Shown in pieces: positions 1 to 64,000 of a stretch of DNA of 64,000 nt; position 1 is the first letter of the stretch; each line of letters opens with the position of its first letter. Both the position numbers and the translations under genes were made by a program. Source of the stretch: Butyriboletus loyo. Taxonomy: Eukaryota > Basidiomycota > Agaricomycetes > Boletales > Boletaceae. The notes under the pieces were generated by a model that was not told the DNA's origin, did not search any database, and worked only from the letters and a program-made list of their open reading frames with translations. The stretch is taken from positions 1-64,000 of the forward strand of contig JBBPSI010000131.1 in assembly GCA_038093515.1 (NCBI GenBank). The letters are read 5' to 3'.

Positions 1-83
1 CATTACACCTTGCCAGTACTTGTGTAGCACTGTGACAGTTGCGGAACCCTGTGTGACTTGATAACATCATTGTCTCATAACAA

Positions 84-805
84 CAAGTGGTTAAAGCTAA
101 GGGATCTTAGCCCAAACCACAAGTCTTTATATATTGTACAGGATGGCGCATAGACCAAGCTGTGCAAGTGCACAGACCTAGCTGTGCATGTGATAAACTA
201 CTATACATGGTTAGACTAGGAAGTCAACAGCAATCAGAAAGAAGAGAAGTAAATGAAATTAAGTACATGAGGTATGATGTCATAGTCTAGACTGATGATG
301 TCATGGACTGGTCTGGACCATTCATCATAGGCTCTGTCTAGGTTCTGATTACATGTACTATCCCACAATCATGTGTGCTGAGTCACATGACCTTTGAAAG
401 TGAAAGGTGAAGTCCAAAATCGTGGAAATTGTTATAATCATAACATTTTATTCGTACACTTCGTACACTTTCAATTCGGACTTAGTCGTTTTCAACTTCA
501 AAGGTCACGTGACATAGCGCACGTGATCGTGGGAACTTACATGTGATCCATTGCTGACTAAGCATATGATGTCATGGCCTAGACCAGGCCTAGACTCTAT
601 GACGTCACGACACATGTATTTAATCTCCGTTTACTTCTCTTCTTTTTGATCCCCGCGCCTCGTGTGGTTAATCACCGTTGCGCTTCTCTTCTTTAGTCTA
701 TCCATGTATAGTAGATCATCTCACGCACAGCATGGTCTGTGCGCACTTCTGTACAATATATAAAGGCTCGTGGTTAGACTAGGATTCCCTAGTTTTAACC
801 ACTTG
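84..805. repeat. Large imperfect foldback (inverted repeat) with outward-facing TATA boxes
   Basis: The sequence from about 84 to 418 reappears as its reverse complement from about 805 back to 471, around a ~50 bp AT-rich centre that includes a doubled cgtacactt. Both arms share the outer block caagtggttaaa, a TATATAAAG box (read outward in each arm), an agaagagaagtaaa block and a (t)gtcacrtgacctttgaa block near the centre. Arms differ by many substitutions and small indels, so this is an old inverted duplication. It could be two head-to-head solo LTRs or a foldback element; no coding sequence lies inside. Bases 10-60 and 858-915 outside the arms also resemble each other in direct orientation. 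Confidence 0.75.
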
Positions 806-1079
806 TCTATTCGCTGGCAACAGTTGAAGATTAAGTTGAAACTCCTTGATTCCATCTTGCCAGGTCTTTGTGTAGACCTGCAACTGTAGTGGGACCTCGT
901 GTGAAAGGGTACTACGTGCTAGCATTCGACTGCGCGTTGCCTCGCAACAGAAATGATATAGTATTATAACAGAACTCTTCAAGGAAGAGCAGATATGCAA
1001 TAAATATTGCCATTGGTTTGGGTTGGATCCATTCACCTCTGAAGCAGTGAGTTCTGTATAAGATGCTTGCATCATCTCA

Positions 1080-2240
1080 CTCTGGCCTTATTAATTGATT
1101 TGTACTACTACATGTCTTATGCTATATTTTCTTGATGACACTATGAGTTTCTGATAACATTGTATACCCTCTGACACACGGTAATCAGTGAATAGTATTG
1201 AATGTCATATTGTTTATTGGTTAGCTGATATGCAGTGGTTGGTGTCCCTCCACCAAAACCTTCCCAATGTAGTAACTTAGTAAGCAGCCACCAAAATCCG
1301 GCTATAGTTGAAGCATAAACGTCCGGCTTTCCATACATGCCCAACATACGCCATACGACGCGGCTTGCCAGTGGCAAAGCCACGGACATGGCCATGGCGT
1401 TCGTACGGTTATATATCAACGCTATCATTATCACACGGGCCGGCAGTTGATACACAGCGACATTCTTCAGAGTAAGCGCACCCTGGGAACTCCATGCGCC
1501 ATTTGGCTATATTCGTGACTTTATGGCTTTATGGCTTTCCACTGAAGTGACACTGAAAGCACTGCCTTCGACACATACAGGAACATACGGCAATGCGGCT
1601 GGTGTCCTGGGATACATCTCCACCGCCTCAGCAATGATCCATCGATACGACCGCAGCGCATGGACAACTTTGCAATATGCTCCAGTGTCTCGGCATGACA
1701 CGTGACTGCGTCCACATATTCCTGCTATGCCTGCAGGAACTGTGCAATAGCGCCGGTGAGCTCACAACTTATCTGCAAAGGCGCCGTGTGACGTTATCGC
1801 TTGACTACTCTACCGCAAGTCATTTGAGAGTTCTAATTGGACAATGGGTAGGCTACGTTTCGTGGACGAAGTTCCCCCGGGTTCGGCTATGTTTGCAGAT
1901 GAAGTATCGCCAGCTGGGAGTGGATGACATAGTACACATCCGTGTTCCTGATTATAGACGCCCGGGGCCATGTCGAGTTATTTTGAATTTTGAATCTGGT
2001 GGCCTCATCTCGCCTCCATTCCGCTCTTACTCACACACACGGTTCCGGAGTGTCCCCCATTGGCTAGACGTAGCTTTTGGTTCCTCCGTAATTAGAAAAT
2101 TATTGTGTCCGAGAGATCTCGCACTTTCCATCTAATTAATCAGGACCAAACCAATGGTCATGACTCGAGCAGAGGCGCAGTATGACTGCACATGCACGAC
2201 AACCTGGAATCACCGGGGACAATCCCTCACCGACCTGGGG
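1080..2240. other. No recognisable gene
   Basis: About 1.1 kb with short open frames on both strands. The minus-strand frame near 1141-1455 encodes a hydrophobic stretch but lacks an ATG at its start and matches nothing I recognise. Probably relic or intergenic sequence. Confidence 0.4.
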
Positions 2241-2262
2241 CGCTTTACATCTGTGGAATAAG

Positions 2263-2271
2263 GATATAAAG
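2263..2271 (+). promoter_or_regulatory. TATA box of the 121-aa protein gene
   Basis: A TATAAA motif lies about 100 nt upstream of the ATG at 2368, a usual distance for a fungal core promoter. Confidence 0.5.
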
Positions 2272-2367
2272 GAGACGGCTAGCAGGGCCCTTCATCACAA
2301 AGGCACTACTTGAGAAGACCACTTCTCTGCACATATCATTCACCCGTCTATCAATACGGCGCTCATC

Positions 2368-2733
2368 ATGACCAGCAAATTCTCTGCCTCTTCTCCTACT
2401 CCTAATTCTACTGTGCAGTCTCACCCACAGAAAGACTACATGGCAGCCTTTGGTGCATTGCAGTCCAAATATGGCTTTGGAGGTATCCCTACACCACTGC
2501 TTCCCAAGACAGACGTTAATACACGGAAATGGTACAAATGGGGGGAGTCTCGCTCGTCGTCCAACGCATCCTTGATACAATCCAGAACGCGCTCTGATGC
2601 GACACCCCCACCGTCGCCGCGAGATGCCGTGCCGACTCAGGGAACTCTGACCGAGTCTGAGTTGCGGCTGGGAAAGCTGATGGAAGAGTACGGACACGGA
2701 TCCGTCCCACAAGCCCACCTCAACCGTAAATGA
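2368..2733 (+). CDS. Small uncharacterised protein (121 aa)
   Basis: An uninterrupted ATG-to-stop frame of 121 codons preceded by a TATA box. The composition looks like a real protein: a Ser/Thr/Pro-rich N-terminus, a DYMAAFGALQSKYGFGG block at about residues 23-39, a further Ser/Pro-rich linker with TPPPSPRD, and a charged amphipathic C-terminal segment (ESELRLGKLMEEYGHGS). The repeated aromatic-glycine motifs (KYGFGG, EYGHGS) suggest two short related segments. No signal peptide or membrane segment is visible. I do not recognise a named family; small proteins of this style are common in Agaricomycetes. No intron is needed. Confidence 0.7.
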   Translation: MTSKFSASSPTPNSTVQSHPQKDYMAAFGALQSKYGFGGIPTPLLPKTDVNTRKWYKWGESRSSSNASLIQSRTRSDATPPPSPRDAVPTQGTLTESELRLGKLMEEYGHGSVPQAHLNRK

Positions 2734-2920
2734 TGCGATGGTCTCTCATCACATGCAGTGTGCGTAGGGTTCGCTATGAACTTCATTGTCATAATTCTGA
2801 AGGTTCACGATCTAGCTACCACCAAAGTGAACATAAAAATGGATAATCCGCGCTTTGAGGTTGCGGGGCTCATGACATATGATGAAGGGGTAGCTTATGC
2901 TGTGGCGGGTGTATAACATT

Positions 2921-3470
2921 ACGCGCTCGCTTTTAGCAATATCCCACCGGTTTTGCAATCAGCAACGGTCGTAGTCGCACTACAGTACATGTCCTCTGCC
3001 ATAATAGCCATAATTCCTGTCCGCTTCCCCCAAGCTCCCATAGTTCAGCAGTGTCGTTGCCTCTCATACGTTCGTGTGTGAGTCTATGTCAGGGTTCTAA
3101 TGATGAATTGCTTGGCCATCCCAATGCACGGCTGCTGCCCGTGTCTTCGTCTCTAGGGTCCCGGAGTAGGCCAGTCGTACATTGCGCCTCTTTTGTACCC
3201 GCGAATTCGCTACTACACGCTCTGTCCCACCCCGTTCGTCAGTTACGTCTACGAGTTCGTCATGACCGCGATCGGGGCATTATGGGGTGACTGTGTAGGT
3301 GAGGTTGAGGAAAGTCGCACAACGTGTTTCTCGGGCTAGACGTGTTCTCTCGATTATTAAAAGGTTCTGCGGACGAGCAGAAATTGGGTACTATGTAGTA
3401 GTGCGAGAATCATTCGGAAATCGGAGCTAGAGTATGCCGTACGCGCATGTGAGGTAGTCGTTAAAAATAT
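2921..3470 (+). repeat. Dispersed repeat, copy 1 (interrupted)
   Basis: Bases 2922-2972 (acgcgctcgctttta...ttttgcaatcag) recur at 9888-9940 with few changes. Bases ~3333-3470 (gctagacgtgttctctcgat ... cattcggaaatcggagctagag) match the continuation of that copy at 9985-10080. In copy 1 the two parts are separated by about 360 extra bases, so either copy 1 carries an insertion or copy 2 a deletion. No coding function is apparent. Confidence 0.6.
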
Positions 3471-3479
3471 CGTAATACG

Positions 3480-4015
3480 GACAGCCGTCATGATATATCT
3501 CGGCTCGGCTTTCATGCTATACGACCGTGTCGTCGTTCTCCTGGCCATCACTACGTATTTTCAGCCACCGCTTGAGCTTGCTTATCTTGCCGTCGTGTTT
3601 CCGCTGCGAGGTCCAGTCACTGGTCTCGAGCGGTGGTCTTTATCACGCCATGACATCCGCACTCAGGAACGCCGAGATCGAGACGACGGAGGACTTATCC
3701 AGCCTGAAAAAATCTGGTCCTCGTCCATCCATGGCTCCACTGCCTCATTCATCATGCCCTTTCTTCCAAGGATGTGATTATGGACGGTAATCCCGAACCG
3801 CTCACCCCAGTCGATGGGGATGGCGCCTGGGATAGCGGATTCGACGCGCGCTCTCCCTTTACATTATACACCGTATCCCCTTCATTCGACAAGCTTACCA
3901 GAGCGCTACGGCTTTTCGTGCGCCTCAGACAGCCTTTCGGCGCGCTATAATATCGCTCACCCCTCAAACCTGACCAATGTTGCATGCTCTCGCACTTCGC
4001 GTTGCTTTCCGTAAG
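3480..4015 (+). pseudogene. Decayed C-terminus of a TPR-HET protein
   Basis: The plus-strand translation tracks the C-terminal region of the HET genes at 52.2 and 60.5 kb: AFMLYDRVV aligns with AAMLYDRVV, then VFPLRGPV, a frameshift, TSALRNAEIETTEDLSSL, then PLTPVDGDG, FDKLTRALRLFVRLRQPFGAL and a premature stop. At least two frameshifts are needed, so it cannot be functional. The segment resembling PVDGDGADSGFDA is closer to the 60.5 kb copy than to the 52.2 kb copy. It lies tail-to-tail with the GH31 gene that follows. Confidence 0.85.
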
Positions 4016-4263
4016 TCGTGTACCCCGTGGAAGTCACTCGACGACCGGACAGCAGTCAGGACTCCCGATCACAAGTCGGACCCAGACAGGCCTCTAACAA
4101 CGAACTGATTGTAGGCCGGCCGCAAACTTGGTGCATTCGCATGAGCGATGACGGGTTAAGTACATCATCAAACACATCAGGCAGTACAACAGTCCATCGG
4201 ACCAAGTGCATTTTGGAATATCACAACATATCACGATGGTTCTCCCCACTCGCCGTCTGCTAT

Positions 4264-7200
4264 CTATTTCCAGCTCACTGTCGTCTGCGCAGCGTTCAGC
4301 TCGATAGCCAAGTTCGAAATGATCAACTCCTCGTTCGCTGGATTGTGCGTCCATCCTTCCATTTCCCCGCAATTGAGTGTCACCGTCGTAGGCTGCTGCA
4401 CACCGAGAATAATGATCGTCTCGAGTTTCTGATCGATGGAGTACGCTCCCTGGCTCTCAACGACCAGTTCCCCTCCGCTTGCAAAGAAGCTCAAGGTACG
4501 GTTCGCGCCTGGAGGATAGCTCTCACCATCGTCAACGTAGGCATTGCCCCACGCGGTCCCTGCCATATTCAACGATACGAGGAGCGAATAAGGTCCCTGC
4601 CGTGTCTCATAGATCGTGTAGGCAGGTTCCTGGTGCAAGAGTAAGATGGAGCTATCTCGGATGTGGACGTTGATGTGGCTAATCGGGGCGCTCAAAGTTG
4701 TGTTTGTACCAGGAGTGGCATTGACGACAGCGTGGGTCCACCAGTCACGCCAGATAACAGTGCCTCTTCCGGGGAAGATACCTGGGGGTCCAAGCTAATT
4801 ATCAGATCATGTGTTTGCACGGGTGTCAACGGGAACGCACCGTCAACTGTGGTTGCTCCAGGAGTCAACACGGGGGTGATGAGGATGTCGCTTCCAATCA
4901 GCCACTGTCTGTCGACGTTGAAAAGCTCCGGCTCGTTGGGGAACTCGTAAAACAGGGCCCGAACCGGTGGGAGACCGTTAATAGAAGCGTTGGCAAAAAG
5001 GGTATACTATCATCCAACATGTCAGTACACTTCAGTGATTTTTCCCGAGGCACGTACCCAGTACGGTAACATCGAGTATCTGGCGGCAATCGCAATCTGC
5101 GATGCGTTCGCGACGCTGGCCCATCGGTAGGGTTCCTGAGGCAGAGCACCATAGGTGTTGTGGTTCCTGTAGAATGGAGTAAAGGCGGCAAGCTGCATCC
5201 ATCGGTTGCAAAGTTCTTCGTCGGTATTGCCATCTGAAAGGAGTTACAATGTTTCCATTCCAGCTTCATGAAACAGAACTGACTGAAACCACATGTGTCG
5301 GCACCAACCATTGGAATTTGGTAAATCTGGAACTGTAGAATGCCTTGGATGCTCAGGTACATGTATTGCCATTTACTGTAGTTGTCGCCGAGCTAGAGAG
5401 TGCATCAGAACTTGCGTGGAGCAGCCCTCAAAGGCCAGGACATACCCAATGGCCTGTCCACTTCCCGGAAGACGGGAAGGTCGAGCGACTGATCAAGAAT
5501 GGCCTCTTCCCATTGAAGATGGTCTGCACGGCGAGATGTGTGGTCTTCTCCTCCATCATCCCAAACATATTGTGTACGTCAAGCTCGGCGTAACCACCAT
5601 AATGAGTTGCATTCGTAGCCAGCGTGTTTGTCGAGAGTGCTCCATAACCTGATGGGTGGAGGAATGAATCAGTTGGAAATCAAATGGAAAGATACAAGAT
5701 TTGACCGTTGTGAATGGCGTATGGCGGGCTGTTAACGTTGACATTTGGCTCGCCTCCAGCGCCAACACCACGTTTCGCGAGTGTCTCCGTAGTTCCAGGT
5801 TGACAAGAGTTCGTCGACGTTCCGTTGATTGTCATATTGCCACTCGGTCCCCAGATAGTTTCATTGTAACTGTAGGAGAATGACACTCAGCATGTTGTAG
5901 TGGCAAATGGAGTCTAAACAATGCTGACCATTCAGGGTATACAGTTACCACAGTGCCGATCACGTTGAATGGTTGCAACGCCGAAGCATTCGCGCCGGTA
6001 CCGCTGTCCTCGAGATAAGCTCAGATTCTAGCTCAATCCTGAGGTTAGCTTACCAGGAATGACTGCAAAACGAGCTCGGTTCGTTCATGTCAAGCCAAAT
6101 ACCAGAGAAGTTGACGCCGAGTTCAGTCCAGTTCGTCAATGCCTCCGTCCACCATGCTTGGGTGTTCTCCGCGAACCAGTCAGGGAAAGTCTGTAGTCAT
6201 GAAACAGTCGGTACGAGTGGACACAGCATGGCAGAAACTCACTGAATAACCAGGCCAAACTTGTCCGATGTAGAGGGATCCGTCAGGGTTTTTGATGAAA
6301 GTATCGCTGCGTAGGGTGAGGTTGGACACACTGCAAAATATTTGAACCAACATACCTCGTGACACCGGCAGAGAATGGGTAATACTTGAAAGGTGATCAG
6401 GAAGTAATTAGACCTGCCCGAAGCCAGAGCTCACCACATCGGTCGTGTTGACAGTGACCCCAATACCTGCGTCTACAATAGGGATGTCTATGAAAATGAA
6501 CCTGTTCAACATACACTGCAGATCACGTTTATCAATGGAACACCTACAATGTTGGTAGTTGGCAGTCTAGTAAAACGAATTAATTGCTTTGTTCATTACA
6601 AAAATGGAAATCAGACAACTGACTAATTGCTCGATGAATTGATGGAGTTCATCAGCGGGGAACCTCACGGGATCGGTCGTAAAGTCACGGAATGCATGAT
6701 ACAAATCGATGTCATTCCACTGAACTGGTATCCCACGTAGGTGAGGGCCATTTAACCATCAGATGAAACAGACCTTCAAGAGGAATGTTTGCAGCGCGCA
6801 TAGCGGCAACGTTTGCGATGTCTTCACTGATGTTGACATATCCCCACCTCACATACCCTTTTCATTAATTTCTAGTCGACCAAGTGATAATCGATGGCCT
6901 ACCTGCACAAGTGGAATCCGAAGCCCCAAGCCGGCTGCCACATGGGATAACCAATTGTCGCCCCGTATTGAGCAATGACTTCAGCATCCGTAGGCCCAGA
7001 GAAGAAGTAAAAATCGAGAATTCCTCCGACCATTCGATACTCAATAAGCGACACCTGCGAATTAGGCGGAGTTTGTAAGAAGATATCAGACCCTGCAGAA
7101 CTGCCAGATCATTCCGATGTGTTCACGTGAAAGCATTGGTTGGTAATACCTGAGTAGTAAAACTCCCGACGACGACGACGTATTGGTGGTCTCGTTGAAG

Positions 7201-8144
7201 CGATGCTCCAGGTAGATGGGATGTGACCCATACCTTTGTCGCATCAGTCACATGTTGCTCCTATATCGACTTGTCTTACATGTTCTGGTCAATAGGATCT
7301 CCGACATCGCGAGCCCAGAGTGTTTGGATAGTGCCGACACCGCCATTCGTACCTATATCACGTCGGAAGCCACTGCTGGCAATCACCTCACCCAAACCAT
7401 AGATGTTTGTACCATAAGGCAGTGCTGAGGCGATCTATTCACGGCGCGTTATATATATCAGCTCGCAGGCTATTTCGAGGATGAAACCCGTTTACCTGAA
7501 GATACTGATCTTCAAACACGAGGGGGAACCCATCGAATGCCGTGCTGGGATCCGAGACGTTGGAGGGTGGGATGGGTGTTGGTGGGAGAGAGGTGATTCT
7601 GGTATCAAATATAGGCATTGCACCTGGATCAGAGCGGCGCGTGATCCAGAAAGCGAATGGCAACGCGTCATAGTTGAACACGAGGTCTGACGACCCTGTG
7701 AACGATTCTGTTGGATCAGGTGGACGCTCGATGACAGATTCGGGGATTGTGAATTGCTGGTTCACAGTGTCGTAGATTTTGACGTGTAGGCTAAACGCAA
7801 ACGATTTGACAGGATGGAATCATGATATTTGAGAGACTCACGTCGTCTGAGATTGGTAGGTGACTTGAATGGTGAGATTCGCTACGTCCATGCCAAACGC
7901 ATTACAAGGTGCGCCCGCCAGTGACAACTGCGCAGTCAGACCATACTGAGACTCGGTCAGAGATCCCAGAGTGTAGCCTGTGGTACATTGATATCAGTGT
8001 TATGGACCTGGGCGGAAATGTACCTGGGCAATCGGTGATGTTCATCGAGTTCGTGACATTGCTAGTGGATTGACGCAGGGAGGAAGGGAAACCCCACGCC
8101 AACGTTGTGGCGAGCGAAAGCCCGCCAAATATTGTGAGTAGCAT
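4264..8144 (-). CDS. Secreted GH31 alpha-glucosidase
   Basis: Glycoside hydrolase family 31, which removes terminal alpha-linked glucose from maltose and starch fragments; presumably secreted. The ATG at 8144 opens a hydrophobic signal peptide ([17 protein letters not shown]). A series of short exons follows, separated by introns of about 50-70 nt. Family landmarks appear in order: [17 protein letters not shown] (about 7390), [16 protein letters not shown] (about 6930), VQWNDIDL, the nucleophile motif [12 protein letters not shown] (about 6090), the acid/base motif WLGDN (about 5380), MVGADTCGF (about 5290), and a C-terminal beta domain ending AAQTTVSWK at 4264. I saw no frameshift or in-frame stop in the exons I traced; exact splice junctions were not all resolved. 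Many N-x-S/T sites fit a secreted glycoprotein. A 3'-end relic of a closely related gene lies at 59.7 kb. Confidence 0.9.
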
Positions 8145-8188
8145 GATGATGAGGGTTCGCTCGACCTAACGGGAGGATGACCGACAGG

Positions 8189-8196
8189 TATTTATA
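8189..8196 (-). promoter_or_regulatory. TATA box of the GH31 gene
   Basis: TATAAATA read on the minus strand, about 45 nt upstream of the alpha-glucosidase ATG at 8144. Confidence 0.6.
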
Positions 8197-8199
8197 AGG

Positions 8200-10490
8200 A
8201 CTCTGGGAGAGTGCTCAGGCTTGCGGTCACCAACGTTTTAACATGAAGCGACCAATGTGAACAAAAGTGCGAGAAATTATAAGCGAAGAAGGATAAAACG
8301 ATGAAGCGGGCATGCCAACTGCCAGTACTCTGAAACACTGGTGGAGACAAGACGGAGAAGATATCAAAGAACAGGACCCATAAACCCGAATCCTGCGATC
8401 GAGTTGTGTCCTCAATGGCGACGATAGTGACCATTAGCCGGCCATAAGCAGATGATGATGATGCAGTGCCAAGTAATGAGATTAAACACGGCTGCGAAAC
8501 CACCACACAGAAGCACTTCCGACGGAGGGGCAAACCCCGGATTCAAGTGAACAAAACATCCCAAGTTAAAATTTTCATGTTCAATTAGCCAATTGAAACT
8601 GTTAGAGTCATGTAGACCAAACAAATACAAGCTACATTCGGCCGAGCATATGGCTGATAAGATAATAAATAAAGATTACTATCGACTCAATAAGGTTAGA
8701 AGTAAAACTTGTATATTAGAAGAGTCGTATCATAGGATATAGAATAATTATCCTACTCCTGATCTCTCACATCCTTTTCGTGTGCGTGATCACTCAGAAA
8801 ACACTTCGCTCCATTTCCACAGAAACTGTAGGGCTGTACGCGGATTTACACGTTCCTACTCACAGCGCTGTGTACGTGTCCTGGATCAAGTCTTGGACGT
8901 CTGGGCCCCGACTCAGTGCCAACTGCCTGACCGCCGTGAAGCACATTCCAACTACGGGTCGGTGTTGCCAGTGGGCGCCTGGACAGGGAACGTTAACGAC
9001 CAGCCCGGGAATATCAGTTACGGCGTCCACAAAGATGACCACCTACATGATCATCAAGGTAGGGCCCCATAGCCGTTGTGTTGGGCTGTCCATGCCACTT
9101 GATCATCCCCAACTGAGTTTTAGATGAGCGAGATTCATTCACCAATTCAAACCTTTACGGTACTCAGTGTTTATCTTGCTACGCTCGAGGTACGTGAAAA
9201 CGCTCTCCTAACAGAATTGTGACCGACGGTGCTACTATAGGACATGTTATCATTTCAACGATTTTTTTTACTTACCCCGTCCTCTTCGCCCACCCTTTAG
9301 CGAGGTTACGTACACGAAGTCGAGCCCACAGGCACAAGCCTTATATGTACCAACGTGATGCTCCTTTCGGTCTTGAGAAAAAGGTAAGTCACTCATCCAG
9401 TGCACGAACAATTAACCTCAGGCTATGAGCACGATCTTGGCTGGGCCAATCCAAAATTCTTTAGTATCTCAATTAATGTCCCTTGATGTAGCGTGATGCT
9501 TTCTCCAGCAAGCTCGTTGCATTATTCCTTCCCCAGGATTCTCTGGGTGGATGGAGTTGGTGCCTTCCGAGGCTTGGCATGATTCCTGCTAAATCGCATG
9601 CATTGGCACCAAACAGTACGCCAACATTAGACTCGAGAGTTGTCTCTCGGTGGCTTTCATCACGCTCATGCTGTTTGATACTCTCGTTTTCTTTGCAATC
9701 TCACAAAAAATGCTCGTGTTCCACAGCACTGTAGAGCCAAAGAATAGGAAGGCAGATTGATGTGATGAAACGTTTCCTCGTCTTAGCAAGGTAGCCTACA
9801 CGGCAGACAACAATATCATCTTTATCTGTCTTTTTCGTCATGTTAGTGCTGAGGCTTCCCAAAAAGGATCATGACTGGTCCGAACTTTACGCGCTCGCTT
9901 CTAGCAATGTCCCACCGGTTTTGCAATCAGTAACCACGCAAGCACGATGGTATATTGGATCTCAATTTCGAAACGTTTCCAGGGGTGCTAGACCCGTTCT
10001 CTCGATCTCTGCGAGCGAGGGACCTCGCACGAGATCATTCTGGAATCGGAACTAGAGCGAATCTTACGCACGCGTGGGTGTGGGTACATGCCTAGAGAAC
10101 TTTCACTTGCAGTCTTCAGTAACTGAACGGAAATCGTAAAACGGACGAAGATAGACACAAGGGTGACAGTGCTTTCCCGGGACTTGACCATTCCATCCCT
10201 CGAAACGCATTTTCGTGAGATCTCCAGAACCTGTGAAGGACGTAATCGAAGCTCGATGACACAAACAGAATGGGTAGTCACGCGTCACGAGTTAAAGACG
10301 GTCACGTGGCAAAGGCCCGCAAAATGTGCCAAATAAACTCGTGTGAGCAGGTCGCAGTGTTATCGGCCGGTGACCGATTTGTACCTAACATACAAGAACA
10401 TGCACAGCTCGTAGGCTTCTAGAGTTATAGGTGCGAATATTTTCTCTCCTTATCCCGTTCGCTTTTATCTCGCTACCACGACCCATATCA
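8200..10490. other. No recognisable gene; contains dispersed repeat copy 2
   Basis: 2.3 kb between the GH31 promoter and the PNPOx-like gene. A plus-strand frame at 8782-9072 has a protein-like stretch (LPVGAWTGNVNDQPG) but no family I can name and no supporting exons. The rest is short overlapping frames. Repeat copy 2 lies at 9885-10085. Confidence 0.4.
9885..10085 (+). repeat. Dispersed repeat, copy 2
   Basis: Partner of the repeat at 2921-3470: shared acgcgctcgcttytagcaat, cccaccggttttgcaatcag, and gttctctcgat ... atcattctggaatcggaactagag. Same orientation, about 7 kb from copy 1. Confidence 0.6.
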
Positions 10491-10499
10491 TACCACAAA

Positions 10500-11499
10500 A
10501 TGGCCATCTTCTACGACGAGATCCCAGACAAACATCTCGAATGGATCGCGAAGCAAAAGATGTTCTGGGTCGCTACTGCCGCACTTAATGGGCACGTCAA
10601 CCTCTCGCCCAAGGGATGCATCGAGAGCTTTCACATCCTGAATAAGAGTCGTGTTTGGTATGAGGACATGACTGGTAGTGGTGAGTCGCTCAGATCCGCC
10701 CACCACGCCTAGTTACCTACACTCTACCCCCATTCTGTAACTGACACCGATTTGCTAGGTATCGAGACCATTGCGCATATGCGTGAGCCCGGAAATGCTA
10801 GGGTCACAATCATGTTCCATGCTCTTGAGGGCGCGCCAAGGATCTTGAGAATGTGGGGAACGGGTACGTACACGACTCCTCGCGTGCACCCATCACTCCT
10901 CAGAGTGCTCATGTCGGGCCCCCACTTTGAACGACGCACAATACAGGTACTGTGCACGAGTTCGGCACGCCAGAGTATGATACGTTGATACCCCCCGCGA
11001 GCCGCAAACCAGGCTCGCGCGCAGCGATCGTCATCGACGTGCACAAGGTCGCTACTGTGAGCACCCCCGTTCCAGTCCCTGTCCACACGTCTCTAACCCT
11101 CGCCCCAAACCTGCCCAGTCCTGTGGCTTTGGCGTCCCTCAATTTAAATTCATTGGCCAGCGCTCACAACTCGAACGGTTCTGTGATAACCTGGAACGGG
11201 TAGAGGCGCAAGTATCTCCCACAGAAAGGGCATTGGAGGGTATCAAGGCGTGGTGGACCGCCGAAAACACCCTTAGTATCGATGGTCTCCCAGCATTGAA
11301 GGAAGCGCATAATACGTCCCTCGCTATCAAGAATTCTTACGATCGTAACGCACCACGTCCACAGGCTAAGACTGACCCGGTTGTGACCGCTGCGCCACCA
11401 TCAGTCAAGCATTTCGACGGCAGGCTCCTCGTGGCTTTCTCGTTGGGTGTCGCAACTACATTGGCGGCTCTAAGACTCGCTAGTTTGCGTGTACGCTGA
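10500..11499 (+). CDS. PNPOx-like (split-barrel FMN-binding) protein with C-terminal membrane anchor
   Basis: Four exons (10500-10680, 10759-10863, 10947-11056, 11119-11499) join in frame to 258 aa. The N-terminus (FYDEIPDKHLEWIAKQKMFWVATAA, then GHVNLSPKG) and later blocks (VWYEDMTGSG, ETIAHMREPGNARVTIMF, LRMWGTGTVHEFG) are the pattern of the fungal pyridoxamine-5'-phosphate-oxidase-like family, small FMN-dependent oxidoreductases. Substrate cannot be read from sequence. A hydrophobic segment near the end (LLVAFSLGVATTLAALRLASL) suggests tail anchoring in a membrane. The ATG at 10500 is preferred over an upstream ATG-like frame because the family normally starts M-x-x-FYDE. All splice sites are GT/AG. 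Confidence 0.85.
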
Positions 11500-12788
11500 G
11501 CGCTTATCAATTTTCTATTTCCGTCGAGTGGCACCTTCAAAGTTGTACATTTTAGTGTGCAAGGGTTCGACTAGAACGTTATCTGTCCGCGTAGTGGTAG
11601 ACAATACTTGTCATGAAACACACTGCTAACCTACAGTGGCATTTGAACTGATGCAGGTCAAGGTGGTCCCGGAGGCTAAAAAATAGGGAGTTTATTCACG
11701 CTACAGTGACGATTGCCGAACCACGGGGCTGTGCGTTGACGTTGCGACATGTAGTAGGAGATTTATGCGCTTGATTGGCACAAATTTTGTATCACCATGG
11801 TCTGTCGCCGGCACGACCTGAGGCAGGAAACACTGCAAGGTACTCGACCAGTAAGAAGTCTTTTAGGAATAGTACAGGAAAAGTCCTTGTGGCATCGGCC
11901 TCGAACTCCGCACCAGCCTGAGAGCGTGATAAAATGTAAGGGATTCTTTGACGGCGACTCCTGTAGATCACATCGAGTACTGGCAGTCTGACCACCAGAC
12001 AAGGGCCTCTGTGACCGCCAACAGGCGCTACATTCTGAGGAGTCGAGCGTGAATTTTTGACATTGCCTAACTAAACTACCGCGAAATGAAACGAACCGAA
12101 CCGAAATGCGGCAAAGACGTAGCCCCTTTCGGTAAACCTGCGCCCCACATTTATAGCGTTACTGTCGAATTACTTGTCAACGGGAGCGCCATCTCCCTTT
12201 GTTTTCTTCTCTTGTACTTGGCCCTCCGAGTCATCTCACCTTCTTGGACCTGGATGTGGGCGTGCCTCGGGCGACGGAGACGCCATGCTGCAGCAGCATG
12301 CCCATACCAACAATACACTAGGCGAGTGGCAAGGACTAACCAAGGTATCTTCAGTCTGTACCATGTCCAAGCTCTCGTTTGCGCCCATCTTCTCCGCTGC
12401 TCACGTCTCCAAGTGGGATCCAATTCCCGAAGACGCCCGCATTCGCGCCACACAGTCCGGGTTTGGGCTCGAAACATGGGTCAGTGGCCAGTCGAACGAC
12501 GCTGGCCATGATGCGTGTGCACCATCGGAGTTGCCAAAGTCCAACGGGGGCGTCTTGTCGACGCGCGAGTGTGAGATCACCGTGCGAGTCGATGGCCCTG
12601 TCGCCGCACCGTGTTTCGTCGGACCTCGCTCAATCAGGTCATGTGGTACATACAATTTCACATTCTTTTTTTCGTTTTGGGTACCCACGGCCACGGTTTC
12701 TTCCCTCTCATTCTGTGCCTCACTCAGAACTGACTTGGTGACTCTCTTTGCGTCGTGTTTTAACCCGTTTCTTTGTGAATCAGACAAT
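11500..12788. other. No confident gene
   Basis: 1.3 kb. A plus-strand frame beginning with the ATG at 12362 could encode a short Ser-rich peptide, but no splice chain or conserved motif supports it. A TATA-like ATTTATAG lies near 12147. Confidence 0.35.
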
Positions 12789-13632
12789 ATGTCCGTAAAG
12801 ACCTATACCTGGATCACATTCTGGTTCCTCTTGACCGCACCTGTTGTCCTTTGGGATGCAACGTACTGTTTTATGAGGTATGTGGGCTGTGTTATCTGCG
12901 CGGCATCCTCTTAGCCCATGGAACGTCTTAGACCCCGCTCAATGGTCGGTGGAGATCTTCACTGGATTTGGGAGCCATATGGACTATACCAGAACGTTGA
13001 TTATGTGAGTCCGCCTTCACGAACTTGAATCTGGTTCGTTTGCTTATATCTCAAGGGATAGGTATATGGTACACAAGCCCTCGAAGAAAACAATGGGTTC
13101 ACTAATGCACAGTGTAAGCCTTTTCATAGTTTATTTTATGCCTATTTGAACTCCTTGATCTTTCCTCGCTCAGCGCTTCTCAATTTGGTGGAGACTGCGT
13201 TCAACCTTGCCTACGTTTACCTCGCATACGTGTCCAGCTGGTCTGGCGCGCCGGTGATCGGGTTTGCTGCGGTGACTATGACGCTTTCCAAGACGGTGCT
13301 TTATTGGGCACAGCAGTATTATTGCGGTGGGTGCGCAATCGGACATAATCCGTGGGGCACTCTACTGCTCTACTGGGTATTGCCGAACGGGTGCGTGTCT
13401 TGGCTCGTACGTATATGCCAAGTATGCTGATGACTCTCACTCCATTTCATTCCCCTTTCGTCGTGTCTCCTTGCTTGACACGTGATCGTGCCTGCTGCTG
13501 TGGTGTTCTTGGGATAGGCTTTGGCTCGTGGTCCCGAGCATGATCGTATGGCGCCTTGGTGGTGATATCATCGGTTCTCTCTCTGCCGTCTCACAGAGCG
13601 CGCGCAAGGCTGCGTCTGGAAAGACCCAGTGA
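12789..13632 (+). CDS. EXPERA/emopamil-binding-like multi-pass membrane protein
   Basis: Five exons (12789-12877, 12932-13004, 13062-13113, 13174-13390, 13518-13632) join in frame to 181 aa with GT/AG introns throughout. The product has about four to five hydrophobic helices: TWITFWFLLTAPVVLWDATY, LLNLVETAFNLAYVYLAYV, VIGFAAVTMTLSKTVLYW, TLLLYWVLPNGLWLVVPSMI. The arrangement of acidic and aromatic residues (WDATYCFMRPRSMVGGDLHWIW) and the C-terminal NGLWLVVPS block resemble fungal EXPERA-domain proteins (sterol-isomerase-like and TMEM97-like). Catalytic activity cannot be asserted. Likely an ER membrane protein. Confidence 0.7.
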
Positions 13633-14120
13633 GCCTCCGAAATTAGTGAGCACATGCAGTAATTTGCATGGCGACCATGGCAGGTGCATCGTCAGGACAG
13701 GAACAAGAATGTGCGGCCGCCTTGGACGTTATCTATCTGTGTATTTGAATTATACGAGCGTCAATGGGTTACCTGCGTTCGTGAAATCGAATCGAGCATG
13801 ATGAAGTTGGGTGAAATTGGTTCATCATTCAAATGTTCGTCTACCTCCAACGAGGTACAATGTTCGCAACGTCTGGGTTATCTGTCTACATACCGAATGA
13901 CACGATGGACCATGAACGCGTTTACAATCCGGTGGGTAAGTGTAGAGTTGGGCCGCAGCTAGCTCGCAATGATCGATTGATCTTTGGAAAGCTCGAGTCA
14001 CTCAGCCCCATACTCTCTAGGCTAGCTAGCCTGTACCTGGTCGAACAAGCCAACAGCAGATCTTTATTGGATTAGAAGAGTTGCTCGTGGGCATTGATCC
14101 ATCGCATGGGTCGGACTCGC
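13633..14120. other. No recognisable gene
   Basis: About 490 bases downstream of the membrane protein; only short frames. May be the eroded upstream part of the HET relic that follows. Confidence 0.35.
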
Positions 14121-14129
14121 GCAAGCCCA

Positions 14130-14480
14130 TTCCTAGTTTCCACGCCTTGTCAAGATCGTGTCTGGCCAGTGACACTTGCCAACAGGACGTTGTCCCGTTT
14201 GGGGATGCAGCTACGTTCGCGTTCGATAGGACAGACTCTTTCGTGTTAAACGGGGCCATCATGACTATGTACAGATGGTACGAACAATCGGTGTCCACGC
14301 TTGCTCTCCTTGCCAACCCGTTGAAACTTGGTAACCTACAGGACAGCACGTGCTTGAACACTCTTTGCACCAAGGGCGATCCGCTCCTATGGAAGCCATA
14401 CCTCAATGGCCCCCACCACAACCACAAAGACTCTCCCGTCATCGATGTAGAGTTGGGCATCTGCTGTCTCTGTTGATTCA
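14130..14480 (+). pseudogene. HET-domain relic
   Basis: The plus-strand frame contains, in the correct order, the core HET blocks of the 52/60 kb genes: ASDTCQQ (WSDTCCINQ in the intact genes), TDSFVLNGAIMTMYRWYEQSV (MDSLVLQESLTSMFQWYHDSA), then WKPYLNG and NHKDSPVI (WKPYCPD and NHKDSPKI). The stretch between SDTC and TDSF carries an insertion, and the WNTRAWTLQEF core is replaced by unrelated residues. No upstream TPR or downstream C-terminus is recognisable. Read as an old, truncated member of the same family on the opposite strand. Confidence 0.65.
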
Positions 14481-14489
14481 AAAATGCTC

Positions 14490-15490
14490 TATGCCTTTCG
14501 TCCGGGCGATTTAGGAGTGCCTGAGAAGCCACGCTTAACGTAGACACGACACGGCTCGCGACGATATAAGACATCGCATGTTCGTTGTTTGGAATTTTCG
14601 CTAGCGACCTCGGCCAACCAAAGTATGGCGGGGGCAAAGACACACTTGGACGGTTCTTGGAATAAATTGTCCATCGTTCGGGCGATGTAACGGTACTCGC
14701 CTGGACAGGGAATTCATTGGCACGATCCAACAGTTGTCAGAGATACCAGTCTACAACGAACGAACGAAGGAATGCGGTCGGTATCACCAAGCGATGCGAG
14801 CAAACTGAGAGCGCGGGTTGTGGAATTGGGCCGCAATCCCTATCATAGGCCGCAGTCGTGACGGCCTATGAACGGATCGCGAATCTACCCAAAGCATCGT
14901 TCGTCAATCGTCGCCTACGTCTTCCATGCCTTTACTGTCAACGGAATCGCGGTGGTGGTCGACGGTCCTCGATGGCCTGTCTATCGTGTTCCTGTCTCAG
15001 GGCTGGGTGACGTTGATATCAAGACTGCGGATCCATTTCTACTGCGGGAGCTACGCAGACTGAGGCTTCTTGTACATCCATCTCTCGAGTCCACTCGGTG
15101 AGATCACTCCAGCCGGAGGCCTTCGTGGCGAGTCCGTTGAATGAAACAAAGAAAAGATGATAGTACAATCAATCAATTTGAACAGATACGTACATACATG
15201 CATACACAGAACCAGCGAGAGAGCACAACACAACACAACCAGGACAGCACAACAAAACGAAAGCAATATCTAGGGGTACGTACGGGCAGTGGATATAGGC
15301 CGGAGCGCAGCGTACCCGCGAACGAAGTAAAGCGTCGACCTGTCAATCGTCAGGTTGAACTCGTAACGAACGAGCCGTCGAAGCGCTCGAGAAGCCTCGG
15401 TCAAGCCTCAAGACCTGGGGAGCCGAACGACGGCATCACTCAAGGCCACGTCGATGTTCGGGGAAGCGGCCCACACGAATTCCTCCTCCC
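14490..15490. other. No recognisable gene
   Basis: 1 kb between the HET relic and the 3' end of the C2H2 gene. A 77-codon plus-strand frame at 14868-15101 has no family I know. Confidence 0.4.
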
Positions 15491-15495
15491 CCCAC

Positions 15496-17641
15496 CTAAT
15501 CCATCTCCATCTCCATCTCCATACCATCCCACGCCTGCTCCGTCCCACTCCTTACCCCACCCTTCTCGTCCTCCGCGTCTTCATGCACGCCAAGGTTCGT
15601 CGCCCCATCCTCTGTCTTCCACGCACGTCCACGCGACCCATACACCGCGCGTCTCACCCCCGTCCCTCCCTCAACTACATCCTCCAAATCAACCCCTACA
15701 TCACCATCACCGTCAATGTCACCGTCACCGCCCCCGTCCAGATCCACCCCCGTGTCCACACGATCCACAAGCACCCCCTCATCCTCCTCATCACTCCTAC
15801 CCTCCGACACCGACTGAGACCTTGATCTCCATCCAGACGACCCCGACTTGGATCGGACAGACGAACTCGGGAGGGACCACATGCCGTTCGAGTCGGGCAC
15901 GTACGCATATCCAGAGGAACCAAACGTATATTCGTATCCAAACCCAGAGCCAGAGCCAGATCCGGGCCCGGACACGAAACTATATTCGTACGCGTTCGAT
16001 CGACGCCGTTCCATCTCCCTAGACGCATGTGGGAGCGACAACGAATGCGAGTGAGCGTGAGCGTGGGTGCGGGCGTGAACGTGAGCATGGGAATAAGATC
16101 GCGAATGTGAATGCGAATAGGACAGCGACGCTGACCTCGGCGCTCCCAGCAATCCAGACGTCACGCTCGCCTCACGCAGAGCAAGCAAATTCAGTGCGTC
16201 GTCCTCTGTCGTCATCGTGGCCGTGGCCGTCACCGGCATCGGCGCACTCTCCTCGTCTGTCATAGACATGGGCGTAGTCGGGACGCCGAACATCCCAGGA
16301 CGGACTTGCGTGACACCAGTCCCACCCTCGCCGATCGCGTAGTCGTGTAACCGCGGCCCGGTCGATCCAGCGAGATACGAGTCCAATATTGTGCTCGCAG
16401 GAACGGAACTCGAGATGGGAAACGAGGTATGGACATTGGATGCCGGTACCGGTGCCGATGGGGGTGGCGAGGTGGCGGTGGTCGTTGTTGGTGGCGTTAT
16501 GGAACCTGGCGGGGGGACTTGTCCCCCCGAGAGGAAAGATGGCCATAAGGAGCGATCTTCGGGCAAGGAGGCCGACGAGGGTGAGAGATGCGAGAGGATC
16601 GCAGCAGCCTGAGCCAAATCCAGTTGAGCGTCACCATCCACCAGCCAGAACAACCAAACGACGAGAAATAAGAACAGGCGCGCGCGCCAGGGGAATCACC
16701 ACACCGCCACTCGTACAAAAAAGACATTATGAAAAAGGAGACCCACTTCGAGTAACTGCACCTGTTGATGTTTACTCAACACAAACTTGGACGCCTCCCG
16801 CCATTGAGGGGTATGCTCCCAACGATGTTTGATCAAACACGACGGATGTCGATAAACCTGAACAAAGCGTACAAGACGTACCCGGCCGAGTTTAGCATCA
16901 CACGAAACATACGCAAGCTGCCGTATTAGAAGAATGGTCCAACCTTGGAACAACTTTCGCACGTGAATATTGTACCTCGCTTGCGTCCCGACTTGGCGAC
17001 ATTGACGGAATTGGAGGAGAGGGAGGTATGTAATTGGGGAGGGGACACTGAGAAGTGGGTGTCGTCGACGCTGGCGGTTTCAGGGTCGGATATACCCTTT
17101 GTAGATATCGCCCGAGGGACCCGAATGGGTTGCGCGCCAGGGACAGGGTGATACGACGGCGTCGTGGGCGAAGAGAGCGTGAGCGCTGCGAAGGATGCGG
17201 AAGCGGTTTGCAAGGACGTCGGACTGAGCGAGGATTCGGATATATATTCGTTAGATTCACAGCGAGAAAATAAAAAGATAGCTGCCCCACGGCCCCCGTC
17301 GTCCGTGTGTGGGTGTGGTTCTACTTACAAAGGGCGAGTAGCAGCATCGCGAGCATCGCTCAGTCTCCTTCTGGACCTCCCTGCTGAGGAGAGTCGACGG
17401 TGCTTGGTGGTATTCGTCGTTGCACCTGTTTGATGTCGTTGATATGAGATGCCAAGGCTACGAGTCGGGCTAGCGACTTACCATGCGAAGACCGAGCCGC
17501 AAATTCAGCGGGTATTGGCGCTGCGTTTGCGGCAGCGATGGACAATGAAAGCAGGGAGTGATGAAGCTGGCCATTCTATGAAACGAGGTCAACAACCATT
17601 CCACTCGTCAAGTCTTGCAGTCGATAGCGAACCTGGGACAT
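15496..17641 (-). CDS. C2H2 zinc-finger protein (putative transcription regulator)
   Basis: Exons 17641-17633, 17575-17482, 17425-17329, 17223-16944, 16857-16747 and 16608-15496 join in frame to 567 aa. The two downstream splices are certain; the first two exons and the nine-base starting exon (ATG TCC CAG) are the best chain I could build and less sure. The finger is TCESCSKVYRHPSCLIKHRWEH, a C-x2-C-x12-H-x3-H C2H2 unit, split by an intron after CSK. It is followed by the block ASKFVLSKHQQVQLLEAAAILSHL and SLPEDRSLWP, which I recognise from a conserved fungal single-finger protein family. The long C-terminus is low complexity: Ser/Pro/Thr, a His-rich run (HAHVHARTHAHAHSH), Gly/Ser, Asp/Gly repeats and a terminal EMEMEMD. 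Probably nuclear DNA-binding; targets unknown. Confidence 0.8.
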
Positions 17642-17864
17642 GACACGCAACAAGTCGAACGCATATGTGTTTGGCTCGTCAGAAACTTTTTCAAGTCCTT
17701 GACTCCACACCCCAAATCAGTGCATGTGTCCTAATGGAGTCCCATTTCGTGATTTCACTGTCCGCGAGCCGAGCAAGACAAGCTGGCGGTGTGACTCTCT
17801 CTTTCACAACGCCCATCATCGTGTGGGGCCTTTCTACGTCCCAGCAACATCCGGGCCGCTTGGT

Positions 17865-20045
17865 CACCAGTATGCTCCTCATCCATCACACCGAACCTCA
17901 CTCTTGATTCTCCTCGGAGAACACCAAGGGCACACCACAGCAAGACGGGTGACGGCGTCCCGTGCCCCTTGTACACACAGACCACGAACTGGGCCCAAAA
18001 CCTTCTGGACAAACCCTAAAACGCAGTCCGATCCTCGTCATGATGTCACGCATGAGACCACAGCTTCATACACCAACGTCGATCGAGTCTGTCCGTCTTG
18101 GGTCAAAGATGGGCCATGCGTCGGGGGATCGGCACAGCATATTCATGTATTCATGTGGCAACATCGCTGCGTTATCGCTTTGGTGGGCGATTTTCATTCA
18201 CAGGACTTCTTTCCTCGATCTCCGGTAAAGATGAGGAATAATCTGTGCTTCGGTCTCTCCGAGGCGAACACGAATATAAATGAGAGATAAGCATTCAAGA
18301 AAGGTGATGGATGATGTGCTGATACGCTTGATAGCTTTTTTTTTTTTGCAGGGCAAACAACCATGGCAAGTACTGGCAGAAAGCGTCACTAGAGCGTCGT
18401 ATGCTGAGACTAACCTCTGATCCAAGCCAAGATCACACCTTGGAGGAAGGTCCCAGTCATCTATAAATAGTGTTTCCGGTGGCAGCGGCCACGCTGCTAG
18501 TGTGCAGCCCATCCATCCTGGCATCCTACACTCACCTCACCACCTCACTACTGATTCTCCTCGGAGAACACCAAGGGCATATCGCAGCTGGATGGGTGAC
18601 GGTGTCCCGTGCCCCTTGTACACATCAGACCACGAATTGTGCCTGTACGTGAACGCAACCCGCTGGCGAGTGGACTAGGACAAACTCTAAAATACAGTCC
18701 GATCCTCGTATGTATGGCCGCGGTTTTCCTTTACCCCATACAACAGTGTTCAGCGATGTGAAATTCAGTCTGGCGATCGAGTTCATGTTCATCCTATCCA
18801 TCTTGACTCATAGATGGGCTGTGTGTCGTATCTCGAGTGGATCGGCTCGTTCGTGCGGAAAAACTAATAGTCGTGGGCGATTTTCGTAATGCAAATGCAG
18901 AAACGTTGTCCCTAGTTAGATCAGCATGATCTGTTCTTGAAACACGCGTTCCTCTGACGCGAACGCAGATAACACAGAGAGATAAGCATCCAATATAATG
19001 TGATGTGATGTGGCGATACTGATGCTTGATAGGTAGATACGCTTGATAGGTCCGTTTTCTTTCTTGTTCATCGCGCGAACGACCGCGGCGATGTGCTGTA
19101 GCGAATACGGGTGGAACGTGAGGCCAACTCTTTGATCCAAGCCCTGATCACCTCCTGGGAGAGTCGTCCATGGATGGGTGTCTCCGGCGGATAGCTGCCA
19201 CGCTGGCTAGTACGCTACCCTATCCATCCAGGGACTCGTTGTCCTCCCTACATACACTGAACCGCCTCACTCTCCTCGGAGCACACCTATCGCGGCCTTC
19301 CGTGCCCCTCGCACACACGATGCGCCCATACGTGAATCGTGGCCAGTCCTACAAGGTAAAACACCCTCAACTCCTCACTCCGATGGTCGGTATCCAGTTA
19401 CGTATGATGTCGCAGTTTTTTTTTCTTTCTTCCCTTACCCCATATACTAGGTAGCAACATTCGACGATATGAAATTCGCTTGACGATTGAATTGATGTCC
19501 TTCTTGTTCAATTTTCGAGTCAGGGGGAGAGATACGCCCTCCGTCATGCATCATGTCCGAGAAGTCGGCATTACGAAGAAGCCCATCCCCGCCGGAAAAA
19601 AAAGTTTTACCTCACTGTGCTATCATTGGGGCAAGCGCGTGCATGCCTTGATTCAAAACGGAGCTTCTTTGTCTTGCAATTTGAAAAAAAAAGGATCGGC
19701 CCCTGGTTAGATGAGGAACGAGAAGGATCTGGTTCTGTTGCCTCGGACGCGCGTCTTCTCTTTCTATGTTTACTCCTTCGGCGCGAAATATAGCACACAG
19801 AGAGATAAGCGTTCGAGCGATGAGATGGGTAATGTGTTGGTGTTTGATATGTAGATAGGCTTGATAGGACTTTCTTTCTGTCTTTCTTTCACCGCGGCAC
19901 TGTGCTATGGGCCACCTGGCAAAGCGTCATCACGCACGGGTGTACTGTTGAACGCGACACCGACCTTTAAGTTTGATTTCCAACCAAGATCAGCCCGAGA
20001 TCGCGTCTTGCATGAATGGTGTTTCGGTGGGTGAAGGAAGCACGT
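17865..20045 (+). repeat. Three diverged tandem copies of a ~0.65-0.83 kb non-coding unit
   Basis: Landmarks recur in the same order three times. The ctcctcggagaacacc ... cgtgccccttgtacac block is at about 17910, 18555 and 19275. The gagagataagcrttc ... gatacgcttgatag block is at about 18280, 18970 and 19797. The gatccaagccaagatcac ... tgtttccggtgg block is at about 18420, 19132 and 19980. Unit lengths are about 650-710 for the first step and 730-835 for the second. Each unit carries a poly-T tract, and the first has TATAAATA near 18463. No long frame is conserved between copies, so the repeats appear non-coding. Confidence 0.75.
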
Positions 20046-20997
20046 CCACGAACCGTCAACAACGGCACGACGACCCTCGAACCAACCCTCAGCTGCAGAT
20101 AAGTAACACGCATGTTATATATGTATACTGTATACATACATGCACACAGCCTGAACGAGACCTTGGCAACGGCCGTTTGTAGCATGTATCACGAAGGCGA
20201 TGAGCAGAACGTCACGTCGGTAAAAAGTTCGAACGTGCCCTATTATTCATGTGTCGCGTGAGGTGTGTTTCGGCGAAAGTTAAGGTTTTGGACGTTGGAG
20301 TCGAGCGTGCACTTACAGGTGGCGACCGATCGTAAATTACGGGACACAGGCCCTGTCATTGTCAAGGCAAAAACAGGTCTTCCGCCGATCCTCGGTTTCG
20401 TGCCCCGGGGCCCGGGCACATCGGAATGTGCGAGGGAAAGAGCACCTTGTTGAGTAAAGAAAAAGGAAAACAAAGCGAAACAAAAGACGAGAGGCATAAG
20501 CATCGCATTTGCTATCCAATGAAAAGTCGGCCGTGGAAGGAGGAGCGATCGGTGTTCGGTTTCAAGTATAGAATTCAAGGGATGGTGCAGGGCAGGGCAA
20601 GGCAGGGCAGGGCCTGCTGAGCGAGCTCGGTTGCCTGTACATCGTGGGAGGTCGCATTGAAAAACTTGCAAAAAAGCTGGGCAAGATCAAGGACCCAACG
20701 GCCTGCACTGTCCTCAGGGCAACACCAGGTAGCGATGGTGATGTGAGTGGTGTTGGTGGGAAGAGTATTATTGCAGAAATGTTGACAAGGCTGATGATAG
20801 TGAGAACTGGGACCAAAAATATATATTTCTGCTCCAGAGCCTACTAACACCAACAACAAGATCCTGATTGGTGGTGAAGGTGAAGGTGAGAGTAATTAGT
20901 TGACTGTTACATAACGACTTGAAAGCGTATTTAAAAATTTCCTTCTACGACTTGTTGATTTTGGCAAGATAATCAAAAAAAGACTTGACTCGATGTG
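20046..20997. other. Intergenic, no gene seen
   Basis: About 950 bases upstream of the glycyl-tRNA synthetase. Includes a near-palindromic gtatactgtatac at about 20127 and a short G/A-rich simple repeat (gcagggcaaggcagggcagg) at about 20590. No supported frame. Confidence 0.5.
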
Positions 20998-23512
20998 ATG
21001 CGAGTCAGATTTGGACAAGTCCTCTTCAAGCCCCATCTCAACTACAGGGCTCGGTTCAACCACACGGACATGGCCAAACCTATCAACAAGACCGCCCATC
21101 CATTCGACAAGGTCCGTTTCGAGGCCCTCCTCAACCGCCGTTTCTTCTACGCACCCGCGTTTGAGATCTACGGGGGTACGTACAATCGTCTTCATCACTC
21201 ATTCCAGGCTCACCAACCCCCGCCCCGCCCAATCCGACAGGCGTTGCAGGTCTGTACGACTACGGTCCTCCCGGTTCTTCTCTGCAAGCCAACCTCATCG
21301 CCGAATGGCGTCGTCACTTTATCATTCAAGATCACATGCTCGAACTCGATACGACGATCATGACTCCCGCAACCGTGTTTGAAACGTCTGGGCACGTCGC
21401 TCGGTTCGCAGATTGGATGGTCAAGGATACCAAGACGGGAGATGTCCTTCGCGCGGATCACCTCGTCAAGAACGTCCTCGAGGCAAGGCTCGCGGGAGAT
21501 CGCGAGGCGCGCGGATTAGCCGGGCAGCCGGCTAAGGAGGATGAAAAGAAGAAGAAGAAAAAGGTCAAGAGTGTTGCGGTGCGGTTGGCGGATGACCAGG
21601 TAAAGGAATATGAACAAATCCTAGTGCAGGTACGTTCTGGTTGATTTTGTTGGCATCGCGGTATTATGCTCAGACAAAAGTTAGCTGGACAATTTTACGG
21701 GCCCAGAGCTCGGGGAGCTCTGTCGGAAGTATGACATTCGGAATCCAGATACGGACAACGAGGTGGGGGACCCGCAGCAGTTCAATCTCATGTTCGCCAG
21801 TAGTATCGGTCCCACGGGACAACACCCTGGGTACGTCGACCAATTGTTTATTGCACGGTTCCTCAAGTGATCCCCGCCAGCTTCCTCCGACCTGAAACAG
21901 CACAAGGGCACTTTGTCAACTTTTCGCGTCTGCTGGAGTTCAACAACGGTCGGATCCCATTCGCATCCGCCCAAATCGGGCGTTCCTTCCGCAATGAAAT
22001 CTCGCCGCGCGCGGGGTTGTTGCGCGTCCGCGAGTTTACGATGGGTGAGATCGAGCACTACGTGGACCCCGCGGACAAACGACACGCCCGGTTCGCGGAA
22101 TGCCGAGACGTGGTGCTTACGCTGCTCGATCGACATGTCCAATCGCAGGGGCTGACGACGGTCAAACGGATGGCGATCGGGGACGCGGTGAACGAGGGAC
22201 TGGTTGCCAACGAGACGCTGGGGTACTTTTTAGCGCGGATCCACCTCTTTCTGGTGCACATCGGGATTGATCCAGCGCGTCTGCGGTTCCGGCAACACAT
22301 GGGGAACGAGATGGCGCACTACGCGACGGACTGCTGGGACGCGGAGATTGAGAATGCGACGGGGTGGACGGAGTGTGTTGGATGTGCGGATCGGGCTGCG
22401 TATGATTTGAGTGTGCACGCGGCCAAGACGGGGCATCCGCTGGTGGTGAGGGAGGCGTTGAAGGAGCCGGTGGTCTCGGAACGAGAAGTGGCCGAGTTTA
22501 ATAAGAAGGCGCTCGGGAAGACGCTCGGGCGGGATGCGGGCGTTGTGCAGAAGATGGTGGGGGAGATGGAAGAGACAGAGCTGGTCAGATTAAAAGAAGC
22601 GCTCGCAGACGGGTGAGCAGCGCACGTTGGCCCGCGGAGATATCTGCCCGCTCACCTCCCTCCCAGTTCAGCCACGATCGAGGTCGAGGGCAGACAGATC
22701 ACGCTCACTCCAGATCTCGTGACCATACAGCGCAAGACGTTCAGGCAGTCCAGTCCGTTTCTCGTCGCTTTCTCGTCTGCATCCGCACGCTCACCTATGA
22801 CATAGTCCGCGAATACACCCCAAACGTCGTCGAGCCCTCGTTTGGGTTCGGTCGCATCCTCTACACCCTCCTCGAACACTCCTTTTGGTGTCGCGAACAG
22901 GATGTCGATCGTGGGGTAAGCAACTCCCCACTAACACCATCCTCGGCTCACCCTCCACCCAACAGGTCCTCTCCCTCCCCCCCGTCGTCGCCCCCACCAA
23001 AGTCCTCATCGTCCCACTCAGCGCCAAAGAGGAATTCGCGCCTCTCGTGCAACAAGTTTGTGCGTACCTTTCTCATCTCCTCGTGCCCTCGCTCACACCG
23101 CGCGACAAATAGCCAACCAACTCCGCAAAGCCGGCATCTTTTCCAGAATCGACGATTCCAACACGTCCATCGGAAAACGCTATGCTCGCAACGACGAGCT
23201 CGGCACGCCCTTTGGTGTCACCCTCGACTTTGCCTGTCCGTCCTTCTGTCTTGATCCCAAACGTGACTTGACGCCTCTCTTTGAACAGCGGTCCAGAACA
23301 GGACGATGACGCTCCGGTGCGTATCCCATGCAGCCCCTTAAAGGCGGAACGCTGAGACGATTTTGAACAGCGAACGCGATACCACCGAACAATTGATCGG
23401 CCCCATCGACGATGTGATTGCGGTCGTGACGGATCTCGTACAGGGCACGCTCGATTGGAACAGTGCCCGCGAGCGCTTGGCGGTGTACGATGGCGTTCAA
23501 GCCGTCGATTGA
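20998..23512 (+). CDS. GRS1: Glycyl-tRNA synthetase
   Basis: Class II glycyl-tRNA synthetase, charging tRNA-Gly. Traced exons give [27 protein letters not shown] (motif 1 region), [18 protein letters not shown], a lysine-rich insertion (KKKKKKVK), [22 protein letters not shown], the motif 2 block [15 protein letters not shown] and [32 protein letters not shown] with C-x2-C-type cysteines (ECVGCADR), the motif 3 block [17 protein letters not shown], and the anticodon-binding domain to VYDGVQAVD with stop at 23512. Introns are 50-70 nt. Two in-frame ATGs exist: 20998 gives an Arg-rich extension ([19 protein letters not shown]), and 21070 starts [14 protein letters not shown], the usual cytosolic start. 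The extension looks like a mitochondrial presequence, so one gene may serve both compartments, as in yeast GRS1. Confidence 0.92.
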
Positions 23513-24759
23513 TCCCCAAAGCGCACTCTACTCCACGTAATAACGAGAAAATAAAATAGGCTTTTTCTCCGAGGAGACATGGCGGGCACGACGACACATT
23601 GATAGAGAGGTATTGCTGATAGATACACGATCAGATCGAGAGAAATAGATGCGCTGTTAGTGCGAGACGGGATCAGGGTTGTGATTTGAAACGTTGATTG
23701 GATGGGCATCGCATGTACCACTCAACTATCGTATCGCTTTTCCATCTCTATCGGCATCTTCCATAGATCTATCGGTGCGCACTGCGGTCACCGCGAGCCG
23801 GAAACAAACCTACACGGTATAGCCATAACAATCTCATCCGCGACGCATGTCTGGGAACCCACTCCGAGGGTGAGAACGCGCGGTGAAATCTCGGCGGGCT
23901 CGTTGCATTGGCTTTTATTTTCATCGTGTTTCTTCCTACAGTCAGGGTAGAAACGAGCAGATGACACGCTGGATGAGTGTGTTACGGCACCGGGCACGAT
24001 GCAAGTTTTCACGGTGGCCGTCTCCTCACCGAGGGTTGGATGACCCTCCGAGGTTCGGTGGGCACGAGGCCCGAGGGTCGTTATCCGCACGCACACGGAT
24101 GCACACATCTCGGGATGACCCTGCAAAGAAGCAGCAACGGAGGGAAAGAGATAAACGATACGGATGCCTCCGTATAGGGATCAGGGGCGAACAACCTCCG
24201 TCCAGAATGCGTCCGCCATGCATATGAACGCCAACACACGAGGCCGCGTTCTCGGGATCGCGAGAGGCAAATCCAAAACGGGCGGGAGAGGGTGGTGCAG
24301 AGTGTGAACTGGCCATGGTCGTGTTGGAGAGCGCGAGGATGGCTATCGGGGCCGAGTAGTGCAATGTGACGAGGGAGGATGGAGTGGGAGAAAAGGATAA
24401 CGGTTGTGCGAGGTGAAGATAGGCTCAGCGCTTGCAACTTGCACATGTCCCAATCTACTGTGCCATGTGGGATCGGACGAGATTCGACGGGAGGAGATGG
24501 CACATAGCTAATGGACGTTTGCGAGATAGGCTTTGCGGGACATTTCCTAGGAGACCGCGCGCGTGGGTAATTGAGAGGGTAGTTGAATAACCGGGACAGG
24601 TTCCTTGCGAAACCACCCTCAAAATTTAGGCGAAAGATGGCAGACCCCATCCAAACCGTCGTCGATGGTATTACGACCGAAATAAAGAGATCTCAGATGG
24701 CGCCGCGCATCGTTATGAGAACACCACCACCAGTAGCACTGCGCGGGAACGTCACTCGG
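23513..24759. other. No confident gene
   Basis: 1.25 kb. A minus-strand frame from the ATG at about 24317 toward 24026 could encode a short Ser/Pro peptide, and a plus-strand ATG at 24637 begins MADPIQTVVDGITTE before a stop at 24765; neither has further support. Confidence 0.35.
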
Positions 24760-24768
24760 CTATAAGTA
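24760..24768 (+). promoter_or_regulatory. TATA box of the 97-aa protein gene
   Basis: CTATAAGTA 44-52 nt upstream of the ATG at 24812, followed by a pyrimidine-rich (ct)n tract typical of fungal promoters of expressed genes. Confidence 0.5.
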
Positions 24769-24811
24769 CCCTCCCTCTCTCTCTCTCTTCCCTCCTCCCC
24801 CCAAGACGATA

Positions 24812-25263
24812 ATGGCCTCTCTCCGCCACGACAAGCTCGTTGCTCTCCCGAGTCTGTCCTGCGCCCTCTCCTCTCTCCCACAGGCTACCAGCCTCGACAG
24901 CGTCTCGCTACACCCGAGCATGTACGCTCAACACGCCGCCGAGAGCGAAGCCAAGGTACGCGCGCCTCTTCCTTCGTTTTAGGACGCGTCTCATATCTTC
25001 TTCAGCTCAGAAAAGTCTTGTCCAAGACCGCATCGACGCCTCATAGCGCCGCGCCAACGCATCCTTACATGCAGTCTGTACGTCCGCCCGCTCCCTCCCT
25101 CCCGCGCGCGTTCCTGACACCTCCCTCAGGCATCTTACGCAGACTCGCCCAACTCTTCACCGCCATTGATGATGCGTAAATCAGTACGTCTCACCGTACC
25201 CAACGTCTCGACCCACACCGCTCATCCATTCTCTTTTAGCAAAAACCAAAATTTCAGGCTTAA
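24812..25263 (+). CDS. Small uncharacterised protein (97 aa, four exons)
   Basis: Exons 24812-24955, 25006-25077, 25130-25183 and 25240-25263 each end on codon boundaries at GT/AG introns and join to 97 codons: MASLRHDKLVALPSLSCAL..., LRKVLSKTASTPHSAA, ASYADSPNSSPPLMMRKS, QKPKFQA. The TATA box and pyrimidine tract upstream support a transcribed gene. The product is Ser/Pro-rich with no signal peptide, membrane segment or domain I recognise. An SPPLMMRK-type tail could be a phospho-motif, but that is speculation. Confidence 0.65.
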
Positions 25264-26202
25264 GACGCCGCCGGGATCTAGAACCCGCGACCCTTCTTGT
25301 CCCTTATCTTTTTTTCCATCTCGTTGCTGGGTTGGATTATTTGTAGACCTAGTATTGCCCAGAATAACCGCGGCACCCTCTCGCTGGCATTTCCTCTCTT
25401 CTCTTCTCCACACCCGCATCACACTCGAGCATCGCATTACATAGACACATTTGCACACCAGCTATATTCATACCATGGCATTTCTCTCCTTATCTCTCTG
25501 CCTCTTCTTTATATCCCTCTCTCTGTTTCTCTCGTCTTTGGGTCTGACCGACGCCTAGAGCTCGGAAAAATAGTCGACGACCGTCTGCAGACATTCGTTT
25601 TGTATCTAGCTTCGGTGGTTTTTTTCCTAGTCGTAGATTATAATGCCGATATCATTTCCCTCCCTTTTTTTAGTATCAACCCGTGCCTGTGCCGTGCCGA
25701 GGACGACGTAAGAGACTGACAACGCATACCGTTCAAGGGCGGAAACGAGGTTCCCCTTGTCACCCGTAACCCGCTCGGTACATGCTCCAGCTCTATACAA
25801 CAAGGTTTTTTCGATTGTCGCCGTATGTGCTTGTCAGCGTGGCAAAAAGCGTTTCAGGTCCGGCCCCGTCGCCCCCGTCGTACAGCTGTCGTTGTCAACG
25901 ATAATAATACAGTGGTACGACTCCAAATTTCCAGGGTCGAGTCAGCATGATGCCTTTCGACTCGGTGGTCTGGTCAATCCAAGGCCTTCAGGGTCTAGGC
26001 TGTCCGCTCGGCAGGCGTGTGCGACTCGGAGCGTGTTTGGGTTGCGTTCCGGGGTCGATCGGCGGGATCGAGGCAGGGTGACGTTTGCGGGTACTCGCCT
26101 TGCCTTTGCTTCCTTTGTGCAACCCCAAGGCCCCAACGTCAACCTCCAACGCGATCGCGCACATCGATCGATGCCCGTCGCCCCAATCGACGCGGTCATA
26201 TG

Positions 26203-26238
26203 TAATGCTAATGCTAATGCTAATGCTTATGCTTATGC
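26203..26238 (+). repeat. Hexanucleotide microsatellite (taatgc)n/(ttatgc)n
   Basis: About six units of taatgc/ttatgc in tandem; it makes an artificial Met-Leu repeat in one frame. Confidence 0.9.
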
Positions 26239-26317
26239 CGACGGGCCCCGTTCAGCAAGTCGACCGCGGGCCGCCATCTGAATCGTGCACGGCGCACGAC
26301 GACACGGTAGCCACGAG

Positions 26318-26358
26318 TATCGATATCGATATCATTATCATTATCATTATCATTATCG
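26318..26358 (+). repeat. Microsatellite (atcgat)n then (attatc)n
   Basis: Tandem atcgat units followed by four or five attatc units; it makes an artificial poly-Ile run in one frame. Confidence 0.9.
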
Positions 26359-27649
26359 TATATCCATCATACGCGGCCGTACCACAGATCGCCAGGTCTT
26401 TTTTTCTTTTCTTCCACGCCTGTGCAATGTATGATGGCCCGAGTGCCGTAACTGTGCGGGGCAGTTCAAATCGTGTGGGCGGCCACCTGGGACGATGTCC
26501 TTTGGGATTCGACCATCAAAAAAGCGGTCCAGGTTCGGACGTTCCATATTCAGATCCAGAATCGGTGGGCACTGTTGATGTGGGGGCGACAGGTCCCGGC
26601 TAGTCCCGGTCTAGGATCCGCTGCGGGACAAAAAAAAAAAGATCCGAGTGCATACCATGACTTGCATGACATGCATAACATATCATAATGCACAAGTAAT
26701 GTAATGCAAACGCATAACGAGGGACGATGCATTATGGAGTGGTGTATCAGATACACATATGGCCATAGTATGAATGGAATCCAAGTTTTTGGTTTCATTT
26801 TTTGTTGTTTTTGGAAACCGTGTTTATTGCCATATGCTTCCCCATTGGGCGTCGTCGTTGTGATTGGATACTCGTCACCAGTTTGGTTTGTTATCATCGT
26901 GCTCGATCTGGTGGTCCACGCGTCGAATATCGAGCAGTGCGTCACTCGAGCGGTCGCAAGTACATCATGACGAGTCGTGGATTAGTACAAAAAAGGGCAA
27001 CCAGGGGCCCTCAAAAAAAGCCGCCGCCTGCATCCTCGATCCCTCCGGTTCCTTCGGCGGCAGCCACGTTTTCCGTAACGTGCGCGCCACGCGATCAATG
27101 TGGCGTAGCGGAAAAAAACTATATCATACTTGCGTGTGCGTGTGTTGTATCAATTGAGTTACTGTGGGGCACAAACCTACCGCCGACGGACGAGTTTCAC
27201 TTCGTAGGATGTAGGCGGTCTTCCCAAACATCCAAATACCGCCGGGCGCCACAGTACTAGCTGGGGATAGCCATATGCCGGTTTCCTCGGGGATAAATAC
27301 AACGGTAGGGTCTCGCAGCCCCCTGACCTCCGAGTCTCGCACCAGGAATAGGCATGTCGCGTGTGCGGAACCGACTCGAAAGTAACGTGAATGCGCAGTC
27401 GGGTTTCAAGCTCAGGGGCATCCCGACAAGGCAGATCGAGCTGCGAGAGGCAATCTAGTAGCCTTTCGCACGACTGCACATATAAGTATGTGTCTCTCTT
27501 TTTCGCTTGCTTGCTGAGCCTGGGCGGCCGTTGCGGTTTAACCATGTTCGCCGCTGGCGGACGTGTTTTTTGGGGTGGTCGTTTCCTAAACTTCGCCCCT
27601 GAGCTAGTCCTATCATGATGATATAGCCCTATGGCGTGATGCGACATGA

Positions 27650-28980
27650 GTGTCTCAGTCCAACGCTGACACAATGAGGCGGCAGGTGCCGGGACCCAGT
27701 GGGAAATATGCCAACAGTTCACGCGTCCCTGAACAGGTCCAAAAGCCAACCTTGATGTATGTAAGTAGTCCCCTGGAAATGAAGTTTTTAGTCGAGAGAA
27801 GGATGAAACAAACTAATCGAGGGTACGGTGTACTTGTATACTGCGACAGCCGAGCCCCGCGATTCAGAGTTGGTGAGGATAAGTACGCGGCACGCAACAG
27901 TTACGCCATACGTACACGTTTCGCGAGTATGATGGCGGCAAGTCCCTGGAAATTACTTACCACTGTCCAAACGTTTGCGGATGGCGGTTGGATGATGGAT
28001 CTTTCCGAGTCGTTGAGGAAGCCCAATGTCAATGTTTTCAATGAGACCCCCGGTCTGGACCTCGAGAGCAGGATAGGCTATGGGATAAGTAAGGCTGACA
28101 TCTGTCAGTGGCAGGTCGAGTTGGCAGGTGTGGGAGACGGGCATGATATATGATAGCAACGACGATAGCGATACGATTGAGGTCCATACGGGGTCATGTT
28201 CTGTTCTTGACTACAAGTCAGTTGGCAGTCGCGGAACGGACTTCCATTGGTCAAATAGGCAGATTAGTCAGATACCTTGGCTCTTACATACTTGTTTTGG
28301 ATGCGTTTTGGATGGATCATGATGGCAAGGCCTCTCAGGTCTTTGATCAGCTCTTCTTCTTGGTTCCCACCCCACATTTTTCCTTGGCACCTCCTCTTCA
28401 ATCTTCTTAATCGTGAGCGTGCGTTGATTGCTTCACTGGCCCGTAGTCAACGTGCACCCCAGATCGCCGCATCCAGGTCCATCTCATGCTTACCAACACC
28501 TACATATGGGATAGGCTAAATTCGCTGAGAACACGATATCGATACAGACTAATACGTTTCCCGAACAACCGGCCTCCGTCGGTCTTTACATAAACGTCTC
28601 TCAGGGCAACGCCACCCGCACTAGTGTGTGTGCGGGGGCGATCTGGGGGCGACCATGGTAAGTTACTACATACTCACTGTCGTTGTCGCTTTGTCATTCC
28701 ATGATTTTACTTGTTACGGTGTGGCATCAGGCTTCTGACAGTCGTTCCCCGGATCAGGTATCTGATCTCACCGTCTACCTGGACTTTCACTCTCACGTCT
28801 TGCTCTCAAAGCCTCACAGTCAGGGTCCAACACAAGCGCGCGCGGGGGGAACCGGGGGTGGAACCGGGGGTGCCGCTGCTAACCAGGATTGTCCATGGCA
28901 ATGAGGCCTGGTTGACAGAAAAAGGGCTCCCATGGTCGGGCGCCCCGTTGCATCTAGCGCATCATTGGTAATGGTGCATA
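27650..28980 (+). other. Possible degenerate gene, family not recognised
   Basis: A 160-codon plus-strand frame (ATG at 27674, stop at 28153) and, downstream, two stretches that join through a clean GT..AG intron. The first is LYINVSQGNATRTSVCAGA then IWGRPW (about 28585-28656), the second ASDSRSPDQVSDLTVYLDF (from about 28732), followed by a Gly/Ala-rich tail ending QDCPWQ at 28904. The second part looks like real protein, possibly secreted (N-x-T sites, cysteines), but I found no start, no signal peptide and stops between it and the upstream frame. Most likely a decayed gene. Confidence 0.3.
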
Positions 28981-28984
28981 CGCC

Positions 28985-29920
28985 ATTTACTTGAATAGTG
29001 GATCATCGATCATCATTGGCTCAGGATACCTTCTGGCGCCGTGGGGACGGGCCGAACCTTTTCGCTCATTACACAATACATCGCCACCGGCCCAGGGCTG
29101 CTTATTCTTCCGGTTCGATTCGGTCCGATTACCCATGACTATGATTATATCATTTTCAATGGATCGAGGGTACTGTCTCCAAGTCTCCAAGGTGCTCAAC
29201 TCAACTTATTTTAGGATTTATGGTCACTGCGGCGGGATGCAGAAATCCATGCGAGCACCCTCAAACCATTGCACGTCTGCTCACCGGTCCTGAGCGGAGC
29301 TGTCAAGTAGCACTAACCAATATAATTTAGGGCCCGCACCGAGCGGGCGCCTGGCTTGCACTTTCGCACACAAGCGCTACCGCCCGAGTAGCTAGCGTGT
29401 CACAAAGTTGTCACACCATACCAATGACAGTTGAGTCGCATGTCAGAATGCGATAGATTACTAACACTAACTTGTAGTGAGCTCAGATCACCCTGTAGTT
29501 GTAAGATTCTTATATATCATAAAGTGTGATGGAAAATAAATGGAAGGCCCGGGCCCCGGGGCGTCATGCATCATCCGTCATGCACCTATGGCAGTGGTTG
29601 AGTTTGTGAGGAGAACTTACTTGCAACATGCCAATAAATTTAATAGTCCCTCACGGCAATCATACCGTAGCTATTATTCATAGATCATGAGAGCGGGGTA
29701 CAGAAAGGTAGTTGAGCATCGAGTACAGTACACTTTCTCATAAAGTATACTGTCGGGAGCCAGCTGTTCCCAATACAACATGAGACATATTCCCACGGTT
29801 ACAGCAGCTGACTAATCACGCGCGAGCGTATGCGAAGCACGACAAGAATACCGCCCGACTGGACTAATTCAACTTCAAATATAGGTCACCTGTTTCGCAT
29901 TTTTCATCTCCTCGTGTCGC
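28985..29920. other. Intergenic, no gene seen
   Basis: About 940 bases without a supported frame. A GC-rich palindromic gcccgggccccgggg lies at about 29548. Confidence 0.4.
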
Positions 29921-29925
29921 AGTTC

Positions 29926-30370
29926 AAGTTCAGCACGGAAGGCACGAAGATGATGAAGAAAATCGAGGGATGCATTTGCACCTGCTCGAGATGCATATGC
30001 ATATTCTAACTGCTGGTAGCGACGATTGGCCTGCTATCCCTGTCACAATCTTCATCATCCGATTCCACCTCAACAATCTCATCCTTTCTAACAGCCTCCT
30101 GACTCTGATGAACCTCGGCAATTATGGCTGCGTCGTCCTTGAAGTTTACAGCATCTGTATCCAGGTTTTGTTTCTCCTCGAATGGGTCAAGAAGCTCGTC
30201 AAGGGTCAATGGCCAGAAGATGTGGGGTAGTTCAATCTTCAAGTCCAAGCCTGCCACTATGTACATTGGTGGCATAGGGTCATTAATCCGATTCAATGTG
30301 CACTCAGCGATGCTCGTCAAGGCCCCCAACCCCTTTGAAGCGTATCTCATAATTGATACATTATGAGATT
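29926..30370 (-). pseudogene. Transposase-like C-terminal relic
   Basis: The minus-strand frame reads GLGALTSIAECTLNRI, then LDLKIELPHIFWPLTLDELLDP, DDAAIIAEVHQSQEAV and a terminal acidic tail (EVESDDEDCD). The acidic tail and the DAAIxAEVxxxQ-like block resemble the C-termini of fungal DDE (pogo/CENP-B-like) transposases. That family assignment is from memory and tentative. The frame upstream contains no catalytic DDE motif and has no initiating ATG, so at most a fragment remains. Confidence 0.4.
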
Positions 30371-30599
30371 TATACACTACTAGTATATACATTATGAGCA
30401 AGTATACTGTACTTATATCCAAACACTTTGAAAGTTTGTCACATCTGAGATGATCCAGGTTCAAACGTTCTCTCACACCCTTGTGGACCGACCTCACAGT
30501 GAACTCTGAATTGAAACAATTCATGCACTTCTCGCCATTCCCACACGCCCTTATCCGTTTCAGACGCCCACCATTCACTCGTGAGCCTGGGTGAGTTCT

Positions 30600-31424
30600 C
30601 TCCCCATGCTATTCAGTACCATGCGTGGCATAGCGAGCTACGTGTGTGTCCGAGCTTCCAGGCCGCCACTACCACGACAAAACGGTTCCACGTTTCAGAA
30701 TGTAGGTCATTCGCAAAACTAGGGAGATTGTGGTAAAAGAAGAGAACGATGGTAAAAAGGTCAAACTGAACGCGCAGCTTTTGCTCCTGCCTCCAATAAC
30801 TCGGATCGTACGTCGTCGATGGCACGAAGGGCACAGAAATTGGAGACGCTCTTGCTGTACCATCCCCCTACCCAAATTTGAGGTGGGCTCACGCGTTGAC
30901 GTTCCAAGTAGTACCACTGACGCTTATCTCGCTGTCGCCCTTGCAGTGTTACTTATTTTTGGTCGAAAATTTATTTGGCTAGCTACATTCAGCAGATAAG
31001 CTCAGGCAGAAGACGCCACCTCGCTAGTTCAAGGTATGACAAGAACTCAGAACAAAAAGATAAACACTAGAATAACAGGGTTAGAAGGCGGCAACCAGTT
31101 AGGCTCCGGAAACGAACTTATGGTGTTGACCATGTCTTGGGAGTGTGCTATACGCACCCAATGATTACATCGACCCAGTCCGATTTGATATGTCACGATC
31201 AATGGGTGTATCTGATTGCCACGTAGGATTCTCTGATTCTGTTTCCTCCTTGATTCCTACTGCGCCATCACTACGCCCCTGGACTGTTACGACACGCAGA
31301 CACCCAGCCGTATCTGTGCTGTGCGGGGCATAGGCATATTATATATATTTGGCGCAGAGGGTCCGGTCGTGTGGTGACTATTTTTTCTTGGGCGTGGACT
31401 CGAATGTTGCAGCATACTGCTGTC
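30600..31424. other. Intergenic, no gene seen
   Basis: About 800 bases between the transposase-like relic and the F-box gene. TATATATATT at about 31339 may serve the F-box gene. Confidence 0.4.
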
Positions 31425-33298
31425 ATGGCGCTCTCAAACGTTACCCACAACTCACCCACCACACTGAACGCCATGGCCAACAGCCTAGATAAGCTCGTCG
31501 ATGACATTCTCATTCAAATTCTACAGGAAGTGTCTGTACATGCCGTGCTCTCCCTACGCAAGGTGAGTCCCTATCCTCGTCGACAACAAAAACAAACTCA
31601 AGAGGAGACGAGACGTCTCGGCGGTACTACCTACTCACCAAACTCCGCTGCGTTTGGTACACCCGGTTTTGCGCTGAGGTTTTGGCGCGTAATCTGCCCC
31701 TACCAGGTCCCCTATGTCACCTCTCCCTGCTCTCTGCGGCAGAGCTGGAACGACGCACGCTGCGAGCGCTCTACCTCCACCGTGCGTGGCCAAGTTTGTC
31801 TGCGAACACGCTCGTTTCCATGAACTACACGGGCGCCGGTGAACGTGTGGACCAAGTCGTGTTTATCCCTGGCGGGACGGAATTATTGACCGTGCAGGGT
31901 GACAAGGTGGTGCATTGGCTCATTGTCAGTTGGCCCGGGTTCAGTCAGGGATTGAAGCACGTAGGGGAATGGACACCGTTCGAAGGGGTGCCGTGTCGAG
32001 TCGTCAAGGATGGGGATGTGCCCGGTGTGATTGGTATCGGACCGAGAGAACCGTTGGGGTGGGTCATATTTTTTTATTTATCTTATTTTCCCGCATGTTT
32101 TCGCAAGGAAGGGATCGGCTAACCGCACACGGCAGATCCCATCGGTTTGCCAAGGTGCTGTCGACGAGTTTGAAGGCGCCATTCGTGACGCTGTGTGATT
32201 ATGCACGCGTGCCAGGCGCCGTGGCGGGTATATGGAAACATTTGTTGGTGTTGGATACGACGAGGGAGCTTGGGGGAGGTGGTTTGGAGCTCCTTGACTG
32301 GCACGCCCAGACGACTGGGACGGCGCTTCTTCCGTGTTTCCCCGATCTGGTGAGTGCCCTCTGCGCACTGTCGCGTCTTGTCACCTGAATACTATCGTTT
32401 GTGGCGGTTCCACCTTTGCTCCCTTTAGTTCGGCAGCTTTCTTGATTTTATGATATTTGCCGACCATCTCCTGGTCGTATGGGAGTACTGTGTGAGTGCC
32501 TTCCCCATCCCTGATATTCCAGTGGATGGTCAGGTGGCCGTGGAACATAAACGGGTGTTTATGTTTCAAGAGGCGATCAGCCGACCAGTTGGATTTACGA
32601 CGTGCGTTGCGCGCCGCGTCGTACCACCACGCCGGAACGCCAACGCCGACCTTGACCGAGACGCGGATTGCGACGCAGATTGGGACTGGGATGGACAGCA
32701 CAAACAATCTCCATCGTCAGCGCTAGTCATGTTGCCTACATTGACGATTGCGGCGCGGTCGAGAAGGCGGGCGGAGAGCGTGTCAATGGCGATGTTGATA
32801 CCACTCCTGGATGAGGAGGACCGCAAACAGCGTGTGGCTGCCAACACGACGACCACGTTTCCGTATCGTTTGATGTATCTGCCTCCACACCTGCCAGTGA
32901 CACGGCGGTCGGGAAACCAGGGAGGAGAGGGAGGAGGCGTAGGCGACCCGATGCCGCCACGCGTGTGTACGGCCCTCTGTCTCGGCTCATCTGGACGGGG
33001 TGTATTCGTTGTCGGCCGGGAGCTTCGTCTTGTGAGCCCTGCGTTACTCATGTTGCCGCCGTGCGAGATGCAGTTTGGACCTGTGTTTGAAACGGGGGAG
33101 GCTTTATATCTCGTGGATCAGCATCGGGGGTGGGATCTTGATCGGACGGACTTGGACTTGGACACGCATAGAGAGGTGCGGGGAGGTGCGGAAGAAGAAG
33201 CGAGGGCGAGCGGAGACAAGGTGGATTTTGACGAGGGTATGGGACGGTTCGTTGTGGCAAAGGAACGTGGGGGGATTGAAATCGTACAGTTGGATTAG
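31425..33298 (+). CDS. F-box protein
   Basis: Exons end/start at 31562, 31613-32058, 32136-32349 and 32429-33298 and join in frame: 539 aa from the ATG at 31473, or 555 aa from an in-frame ATG at 31425. The N-terminus LDKLVDDILIQILQEVSVHAVLSLRKTSRR is an F-box (binds Skp1 in SCF ubiquitin ligases), spliced between LRK and TSRR. The remainder (about 480 aa) has WD/beta-propeller-like spacing but no repeat I can define: VDQVVFIPGGTELLTVQGDKVVHWL, then LLVLDTTRELGGGGLELLDWH, IEIVQLD at the end. Likely a substrate adaptor; the target is unknown. An alternative acceptor at 31601 would break the reading frame, so 31613 was chosen. Confidence 0.8.
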
Positions 33299-34095
33299 GC
33301 AACTTTGCGGGGATGAGGGATGTGCCAGTACGAGCCGTTCTGGAGGTGGGACGAGAAATCCTTTTGGCGTGGCACTGAGCGTATATGGACGAGTGCTGTA
33401 CTCTAATGCATTTGACTTCCGGGTCTGTATCGTGAATGTTTGGCGCTCGGTTCGGCATCCATGTCCGTGTCCACCTCATGCTATTGGATCGACCTTTTGT
33501 TTTCGTTTCCGACAGTATGTATATGGGTGAGATCTAGACACCAGATCTGACCCAGCATGTCCGTTGCGATCACGATTATCGATCTGTCAAGAACGGCTAC
33601 TAACCCTTTTTTAAAACGCATATTGCAAGACAAAGGAGCGAAGACCATCTCGAGCACTCTAGACTGGCCGATGAGTGCATTCCGGGGGGTTCTGCCAAAA
33701 CCCTCCATTGTGGAGCGGTGCCATTGGATCTAGATCAGAGCCTGGATGTTTGATTCCGTTCGACATGTATTTATGGACTCGGACGCACTTTTTGGATCTG
33801 GTGGCGTGACCGGGTGCAGAACGACCGTGTGTGAATCTTTTTTTCCCTTTCTTTTCTTTCTAGAATTTGTTCCGAATGATATGGTCCAACCCGACAGTCT
33901 GACGTCCAGAACGTTTCGAGCGCCTGCCCAATTTTCTGTTGTGTGAGCATGTTCAGTGCGAGAGGCAGTATTTGGGGACACGAAATGGCTTGAAACATTG
34001 ATCCGCGGTACCCACCGGCTCATTCACGAAAAAGAAGAATCGCAGCAAAACGTGAACGACAACGAGGAAGTAGGAGCCGAAAGACCTAATGTCAG
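33299..34095. other. Intergenic, no gene seen
   Basis: About 800 bases between the F-box gene and the tRNA gene; only short frames. Confidence 0.5.
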
Positions 34096-34190
34096 GGCAA
34101 GATGGCCGAGCGGTCTAAGGCGCTGGAATCAGGCTGCATGATACACCTATCCAGTCCGAAAGGGCACGAGTTCGAATCTCGTTCTTGTCA
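34096..34190 (+). tRNA. tRNA-Leu(CAG) with a ~15-nt intron
   Basis: A full cloverleaf can be drawn. The acceptor is GGCAAGA with TCTTGTC plus discriminator A. The D arm is GCC-GAGCGGTCTAA-GGC. The anticodon stem is CTGGA/TCCAG, followed by a long class II variable arm (TCCGAAAGGGC) and the T arm ACGAG-TTCGAAT-CTCGT. The anticodon loop is expanded to 22 nt. Removing 15 nt after position 37 leaves the 7-nt loop AT-CAG-G-A, giving anticodon CAG (Leu, codon CUG). Box A (tggccgagcgg) and box B (gttcgaatc) are intact, and poly-T follows. Confidence 0.92.
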
Positions 34191-34195
34191 AAATC

Positions 34196-34212
34196 TTTTT
34201 GGATTTTTTTTT
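34196..34212 (+). terminator. RNA polymerase III terminator of tRNA-Leu
   Basis: A run of five T, then GGA, then nine T, starting 6 nt after the tRNA 3' end. Confidence 0.75.
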
Positions 34213-35234
34213 CAGACTTGTTTTTTTATGGTCACCAAGATGGATGGTTTACCCGAGCCTCGAGTCGCGTCTGGGCTCTGGAGATGGAGTTCGGGGGGGT
34301 TCGAGTGGTTCAGCTGATGCTTGGATATTCTCACGAATTTTTGATTGAGTTCTTATAACTCGAGTATACGCGAAGCTCTGGCTCTGAATGAAAACTATCA
34401 ATTATCCCTGGTCAGCAAACGTACACTCGAAATGCATGTGCGGAGGAGAGGGCGGGGAGATTCGAACCGTAGTAACTGCGTAGTGCCGCTGTGGAATCTG
34501 GATTGTCGCGACTTTTCGGATATTGTATGTCCTCGGTTCGATCGACGTCAGTCTTACAGCCGACGCCCGGAATTGCTATCTGGCCTCGGTTTCTCGAGGA
34601 TTGGCGTCCGGGGGCAGCTTTCAATGTTTTGGCTTTGTTGTTATCTCGCTTGACTGCCTATCACGTCCTGCAAATTGCAATATGTATGTTCCCCTCCGTG
34701 GCGGTATTCCGCGACCTCAATATCGGGTCGTGTTAAACCGTCTGAAAAAGGTCAGACATGTAGTGCGTCTCACGATCGCATGTATCAGTTGATGGCTGTC
34801 CATGTTACAGTTGTTTTCTCACAGGTCGTAGTACGAGCCGAACGTCCTTATCTCACACTTTCATGGTCAAATATATGAATGTCAAGTCACCTCGTTCTTC
34901 CAATCCCAGGCCCGGGTTGTGCGGTGACCCCAGTGAGACGTGCCTCGGTATTCCAGTAGAAGTGAAGGTCAACGCCGTGTCCACATCATGCACTGGGACC
35001 GACCTACTCGACGACATCGCGGGGTGACGACGGCGCGTCTACTAGAGGGTAATCGATATTTGTTCCTGATTATGCGGCGTTTTCATTCTTATCTTTGCTC
35101 AGGCTGCTTGTCGCTCAAGCGCTCAAACGTCACCGATAAGGACTATCACCTATATAGCCTCCCAGCGCCGTAATCTAGTATTTACCCTTGCCGTCTCAGG
35201 TTGAACACGTCGAGAACCTACTTCTCTACGCAAC
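34213..35234. other. Intergenic, no gene seen
   Basis: About 1 kb between the tRNA and the transporter. A T-arm-like motif at 34450-34470 (minus) does not fold into a tRNA. Confidence 0.45.
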
Positions 35235-37988
35235 ATGTCTGAGAGTCAAGTACTTCCGCAAGGCGCAGGATATGGCGTCGGTATGTGTCGCATTCACTCC
35301 TCGTATCGCATGAGCACGAACTAAACGCGTACCGCCAGTGGTTGGTAAGCATAGATACTCGCATGAACGATTGATGGCAATGGCCTCACGTGCCTTCCAA
35401 TTCTAGGGATTGGGTTATTCTTCAGTGTCTTCATGATTGGCTTGACTGCCATACAGGCAAGATATACCGGGGTTTCACCTCGGAATTCAGAGGAGTTTTC
35501 CTCTGCTTCACGCTCAGTTAAGCCAGGTCTCATTGCATCTGGTATCGTCTCCGCCTGGACCTGGGCCGCCACACTGGTAAGTACCATGCAGTAGTGTGCC
35601 AGATTCAAGTTGATTTGAACTTGTCGTCAGCTTCAGTCGAGTGCGGTTGCTTATAGGTACGGTATATCTGGGCCGTGGTGGTACGCCGCAGGCGCGACGG
35701 TGCAGGTCCTCTTGTTTGCCCAGTTGGCCGCAAAGCTCAAGTTGAATGCACCATACGCGCATACGTGGTTGGAGATCATCGCTACACGGTGGGGGAAACT
35801 CGCCCACTTGGTTTTCATGTTCTTTGGATTGGCCACAAACATTATTGTGTCCTCGATGCTCGTCCTTGGCGGGTCGGCGACAGTGACTAGCCTGACCGGC
35901 ATGAATACCATCGCCGCATGTTTCCTGATCCCTTTTGGAGTCGCAATCTATGTCGTGGTTGGTGGCATGCGGTCTACGTTGCTTTGCGACTAGTACGTAT
36001 TTTGACGACTTGGTCCATCTTTGTTCCTCACCCATATCCAACTCTAGTACCCACACATCCGTTCTCTTTGCCATCATCTTTACATTCATATTCACAGTCT
36101 ACGCAACTTCAGGTTACATTGGTTCGATCAGCGAAATGCACCATCTTCTCTCGGAGGCTACACAGGTCATGCCAGTTGCTGGAAATGCTCAAGGATCCTA
36201 CCTCACACTCCGATCTCTGAACGGGCTGGTGTTCGGCATTATCAATCTCATCGGGAACTTTGCCACCGTGTTCCAGGACCAAGCGTATTGGCAACGTGCC
36301 ATTGCCAGTCGACCGGCCACGACAGTCAAGGCGTACTTGATGGGAGGGCTGGCCTGGTTCGCAGTTCCGTTCACGTTCTCCACGACGCTAGGCTTGGCAG
36401 CTGTAGCACTTGGAGCTGTTCCTTCACCTTCATCGCCAACTCAAGTAGTCACTGGGGACGGCTTCGTGCCCTTGCTTCAGCCTCTGACGCAAGATGAGAT
36501 TTCGGCCGGACTTCCTGCTTCCTTCGCTGCTGCGACACTCCTGGGCCAAGGCGGTGCCGTAGCGTTGTTGGTCGTACTGTTCTTGGCCGTGACGAGTGCT
36601 ACGAGCGCCGAGTTGATTGCGGTCTCGTCGATTTTGACATATGATGTCTATGTGGTAAGATCGTTTTGTGTGCGACATGTAAGCAGAGCTTAATCCATTC
36701 AACAGAGGTACATAAATCCTCAAGCGACGGAGCAGCAAGTTCTGCAAATGAGTCACGCTGGTGTATGTGTTCTTCTCTCTAGGGTTGTCCCATCCCTGCA
36801 ACAGTGCTCTTATAGGTCGCCATCTTTGCCCTTGTAATGGGCATCGCCGGCACCATTTTCTACTACATCGGGGTATCCATGGGTTGGCTCTACGTACGTC
36901 TTGAAACTATGCTTACGTAGCGAGATGGATCTCTGGACTGATTTGACATTGTGGACTAGACCTTTATGGGTGTCATTCTCGGTTCGGGTGTCGTTCCCAT
37001 TGCGCTCTGCATCACGTGGAGCAAAGCCAATCGTATGGGATGCATCGCGGGCGCAGTGATTGGGTTTGTCGCTGGTATTGCCGTGTGGCTCGGTGTCACA
37101 GCAGGACTGAATGAAGGTGTCATCAACGCAACTGTAAGTCATTTCACTTCCGTGAAAGACCTTGGCTCACATTGCATTGCTCTTATATTAGACAAGTGGA
37201 GGTGCGATCAAGATCACGAGTAGAGAGTGATTTTACATTGAATTTCAAAACCAGGTAACTACGAGATGCTCGGTGGAAACCTTGCATCGATTGCAATAGG
37301 CGGCATCGTCTCCGTGATCATATCTCTGATCGTATGTCAATATTCGATTCCTCGAAGCGTGCAGGTGATATTGACCTCTTGAACTGCTCATAGTGGCCGG
37401 ACAATTACGATTTTGCTGGAACTAGGGCGATCAACATGCCAGTTGCGAAGCAGATGACCGACCATTACGTTCAAGATGTGGAAGCTGAGAAGAAGGGCGC
37501 ACCAGTATCAGTCACGTCCATCTCAGACGAAATCGAGCCCGACAATGATCTCGATACTGTGAGCCTCAAGAAGGCGTTCAGATTTGCTGTGTGGGCATCC
37601 GTGATCATGGTATGCTTCAAGCGAAAAGACTTTGAATGTCGTATTTTTGACAGAAGGTCGTATCTCTTTCTTGCAGACGTTGGTATTCATGATCATCATA
37701 CCTATTCCTCTGTTTGGAGCATCGACAGTGTATAGTGTGACTGGTTTCTCCGTCTGGGTTGTGATCGGAATCCTCTGGGCGTTCTGTTCGGCGTTTGTAG
37801 TTGTGCTGTACCCTCTATGGGAAAGCAGGGCTGCTTTGGTGTTGATCATAAAAGGAATGGTCAAGGTGAGCACCTATTTTTCGTGGTGAGTTCTTGACAT
37901 GCTTGCTCACCTTTGCCTCCAGGATGTTTATTCCCCTGGGTCGGGTGTATATATCGCGCCTACCTCTGCAGCGATGGCTACTGCCTAA
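35235..37988 (+). CDS. DUR3: Urea active transporter, sodium:solute symporter (SSS) family, DUR3-like
   Basis: A multi-pass plasma-membrane symporter importing urea (and polyamines in yeast). Exons encode the SSS/DUR3 pattern: [127 protein letters not shown], and a C-terminal pair of helices ending IAPTSAAMATA. More than a dozen helices are visible. Introns are 45-60 nt. Exon 1 ends at 35280. The codons for Val-Val-Gly are completed through a predicted 6-nt microexon (35339-35344) before the next exon. The reading appears intact. In other fungi DUR3 is induced under nitrogen limitation; I did not identify control sites here. Confidence 0.9.
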
Positions 37989-38194
37989 CGTACAACGAAT
38001 GAAATGAACGACCGACGGGTCACGTATAGTACACTTGGAAGTAAATAAACAAAAGATAGTTTATTACCTCAGTTATTCTACCATCGCCATGAGAGTCTCT
38101 CGCGGCCAGCTGAGGGGAGGGCAATTGCCTTTTCTGTCGATGTTTAAGCGGCGAGCACGACGCTGACGGTGACCACCACAACCGGTCCAAGGCA

Positions 38195-38951
38195 ATGGCG
38201 CAACTACCAGGCAGTCCGGAAGATCTCGGTCGCCAAACCGCTCTTCCCTGGACACCAGGTGAAGGCGGCGAGTCTCTCATCCTGGCCATCCAAGCCCTGG
38301 AAAGCTACAAGAAGAAGGATCCTTCCAAAGGTCTGTCCGTTTTACAGCTTCGATGTATCGTTCGTCGTTCTGACCAGGGGACCATGGTTCGGTGCTGGCG
38401 TCGGTGTATGTGGGGGGGGACAGTGGTCGTGCGTTTCAAGGCTGTCGGCAATGCTCCGATCATGAAGCAAAACTTTTACAAGATCACGGCTGCGAACCGG
38501 TTTCAGGCGGTGATTCAGTTTTTGAGAAAGGAGATGGGGTGGAAAGCAGGGGAGCCATTGGTATGGGGTCGTTCTGCTTGCTCCTTGCTTCTCGTCCCTC
38601 TTTATCACTTGGATCATTCTCAGAGCGATGGCACGAACTGACGCCCTTCCGTCCCCCCCCCCCTCTGCACAACCAAAAGTTCACGTATATCAACTTGGCA
38701 TTCTCGCCTGCGCCGGACGATACGGTGTCGAACTTGTTCAAGGTGAGTGCATGGTTCGGCTGGTGTCGTCGTGTTCGTTTGCTAAGATTGGGACGTTTAA
38801 ACAGTCATTTGCGACGGACGGCCATCTCATCGTGAACTATAGGTTAGTCACGGTCGCTTCTTGGCGCGTCTTCATCCATGTCTCCTTTCCTCCTGCGCAC
38901 GCGTCCGCATCTGACGATTCGTCGCACAGTACGACGGCGGCGTGGGGTTAA
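38195..38951 (+). CDS. ATG12: Autophagy ubiquitin-like protein ATG12
   Basis: Exons 38195-38330, 38424-38560, 38680-38742, 38805-38842 and 38930-38951 join in frame to 131 aa. The conserved ubiquitin-like core is KVVVRFKAVGNAPIMKQNF, RFQAVIQFLRKEMGWKAGEPL, FTYINLAFSPAPDDTVSNL and FATDGHLIVNYSTTAAWG. The protein ends directly on the C-terminal glycine that ATG7/ATG10 activate for conjugation to ATG5, so no processing is needed. It acts in the ATG12-ATG5-ATG16 complex, which promotes ATG8 lipidation. The acceptor at 38423 was chosen over an earlier AG because it gives the family consensus K-VVVRFKA. Confidence 0.93.
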
Positions 38952-40079
38952 TCGCAGTGTATTTCCTGCTAGTGGTCTTCACAGTGCAACAACCATCTAC
39001 GATATATTTCTGTCGTTCACCATCCACGTCCTTTCCCCACGCAGGGCCAGACGAAGGGGTACACGTAATGAATGCTATACAGCGCACGCTTGGACGCTGT
39101 TTTCACGGTTGCATCCGGGACGTTGTATACATAGAGCCACGAACCCACAGATCCATCACGATGCTGATTCGCGTTTGGTTTTATTCGACCCCGACCCAGC
39201 GCGAGGTGATTCTCGTCATATACACAGGTGTACCGGCGATGATAGCATTCCGAAAGGGAAAGCCTCCCGCTGGAAGAAAGTGATTTCGTCCACTGATTGT
39301 GATACGTCCGAGTTCGATGGGTCCTTTTTCTTGCCACATCGCATGTCAACTAACAGGAAAAACGATCGATTTGAGTGCCATCTACTATGTCTGCCGTCAA
39401 AAGGAAGACGCTGTCTTCGGAAGGGCAATGTCCCTGTACGTGGGGTGGGTGAGGCCGTGATCAAGATTCCTGAAATGTCTTTTTGGACTGTCTCGTCCTC
39501 TGATCTGCGACTGGGCGGCCGCATGGACAACGAGACGTGCCCTATCTTGGATCCGCCTCACCGATGCGTAACGTACACTCGTGCAAAGCCCATGAGGTTG
39601 CTCGGACGTGGAGATGGGAGTGTTCCCCAAAGTCTTGTACCAGTAACCGATGTTGTCGTGGCGGGCGGGTCAGCCAGGTCGGTTCGATAGGTTGTAGCGT
39701 TGATCAGTCCGAACTTGAGCATTTCCCTTGCTAATTCTATGGATACCTCCTTTCCCGTCGTAATGTTAATCGCTAATTCGCCATGGGCCGTAGCCCGGAA
39801 CGGCGTGTAGACGATGGGAAGCAACTATTCAGGTAGATATATCCGCGATCCGACGTGTTACGATGTTACATGGCGAGTCTCCCGACAGCGCCGATAGCGA
39901 GGTACCCGCCCCCGCCCCCGCCCCTGCCCTCTACTGCAGTGAGACTACAAAACATACCAGAGACCAAGAGAAAGAGAGAGAGAGAGACGAGGAAACGATA
40001 TCGTACACAAAGAGAGGCGATCTGGCTTTACATTCCATCCCCACCCACTTCCAACCCGCCGCCCTTCCCTGGGCCGCTG
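38952..40079. other. No confident gene
   Basis: 1.1 kb between ATG12 and the first DUF6534 gene, which points toward it. Long overlapping frames occur on both strands (plus 38878-39690; minus 39558-39824 with LAINITTGKEVSIELAREML), but neither shows a known motif, and the minus frame has no ATG start. A short (ag)n tract lies at 39969-39985. Confidence 0.35.
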
Positions 40080-42298
40080 TCACTTGCACACGATACCCAT
40101 CGAGCGCCTGTTTTTCTTCGTCGTCGTCGTCGTCGCAAGGCAGGCAGAAAAACCGTCCAATGCGTCCATGGAGCTACGATCCACCGTCGTCTGGATGTGC
40201 ACATCTATCGCCCTATGGGGTACCTGTTCGACGTCAAGAAGGGGGGGGGGGACCCAAAGAGGTGAGTATGATTCCGAGTGCGCAGACGATCGCAAGAGAG
40301 AGAGAGAGAGAGAGAAACATGCCTTGTCGACACAGCCCGAGTACAAGATTTCCGATCCAGAGTCGGTGGTGTAAGGTTGATTCGAGAGCCTGGAGAGGTA
40401 CAACGAAACAGGGCGTTCCTTTTTTTCTCGGAGGTAATCGCGCGCGTTGAGTCTAGGTGACGACAAGACATCCATGATGAACGTTTAGTTTGCTACCCCG
40501 CACGACGAATGATGTGATATTACATGCGCAAAAACGGGGGGGAAATAACACGGAAAATGGGCAAGATGAAAGCGTGGATATTCGGACTTACAGGGCGAGA
40601 TACGGGTTGATGTAAACTGGAGCGAGGGAGACCTCAGTATACACCCAGGATTAAGCTGAGTGAAGGCGTACTCTTCGCGAGATTGAAGTAGAACCCAATG
40701 AAGACGAAGGTTTTCGGCGTGGTCGCATACTACCATACGGGATAAACAACGCTTCAAGCGGAACAGTATGGCAATCCACTCACAAAGACGGTTCCAAGTA
40801 CAGCATCGACCCTGATTCACGTTGCCAATCAACGTGTGTGATGGTGAGGATCAGACGAAAGCGACGCACGACGTGAGCAAGCCTATGATGGAGTTAATCA
40901 AGACAACCAGGATTGTAAAACGGAGGGTGAGTAGCTTACCGGTCGTGACAATGTATGGAATGAGGGTGTCAACCAGCGTATCCGTACTTGGGTGACGAAG
41001 AGATGAACACACAGTACATCAAGACGAAACTCCGTTACCTCTGAAAGCCTACCCCTGACGTGAACAGATAGTAGCACAGAATGATGGCTACAAAAAGATC
41101 TCCAGATACGCCCGCGCAGAAATTGACGTATACCAGGGTCTGAAAGAAACATAAGAAACAATGACCATTGATTAGCTTGTAAACTGACGGAGATTCCATC
41201 AAGTTGTGCATTGGACTGAAGGCTAAACCTAGTTGTTCCAATAGTTTATATGCATCGAATAGCAGAAGTTAGGACCTACGCTTTCACGGTAACCACTGTA
41301 ACTCATTCAGCCATCGAATTAATTGTCACGGAGAAGATGCTTACAGAGGCCAAAAACTAGAGAGGGAAAGTGCGAGTCAGATGGACGAAAGCAGACCCTC
41401 AGGCATACTTACCTAGATCACAAAGAGTTATTACAGCCTGAGAAAATGGGTCAAAACGGAATGACCATCCCTCACGGAACTCAACTCACCACAATCGACG
41501 TTAAGATAACATTCTGGCCACTGACTATATGACATCAATAAATGCCACGGCGGATCGAAGAGTAAAACCTACGCTTCCATACTCGCTGGGCGAGTGTGCT
41601 TTGTCTCGATTAGAAACGGAACTACACTTCTGGAGGACACGCTCACGACCGTATGATCGCATCCGTGACAGACTGAAGTCAAATTGTTGAAAAACATCCC
41701 TGGTTATCACGAAGATTAAATAATCCCACCGTTACTGCAATATGGATCTGGAAGAAATAGTGCCTTTAGACGGAAGTCTGTCTGTCGAGCCTAGTGACTC
41801 ACGAGAACGCTCCTAACGAAGGGCGAGTAAGTGTGACTGCAAAACACAAACTGTGACCACGTACCATACAAGTGTTGTAATAGCTAGTGGATTCAGGTAG
41901 TTCGTAACGAGATAATGGTAGAGTATATGACTGGTCAAGCACACATCGAAAGTGTTTAGGATCCTACAAGTGCGTTAGAATGGTTGGGAATAGGTTCACT
42001 CGCTTGTGCTCTGACCATAGGAACGCTACCTGTGACAAAGCACCCGACGGGAGATTCAATAATGACAAAACGAGTCGACTAGAACAAGGGCTTACAATCA
42101 ACTTCAAGCCCAGTGGATCATTCGGGTATCGTTGATAGTAGATGTAGGTCTGAGCACTTGTTACACCCCAGAAACTGAGAAGCGTCAAAAAGGTGTATGA
42201 GTCAGATGCGAGGAATCCTACGCTGCAGCAACAAGTCCACCGATGAGGAGTGCACCCAGGGTCTCGTCTAAATGGAAAGGCAACTCCGATAGAGCCAT
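40080..42298 (-). CDS. DUF6534-type seven-helix membrane protein, copy A
   Basis: A basidiomycete-expanded family of seven-helix membrane proteins of unknown function (DUF6534). The start at 42298 reads MALSELPFHLDETLGALLIGG, followed after an intron by FWGVTSAQTYIYYQRYPNDPLGLKLI, the family's hallmark first two helices. Several short exons carry the remaining helices, including IILCYYLFTSGVGF (about 41070). Near 40590 the frame reads PVYINPYLAL and ends in a GTAAGT donor rather than a true stop. The next exon continues LLNARDYLREKKERPVSLYL (about 40470-40410) and a cytosolic tail ending near 40080, possibly with one more intron across an (ag)n/poly-C tract at 40230-40312. A longer frame starting at 42503 is upstream sequence. 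Confidence 0.8.
40294..40314 (+). repeat. (ag)n microsatellite
   Basis: A run of about ten ag units, inside or next to the last intron of the DUF6534 copy A gene. Confidence 0.9.
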
Positions 42299-43986
42299 AG
42301 AGGGTCGCGTTCAATGAAACGATGAGGTCGACTGGCAGGACTACGGCAACAGAACAACTGCCCAATATTAAGTATTCATGGTCCAAAGGTGCGTAACAAA
42401 CCGTATCGCTGATACCTGAAAGAGTTGCGGTCCCGTATGACTGGGTTGCTTTCTCCCCGTAGGGATGTGGGGTCCTTCTGGATGTAGATTGCAGTGACAA
42501 CATTTGCTAGGGACTTATATAGCAAGCCAAGGTCCAATGTCTACGTTGTCATGGATATCATATCTGGGGGTTCTGTCAGTGTCTTAGGAAAAGCTTGCTG
42601 GGTATATGACTGTTCGTGTTCCCCAACCGGCTTGAGGCACATTGGCACGTTGAGAACCTGCGAGTAACTCACATTGTCCATGCGGCTCTGCATTCTCTAT
42701 GTGAGTGAGACATTCTCGTAGTCATCCTAGGAGTCCCTGCGAACAGATGAGAAGGACCTCAAATTTCAAACGACCTTCTGAATATCGGTCTGGGGAGCAA
42801 TCAATAAGAGGAAAATCCAACATGAGCAATCTTATCACCCCCGGGCCAGCAGCTATCGCGGCAGCCACAGGCATCATCGGACCCGCTACTTCCATCAAGG
42901 CAGTTCATCAAATGTACACTCCCGCATTCGTGACTGTGCGGGCGGAGCCACCCCATGACCGCTGTCTCTTCAAACACTGATCTGAACGCTTCCTCCGGGG
43001 CAGCCCGAGGACTTCTCTTTATCCATACCCGCTTATCGAAAGCTCCATCGCCATGCACAATCCTAGTGTGGTAATCTCGCTGCATCCGTTTTTGGCGCCT
43101 TTTCGGGAGCTCGGATAGGCTTCTTCTAGGAAGTGTTCAGACACACCCGACGCTTCGCGGAGTAACGTCCTGGAAGGCCTGGTTCGAGATTACTACTGCG
43201 GCCACGTCAACGCTGATGTAGTGTATGTACCACATATCAATCGTGTATTTCGGATGTCCTTTGGACGGTCGAGTCCCGACTGTGATCTTGGGCAAGCGGT
43301 CGTGTGTTTCAGGGTGAACTCAGCTACCAACGCGTACGACGCGATCACGACCCTAGCAAACCTCTTTTTTGTAGGAGTGCCTGAAGCCTATACCCGTGGT
43401 CTTGCTAGCGAAGCGAATCTTGGAAAGGGCATTCAAGAGTCAAGCCTGTGTGTGGGTACGTATATGGGCTTTTCATGTCGACGACGTCCGATGAGTACGA
43501 AAGATGCACTCTGAATCGAGGAAATGGACGGGCACTTTACACGCACGAGTGTCAAGAAGTTGCCAGTTGGGATGCTCGCCTCGCCCGCCTCGGTTGCAGC
43601 CGTAAGATGTACGATATTACTTCAGCGGCGCCCCGTCACGAGCGGACGACGACCTCCTTGAAGAACACATCTCTCACCTACTCAAGTCCGATACTACACT
43701 ATGAGAAAATCACAGATTTGTTCGCCAATGGAATATCCTATGGAGTAACCTTGGGGACCGTATCAGACCAACATTCCTGAGGCTGTGCTTCATATGGCTG
43801 TGGCACTGCGATTGACCGCTGCGCCGCAGTACATGGCGCCCACGTAATATCATCGGTAGGTGGGTTGATAACCATGAATGTTTCTTAGTCCCTGGCACCT
43901 TACTGGGATACTTATAACCCGGTCCCATTTTCCCTCTGACACTGTACGGTCGCCTCTTCGTCATTCTTCCATCTCGACATCCGTGA
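42299..43986. other. Unassigned 1.7 kb, possible gene remains
   Basis: Between DUF6534 copy A and the fucosyltransferase gene. A plus-strand frame at 43221-43514 (ANLFFVGVPEAYTRGLASEANLG) and frames on both strands at 42705-43085 look protein-like but match nothing I recognise and lack splice chains. TATA-like ACTTATAAC at about 43911 may serve the downstream gene. Confidence 0.35.
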
Positions 43987-45624
43987 ATGTCAGGCTTCCG
44001 CTTTCCTTATGCTCGACTCTACCCACGACTCGCACTCCTTGCAACCGCGATCTTGATTATCGTGGCCTATCCATTCAATCGCAGCCTCGTTTATACCTTG
44101 CTTGTCCATCGTCGTTATCCTCCATTATACCCACATCACCGTCAACTAGAACTCGAGCTGCCACATTACGAATCCTACGAACACTCAGACGTCAAGTATC
44201 TATGGTCACCGAATCATCCATCCAGTATGCTAACTAGCACGCTCCGCCGCGATCACCGCTGATCGTCAATTGTAGACGTAGGATGGGGAAATGTAATGCA
44301 AGATTACATCCTAAGTTACGTGCTAGCATACGCGACTAATCGCTCGTCAGTATCATCGCCATCCAACGGAAGCCGTTCCTGACACCAGTCCTAGCTTCGT
44401 TTTTGACGACTATACGTGGGCCGCTGACGGCACACCATACTCGCACTTTAACGGGAAGCTCATTCCATCTAGCATCCCTCTGAATGCACTTGTCGACGGT
44501 AAAGAACATCTCTTTCTGGAGTACCATAAGCGTTGAGTACGATTCAACACTCAAGGACCGTTGGCCGGTGGAGCGCTGCCCCCAGGCGACAACACTCCAC
44601 GAGCTGTATACAAGGATTTCTTCCACCGGGTTTGCCCAAACCCAACCATATTGCGATTATCTGATGTGAGCGACTGGACCGACTCAGACACGGTCAAATT
44701 TGTCATCAACAAATGGGTGGAGAAGATCACGTCGATCGACGACCCTTGTCTGCAATTCGAAGAGACGGGCCCGGATAAACAAATATTTAATTACCTGTGC
44801 GTTGCTCAGCAACGTGTATCATTGAAAAGAGAACTGACCAGGGTCTTGCAGAGTATACGGTTTAAAAGAACGCCTTTTGAGCATTTGGCCGTACATGTCG
44901 ACGTTGCCTGTCTTGACCCATTGGCAATGGTCACCCCTGATTCACGACGCCCTCGAAGCAAATCGTGGAGTCGTTTACCCGCCCTCCCAGTTCTGGCTAG
45001 AAGACGAGGTTTTCAGACTCGACAGGATCATGACCGGTCTGCTCGCCATCCACGTACGAAGAGGCGACTTTGTAGGTCACTGTAGATATCTCGCCCGCTC
45101 AAACTCGGACTGGAATGCGTTCAATTCCTTTCCCGAGCTGCCTGACAAGTACGATCAAGACCATGACGATCCTCAACTTTCGGCAGCGAATCGCGAGGCC
45201 TTCATGGCCCACTGCATTCCCAGTATCGAGCAGATCGTCGACAAGGTCAAGATGGTGCGGGAAACGTCGCGCGAACCGCTCGAGTATATCTACATCATGA
45301 CCAATGGTGACGACGCATGGGTTGCCGACCTCAAACTCGAGCTGTATGCTCTCGGGGGGTGGGAATGTATCGGGAGTAATCGGGATCTGAGCCTAACCTG
45401 GGAACAGAAGTACGTTGGACAAGCGCTCGATATGATGGTGGCGCAGAAAGCGGAAGTGTTCATAGGAAATGGGGTGAGTTGGACGTTTGACGTCTTTTTT
45501 TTGGTCGCATTTTTTTGACTGAGGGATGTCGTTATTTCAACAGTGGTCTAGCCTTTCTTCGAACATAGTCATGCTTCGCACTGCGGATGGTCGTCTAGAG
45601 CCGGGAAGCAACCGATTTTGGTGA
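43987..45624 (+). CDS. Fucosyltransferase-like (O-fucosyltransferase superfamily) type II membrane protein
   Basis: The start at 43987 reads MSGFRFPYARLYPRLALLAT and then a single N-terminal membrane anchor (LALLATAILIIVAYPF), the layout of Golgi type II glycosyltransferases. After introns: YILSYVLAYATNRSFVFDDYTW, DNTPRAVYKDFFHRVCPNPT, a long middle region, and LLAIHVRRGDFVGHC near 45040. HVRRGD is the GDP-fucose-binding signature of the O-FucT superfamily. The next block EYIYIMTNGDDAWVADLK and the terminal exon SSLSSNIVMLR ... EPGSNRFW (45541-45624) complete the nucleotide-binding half. The acceptor sugar or protein is not determinable. Fungal members of this family are common but little characterised. 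Confidence 0.8.
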
Positions 45625-46249
45625 TACAATTGTCGTGCGCGTGGTTTGCTTGCGGGGTTGGCGGTGAGGACCGCTTTGAGCGGGTTTCAGGACAGTCGTA
45701 CACATACGCATGCCTCATTTATCTTTCGCGGGTACGGCAACGAAAACAGTCGCCCCATCCTCAAGGGGAAGGAGATTCATTCCTCCCTTTGACGAACAGG
45801 TGGTCGACTCGGGAAAACACAACAGTGGATTTTAATTTAATGGACGCTTTCAAGGAACGTAATGTTGTCGCTGCGCATGGACAGTGAGAGGGGGGGGGAG
45901 GCGGAGGGTTAGAATACGATGCTATCTGATCATCTTGGTTAATCTTTTTCACCACCATCTTTGTTGTATTTGCAAATGAATGATATCCCTTCTTTTCGGG
46001 TCTTGTGCGGAACGTCAAAAAGTAGGCGCGTGGCGATGGTCGGGTATACGGAGACGTGTGCGGTGGCGGCGAGACGTAGGAAACAGAAAACGTGGCTTCA
46101 GAGGCCCCGCGCGACCGAGTCTTCTACCCGGTCCACGGTCGTATGTATCGCAATTTCTAAATCTCGATGCGACGCCTACCGAAACCGAACGACCACGAAC
46201 GACGAAAAAGAGGGAGAGGGAGAGGGAGAACAAGTCGAAAACGTCAGTA
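45625..46249. other. Intergenic, 3' ends converge
   Basis: About 620 bases between the 3' ends of the fucosyltransferase-like gene and DUF6534 copy B; includes a purine-rich (gagagg)n tract at about 46206-46230. Confidence 0.5.
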
Positions 46250-48388
46250 CTATCGTCCTCCAAAACAAAATAATAAAAATAAAAGACTCGCTTTGCAGAG
46301 GACGTCTGGGATCGAAGGTTCGATCGTCGACTCGGTGAATCCGGATGCGAAATGGGGATCGCCGGACAGCTCTGAGAACTGGATGGAGATGGGTCCGCCA
46401 GCTTTGCGGAGCAGTTGACGCGCGTTGAGTCTAAGGAAACCAAAAGGGGTGTGTATATGTTTGCCACTCGGTTACGATATCCAAAACGAAATGCCGCATG
46501 GAAGCTCGCATGTGGCCCCACCCTGGCACTGACAAGCAATGGGCAAGCGATCAAAAGAACAATGAGGGAGGACGGGAGGCGAGGCGAGGCGACGAAACTG
46601 AGCGAAAAGTCGGACTTACAGAGCCAGGTATGAGTTTACGTACACTGGAGAAACCGCGTCAGTCTTACTAGTAGTATTGTCTCGCCGAGGAGGTGGAGGG
46701 GATTCGATTCTGTAAGTGCTTACGTTTTGCGAGATTGAAGTAGAACGCCATGAAGATGTAGTTTGTAGGCATCACAGCGTACTATCAGGTCATAGTCAAC
46801 GGTGTTCCCGTGCAGAGTAAACATGGCGATCGACACACGAATGTAGTTCCAAGAACGGCGTCGATGCTGATGAATGTCGCAAGGGTACAAATCAACATTG
46901 GACATCACAAAGCTTGGAGCAAGATCACGCACGACGTGAGTAGGCCTTGAAGAACTTTGATTAGAATGACCAGGAACGGAAGATTCGCGGTGTGTCTCAC
47001 CAGTTGTAATGGTATATGCAATGAGGGTATTGACCAGTGTATTTGTCCTTGGTGACGAACAGATAAGCGAAACAGTGGATACGTGACCGGAGGACTATTA
47101 CCCTCGAAATCCTGTTCTTGACTTGTACAGGTAGTAACATAGCACGACAGACACGTAAAGGTCGCCTGCAAAGGACGTGACAAAGCTGACATAGAACAGG
47201 GACTGAAGGGATTTAGAAATTCGTGACTAGAGACTCGGTACGAATACTGACCGCGAGGGTATCAAGTTGCGTCCAAGACACAAGTTCGAAGCTGGGATAT
47301 TGTGTGAGCTCCCAGCGCGTCAAACAAGAATTAGGACCGACGCTCTCGCCGTAATTACTGGGACGCTTTCAGTTCATCCAGATTGTTCCAAGAAGAACAT
47401 GCTTACTGAGGCCAATCACTACAGATGGAAATCGCGAGTCAGCGTGAGCGAAACGAGTTTCTGCACAATACGTACTCAAATCGCAAAGAGATATGATCCA
47501 CTGATGAAACGGGTCAAACACACCATCTTAAAAGACCTTGACGCCGGCGGGACTAGACTCACAACAATGGACGTCAAGATAATGTTCCCATTGCTGACTA
47601 TACACCATCACAAACACGACACTGAAAATTGATAGAAGACTTACGCCCCCATACTCGCTTTGAGAACATACTTGGCGTCATTCAGCATTGGGTATGCAGG
47701 ATATCTGGAGTACGCTTACCACCGGACAAGCACATCCGTGACGGTCTGAACCAAATTATTCATTAAAAAGCTTTTCGAGGCCACGAAGGGTCAAAATCTC
47801 ACTGTCCCCGCTGTAAGGATCTGGTGAAAATACTGCCTTAGATGGAGGTAGGTCCGTCAAAACCAAACGACTCACGATCAAACTCCTGCAGAGAATTTGA
47901 ATTGCCACACCTCGAAGAACTAGGAGAGACCACGTACCACACTGGTGTTGTTATGGATTTTGGGCTCATATAGTTAGTCACAAGATAATGATAGACTATA
48001 TGACTGGTCAAGCACACGTTGAAGGTGTCCAAAATCCTATAAGGAGCGTTAGCAAACATAAGAACAGGACTGCATGTGCATCATTTCACCATAGGATCGC
48101 TACCTAGTATGATCAACGAGAAGAAATTAGCAAGACATTCCAGTGTCACCAGAGAAACCTACGATGAGCTTCAAAAATAGTCTATCATTGGGGTATCGCC
48201 GATAGTAGATATAAGTCTGCATACTCGTGACCCCCCAGAAACTGAAAGAACGACCTTGATAAGACGAACGCGGAGGTTCCAGGAGCCAAAAACACTTACG
48301 CTGCAGCGAAAAGACTACCGATAAGGAGGGCACCCAGCGTGTTATCCACGCTGGAAGGCGATGGATCAGACGGGACCGAAGTCGACAT
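46250..48388 (-). CDS. DUF6534-type seven-helix membrane protein, copy B
   Basis: Paralogue of copy A on the same strand. The start at 48388 reads MSTSVPSDPSPSSVDNTLGA (then LLIGSLFAAA); after an intron, FWGVTSMQTYIYYRRYPNDRLFLKLI. Later exons carry further hydrophobic helices; TPVWYVVSP and FYFNLAK-like pieces are visible. Near 46620 the frame reads PVYVNSYLAL followed by a GTAAGT donor. The next exon, after an acceptor in ttccttag (about 46437), reads LLNARQLLRKAGGPISIQFS and a cytosolic tail with TESTIEPSIPDV. The stop near 46250 is tentative because a further intron is possible. The same exon boundary is conserved in copy A. Confidence 0.75.
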
Positions 48389-50799
48389 ACGTGATAGCGG
48401 GTGAAGGAGCGACACACGACGGGCCAGCAGGAGATCCTCGGAAAAAGCTCGTGTCGAGGCGTATTTAAGCGTGGATCGGCGTAAGTACGCGCGACTCGTC
48501 CACACTTGACGAGCCCCCAATTGATTACATACCTGAGTAACTTGTTATGTTGAGCAGTGGGACCTTGTACCCACGCCAACCTGGTATGGCAAGATTCTAG
48601 ACATCATATACGGCATTAATACTCCAACGTTGGAAGTAGCCTCTCGTGCTGGCAGTGGAGGAACCCGTACGTCGTACGTCGATATTGCACGCGCAAGTTT
48701 CATATCGAATGTTCTGATTTGAGTGAACTTTGCTCTGTGGCTGAGGCTGAGCCGTGTTTCATTCCACTTGCCCGAGCTCGGATCTTGCTGAAATGATGAG
48801 AGCACGCTGTCGAAGAATCCAAAGGTTAATAATAACCACCCGAGCTAAGCGAGATTTGGGCGTCGCGAGGGGGATCTGAATCTGCAAGACGGTGTGTAAC
48901 GTTACGATTTGATAGCTCCACCACAGGCTTCTGAGATCTGTGACTGGAGGACTGCTAGTAGAAAAGAAGTTCGAGGGTCACTTTTCTGCAAGGCTGATTA
49001 GTTGTGAAGTATATTGTTCAAAGTCCGTCACTACATGTTTTAATCTGGGAGGACTCTGCACCGCGCTCATTTACTTATGAAATAATTATGTAGACCATTG
49101 CCAAGTGGAGATTCGGCTCGATTTTAGTTTACACCTTTAATTACGCTCGGATAACCCGCGGGAAGTCGGACCGGCCGTCCCGATTTGCGCAGCGGGGCGC
49201 AATGCCGATCAAACTCAACGACGTGCGTGGAACGACAGAAATCTCCGCTTGTTTGTCCTCTTTAAGTACCGTTCAACATTCCATTATATGACCGTTCCAT
49301 TGCACACCTCGCTTCAATCCTTGCGCAACTCCCGGCATCGCTGACACCCATTTACATAACGGATAACACACAGGTTCCCTCGCTCAAGAACTCCATACTA
49401 TTCTGGTGCGATGTGCAAGTGTTGACCGCCATCAGCGATACGAATACAATGATAGTCGTCGACATACTGGCGGCTTTCCATACACTTGCAATGTCGATGA
49501 AGAGTGCAAATTTCGTTCCCAACATCTCTCTCACACGGTTGCATTGACCCTGCGTTAACACACAAGAAAAAACGAAATTTCCGCACATGACACAGGCACT
49601 GCTACCATCCCTGGGGGTCATATACACGCCGCCACTATCTGTGGTCAAATGGAAAACCATTCGTCGCTACAACGCGCTAAGCCAATCACCTCCACCGAAA
49701 ACTTCAGCAACCTGCAGGGCTCGCTTCTGTTTACTGATCATCGGGCCCGGCCAGTTCCACCCTCGGTGTCGTACAGTCTCAGATTTGATATGCGCAATGA
49801 TACCTCCAATTGCGAGTTTTACCTCGCCAGGCTCTCAAGTCTATGATACCGCTCCGAAATTCCTTGCTTGCGATGCAACAAGTGATTTATGATTCATTCG
49901 CTACGCATTCAAAACGCCCCGCATGCGTCAGTAAATTGCCTCTCTACACGTCTTTTGTTTATGTCGTCCAAAGGCCCAAAGGTGTAATAATAACTCTGTC
50001 GAGGTTCGTTCTAGAAACCAGACTGTCGGTTTGATCCAATGTCCACCTTTGCACTCCATTCGTCAAGAGAATGTTAACCAGAAAGATGACTCTGAACTTG
50101 GCTCCTGGATTCTGAGTCACAGTCTGCACGGAATTGCTCGGTTGAAAGGACAGGCGCCACACATCCAATCTGCACTCTGTAGCTCGGGAAACTTCAATCA
50201 ACTGCAAAGGTTGAGAGCCGAAACTAATGTGCGTTTGCTATATCAAAAGGCAGGGGCCGATCCGCTCAGTGTCCGCTCAGTGCAAACAACTACTAAGCGT
50301 GCCAAAATGTTTGGCTCCCGCTTCAAGCGTCCACGTCAAGCCTCGCGGCACCAAGTTATACCGACAACTATATTCACATTCGAGAACACCAATTACTAAC
50401 GCATACATGGCTATTTACAGATTACACGGAGACGGAAAAGTCAAGTGGGAATGTGAACGCGGACGTTCCAAAGATACCTGACCGAACTCCTGGCGTATCC
50501 GAATATGTGACCATCTTGTTTCATGAAGAGTAAAAGCAATCTGCCAATGGAAATCGATTCATGCTTGAACCACAAACGAACCGACCTGGACGAGCCGCTA
50601 AGCCATTCGTCGGTTGCGGATGCTGTAGCACCATGGGGGCATCGGTCTTGTGGACTTTCCACGTCTTGTACTCGTATCGCTGATATCATGCCTGTCGAGG
50701 GTGTACGCATGCAACCTCCGGGGCTGAAAAGCCGAGCAGGTAGCTCACCTGAATCAGAGATCCAGAGACACGGCTTCAGATGTCATCCCCAATACGCAC
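48389..50799. other. No recognisable gene, 2.4 kb
   Basis: Several 60-120-codon frames on both strands (for example plus 50031-50399, minus 49352-49660), none with recognisable motifs, introns or good starts. Confidence 0.4.
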
Positions 50800-51825
50800 T
50801 CATGATGCCAAATCCAAGTCCACTACTATCGCATCTCTCCGCTCGTTGTCTTCCTCATGCATGCCTGGCCCATCTCCTACACTCGCCGCATTCACAAGCA
50901 CCGTTTCCCGTCCCCACATCCGTATCGCCCGTCGTCCCCACCACCATGCGGACAATGTCGCTGTGATCGCGTGCCACATCAACTGGACAAACTGCACCCA
51001 CCTCGCTCCCGTCCCTGTGCCGGAATCGGCGGAGACACACATAGCCTCGAACGCGGGTTGGACATCATCCCAGCTCACACGTTCAACACCCCGCCCGGCA
51101 TGAATGTGCCCAAAGACATGTAACCTTGGACGAACGCGCCACAGCGCTGACAAAAGTGCAGCGCACCCCACCCCACGGTCAAGATGTCCCAACGGTGGCC
51201 CATGCGTCAAGAGCACGTCGATCCGGGGTGGTATCCTGGACCAGAGCGCAACGGATGGATGGTCTGTGTCGACGAAAGGCAGGAGGGTGCTGGAAAACTG
51301 GGGATAGGATGGGCGGAAGCGCGGGTATTGGAAAGCCCCTGCGCCGTATCGAGGGGTGTACGGACTGCCGTAGATACGCAGGGTGTGTCTGCGCACGGTC
51401 ACTTCTACCACGTCGTTCTCGAGGTAAGTCAATGCAGGGTACGTCTTGCGGATGTATGCGCGTGTCTCGGGTTCCGTGAGCGCGCTGTCGTGGTTCCCCG
51501 CGATGAATACCTTGATGGGATGGGGTTGCACGCTAAGCCATGTGAGGGCGTCGTAGAGCTCGGGGAGTGTACCTGACTCGGTGAGGTCGCCGGCGTGGAG
51601 GAGAATGTCGCCTGCTGGGAGAGGTGGTTGTGTGCTGTGCGTGTTGTGCGTGTCGGAGATGCAGATGATGCGAATGTCGGTCGGAGACGGTTGGGTGGGT
51701 GGAACCGGAACGGGGGACTGTGTCCATGCGTAGACGCGGCGTGCGAGGAAGAGCAGCGGGGACGCCCTGAAGTCGTCCAAGGCGGTCAGCGGTCGGCGAT
51801 GTATGAGTGAGTCGATCACGGACAT
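50800..51825 (-). CDS. Calcineurin-like metallophosphoesterase
   Basis: A single exon of 341 aa from the ATG at 51825; the frame stays open upstream, and an in-frame ATG near 51891 is possible. The metal-binding motifs of the calcineurin-like phosphoesterase fold are in order: ICISDTHNT (about 51660), LLHAGDLTE, IAGNHDSAL (about 51495), LLTHGPPLGHLDRGVG and FGHIHAGRG (about 51120). These supply the Asp, His, Asn and His ligands of the dinuclear centre. Layout and length match the fungal and animal MPPED-like cytosolic subgroup. Substrate unknown. A hydrophobic WHAITATLSAWWW stretch near residues 280-295 may be an insert or a membrane-associated segment. Confidence 0.9.
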   Translation of the reverse strand: MSVIDSLIHRRPLTALDDFRASPLLFLARRVYAWTQSPVPVPPTQPSPTDIRIICISDTHNTHSTQPPLPAGDILLHAGDLTESGTLPELYDALTWLSVQPHPIKVFIAGNHDSALTEPETRAYIRKTYPALTYLENDVVEVTVRRHTLRIYGSPYTPRYGAGAFQYPRFRPSYPQFSSTLLPFVDTDHPSVALWSRIPPRIDVLLTHGPPLGHLDRGVGCAALLSALWRVRPRLHVFGHIHAGRGVERVSWDDVQPAFEAMCVSADSGTGTGARWVQFVQLMWHAITATLSAWWWGRRAIRMWGRETVLVNAASVGDGPGMHEEDNERRDAIVVDLDLAS

Positions 51826-52212
51826 CGTTCGTGACTGTTGCTGATCAAACTCGATTTGACTCCTGAGTCTATGGAGACGACACGCTAGCATGGAAGAAAC
51901 ACTACCGTGAACGATCAGACCTTGAAAGATTGACCATCGCAGCACAAGCCATACTCCGATTTCCAGAGAAAGGGTAGCATACTTGTACACCTCGACTCGA
52001 CTAACGCAAGACTTTGTATCATGTACTTGACTATTATTTAAATAATGGGCGCCGAGTCACAGCAAAGGCTGCTATGATGCACGGAATACTACAAACATGG
52101 TGTATCGATATACATATTACGGAAAACAGCACGAGGAACGAGAACATACAACGGGCGAGTCTGGGATAGAAAGAGAAAGAGATCCGAAAATAAAGGACAG
52201 ACGAACTCCCAA

Positions 52213-55200
52213 CTACAAGATATCTATCGTCTGCATCTTGTCTACAAGGTACTGTGGTGGAACCCCCTTCAGTAATTGCACGACGATAGGGTGATCTGAT
52301 CCAACACGTTTGTATTCATTGTGGGATAGAGGAACGAGCAACAGCGCGCCGAAAGGCTGTCTGAGACGCGCGAAAAGCCGTAGCGCTCTGGTAAGCTTGT
52401 TGGATGAAGGGGATACTGTGTCTGTTGTAGTGGGGGGGAGCCCATCAGAATCGCCATACCCGCCACTGGCAGGCCCATCGAGTGGGGTGAGCGGTTCGGG
52501 GACATCATCCGTAATCACATCCCCAGAAGGAAGGGCAGGATCAAGGAGGCACCGGAGCCACGGATGCACGAGCACCAGATTCCTAAGGCCAGACAAGTCC
52601 TCCGTCGTCTGGATCTCGACGTTCCCGAGTGCGGATGTCATGGCCCGATAAACACGCTGAGAATCACCGCTCGAGACCGATGTGCCTCTCAGAGGAAATG
52701 TGATACAGGATAAGCTCAACCGACGGCTGACAAGACGTGGCGATGGGAGAAGGACGACCCGATCATATAGCATTGCAGCCGAGTCGAAATATCCCGGGGA
52801 TGTCTGTAGCTCTGCAACCAACGCCTCCATCTTGCCGTCTTCAATTCTCAACGGGATGCAGGGTGATGCAGGCTCGCGATATACGCCGATCTCCGTAGGA
52901 AGACAGCTGTTATAGTCGGATGCTGTCCCTGTCCAGGCCAGGATGGTGACATCACCTGACCGAGTCAACACTTCTTGCAACAGCCGACCCAGAGCGCGTT
53001 GTTGGCCTTCGCCATAATTGACCTGGATAGAGACATCAAATATACCAAACAGTGAATAGGCTATGTCCTCCTGCTTCGTAGCGACGCGCGTCGCAGCGAG
53101 ACAAAGTTTCCGCCGTACGTTCTCCGATCCAGGTTGGAGAGAGAGCAGAGCTTGTACATCAACCCCAGTTGCTGTTGCCATCTCGGCCATTATTTCGGGT
53201 GAATCCTTGTGGTTATACACACTCTCGTCAGGACAATAAGGTTTCCAATCTTCAGTGTAGAAACGAATGACCCGAGATGCAAAGAACTCTTGTAATGTCC
53301 AAGCACGAGTGTTCCAAAGACTCTTGATCAGAGAACGCAGCTCTGAGTTGGACCATACACCCTTGAGGTGAATGATCGTGAGCGCGGACTCGTGGTACCA
53401 CTGAAACATTGACGTCAGCGATTCCTGAAGTACTGAGCTGTCCGTTTGGTTGATACAACATGTGTCAGACCATGCCCACCGCAACCCAGACTCCTGCACT
53501 GTCTTGCAGAACATCACCAACTTCAAGACTGTGGATGATGGTGCCAGTTCGTGTATCGATTTATGAAGGGCGCCGTGGAAGAGCGGTTCGGCTTCAGCTC
53601 CTTCCCATGTATGGGAGAATGTAGCATATCGGAAGTATTCCTGAACGGTCTGCATGATGCGAGAGTTGTGGCGTTTTGTCGTAATGGATGCAACGAGCTC
53701 GTTGAATTTTGGATCAGCTTCAAATGAATCCATACGCTTGCGGCTGTTACAAAGGCGACCAGTCTCAGTGTCAATGAGGACGAGCGGAGCGGAGCGTTGA
53801 GTCCGTTTGACAGAGTTGCGAATAGCTGCCTTCGTCTGCGATGGGCTCACATAATTTTTACGTAGTTCTGCAGAATCCTCAGGTGATGCCTTCATTCGAG
53901 TGAGAGATATTTACCTTGAGTAACAGGATCTGGAGACTGTTCAAGCTTGATAAGCATATCGTTATAAGTGTTGATTGCTTCATCGTAATGGTGAGCGCCA
54001 AGTAGTGCTGCATGCTTTCTTTCGTAGCCACGTGGAGATGATGGGTCGAGTTTGATCACCTGGGACATATTGGCTGTTTGCTTCGGTGTAAATCAGGATA
54101 CACATACCGCATCGGCATCCTCCAGCGAATCTTCCCATGATCCCATCTCAGCTCGTGCTTTGCTTCGCTTCGTCAAAAGGTCCATCGATGAAGGATCGAG
54201 GGCCAGTGCTGCAGTGTAATGGGCAACAGCATCTTTGTGTGAAGCAGAGTTCATGGCGACATCTCCGTGTTTCTCCAGCGTCGACATGCATTGGGTCTTG
54301 AACTCTGATGGTAGAAATTAAATAGTTTATCGTCATGCGTGATGCCAAAACTCACTGGCAAGCCAGTCCATTATAATGGTGTTGGCTCTGACCTCCTCAT
54401 TGTTGATGTTGATGATCTCAAGAAGAGAGTGTGCGGCATCGATTATGTGGCCATCAGCATAAAGTGCGTCGCATTTATGTTTCTGCTCGTGCGCATGAAC
54501 GATCTGGAGGAGGCTATCTGTTCTGCGTTGGCAATCGACATGCTGGGCGCGGAGTTGCTGTTCGAGATCGGCGATTTTGCTTTCTAATAGGCGGGGATGT
54601 CAACGAGGCGCGAGCCACGATGGCAATGTTCGTACTCGAGTTGATCTCCTGTGCACGAAGCGACTCGATAGATTCTTGAATAAGCGTAATGTTGCTGTCT
54701 AATGAACGTGGATGTCAACGACACGCAAGTCAGGGCGGTGATGGACGTACTCAGGTTCCTGTTCTGTGCACGAAGGGACTCGGTTGTATCTTCAAGATCG
54801 ACCTTTTCCGCCCTCAAGCGCTGCATTTCCTGCTCAACAAAAACCCGCAGCAGTCAATAAAGTGGTTTGTTATCATGAGACTGCCACACAGCGAGATTTT
54901 TGATGCAAGTCCACTTACATTGTGAAAATAGGGTGGAAAAAAGATGTCATAGAGAGTATGAAGCGCGATTATCTTTCCGCCAGCCAGTGCAAAGTCGTAG
55001 TTTGCTGAGATAGTCATGGATGCGACGGTAGCCGTATGCTGGATGACAGACCCAATTTGCTTGTGCGTCGTAGTGTCCCAGAAAGAGACCGACGAGTTTG
55101 CGGAAGCTGCGATGAATGTGTCGTTGCTTGCCAGGGCGATGCACCTGGGGTCATCGTTGCTGTGGATGGACCATTGAGAGCGCACGGTCACGGTGTAGAC

Positions 55201-56098
55201 GTCAAGACACATGACGGTGCCATTGCCAGATAACGCAAAGAGTTGCTTGCTATCGCTGGTCCAAGCAAGCGATTGGTTTGACAGTGACTTGATTTTTATT
55301 GGGACATCGACGAGGAGGCGGCCGTTCTGACTGTTGTAGATCCGAACGCAGTCGTACGACGCGGCGGTGGCGATAAGGCGTCCGTCGGGTGATGATTTGA
55401 CTACAGTGAGCTTGTTATCGTGTTTCAAGGGGCCGAGCAGTCGTTCACCAGTCGACAGCGACCAGACGTAGGCAGTGTTGTCGCATGATCCGGTCACGAT
55501 TCTCGTCCCATCCAGAGAGACGTCCACCGCATTCACCGGTTCGTTGTGTCCCCGGAACGCCGTCAGCTTTTCGTGGCCCTTCGCATTCCAAACCGTCACC
55601 TCGCCACTTTCCGACCCACTCACGAGCCACTTTCCATCTCGTGACACAGCGATACTCCAAACGGGGCTCCCTGCATCCATTGGCGTCCCCACCTCCAAGC
55701 CGTCTTCTACTCGCCAACGCCGAATCTCTCCGTCCTTGCCACCGCCCACGATGTGCTTCCCATCAACGAGGAAGGCGACCGAGCATATCTCGTCTAGAGC
55801 GTCGATTTCAATGAGTTTTGCTTGCTGTTGAACGGTGCTGGCGGAGGAACTGTTTCCACTCGCCGACTCTTGAGTCCCCCTCAGTATCACACTCTCAAAG
55901 GTCTCGCCCATGTACTCACCATTCCTTGACTGCGTGCTTTCTCTTCGTGACATGCTTGGCCAAGAACCACTGAGCTGAGCGATGCGCGGTCGTCCACTGA
56001 CGGTAAGCTGCTGCACACGTGCCTCCTGAGTCCTTATCGATATACATCAGTTCACACACTTATAATCATTTCTCGGCACTAGTTCTCACCCCAATCAT
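52213..56098 (-). CDS. WD40 - coiled-coil - TPR - HET protein (HET1), heterokaryon-incompatibility family
   Basis: Eight exons (56098-56090, 56025-54919, 54829-54751, 54698-54636, 54583-54356, 54304-54108, 54059-53915, 53867-52213) join in frame to 1160 aa. Residues ~65-370 hold about seven WD40-like blades (VWSIAVSRDGKWLVSGSESG, then VTVWN; VNAVDVSLDGTRIVTGS). Next is a coiled coil (LRAEKVDLEDTTESLRAQ), then TPR units (HKDAVAHYTAALALDPSS; YDEAINTYNDMLIKLEQS). The HET domain follows: FSHTWEGAEAEPLFH, WSDTCCINQ, STSMFQWYHESA-like region, NTRAWTLQEFFASRVIRFY and DIAYSLFGIFDVSI. The C-terminus is PFGALLLVPLSHNEYKR. HET domains trigger programmed cell death in fungal nonself recognition; the trigger here is unknown. 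A longer frame starting with Met at 53895 begins inside an intron and is not the true start. Confidence 0.85.
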
Positions 56099-56193
56099 TG
56101 TGGTGCTGACCCTCGAGCTGTCGGCAGGGGAATCACGCTCAAAGTTGTTTGGAACGCGAAATGGGCAACCCAACTAGTGATTAATTACACTTG

Positions 56194-56244
56194 CTAATTT
56201 ACACCTGTAAATTTGGCTGACCCCCTTTGGGGAGTGTAAATTAG
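56194..56244. repeat. Hairpin with perfect 11-bp arms beside the hAT relic
   Basis: ctaatttacac (56194-56204) and gtgtaaattag (56234-56244) are exact reverse complements. Inside the loop, cccccttt and gggga can also pair. It lies directly upstream of the hAT transposase relic and may be part of its terminal or subterminal repeats. Confidence 0.6.
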
Positions 56245-56249
56245 GGGCG

Positions 56250-56690
56250 ATGTCCAATTTAGCATGTGCGGAGGCTCAGCAGCCAAGCATCACCCATCTG
56301 ATCCTGGTAGCACTCAAAGAGCAACTAAAAGCGTATTCGAGAGGCAAAGAACCATTTAACAGCCGGATTCGACCTAAGACGGAGAGCACTGCGCGTTGGT
56401 GGGCCGCAGTGCAAAGAGACGAAGACGGCGACGGCAATGTGCTCGGGGTAAACCTAAATTTTCCAAGTTACTTTTTTCGTTGATGATTTCAGACTATCGC
56501 AATCAAGATATTCTCCGCAGTTCCACTAGTGTCAACAGAACATGAACCCATCATGTCAACCATCACACGGCTCAATGCTCCGCGCCGCAGCCAACAATGT
56601 ATCAGCACACTTCAAGACCACGTCAAAATACGCCAGTGGCATCATTACAAACCCGAGGTATGTCTGAATCGACCCATAATGGCTCTGATG
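56250..56690 (+). pseudogene. hAT-family transposase C-terminal relic
   Basis: The plus-strand frame reads WWAAVQRDEDGD, an intron-like gap, then TIAIKIFSAVPLVSTEHEPIMSTITRLNAPRRSQQ, TLQDHVKIRQWHHYKPE. The WW-x(n)-IA-x-KIFSAVP, (A/T)xERxxSxxTxLNxxxR and IRQWH spacing is the C-terminal dimerisation region of fungal hAT transposases. The RNase H-like catalytic part is absent and the frame breaks after 56690. Confidence 0.65.
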
Positions 56691-56699
56691 TACTTGACC

Positions 56700-58460
56700 T
56701 GCTAAATCGCTCCGAGTCCAGACTAGAAAAACACCATTCAAACCCCTTGTAGGCGTCAGAACTTGACGAAGGTCCTCTTGCTGTTGGACATGCACCACTG
56801 CGGGTACGCAACCAGGGCCATCTGAACCCTTACCCAACCCAGACTCGGGCTCCGATGATAAAGGTGAGGGTGAAGGCGAGGCAACAGCTTCCGCAGACAA
56901 CGGTGCACACTGGCTTAAGGCGAGTGGGAAGCAGAAACTGCGCAGGGACGCAGTGAATGCTGAGTGTCAACAATTCACGCTCAGTGGCAGCGTTCACAAC
57001 AGTCAGAACTCTATCATATCAACAAGCAGTTATTTTCTCGCTTCCTAATTGCTTCGTCCTTCCCTACACCTGTCTAAAGTGCAGAACAAAGTACTTGTTT
57101 TACAAAGCACACTTCAGCCTCACTAATAGATTTCATCCACAACTTCATTCAGCCATACTCCACCCACGCCTGACAGTCTGATTACTGGTGATGGTCGCTT
57201 CCGAAGAACCAAGCTTTTCGTGAGTCGTAAACACATCGTTGTCGAACATATGCTGATATACGAGCTCGATCCAGTAGTATCAATGTGGTATATCTCTACG
57301 ACAAAAAAGACGTCAAGCCTTCCATTTGGGAAGACTTTGTACAAAAGTCTTCCCGGCGACCCTCAAAGACTGCATCCAGTACCATTCAGTCGCTACACCC
57401 GCTCAAAGCACCTGTTTTACCTCGAATTATCTCCGCTTGATACTCTCGAACACCGGTCGATCCTTCTTGGCTGCACATGCTTGCATATTCCTGCTTGTGT
57501 TCATCATAATTTTAATCGCTTCCGTTGTCTGGTCGTCTTGCGCAACGATGCCTCACTTGAAATCCATCATCCCTTCTACATCATCATGACAGAGTCTCTA
57601 CACGTCATCGACGCCGATGTCTCTCACCCCAATTGGTATTCGTTTTGGTCATGGTGGTGACTTCCGAATTGTCGATAGAGACAATTGTTCCCGGGGTTTA
57701 CCAGAACGAGAAACAACGAGGGAGCGAGCTACGCAGCAGTGAGGCCACTCAAGGGGGATGACAAGGCGTATTCACCCCTTGATCTTCGTCTTGGGGTCCA
57801 CAACAGCTCATCGCCCACCATCCTGCTCTGTAGCCACTTTCTTCCGCCCCTCTGATTACTTCCCGAAGCTCCCCCAGTCCCATTAGCAACAGTCTCCGAT
57901 CGTCTTCCTTTTTATCTTGTATCAAAGTCGCGATAGGAACATCACCGGCTCACAATACATCCATATATCCAGGACCGTTTGCAAATGTAAAGTCTGCTGT
58001 GCCCTGAGAAAAGGTCTTTCGTGGAGCTCACCTTGATGGGCAGAGAGAATATGACCAGAGGACGAGAAAGATACATATGGTTCGTATTCCCGTCGGCCAC
58101 ACAATCGAGACTGGCCCGCCTTCTAGAGCTAGACTCGGCATCGTAAAAGTAGGGGCGTCTACATTCTTGGCATGAGCCTTCACCAACGCCCTTTGTCATT
58201 CCAGAATAGGAGAAATCCTGAGGACACCTCCCTCCCACCACATCAACCTCGCCTTGAATTCAGTTTTTCCTGCAGCTGGGTATTTACATTTCCAAGCCCT
58301 GTATACTGTATTTTCATTACAGACTCATCCGTCGGTCCGTCCATGCCCATCCACGTTATCGTCGGACACGCCCAAGTCTTCTACCAGCACCCTTAATCCA
58401 TCCTGAAAGGCATACTTTTGCCCTACCTTTTTTCGCTCATACAGCCAGGGACAATTGATA
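56700..58460. other. Fragmentary region, no intact gene
   Basis: 1.75 kb between the hAT and REV3 relics. It has a 146-codon plus-strand frame (57220-57660) and a minus-strand stretch near 57942-58241 containing CQECRRP. The latter could be an eroded remnant of a polymerase C-terminal cysteine cluster, given the adjoining REV3 relic, but that is weak. Confidence 0.35.
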
Positions 58461-58461
58461 T

Positions 58462-59670
58462 TCATGCATGCGTTAGGCTCGCTCGACGCGGTAGAAGTGC
58501 AAGACGCGCGTATGCGCTGCGTGTTGAGCAGCCTCTATTCGCCTTTTCGCAAACATGAATAGGCGCACGCTCACGCTTTCGAGGCGAGAGCGCATCTGGG
58601 TCCCTTTCGTCAACAATGATCGTTTTTGGCATCTCGTCGTACCACGCTCGGACGTCCGCACCCACGAGGTTGAAGAAGCGCTCCAATGGGGGTATCAGAA
58701 CCCTCGAGATGTAATAGGACGCGTCAATGCGCAGTTGCCTGGGTCGTTCTATATCAGCCTCGGTTGCGCTTTGCAGGGTATCGGGGCGCACCGGTTGGCC
58801 AGAAACCCTTCTGGCGTGATGGCTCTCTCCGCGAGGCGTGTATGTGGGTCACCGCGCACGATGACATATGGTACACAATCAGCATACTGAGCTTCATCGT
58901 TTTCGTCCTCTATAATTCTTCGCGCAGCCACTGCAACACCAGGCAGCGGAGGCACCTTGTCGCTGACAAACGAACATAGCTCTAGCCTTCCTGCACGATG
59001 AAAACCAAAAATCACAGCGACTTTTTCTCACCTATATGTCCCCATCTTGACTTCCTTTGCAAAAATGAAATCTTGCAAGGAAATTCTGTTGCGCAATGGT
59101 TTCGACCACGTTTTGTAGCAGTAGCTCTTGACCTCGCTCAGGTCTTGCGTACGGAACAGAATCCCGAAATATTGTTAGCATAAACCTCGGGCATGGTCCG
59201 CGACGGACGTCACAGACTTCAAGCACGTCTCAGTCATCTTTGCCTGAGCCGGTACACCGCGATGCCTTTGGCATCAAACGTGGGTTCGGTATCTCATATT
59301 TGAAACCAACGTGACTCTTCTTCGCCATGAGTATGCATGGCAAGTATACCTTTCCCAACGCCTTCAGTCCCGGCTGAACGGTATGTATATGCAACCCCCC
59401 TACATCATGCTCACCTTTTCAAACTTGAGCTTGACAGGTACGGTCGGTTCATGGCCTGATCGTATCCTCAATCTCGTATCTAATCTTCAACGCCTGTTCC
59501 TTTGTTTCACCCTTGAGATAGATGAATACCGAATCCGTATCTCCATACACGACTCTCGCGCCCCATTTCTCCGTGGTGCTGGCCTGTGTCATCAAGAACG
59601 ACGCGGGGTAGTAGCCTCGACACGACAGGTCGGGGCGTCTCCCGACCGCTCTGTATGATACTTTCTGCGA
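58462..59670 (-). pseudogene. REV3: Fragment of DNA polymerase zeta catalytic subunit (REV3), frameshifted
   Basis: Read from 59670 downward, the B-family polymerase C-terminal half appears in order but in changing frames. The blocks are AESIIQSGRET, then TEKWGARVVYGDTDSVFIYLKG (polymerase motif C, YGDTDS), PVKLKFEK, VYLPCILMAKKSHVGFKYE, FDAKGI, KMTETCLK, LFRTQDLSEVKSY, ISLQDFIFAKEVKMGTY, ARRIIEDENDEAQYA, VPYVIVRGDPHTRLAERAITPE and finally YYISRVLIPPLERFFNLVGADVRAWYDEMP. At least four frameshifts are needed. The exonuclease and palm motif A regions are missing, because a GH31 fragment starts within about 20 bases upstream. It is therefore a truncated, non-functional copy; the parent gene lies elsewhere. 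Confidence 0.85.
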
Positions 59671-59689
59671 TCTCAACCGCGGCCTGTCA

Positions 59690-60030
59690 TTGAATGTGGC
59701 ATCCACCCCATCCGGAAATGCCCACTGCGGTGACGACGGCGAAAGCTGCCCTCCTGGAGCGAGCCATACTTTGGGCTGCTTCGCAAAGACTGGCGATTTG
59801 GGCACATTTGGGAGCAAGGGAGAGTACTCTATCGGTCAGAAACTCGAGAAGATAATATTACCATTCTCGGTGTCCAGCAGCCGGCGACGGTGACACGGAA
59901 TGGCAAGGAGATCGAAAGACAGATGTACAACTTGAATACTGGGAACGAGGAGTCGATCATTTCGAACTTGTCTATCGAGCTGAACGCCGTGCAGACGAAA
60001 CGTGACTGAGCTGGAAATAGAGAGCGGACA
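59690..60030 (+). pseudogene. GH31 alpha-glucosidase 3'-end relic
   Basis: Matches the last ~110 codons of the GH31 gene at 4264-4600: AHCGDDGESCPPGASHTLGC against [31 protein letters not shown] against [12 protein letters not shown], and SNLSIELNAVQTK against [13 protein letters not shown]. It is broken by a frameshift after the QKLEKII block. Similarity continues past the stop codon into the 3' flank (agcagacgg/gagcggaca, then ccatcgtgatat, ttgtgatatt), showing genomic duplication rather than an mRNA copy. Confidence 0.85.
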
Positions 60031-60483
60031 AAGGATGGCCATCGTGATATTTTTGTGTGATATTCTTGGTCAAATGAAGGACATACTGCTTGGCGTATTT
60101 TAATGATACGCTTATCGTGGGGCAAAGTAAAAATGTTGCGCTAGTTACTGCTGCGACTGCCGCCCAACGCCTATATACCTAGGTGTGAATCAATGAACCC
60201 CAGGAGTAGCCTGGAGTACGACGAACACGCGGTCTCGTCGTTGTTCGGGCGAACGCGCCAAGTTCCTGACCGGACTACAGTCAATTCAATATTGCTGGAG
60301 ACCAGTCTGGAACATCCTAGCTACTGTCGGGTTACAACAACGATTGCCATGATACACGGGCTCACTACAAACAGGGTACGGAAAGCAGTACGAAGAGCGA
60401 GAACATACAACGGTCGAGTATGAGATAGCAAGAGAAAGAGATACGGAAACAAAGATGGATGAACCTCCACGAAAGTACGGTAA

Positions 60484-63269
60484 CTACAAGATATCTAGCG
60501 TCCGTATCTTGTCTACGAGATAGCGCGGTGAAACGTTCTCCAGTAGCTGGACGACGATAGGCTGATCACATGCAATACGTTTGTATTCATTGTGGGACAG
60601 AGGGGCGAGTAATAGCGCGCCGAAAGGTTGTCTGAGACGCGTAAAAAGCCGCAGCGCACTGGTAAGGTTGTCGAATGAAGAGGATATGGTGTGTGATAGA
60701 GAGGGAGAGAGCGCATCGAATCCGCTATCCGCGCCATCCCCATCGACTGGGGTGAGTGGTTCGGCATCATCATCCGCAATCAGATCCCCAGAAGGAAGGG
60801 CAGGATCAAGGAGGCACCGGAGCCACGGATGCACGAGCACCAGATTCCTAAGGCCAGACAAGTCCTCCGTCGTCTCGATCTCGACGTTCCCGAGTGCGGA
60901 TGTCATGGCCCGATAAACACGCTGAGAATCACCGCTCGAGACCAATGTGCCTCTCAGAGGAAATGTGATACAGGATAAGCTCAACCGACGGCTGACAAGA
61001 CGTGGCGATGGGAGAAGGACGACCCGATCATATAGCATTGCAGCCGAGTCGAAATATCCCGGGGATGTCTGTAGCTCTGCAACCAACGCCTCCATCTTGC
61101 CGTCTTCAATTCTCAACGGGATGCAGGGTGATGCAGGCTCGCGATATACGCCGATCTCCGTAGGAAGACAGCTGTTATAGTCGGATGCTGTCCCTGTCCA
61201 GGCTAGGATGGTGACATCACCTGACCGGGTCAACACCTCTTGCAACAACCGACCCAGAGCACGTTGTTGGCCCTCGCCATAATTGACTTGAATAGAAACG
61301 TCAAATATACCGAACAGCGAATAGGCTATGTCCTCTTGCTTTGTAGCGATGCGTGTGGCGGCAAGACAAAGTTTCTGCCGTACATTCCCCGATCCGGGTC
61401 GGAGAGAGAGTAGAACTTGTACATCAACCCCAGTTGCTGCTGCCATCTCGGCCATTATTTTGGGTGAATCCTTGTGGTTATACACCCTCTCGTCAGGACA
61501 ATAAGGTTTCCAATCTTCAGTGTAGAAACGAATGACCCGAGATGCAAAGAACTCCTGCAATGTCCATGCACGAGTGTTCCAAAGACTCCTGATCAGAGAA
61601 CGCAGCTCTGAGTCGGATCGTACACCCTTGAGGTGAATGATCGTGAGCGCGGAGTCGTGATACCACTGAAACATTGACGTCAGCGATTCCTGAAGCACCA
61701 AGCTGTCCATTTGGTTGATACAACATGTGTCAGACCATGCCCACCGCAACCCAGCCTCCTGCACTGTCTTGCAGAACATCACCAGCTTCAAAACTGTGGA
61801 TGATGGTGCCAGTTCGTGTACTGATTTATGAAGGACAGCGTGGAACAGCAGTTCGGCTTCAGCTCCTTCCCAGGTATGGGAGAATGTGGCATATCGGAAG
61901 TATTCCTGAACGGTCTGCGTGATGCGAGAGTTGTTGCCTCTTGTCGTAATGGATGCAACGAGTTCCTTGAATTTTGGATCAGCTTCGAATGCATCCATAC
62001 GCTCGGGCTTGTTACAAAGGCGACCAGTCTGCGTGTCAATGAGGACGAGGGGAGCGTCCCGTTGAGTTTGTTTGATAGAGTTGCGAATAGTTGCGATCGT
62101 CTGTGATGGGCTCAAATAGCGGCTGCGCAATTCTGCGACAAGTAGACTTCTCAGGCAATGCTTTCATTCGAGTGAGAAATATTTACCCCGAGTAACAGGA
62201 TCTGGAGACTGTTCAAGCTTCAGAAGCATATCGTTGTATGTTTTGATTGCTTCATCGTAACGGTGAGCGCCAAGAAGTGCCGCATGCTTTCTTTCGTAGC
62301 CACGTGGAGATGATGGATCACGTTTGATTGCCTGGAATGACATTGGCCGTTTACCCCCGTAAATCAGGAAACACATACCACGTCAGCATCCTCGAGGGAA
62401 TCTTGCCATGGTCCAGTCTCAGTTCGTGCTTTTCTTCGCTTGGTCAAAAGGTTCATCGATGAAGGATCGAGGGCCAATGCTGTAGTGTAATGGACAACAG
62501 CGCCTTTGTGTGAAGCAGAGTCCATTGCTGGCTTGCCAAATGCCGTCGTAGTCGTCCCTCCCAACGCAGACTGCATTGAACTCGTCCCAAAAGCAGATGG
62601 CGCGGATGTTGTAAATGCAGGCACTGAGGGACTTGCAGAAGCTTGGGCCTGAGTGCTGACCTTCAGAGCTTGCTCATACAGCTGTCTGACATTGGTGCGC
62701 GCGTTGATGTATATTTGATCTGCAGTTTCAATGCGCTGTCCTTCATACCCGACCTGATCACAAGTTAGTTGTGTGTAGAGTACAGTGAAGAACCACGTAC
62801 ATATTCATCAGGCGTGCCTGCTTTGAGGGCGGTGACTGCTTTCAGACGCAATTCTTCAGGCGATTCATCCAGTCCACTGAGAACATCAAGTTCGTACGTG
62901 GCAGGACCATAGGAAGAAAGTGGCCACAGTGGCTTGTCCTTGAGAGGAGTAAGGTCGGCTGTCATCGTCTCTATCCTGAGGAGTACTCGATCGTTCGCAC
63001 GGGCAGGAGGAGTGATCCCAAATGCGACTCACGTGTACCGAAACGCGACTCTGTTAATACCGGAAGTCCAAGTCTGGTCTACAGGACGACGTTAGCTCAT
63101 TAGGATAGAACAGATTACTCATATACCAACCGCCAAAGTTCCCTGAGGCACCCGGATGATCACGTAGACATCGATTTCCAAACTTGCATGTTCCGCGTAG
63201 ATAGTACGAGCATACCGTCTGTAACAATAATCAGCACTGCTTGCATGGTCAGATGTATGGATTTACCAT
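60484..63269 (-). CDS. Chimeric Nup42-like nucleoporin fused to TPR-HET (HET2)
   Basis: Exons 63269-63267, 63218-63131, 63078-63033, 62975-62801, 62753-62379, 62331-62187 and 62132-60484 join in frame to 826 aa. Exon 1 is the start codon alone. Residues 4-22 form a C-x7-C-x5-C-x3-H zinc finger (CSYYLRGTCKFGNRCLRDH). The block LTPLKDKPLWPLSSYGPA and LDESPEELRLKAVTALKAGT follows, then an Ala/Ser/FG linker (SAFGTS, TAFGKP). This is the layout of fungal Nup42/CCCH nucleoporins of the mRNA-export side of the pore, but truncated. From M181 onward the sequence is that of HET1: DSASHKGAVVHYTTALALDP, the second TPR, HET core (WSDTCCINQ, NTRAWTLQEFFASRVIRFY) and LLAPLSHNEYKR to a stop at 60484. The WD40 and coiled-coil part of HET1 is absent. 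No break in frame was found; transcription is untested. Confidence 0.85.
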
Positions 63270-64000
63270 TGTAAGGGGCGATACAGGTGAGGTCGCGTAC
63301 TAGTACTGGTTCAGCCTAGTATATTTGAGGTTGTTTACCAACAGCTTCCGCATTCATTAAGTATAAATAAACCCCCCTTCTGTCGTCGTAGTGCACTGGC
63401 AATAACGGAAACGATACATTCAGGCGCTCAAAGTTTCACCTATACTCTGATAATCACACCTTTACTCTCATCTGATCTTGACGGAAGCATTTCTGTATTC
63501 GAGAAGTGGTGCTGGGCCCACCTATGACTTGTCAGTGGGTTATGGTTTAGGTTCAACATATCACCTACTCTAAGCAGGTAAGGGTAAATATCGCGGGACC
63601 TTTAGGTATGGAGTACGAAACTTAGCTTCGGGGTAACAGGATTCCGTGGACCAGCAATTCTACAGCACATTGCCTAGCCAGTGGGACTTTGAACGTCACT
63701 CTATTTCCACCGGTTTCGCAGAAGTTTCTGGGTGACTTTGCTGACCATCTCAGCATCACTCATCATGCTGGGATTCCAGCAAGATTAAATTACTTGTTGC
63801 GTCTTGGAAGGATTCGTCCTTATGCTGGTGGACGACAAGGCATATGCTCAGTCCCCATCTGAGAGCAGACAGTTACTCATGATTGAGACAACTAGTTGCT
63901 GTGGTGTGTTCCCTTGCTCTCCATCATGGTTCTAACTTTCCAATTGAAGGATTCTATAATGCGGAACTGACGACGTGAGTCATGTCTTTGCTCAGAAATC
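63270..64000. other. Window end, no confident gene
   Basis: Upstream of the chimeric gene. TATAAATA at about 63362 is on the plus strand. Around 63715-63860 the plus strand reads GDFADHLSI, then PARLNYLLRLGRIRPYAGGRQG, which looks like protein-coding sequence of an unknown family that may continue beyond the window. Confidence 0.35.

What the first reader, a model, noticed from the sequence alone, without database searches (positions are those of the whole stretch)
60484..63269. In-frame fusion of a Nup42-like CCCH/FG nucleoporin to a TPR-HET cell-death module
Seen: one unbroken splice chain links a CCCH finger, the PLWPLSSYGP block and an FG-containing linker to TPR-HET sequence paralogous to 52213-54254. 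Homology to HET1 starts sharply at the ATG codon at 62525-62523 (54254-54252 in HET1). Known: HET domains execute nonself-triggered cell death in fungi; Nup42-type proteins sit at the cytoplasmic face of the nuclear pore. Inference: the duplication replaced the WD40/coiled-coil sensor of a HET protein with a host nucleoporin segment, under the nucleoporin's promoter. This could act as an integrated decoy guarding mRNA export, or simply be a non-adaptive chimera that kept its frame. I know of no described nucleoporin-HET fusion.
Basis: partly seen in the sequence, partly recalled or inferred. Interest (0 to 1): 0.9.

Follow-up and report, generated by a model that had tools for sequence, protein, structure and literature searches.

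The report
Nucleoporin fragment fused to cell-death gene
In a bolete-type mushroom genome, a copied piece of a nuclear-pore gene, with its upstream control region, landed inside a cell-death gene and made one uninterrupted chimeric gene; the event is clear in the DNA, but whether the chimera works as an immune sensor is unknown.

Summary
The fusion is real at DNA level. A 7-exon, 826-residue frame (63269-60484, minus) joins the first ~183 residues of a Nup42-type protein to TPR-HET, with the junction inside one exon. Just beyond the window, HET homology resumes at base 64588 of the same contig, where it stopped at 62525. So a 2,062-bp piece (62526-64587), about five-sixths of it copied from the Nup42 locus (upstream region, four introns, CCCH exons), was inserted beside an internal Met codon of a WD40-coiled coil-TPR-HET gene and cut off its WD40 half. 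An intact Nup42 with FG repeats and NUP42-type tail remains on another contig. The fusion lacks that tail and nearly all FG repeats, so pore anchoring is doubtful. The TPR-HET half looks conserved (lineage dN/dS 0.13, like its paralogues). The Nup42 half differs from the intact copy at pairwise dN/dS 0.90 with its frame kept. Best reading: promoter/leader capture that kept a TPR-HET executor in use. An integrated decoy is not excluded but has little support. The organism is Boletaceae-like, not Ceratobasidiaceae. No other species' fusion was found.

The parts
60484..63269 (-). fusion gene Nup42N-TPR-HET, 7 exons (63269-63267, 63218-63131, 63078-63033, 62975-62801, 62753-62379, 62331-62187, 62132-60484), 826 residues
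   Evidence: splice model; Pfam
62526..64000 (-). part of the insertion that lies in the window; the insertion goes on to C131:64587 (2,062 bp in all). 62526 to about 64242 is copied from the Nup42 locus on C92; about 64243-64587 has no other copy found
63270..64000 (-). copied upstream (promoter-side) region of Nup42; the near 290 aligned bp differ at 12.4%, the farther 666 at 15.2% (the latter reach past the window)
62526..63269 (-). Nup42-derived coding part: CCCH finger, PLWPLSSYGP and GLDESPEELR blocks, short linker with 2 FG
62525..62526 (-). junction inside exon 5: ..AFGKPA | MDSASH.. (one edge of the insertion; the other edge is at C131:64587/64588); no target-site duplication or terminal inverted repeat seen
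60484..62525 (-). TPR-HET part; the break cuts the first helix of the first TPR (by eye); HET core blocks kept
60156..60483 (-). 3' flank shared with the C311 paralogue
52213..56046 (-). HET1: WD40-coiled coil-TPR-HET paralogue without the insertion (TPR-HET exons 54254-54108, 54059-53915, 53867-52213; WD40 open frame 54814-56046, gene start not determined)

Best explanation
Shown by sequence: a DNA-level (introns kept) copy of the 5' half of Nup42 with its upstream region was inserted beside an internal Met codon in the first TPR of a WD40-coiled coil-TPR-HET gene. Nup42 codons run in frame into TPR-HET within one exon. Intact Nup42 stays on C92, and the severed WD40-coiled-coil half lies upstream and is broken. 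Inferred: the chimera is transcribed from the captured Nup42 promoter and is kept because it still delivers the TPR-HET cell-death module, now without its WD40 sensor, possibly as an executor or partner used by neighbouring HET proteins. The Nup42 piece would act mainly as promoter and N-terminal leader. Its frame must stay open but its sequence is only loosely constrained. [quoted passage not shown]
For: Insertion: HET homology stops at 62525 and resumes at 64588; the two matching positions have one base between them in each of HET1, HET2 and C311. HET1, HET2, C311 and C304 run uninterrupted through that point (read). Nup42 introns and upstream DNA are present, 88.0% over 1,063 columns. Source direction: C92 carries the full gene, and the gene next to it (secreted-looking) resembles the N-terminus that the Melanogaster gene model P0002 has joined to Nup42 (by eye). 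Of 30 HET loci of this genome held with ~1.5 kb on each side, 1, the fusion, has Nup42 sequence. TPR-HET kept: fusion-lineage changes 16 synonymous and 7 replacement, dN/dS 0.13, against 0.14, 0.16 and 0.22 for three paralogues (270-282 codons where the four others agree; leaving C304 out, 0.19 against 0.20-0.31). At neutral rates an open frame has simulated probability at most 0.0005 for this half and 0.12, 0.02 or 0.002 for the Nup42 half, by the rates assumed. Nup42 half: dN 0.094, dS 0.104, ratio 0.90 over 180 codons; its only internal exon gap is 9 bp, against 20 gaps in 956 aligned bp upstream. Partial constraint: of 69 columns conserved at 70% or more, 5 differ where 12.2 or 9.7 are expected, P 0.004 or 0.03.
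Against: No RNA evidence of any kind. Conserved-column constraint is weaker or absent at stricter thresholds (53 columns: P 0.02 or 0.07; 29 columns: P 0.20 or 0.40). Some TPR-HET conservation may come from gene conversion: fusion and HET1 are 99-100% identical in windows over about 450 nt. Some fusion-lineage changes may predate the insertion. The first 75 codons after the junction carry more fusion-lineage change (4 synonymous, 4 replacement) than in the paralogues (0-1 each). The split of replacements between fusion and intact copy depends on the outgroup: 24 to 4 with C. virens, 20 to 4 with C. virens and B. edulis together, even with B. edulis alone (97 of 128 matches each). The severed WD40 piece shows no raised dN/dS against other paralogues, so its death rests on truncation and lost splice sites.
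Confidence: 0.58

Rival explanations
1. Integrated decoy: the Nup42 piece is bait that a virus or antagonist acting on mRNA export binds or modifies; this triggers the attached TPR-HET and kills the cell.
For: A host-gene piece fused to a cell-death module while the intact gene is kept elsewhere. CCCH finger and the PLWPLSSYGP/GLDESPEELR blocks are kept, apart from a K72T next to the former. High replacement rate. Review passages propose guard and decoy models for fungi (PMC10197012; PMC5658179).
Against: No trigger known. NUP42-type tail and most FG repeats are lost. Found in no other species: 0 of 58 and 0 of 116 Nup42 homologues list a HET domain. A ratio near 0.9 also fits relaxed constraint.
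Confidence: 0.12
2. Non-functional chimera on its way to becoming a pseudogene.
For: Single copy; first TPR helix lost (by eye); Nup42-part ratio 0.90; the contig also holds a HET remnant with four stops and a polymerase fragment.
Against: Six introns and an 826-residue frame intact. Open TPR-HET frame improbable under neutrality, at most 0.0005. Fusion-lineage dN/dS 0.13.
Confidence: 0.2
3. Two products rather than one: a truncated Nup42 message and, separately, TPR-HET translated from the Met codon at 62525 or a start inside it.
For: The break is beside a Met codon; a short TPR-HET gene model without WD40 exists in a related bolete (P0061, 688 residues; P0064 is similar but marked partial).
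Against: No stop or modelled splice site separates the two parts in exon 5; the open Nup42 frame would not be needed.
Confidence: 0.07
4. Assembly artefact.
For: Repeated gene family near a contig end (C131 is 71,395 bp).
Against: The Nup42 side differs from C92 by about 12% and the HET side from C311 by 8%, so neither is a collapsed copy. HET homology resumes at the matching place on the far side. No third Nup42 locus was found in the assembly.
Confidence: 0.03

Closest known systems
WD40-coiled coil-TPR-HET and TPR-HET proteins of Boletaceae (e.g. Lanmaoa asiatica P0060, Boletus coccyginus P0063)
   Same: Same TPR-HET module (72-76% identity for these) and paralogues in this genome
   Different: The ones read carry WD40, TPR or coiled coil in front, or start at the TPR; this one carries a Nup42 5' half and lacks the first TPR helix
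Nup42 / Amo1 / NUP42 (NLP1) nucleoporins
   Same: CCCH finger, PLWPLSSYGP block, GLDESPEELR block; four intron positions shared with the intact copy
   Different: No NUP42-type tail and nearly no FG repeats; ends in TPR-HET
HET-NACHT-WD40 NLRs (HET-E/D/R of Podospora; passages of PMC12881547)
   Same: HET cell-death domain; WD40 repeats present in the ancestral paralogues
   Different: No NACHT or NB-ARC domain found; HET is C-terminal
Integrated-decoy NLRs of plants (recalled; fungal version suggested in PMC5658179, passages read)
   Same: Duplicated host-protein piece fused to an immune executor, parent gene kept
   Different: No trigger, no NOD domain and no recurrence across species shown

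Membership tests
HET domain proteins (PF06985) | HET domain above Pfam cut-off | tested here: met
   38.3 bits against 22.5; the HET exon aligned with 25 homologues shares the invariant core columns
HET domain proteins (PF06985) | TIR-like fold | tested here: inconclusive
HET domain proteins (PF06985) | triggers cell death | not testable with these tools
   needs expression
Nup42 nucleoporins | CCCH finger and conserved N-terminal block | tested here: met
Nup42 nucleoporins | FG-repeat domain | tested here: not met
   2 FG in the linker (6 in the whole chimera); intact copy has 19
Nup42 nucleoporins | C-terminal Gle1-binding motif | tested here: not met
   A profile of 8 Nup42 tails, the intact copy's among them, finds NUP42 peptides 6b4e, 7tbl, 6b4j and 6b4f as the top 4 of 6 hits, E 0.0067-0.0087 (that these peptides bind Gle1 is recalled); the fusion's reading frame does not include this tail
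Fungal NLR | NACHT or NB-ARC domain | tested here: not met
   none in the Pfam scan up to E 1
Integrated decoy | duplicated host piece fused to an executor, parent gene kept | tested here: met
Integrated decoy | fusion kept across species or isolates | tested here: inconclusive
   0 of 58 and 0 of 116 Nup42 homologues list HET; this species' own proteins did not appear among the hits and DNA of sister species is not in the collections
Integrated decoy | bait part recognised by an antagonist | not testable with these tools
   no trigger known

The most novel reading that the evidence does not exclude
A fungal HET receptor that gained a nucleoporin-derived N-terminus in one insertion and uses it as bait for agents that attack mRNA export. 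It would be an integrated decoy without a NOD domain, caught soon after birth with parent gene, ancestral receptor copies and severed old sensor all still visible in one genome.
Probability: 0.12. Interest if true: 0.85.

Novelty: new variant of a known kind. Interest (0 to 1): 0.58.

Why it matters
It shows in one locus how a HET cell-death gene can lose its sensor and gain a new promoter and N-terminus in a single insertion, with the ancestral pieces still present as controls: the parent Nup42, four HET paralogues without the insertion, and the cut-off WD40 half. That makes sensor turnover in fungal cell-death genes testable. If the Nup42 part proves to be bait, it would be an early natural example of an integrated decoy in fungi.

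Tried and rejected
Ceratobasidiaceae origin: rejected. Rhizoctonia and Ceratobasidium Nup42 proteins are 30-37% identical (P0049, P0055, P0200, P0203) against 63% (fusion) and 76% (intact) for Chiua virens.

Retrocopy: rejected, four introns kept. Canonical Helitron or TIR transposon as carrier: no matching ends, terminal inverted repeat or target-site duplication seen (Helitron end rules recalled). The ~345-bp end segment (64243-64587) has no other copy found in the assembly, so the carrier stays unknown.

Faster decay of the severed WD40 piece: looked for, not found in dN/dS (0.55-0.79 against 0.54-0.71 among other paralogues, 114 codons). Fast fusion branch in the Nup42 part: supported by 8 of 10 outgroups being closer to the intact copy, 2 ties, but B. 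edulis is one of the ties. The tree groups the fusion with B. edulis at 57% support, which I do not believe given 89% identical introns, but I cannot explain the shared 3-residue gap and residues.

Structure search gave no confident relative; TIR-like kinship is taken from papers (PMC4986451, PMC12881547: passages). Single-sequence PDB search with the Nup42 tail found nothing useful.

Novelty in print: 'nucleoporin' + 'HET domain' + 'heterokaryon incompatibility' gave 1 paper (PMC4835503, listing only). 'HET domain' + 'integrated decoy' + fungi + NLR gave 2. 'HET domain' with CCCH, fungal, gene fusion (at least 3 of 4 terms) gave 26, 10 listed; with chimeric gene or domain shuffling 1. None shows this fusion by title or abstract start; only open-licence papers are searched.

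Full report
What is there. The window is contig C131, bases 1-64000, of an unnamed 30.3-Mb assembly; the contig ends at 71,395. On the minus strand, 63269 to 60484 encodes one spliced frame of 826 residues in seven exons with GT..AG introns. Pfam finds a CCCH finger at residues 2-23 and a HET domain at 358-452. Residues from about 177 to 287 match Hop/STI1 and other TPR structures (best 7kw7, residues 180-269, E 1.2e-16). The Nup42/HET junction lies inside exon 5, so any transcript of that exon carries it. Intron 2 uses an unusual GTTGGT donor in both copies. The protein model of Chiua virens (P0001) reads the matching residues across that point, which supports the splice.

The parent gene. 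Contig C92 holds an intact Nup42-type gene of 486 residues with the first four introns at the same places and 19 FG dipeptides. A profile of eight Nup42 tails, the intact copy's included, finds solved NUP42 peptides as its top four of six hits, E 0.0067-0.0087; that these bind Gle1 is recalled. A search of the whole assembly with this protein finds two loci, C92 and the fusion (6 exon matches in all). Next to it on C92, by eye, is a secreted-looking gene resembling the N-terminus that a Melanogaster gene model (P0002) has fused to its Nup42. So C92 is taken as the ancestral place and the fusion as holding the copy.

The insertion. The window ends before the answer. Reading on (L009), HET homology resumes at C131:64588. 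The positions that match 62525 and 64588 have one base between them in HET1 (54254/54256), HET2 (69641/69643) and C311 (3105/3107); in C304 the local alignment resumes 12 bases further out on both sequences. So 2,062 bp (62526-64587) sit inside what was a WD40-coiled coil-TPR-HET gene. About 62526-64242 matches the Nup42 locus, 88.0% over the 1,063-column block that spans the coding part. About 64243-64587 has no second copy found in the assembly. I saw no target-site duplication or inverted ends. The stranded WD40-coiled-coil half, 64588-65607, lacks the first half of its WD40 domain. It has also lost one coiled-coil intron acceptor through a 21-bp gap and carries a changed donor at the last intron (by eye on the alignment). 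The break cuts the first helix of the first TPR (by eye against the Hop TPR1 match).

Selection. In the TPR-HET half, fusion-lineage changes at codons where four paralogues agree number 16 synonymous and 7 replacement (dN/dS 0.13), against 0.22, 0.14 and 0.16 for HET1, HET2 and C311 (273, 275, 282 and 270 codons); without C304, 0.19 against 0.31, 0.20 and 0.23. Restriction to agreeing codons lowers all these values. The first 75 codons after the junction are the exception: 4 synonymous and 4 replacement fusion-lineage changes against 0-1 each in the paralogues. Pairwise, fusion against C311 gives 0.31 over 646 codons; in the Nup42 half, fusion against intact gives 0.90 (dN 0.094, dS 0.104, 180 codons). 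Intron divergence is 0.106 and near-upstream 0.124, so replacement change in the Nup42 half is close to the neutral level. Yet its frame is open and conserved columns are partly spared: of 69 columns conserved at 70% or more, 5 differ where 12.2 (36 changes) or 9.7 (28 changes) are expected, P 0.004 or 0.03. At 80%, 4 of 53, P 0.02 or 0.07; at 90%, 3 of 29, P 0.20 or 0.40 (the first 45 of the 58 homologues used). Of the 36 replacements, C. virens agrees with the intact copy at 24, with the fusion at 4 and with neither at 8. With B. edulis alone the two are equal, 97 of 128 columns each. Neutral simulation gives an open Nup42 half with probability 0.12, 0.02 or 0.002 and an open TPR-HET half with at most 0.0005, by the rates assumed. 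Gene conversion also helps keep the HET exon alike: fusion and HET1 are 99-100% identical in windows over about 450 nt.

Distribution. Of the 30 HET loci of this genome held with about 1.5 kb on each side (L019-L048, out of 54 matches), one, the fusion, has Nup42 sequence. Outside, none of 58 and none of 116 Nup42 homologues list the HET family among their precomputed domains. None of the 120 listed of 1,449 TPR-HET homologues covers more than 95% of fusion residues 120-826, nearly all of them 92% or less, so none reaches far into the Nup42 part. The best named matches are Boletaceae. No protein identical or nearly identical to this genome's own appeared, so the species is probably not in that database and absence elsewhere is weak evidence.

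How it most likely works. HET domains are cell-death effectors in fungi, distantly related to TIR (passages of PMC4986451; PMC10197012; PMC12881547). The insertion removed the WD40 sensor and supplied a new promoter and start (inferred). The conserved TPR-HET half suggests the executor is still used; the loosely held Nup42 half suggests a leader more than a sensor. A nucleoporin role is unlikely without the NUP42-type tail. The decoy reading stays open, because its genomic prerequisites are met and fungal decoy domains have been proposed (one passage of PMC5658179), but nothing here tests it.

Verdict. A real, unusual gene fusion made by insertion; function unproven.

Noticed in passing
C131:64588-65607 (just beyond the window; L009 1089-2108): Severed WD40-coiled-coil half of the HET gene that received the insertion; 5'-truncated, with damaged intron sites.
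   Followed up: yes
L009 4109-7896 (C131:67608-71395): Another, apparently full-length WD40-coiled coil-TPR-HET gene (HET2) at the contig end, so HET1, the fusion and HET2 lie in one direction on one contig.
   Followed up: partly
window 59449-59835 (-): Fragment of a B-family DNA polymerase gene (Pfam E 4.7e-8) downstream of the fusion; similar DNA lies beside the C311 HET gene (L011 7029-7771).
   Followed up: partly
window 3636-3948 and 4255-4460: Inverted fragments matching the 3' part of the HET genes and 59808-60029.
   Followed up: no
window 14165-14710: HET remnant with four stop codons.
   Followed up: no
window about 60780-61230 and 52510-52960: Near-identical stretch shared by fusion and HET1 (99-100% windows, codon-alignment columns 1200-1650), a sign of gene conversion between neighbours.
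   Followed up: yes
L010 5494-6220: About 600-700 bp upstream of intact Nup42 that the fusion's copy lacks.
   Followed up: no
L010 4589 and window 62800: Intron 4 has a GC donor in intact Nup42 and GT in the fusion copy.
   Followed up: no
window 62526-62720; protein P0179: The fusion's Nup42 part shares a 3-residue gap and several residues with Boletus edulis Nup42 against the intact copy of its own genome; unexplained.
   Followed up: partly
window 50800-52056 (-): Calcineurin-like phosphoesterase open frame next to HET1; a fragment of it recurs at C131:66782-67053.
   Followed up: no
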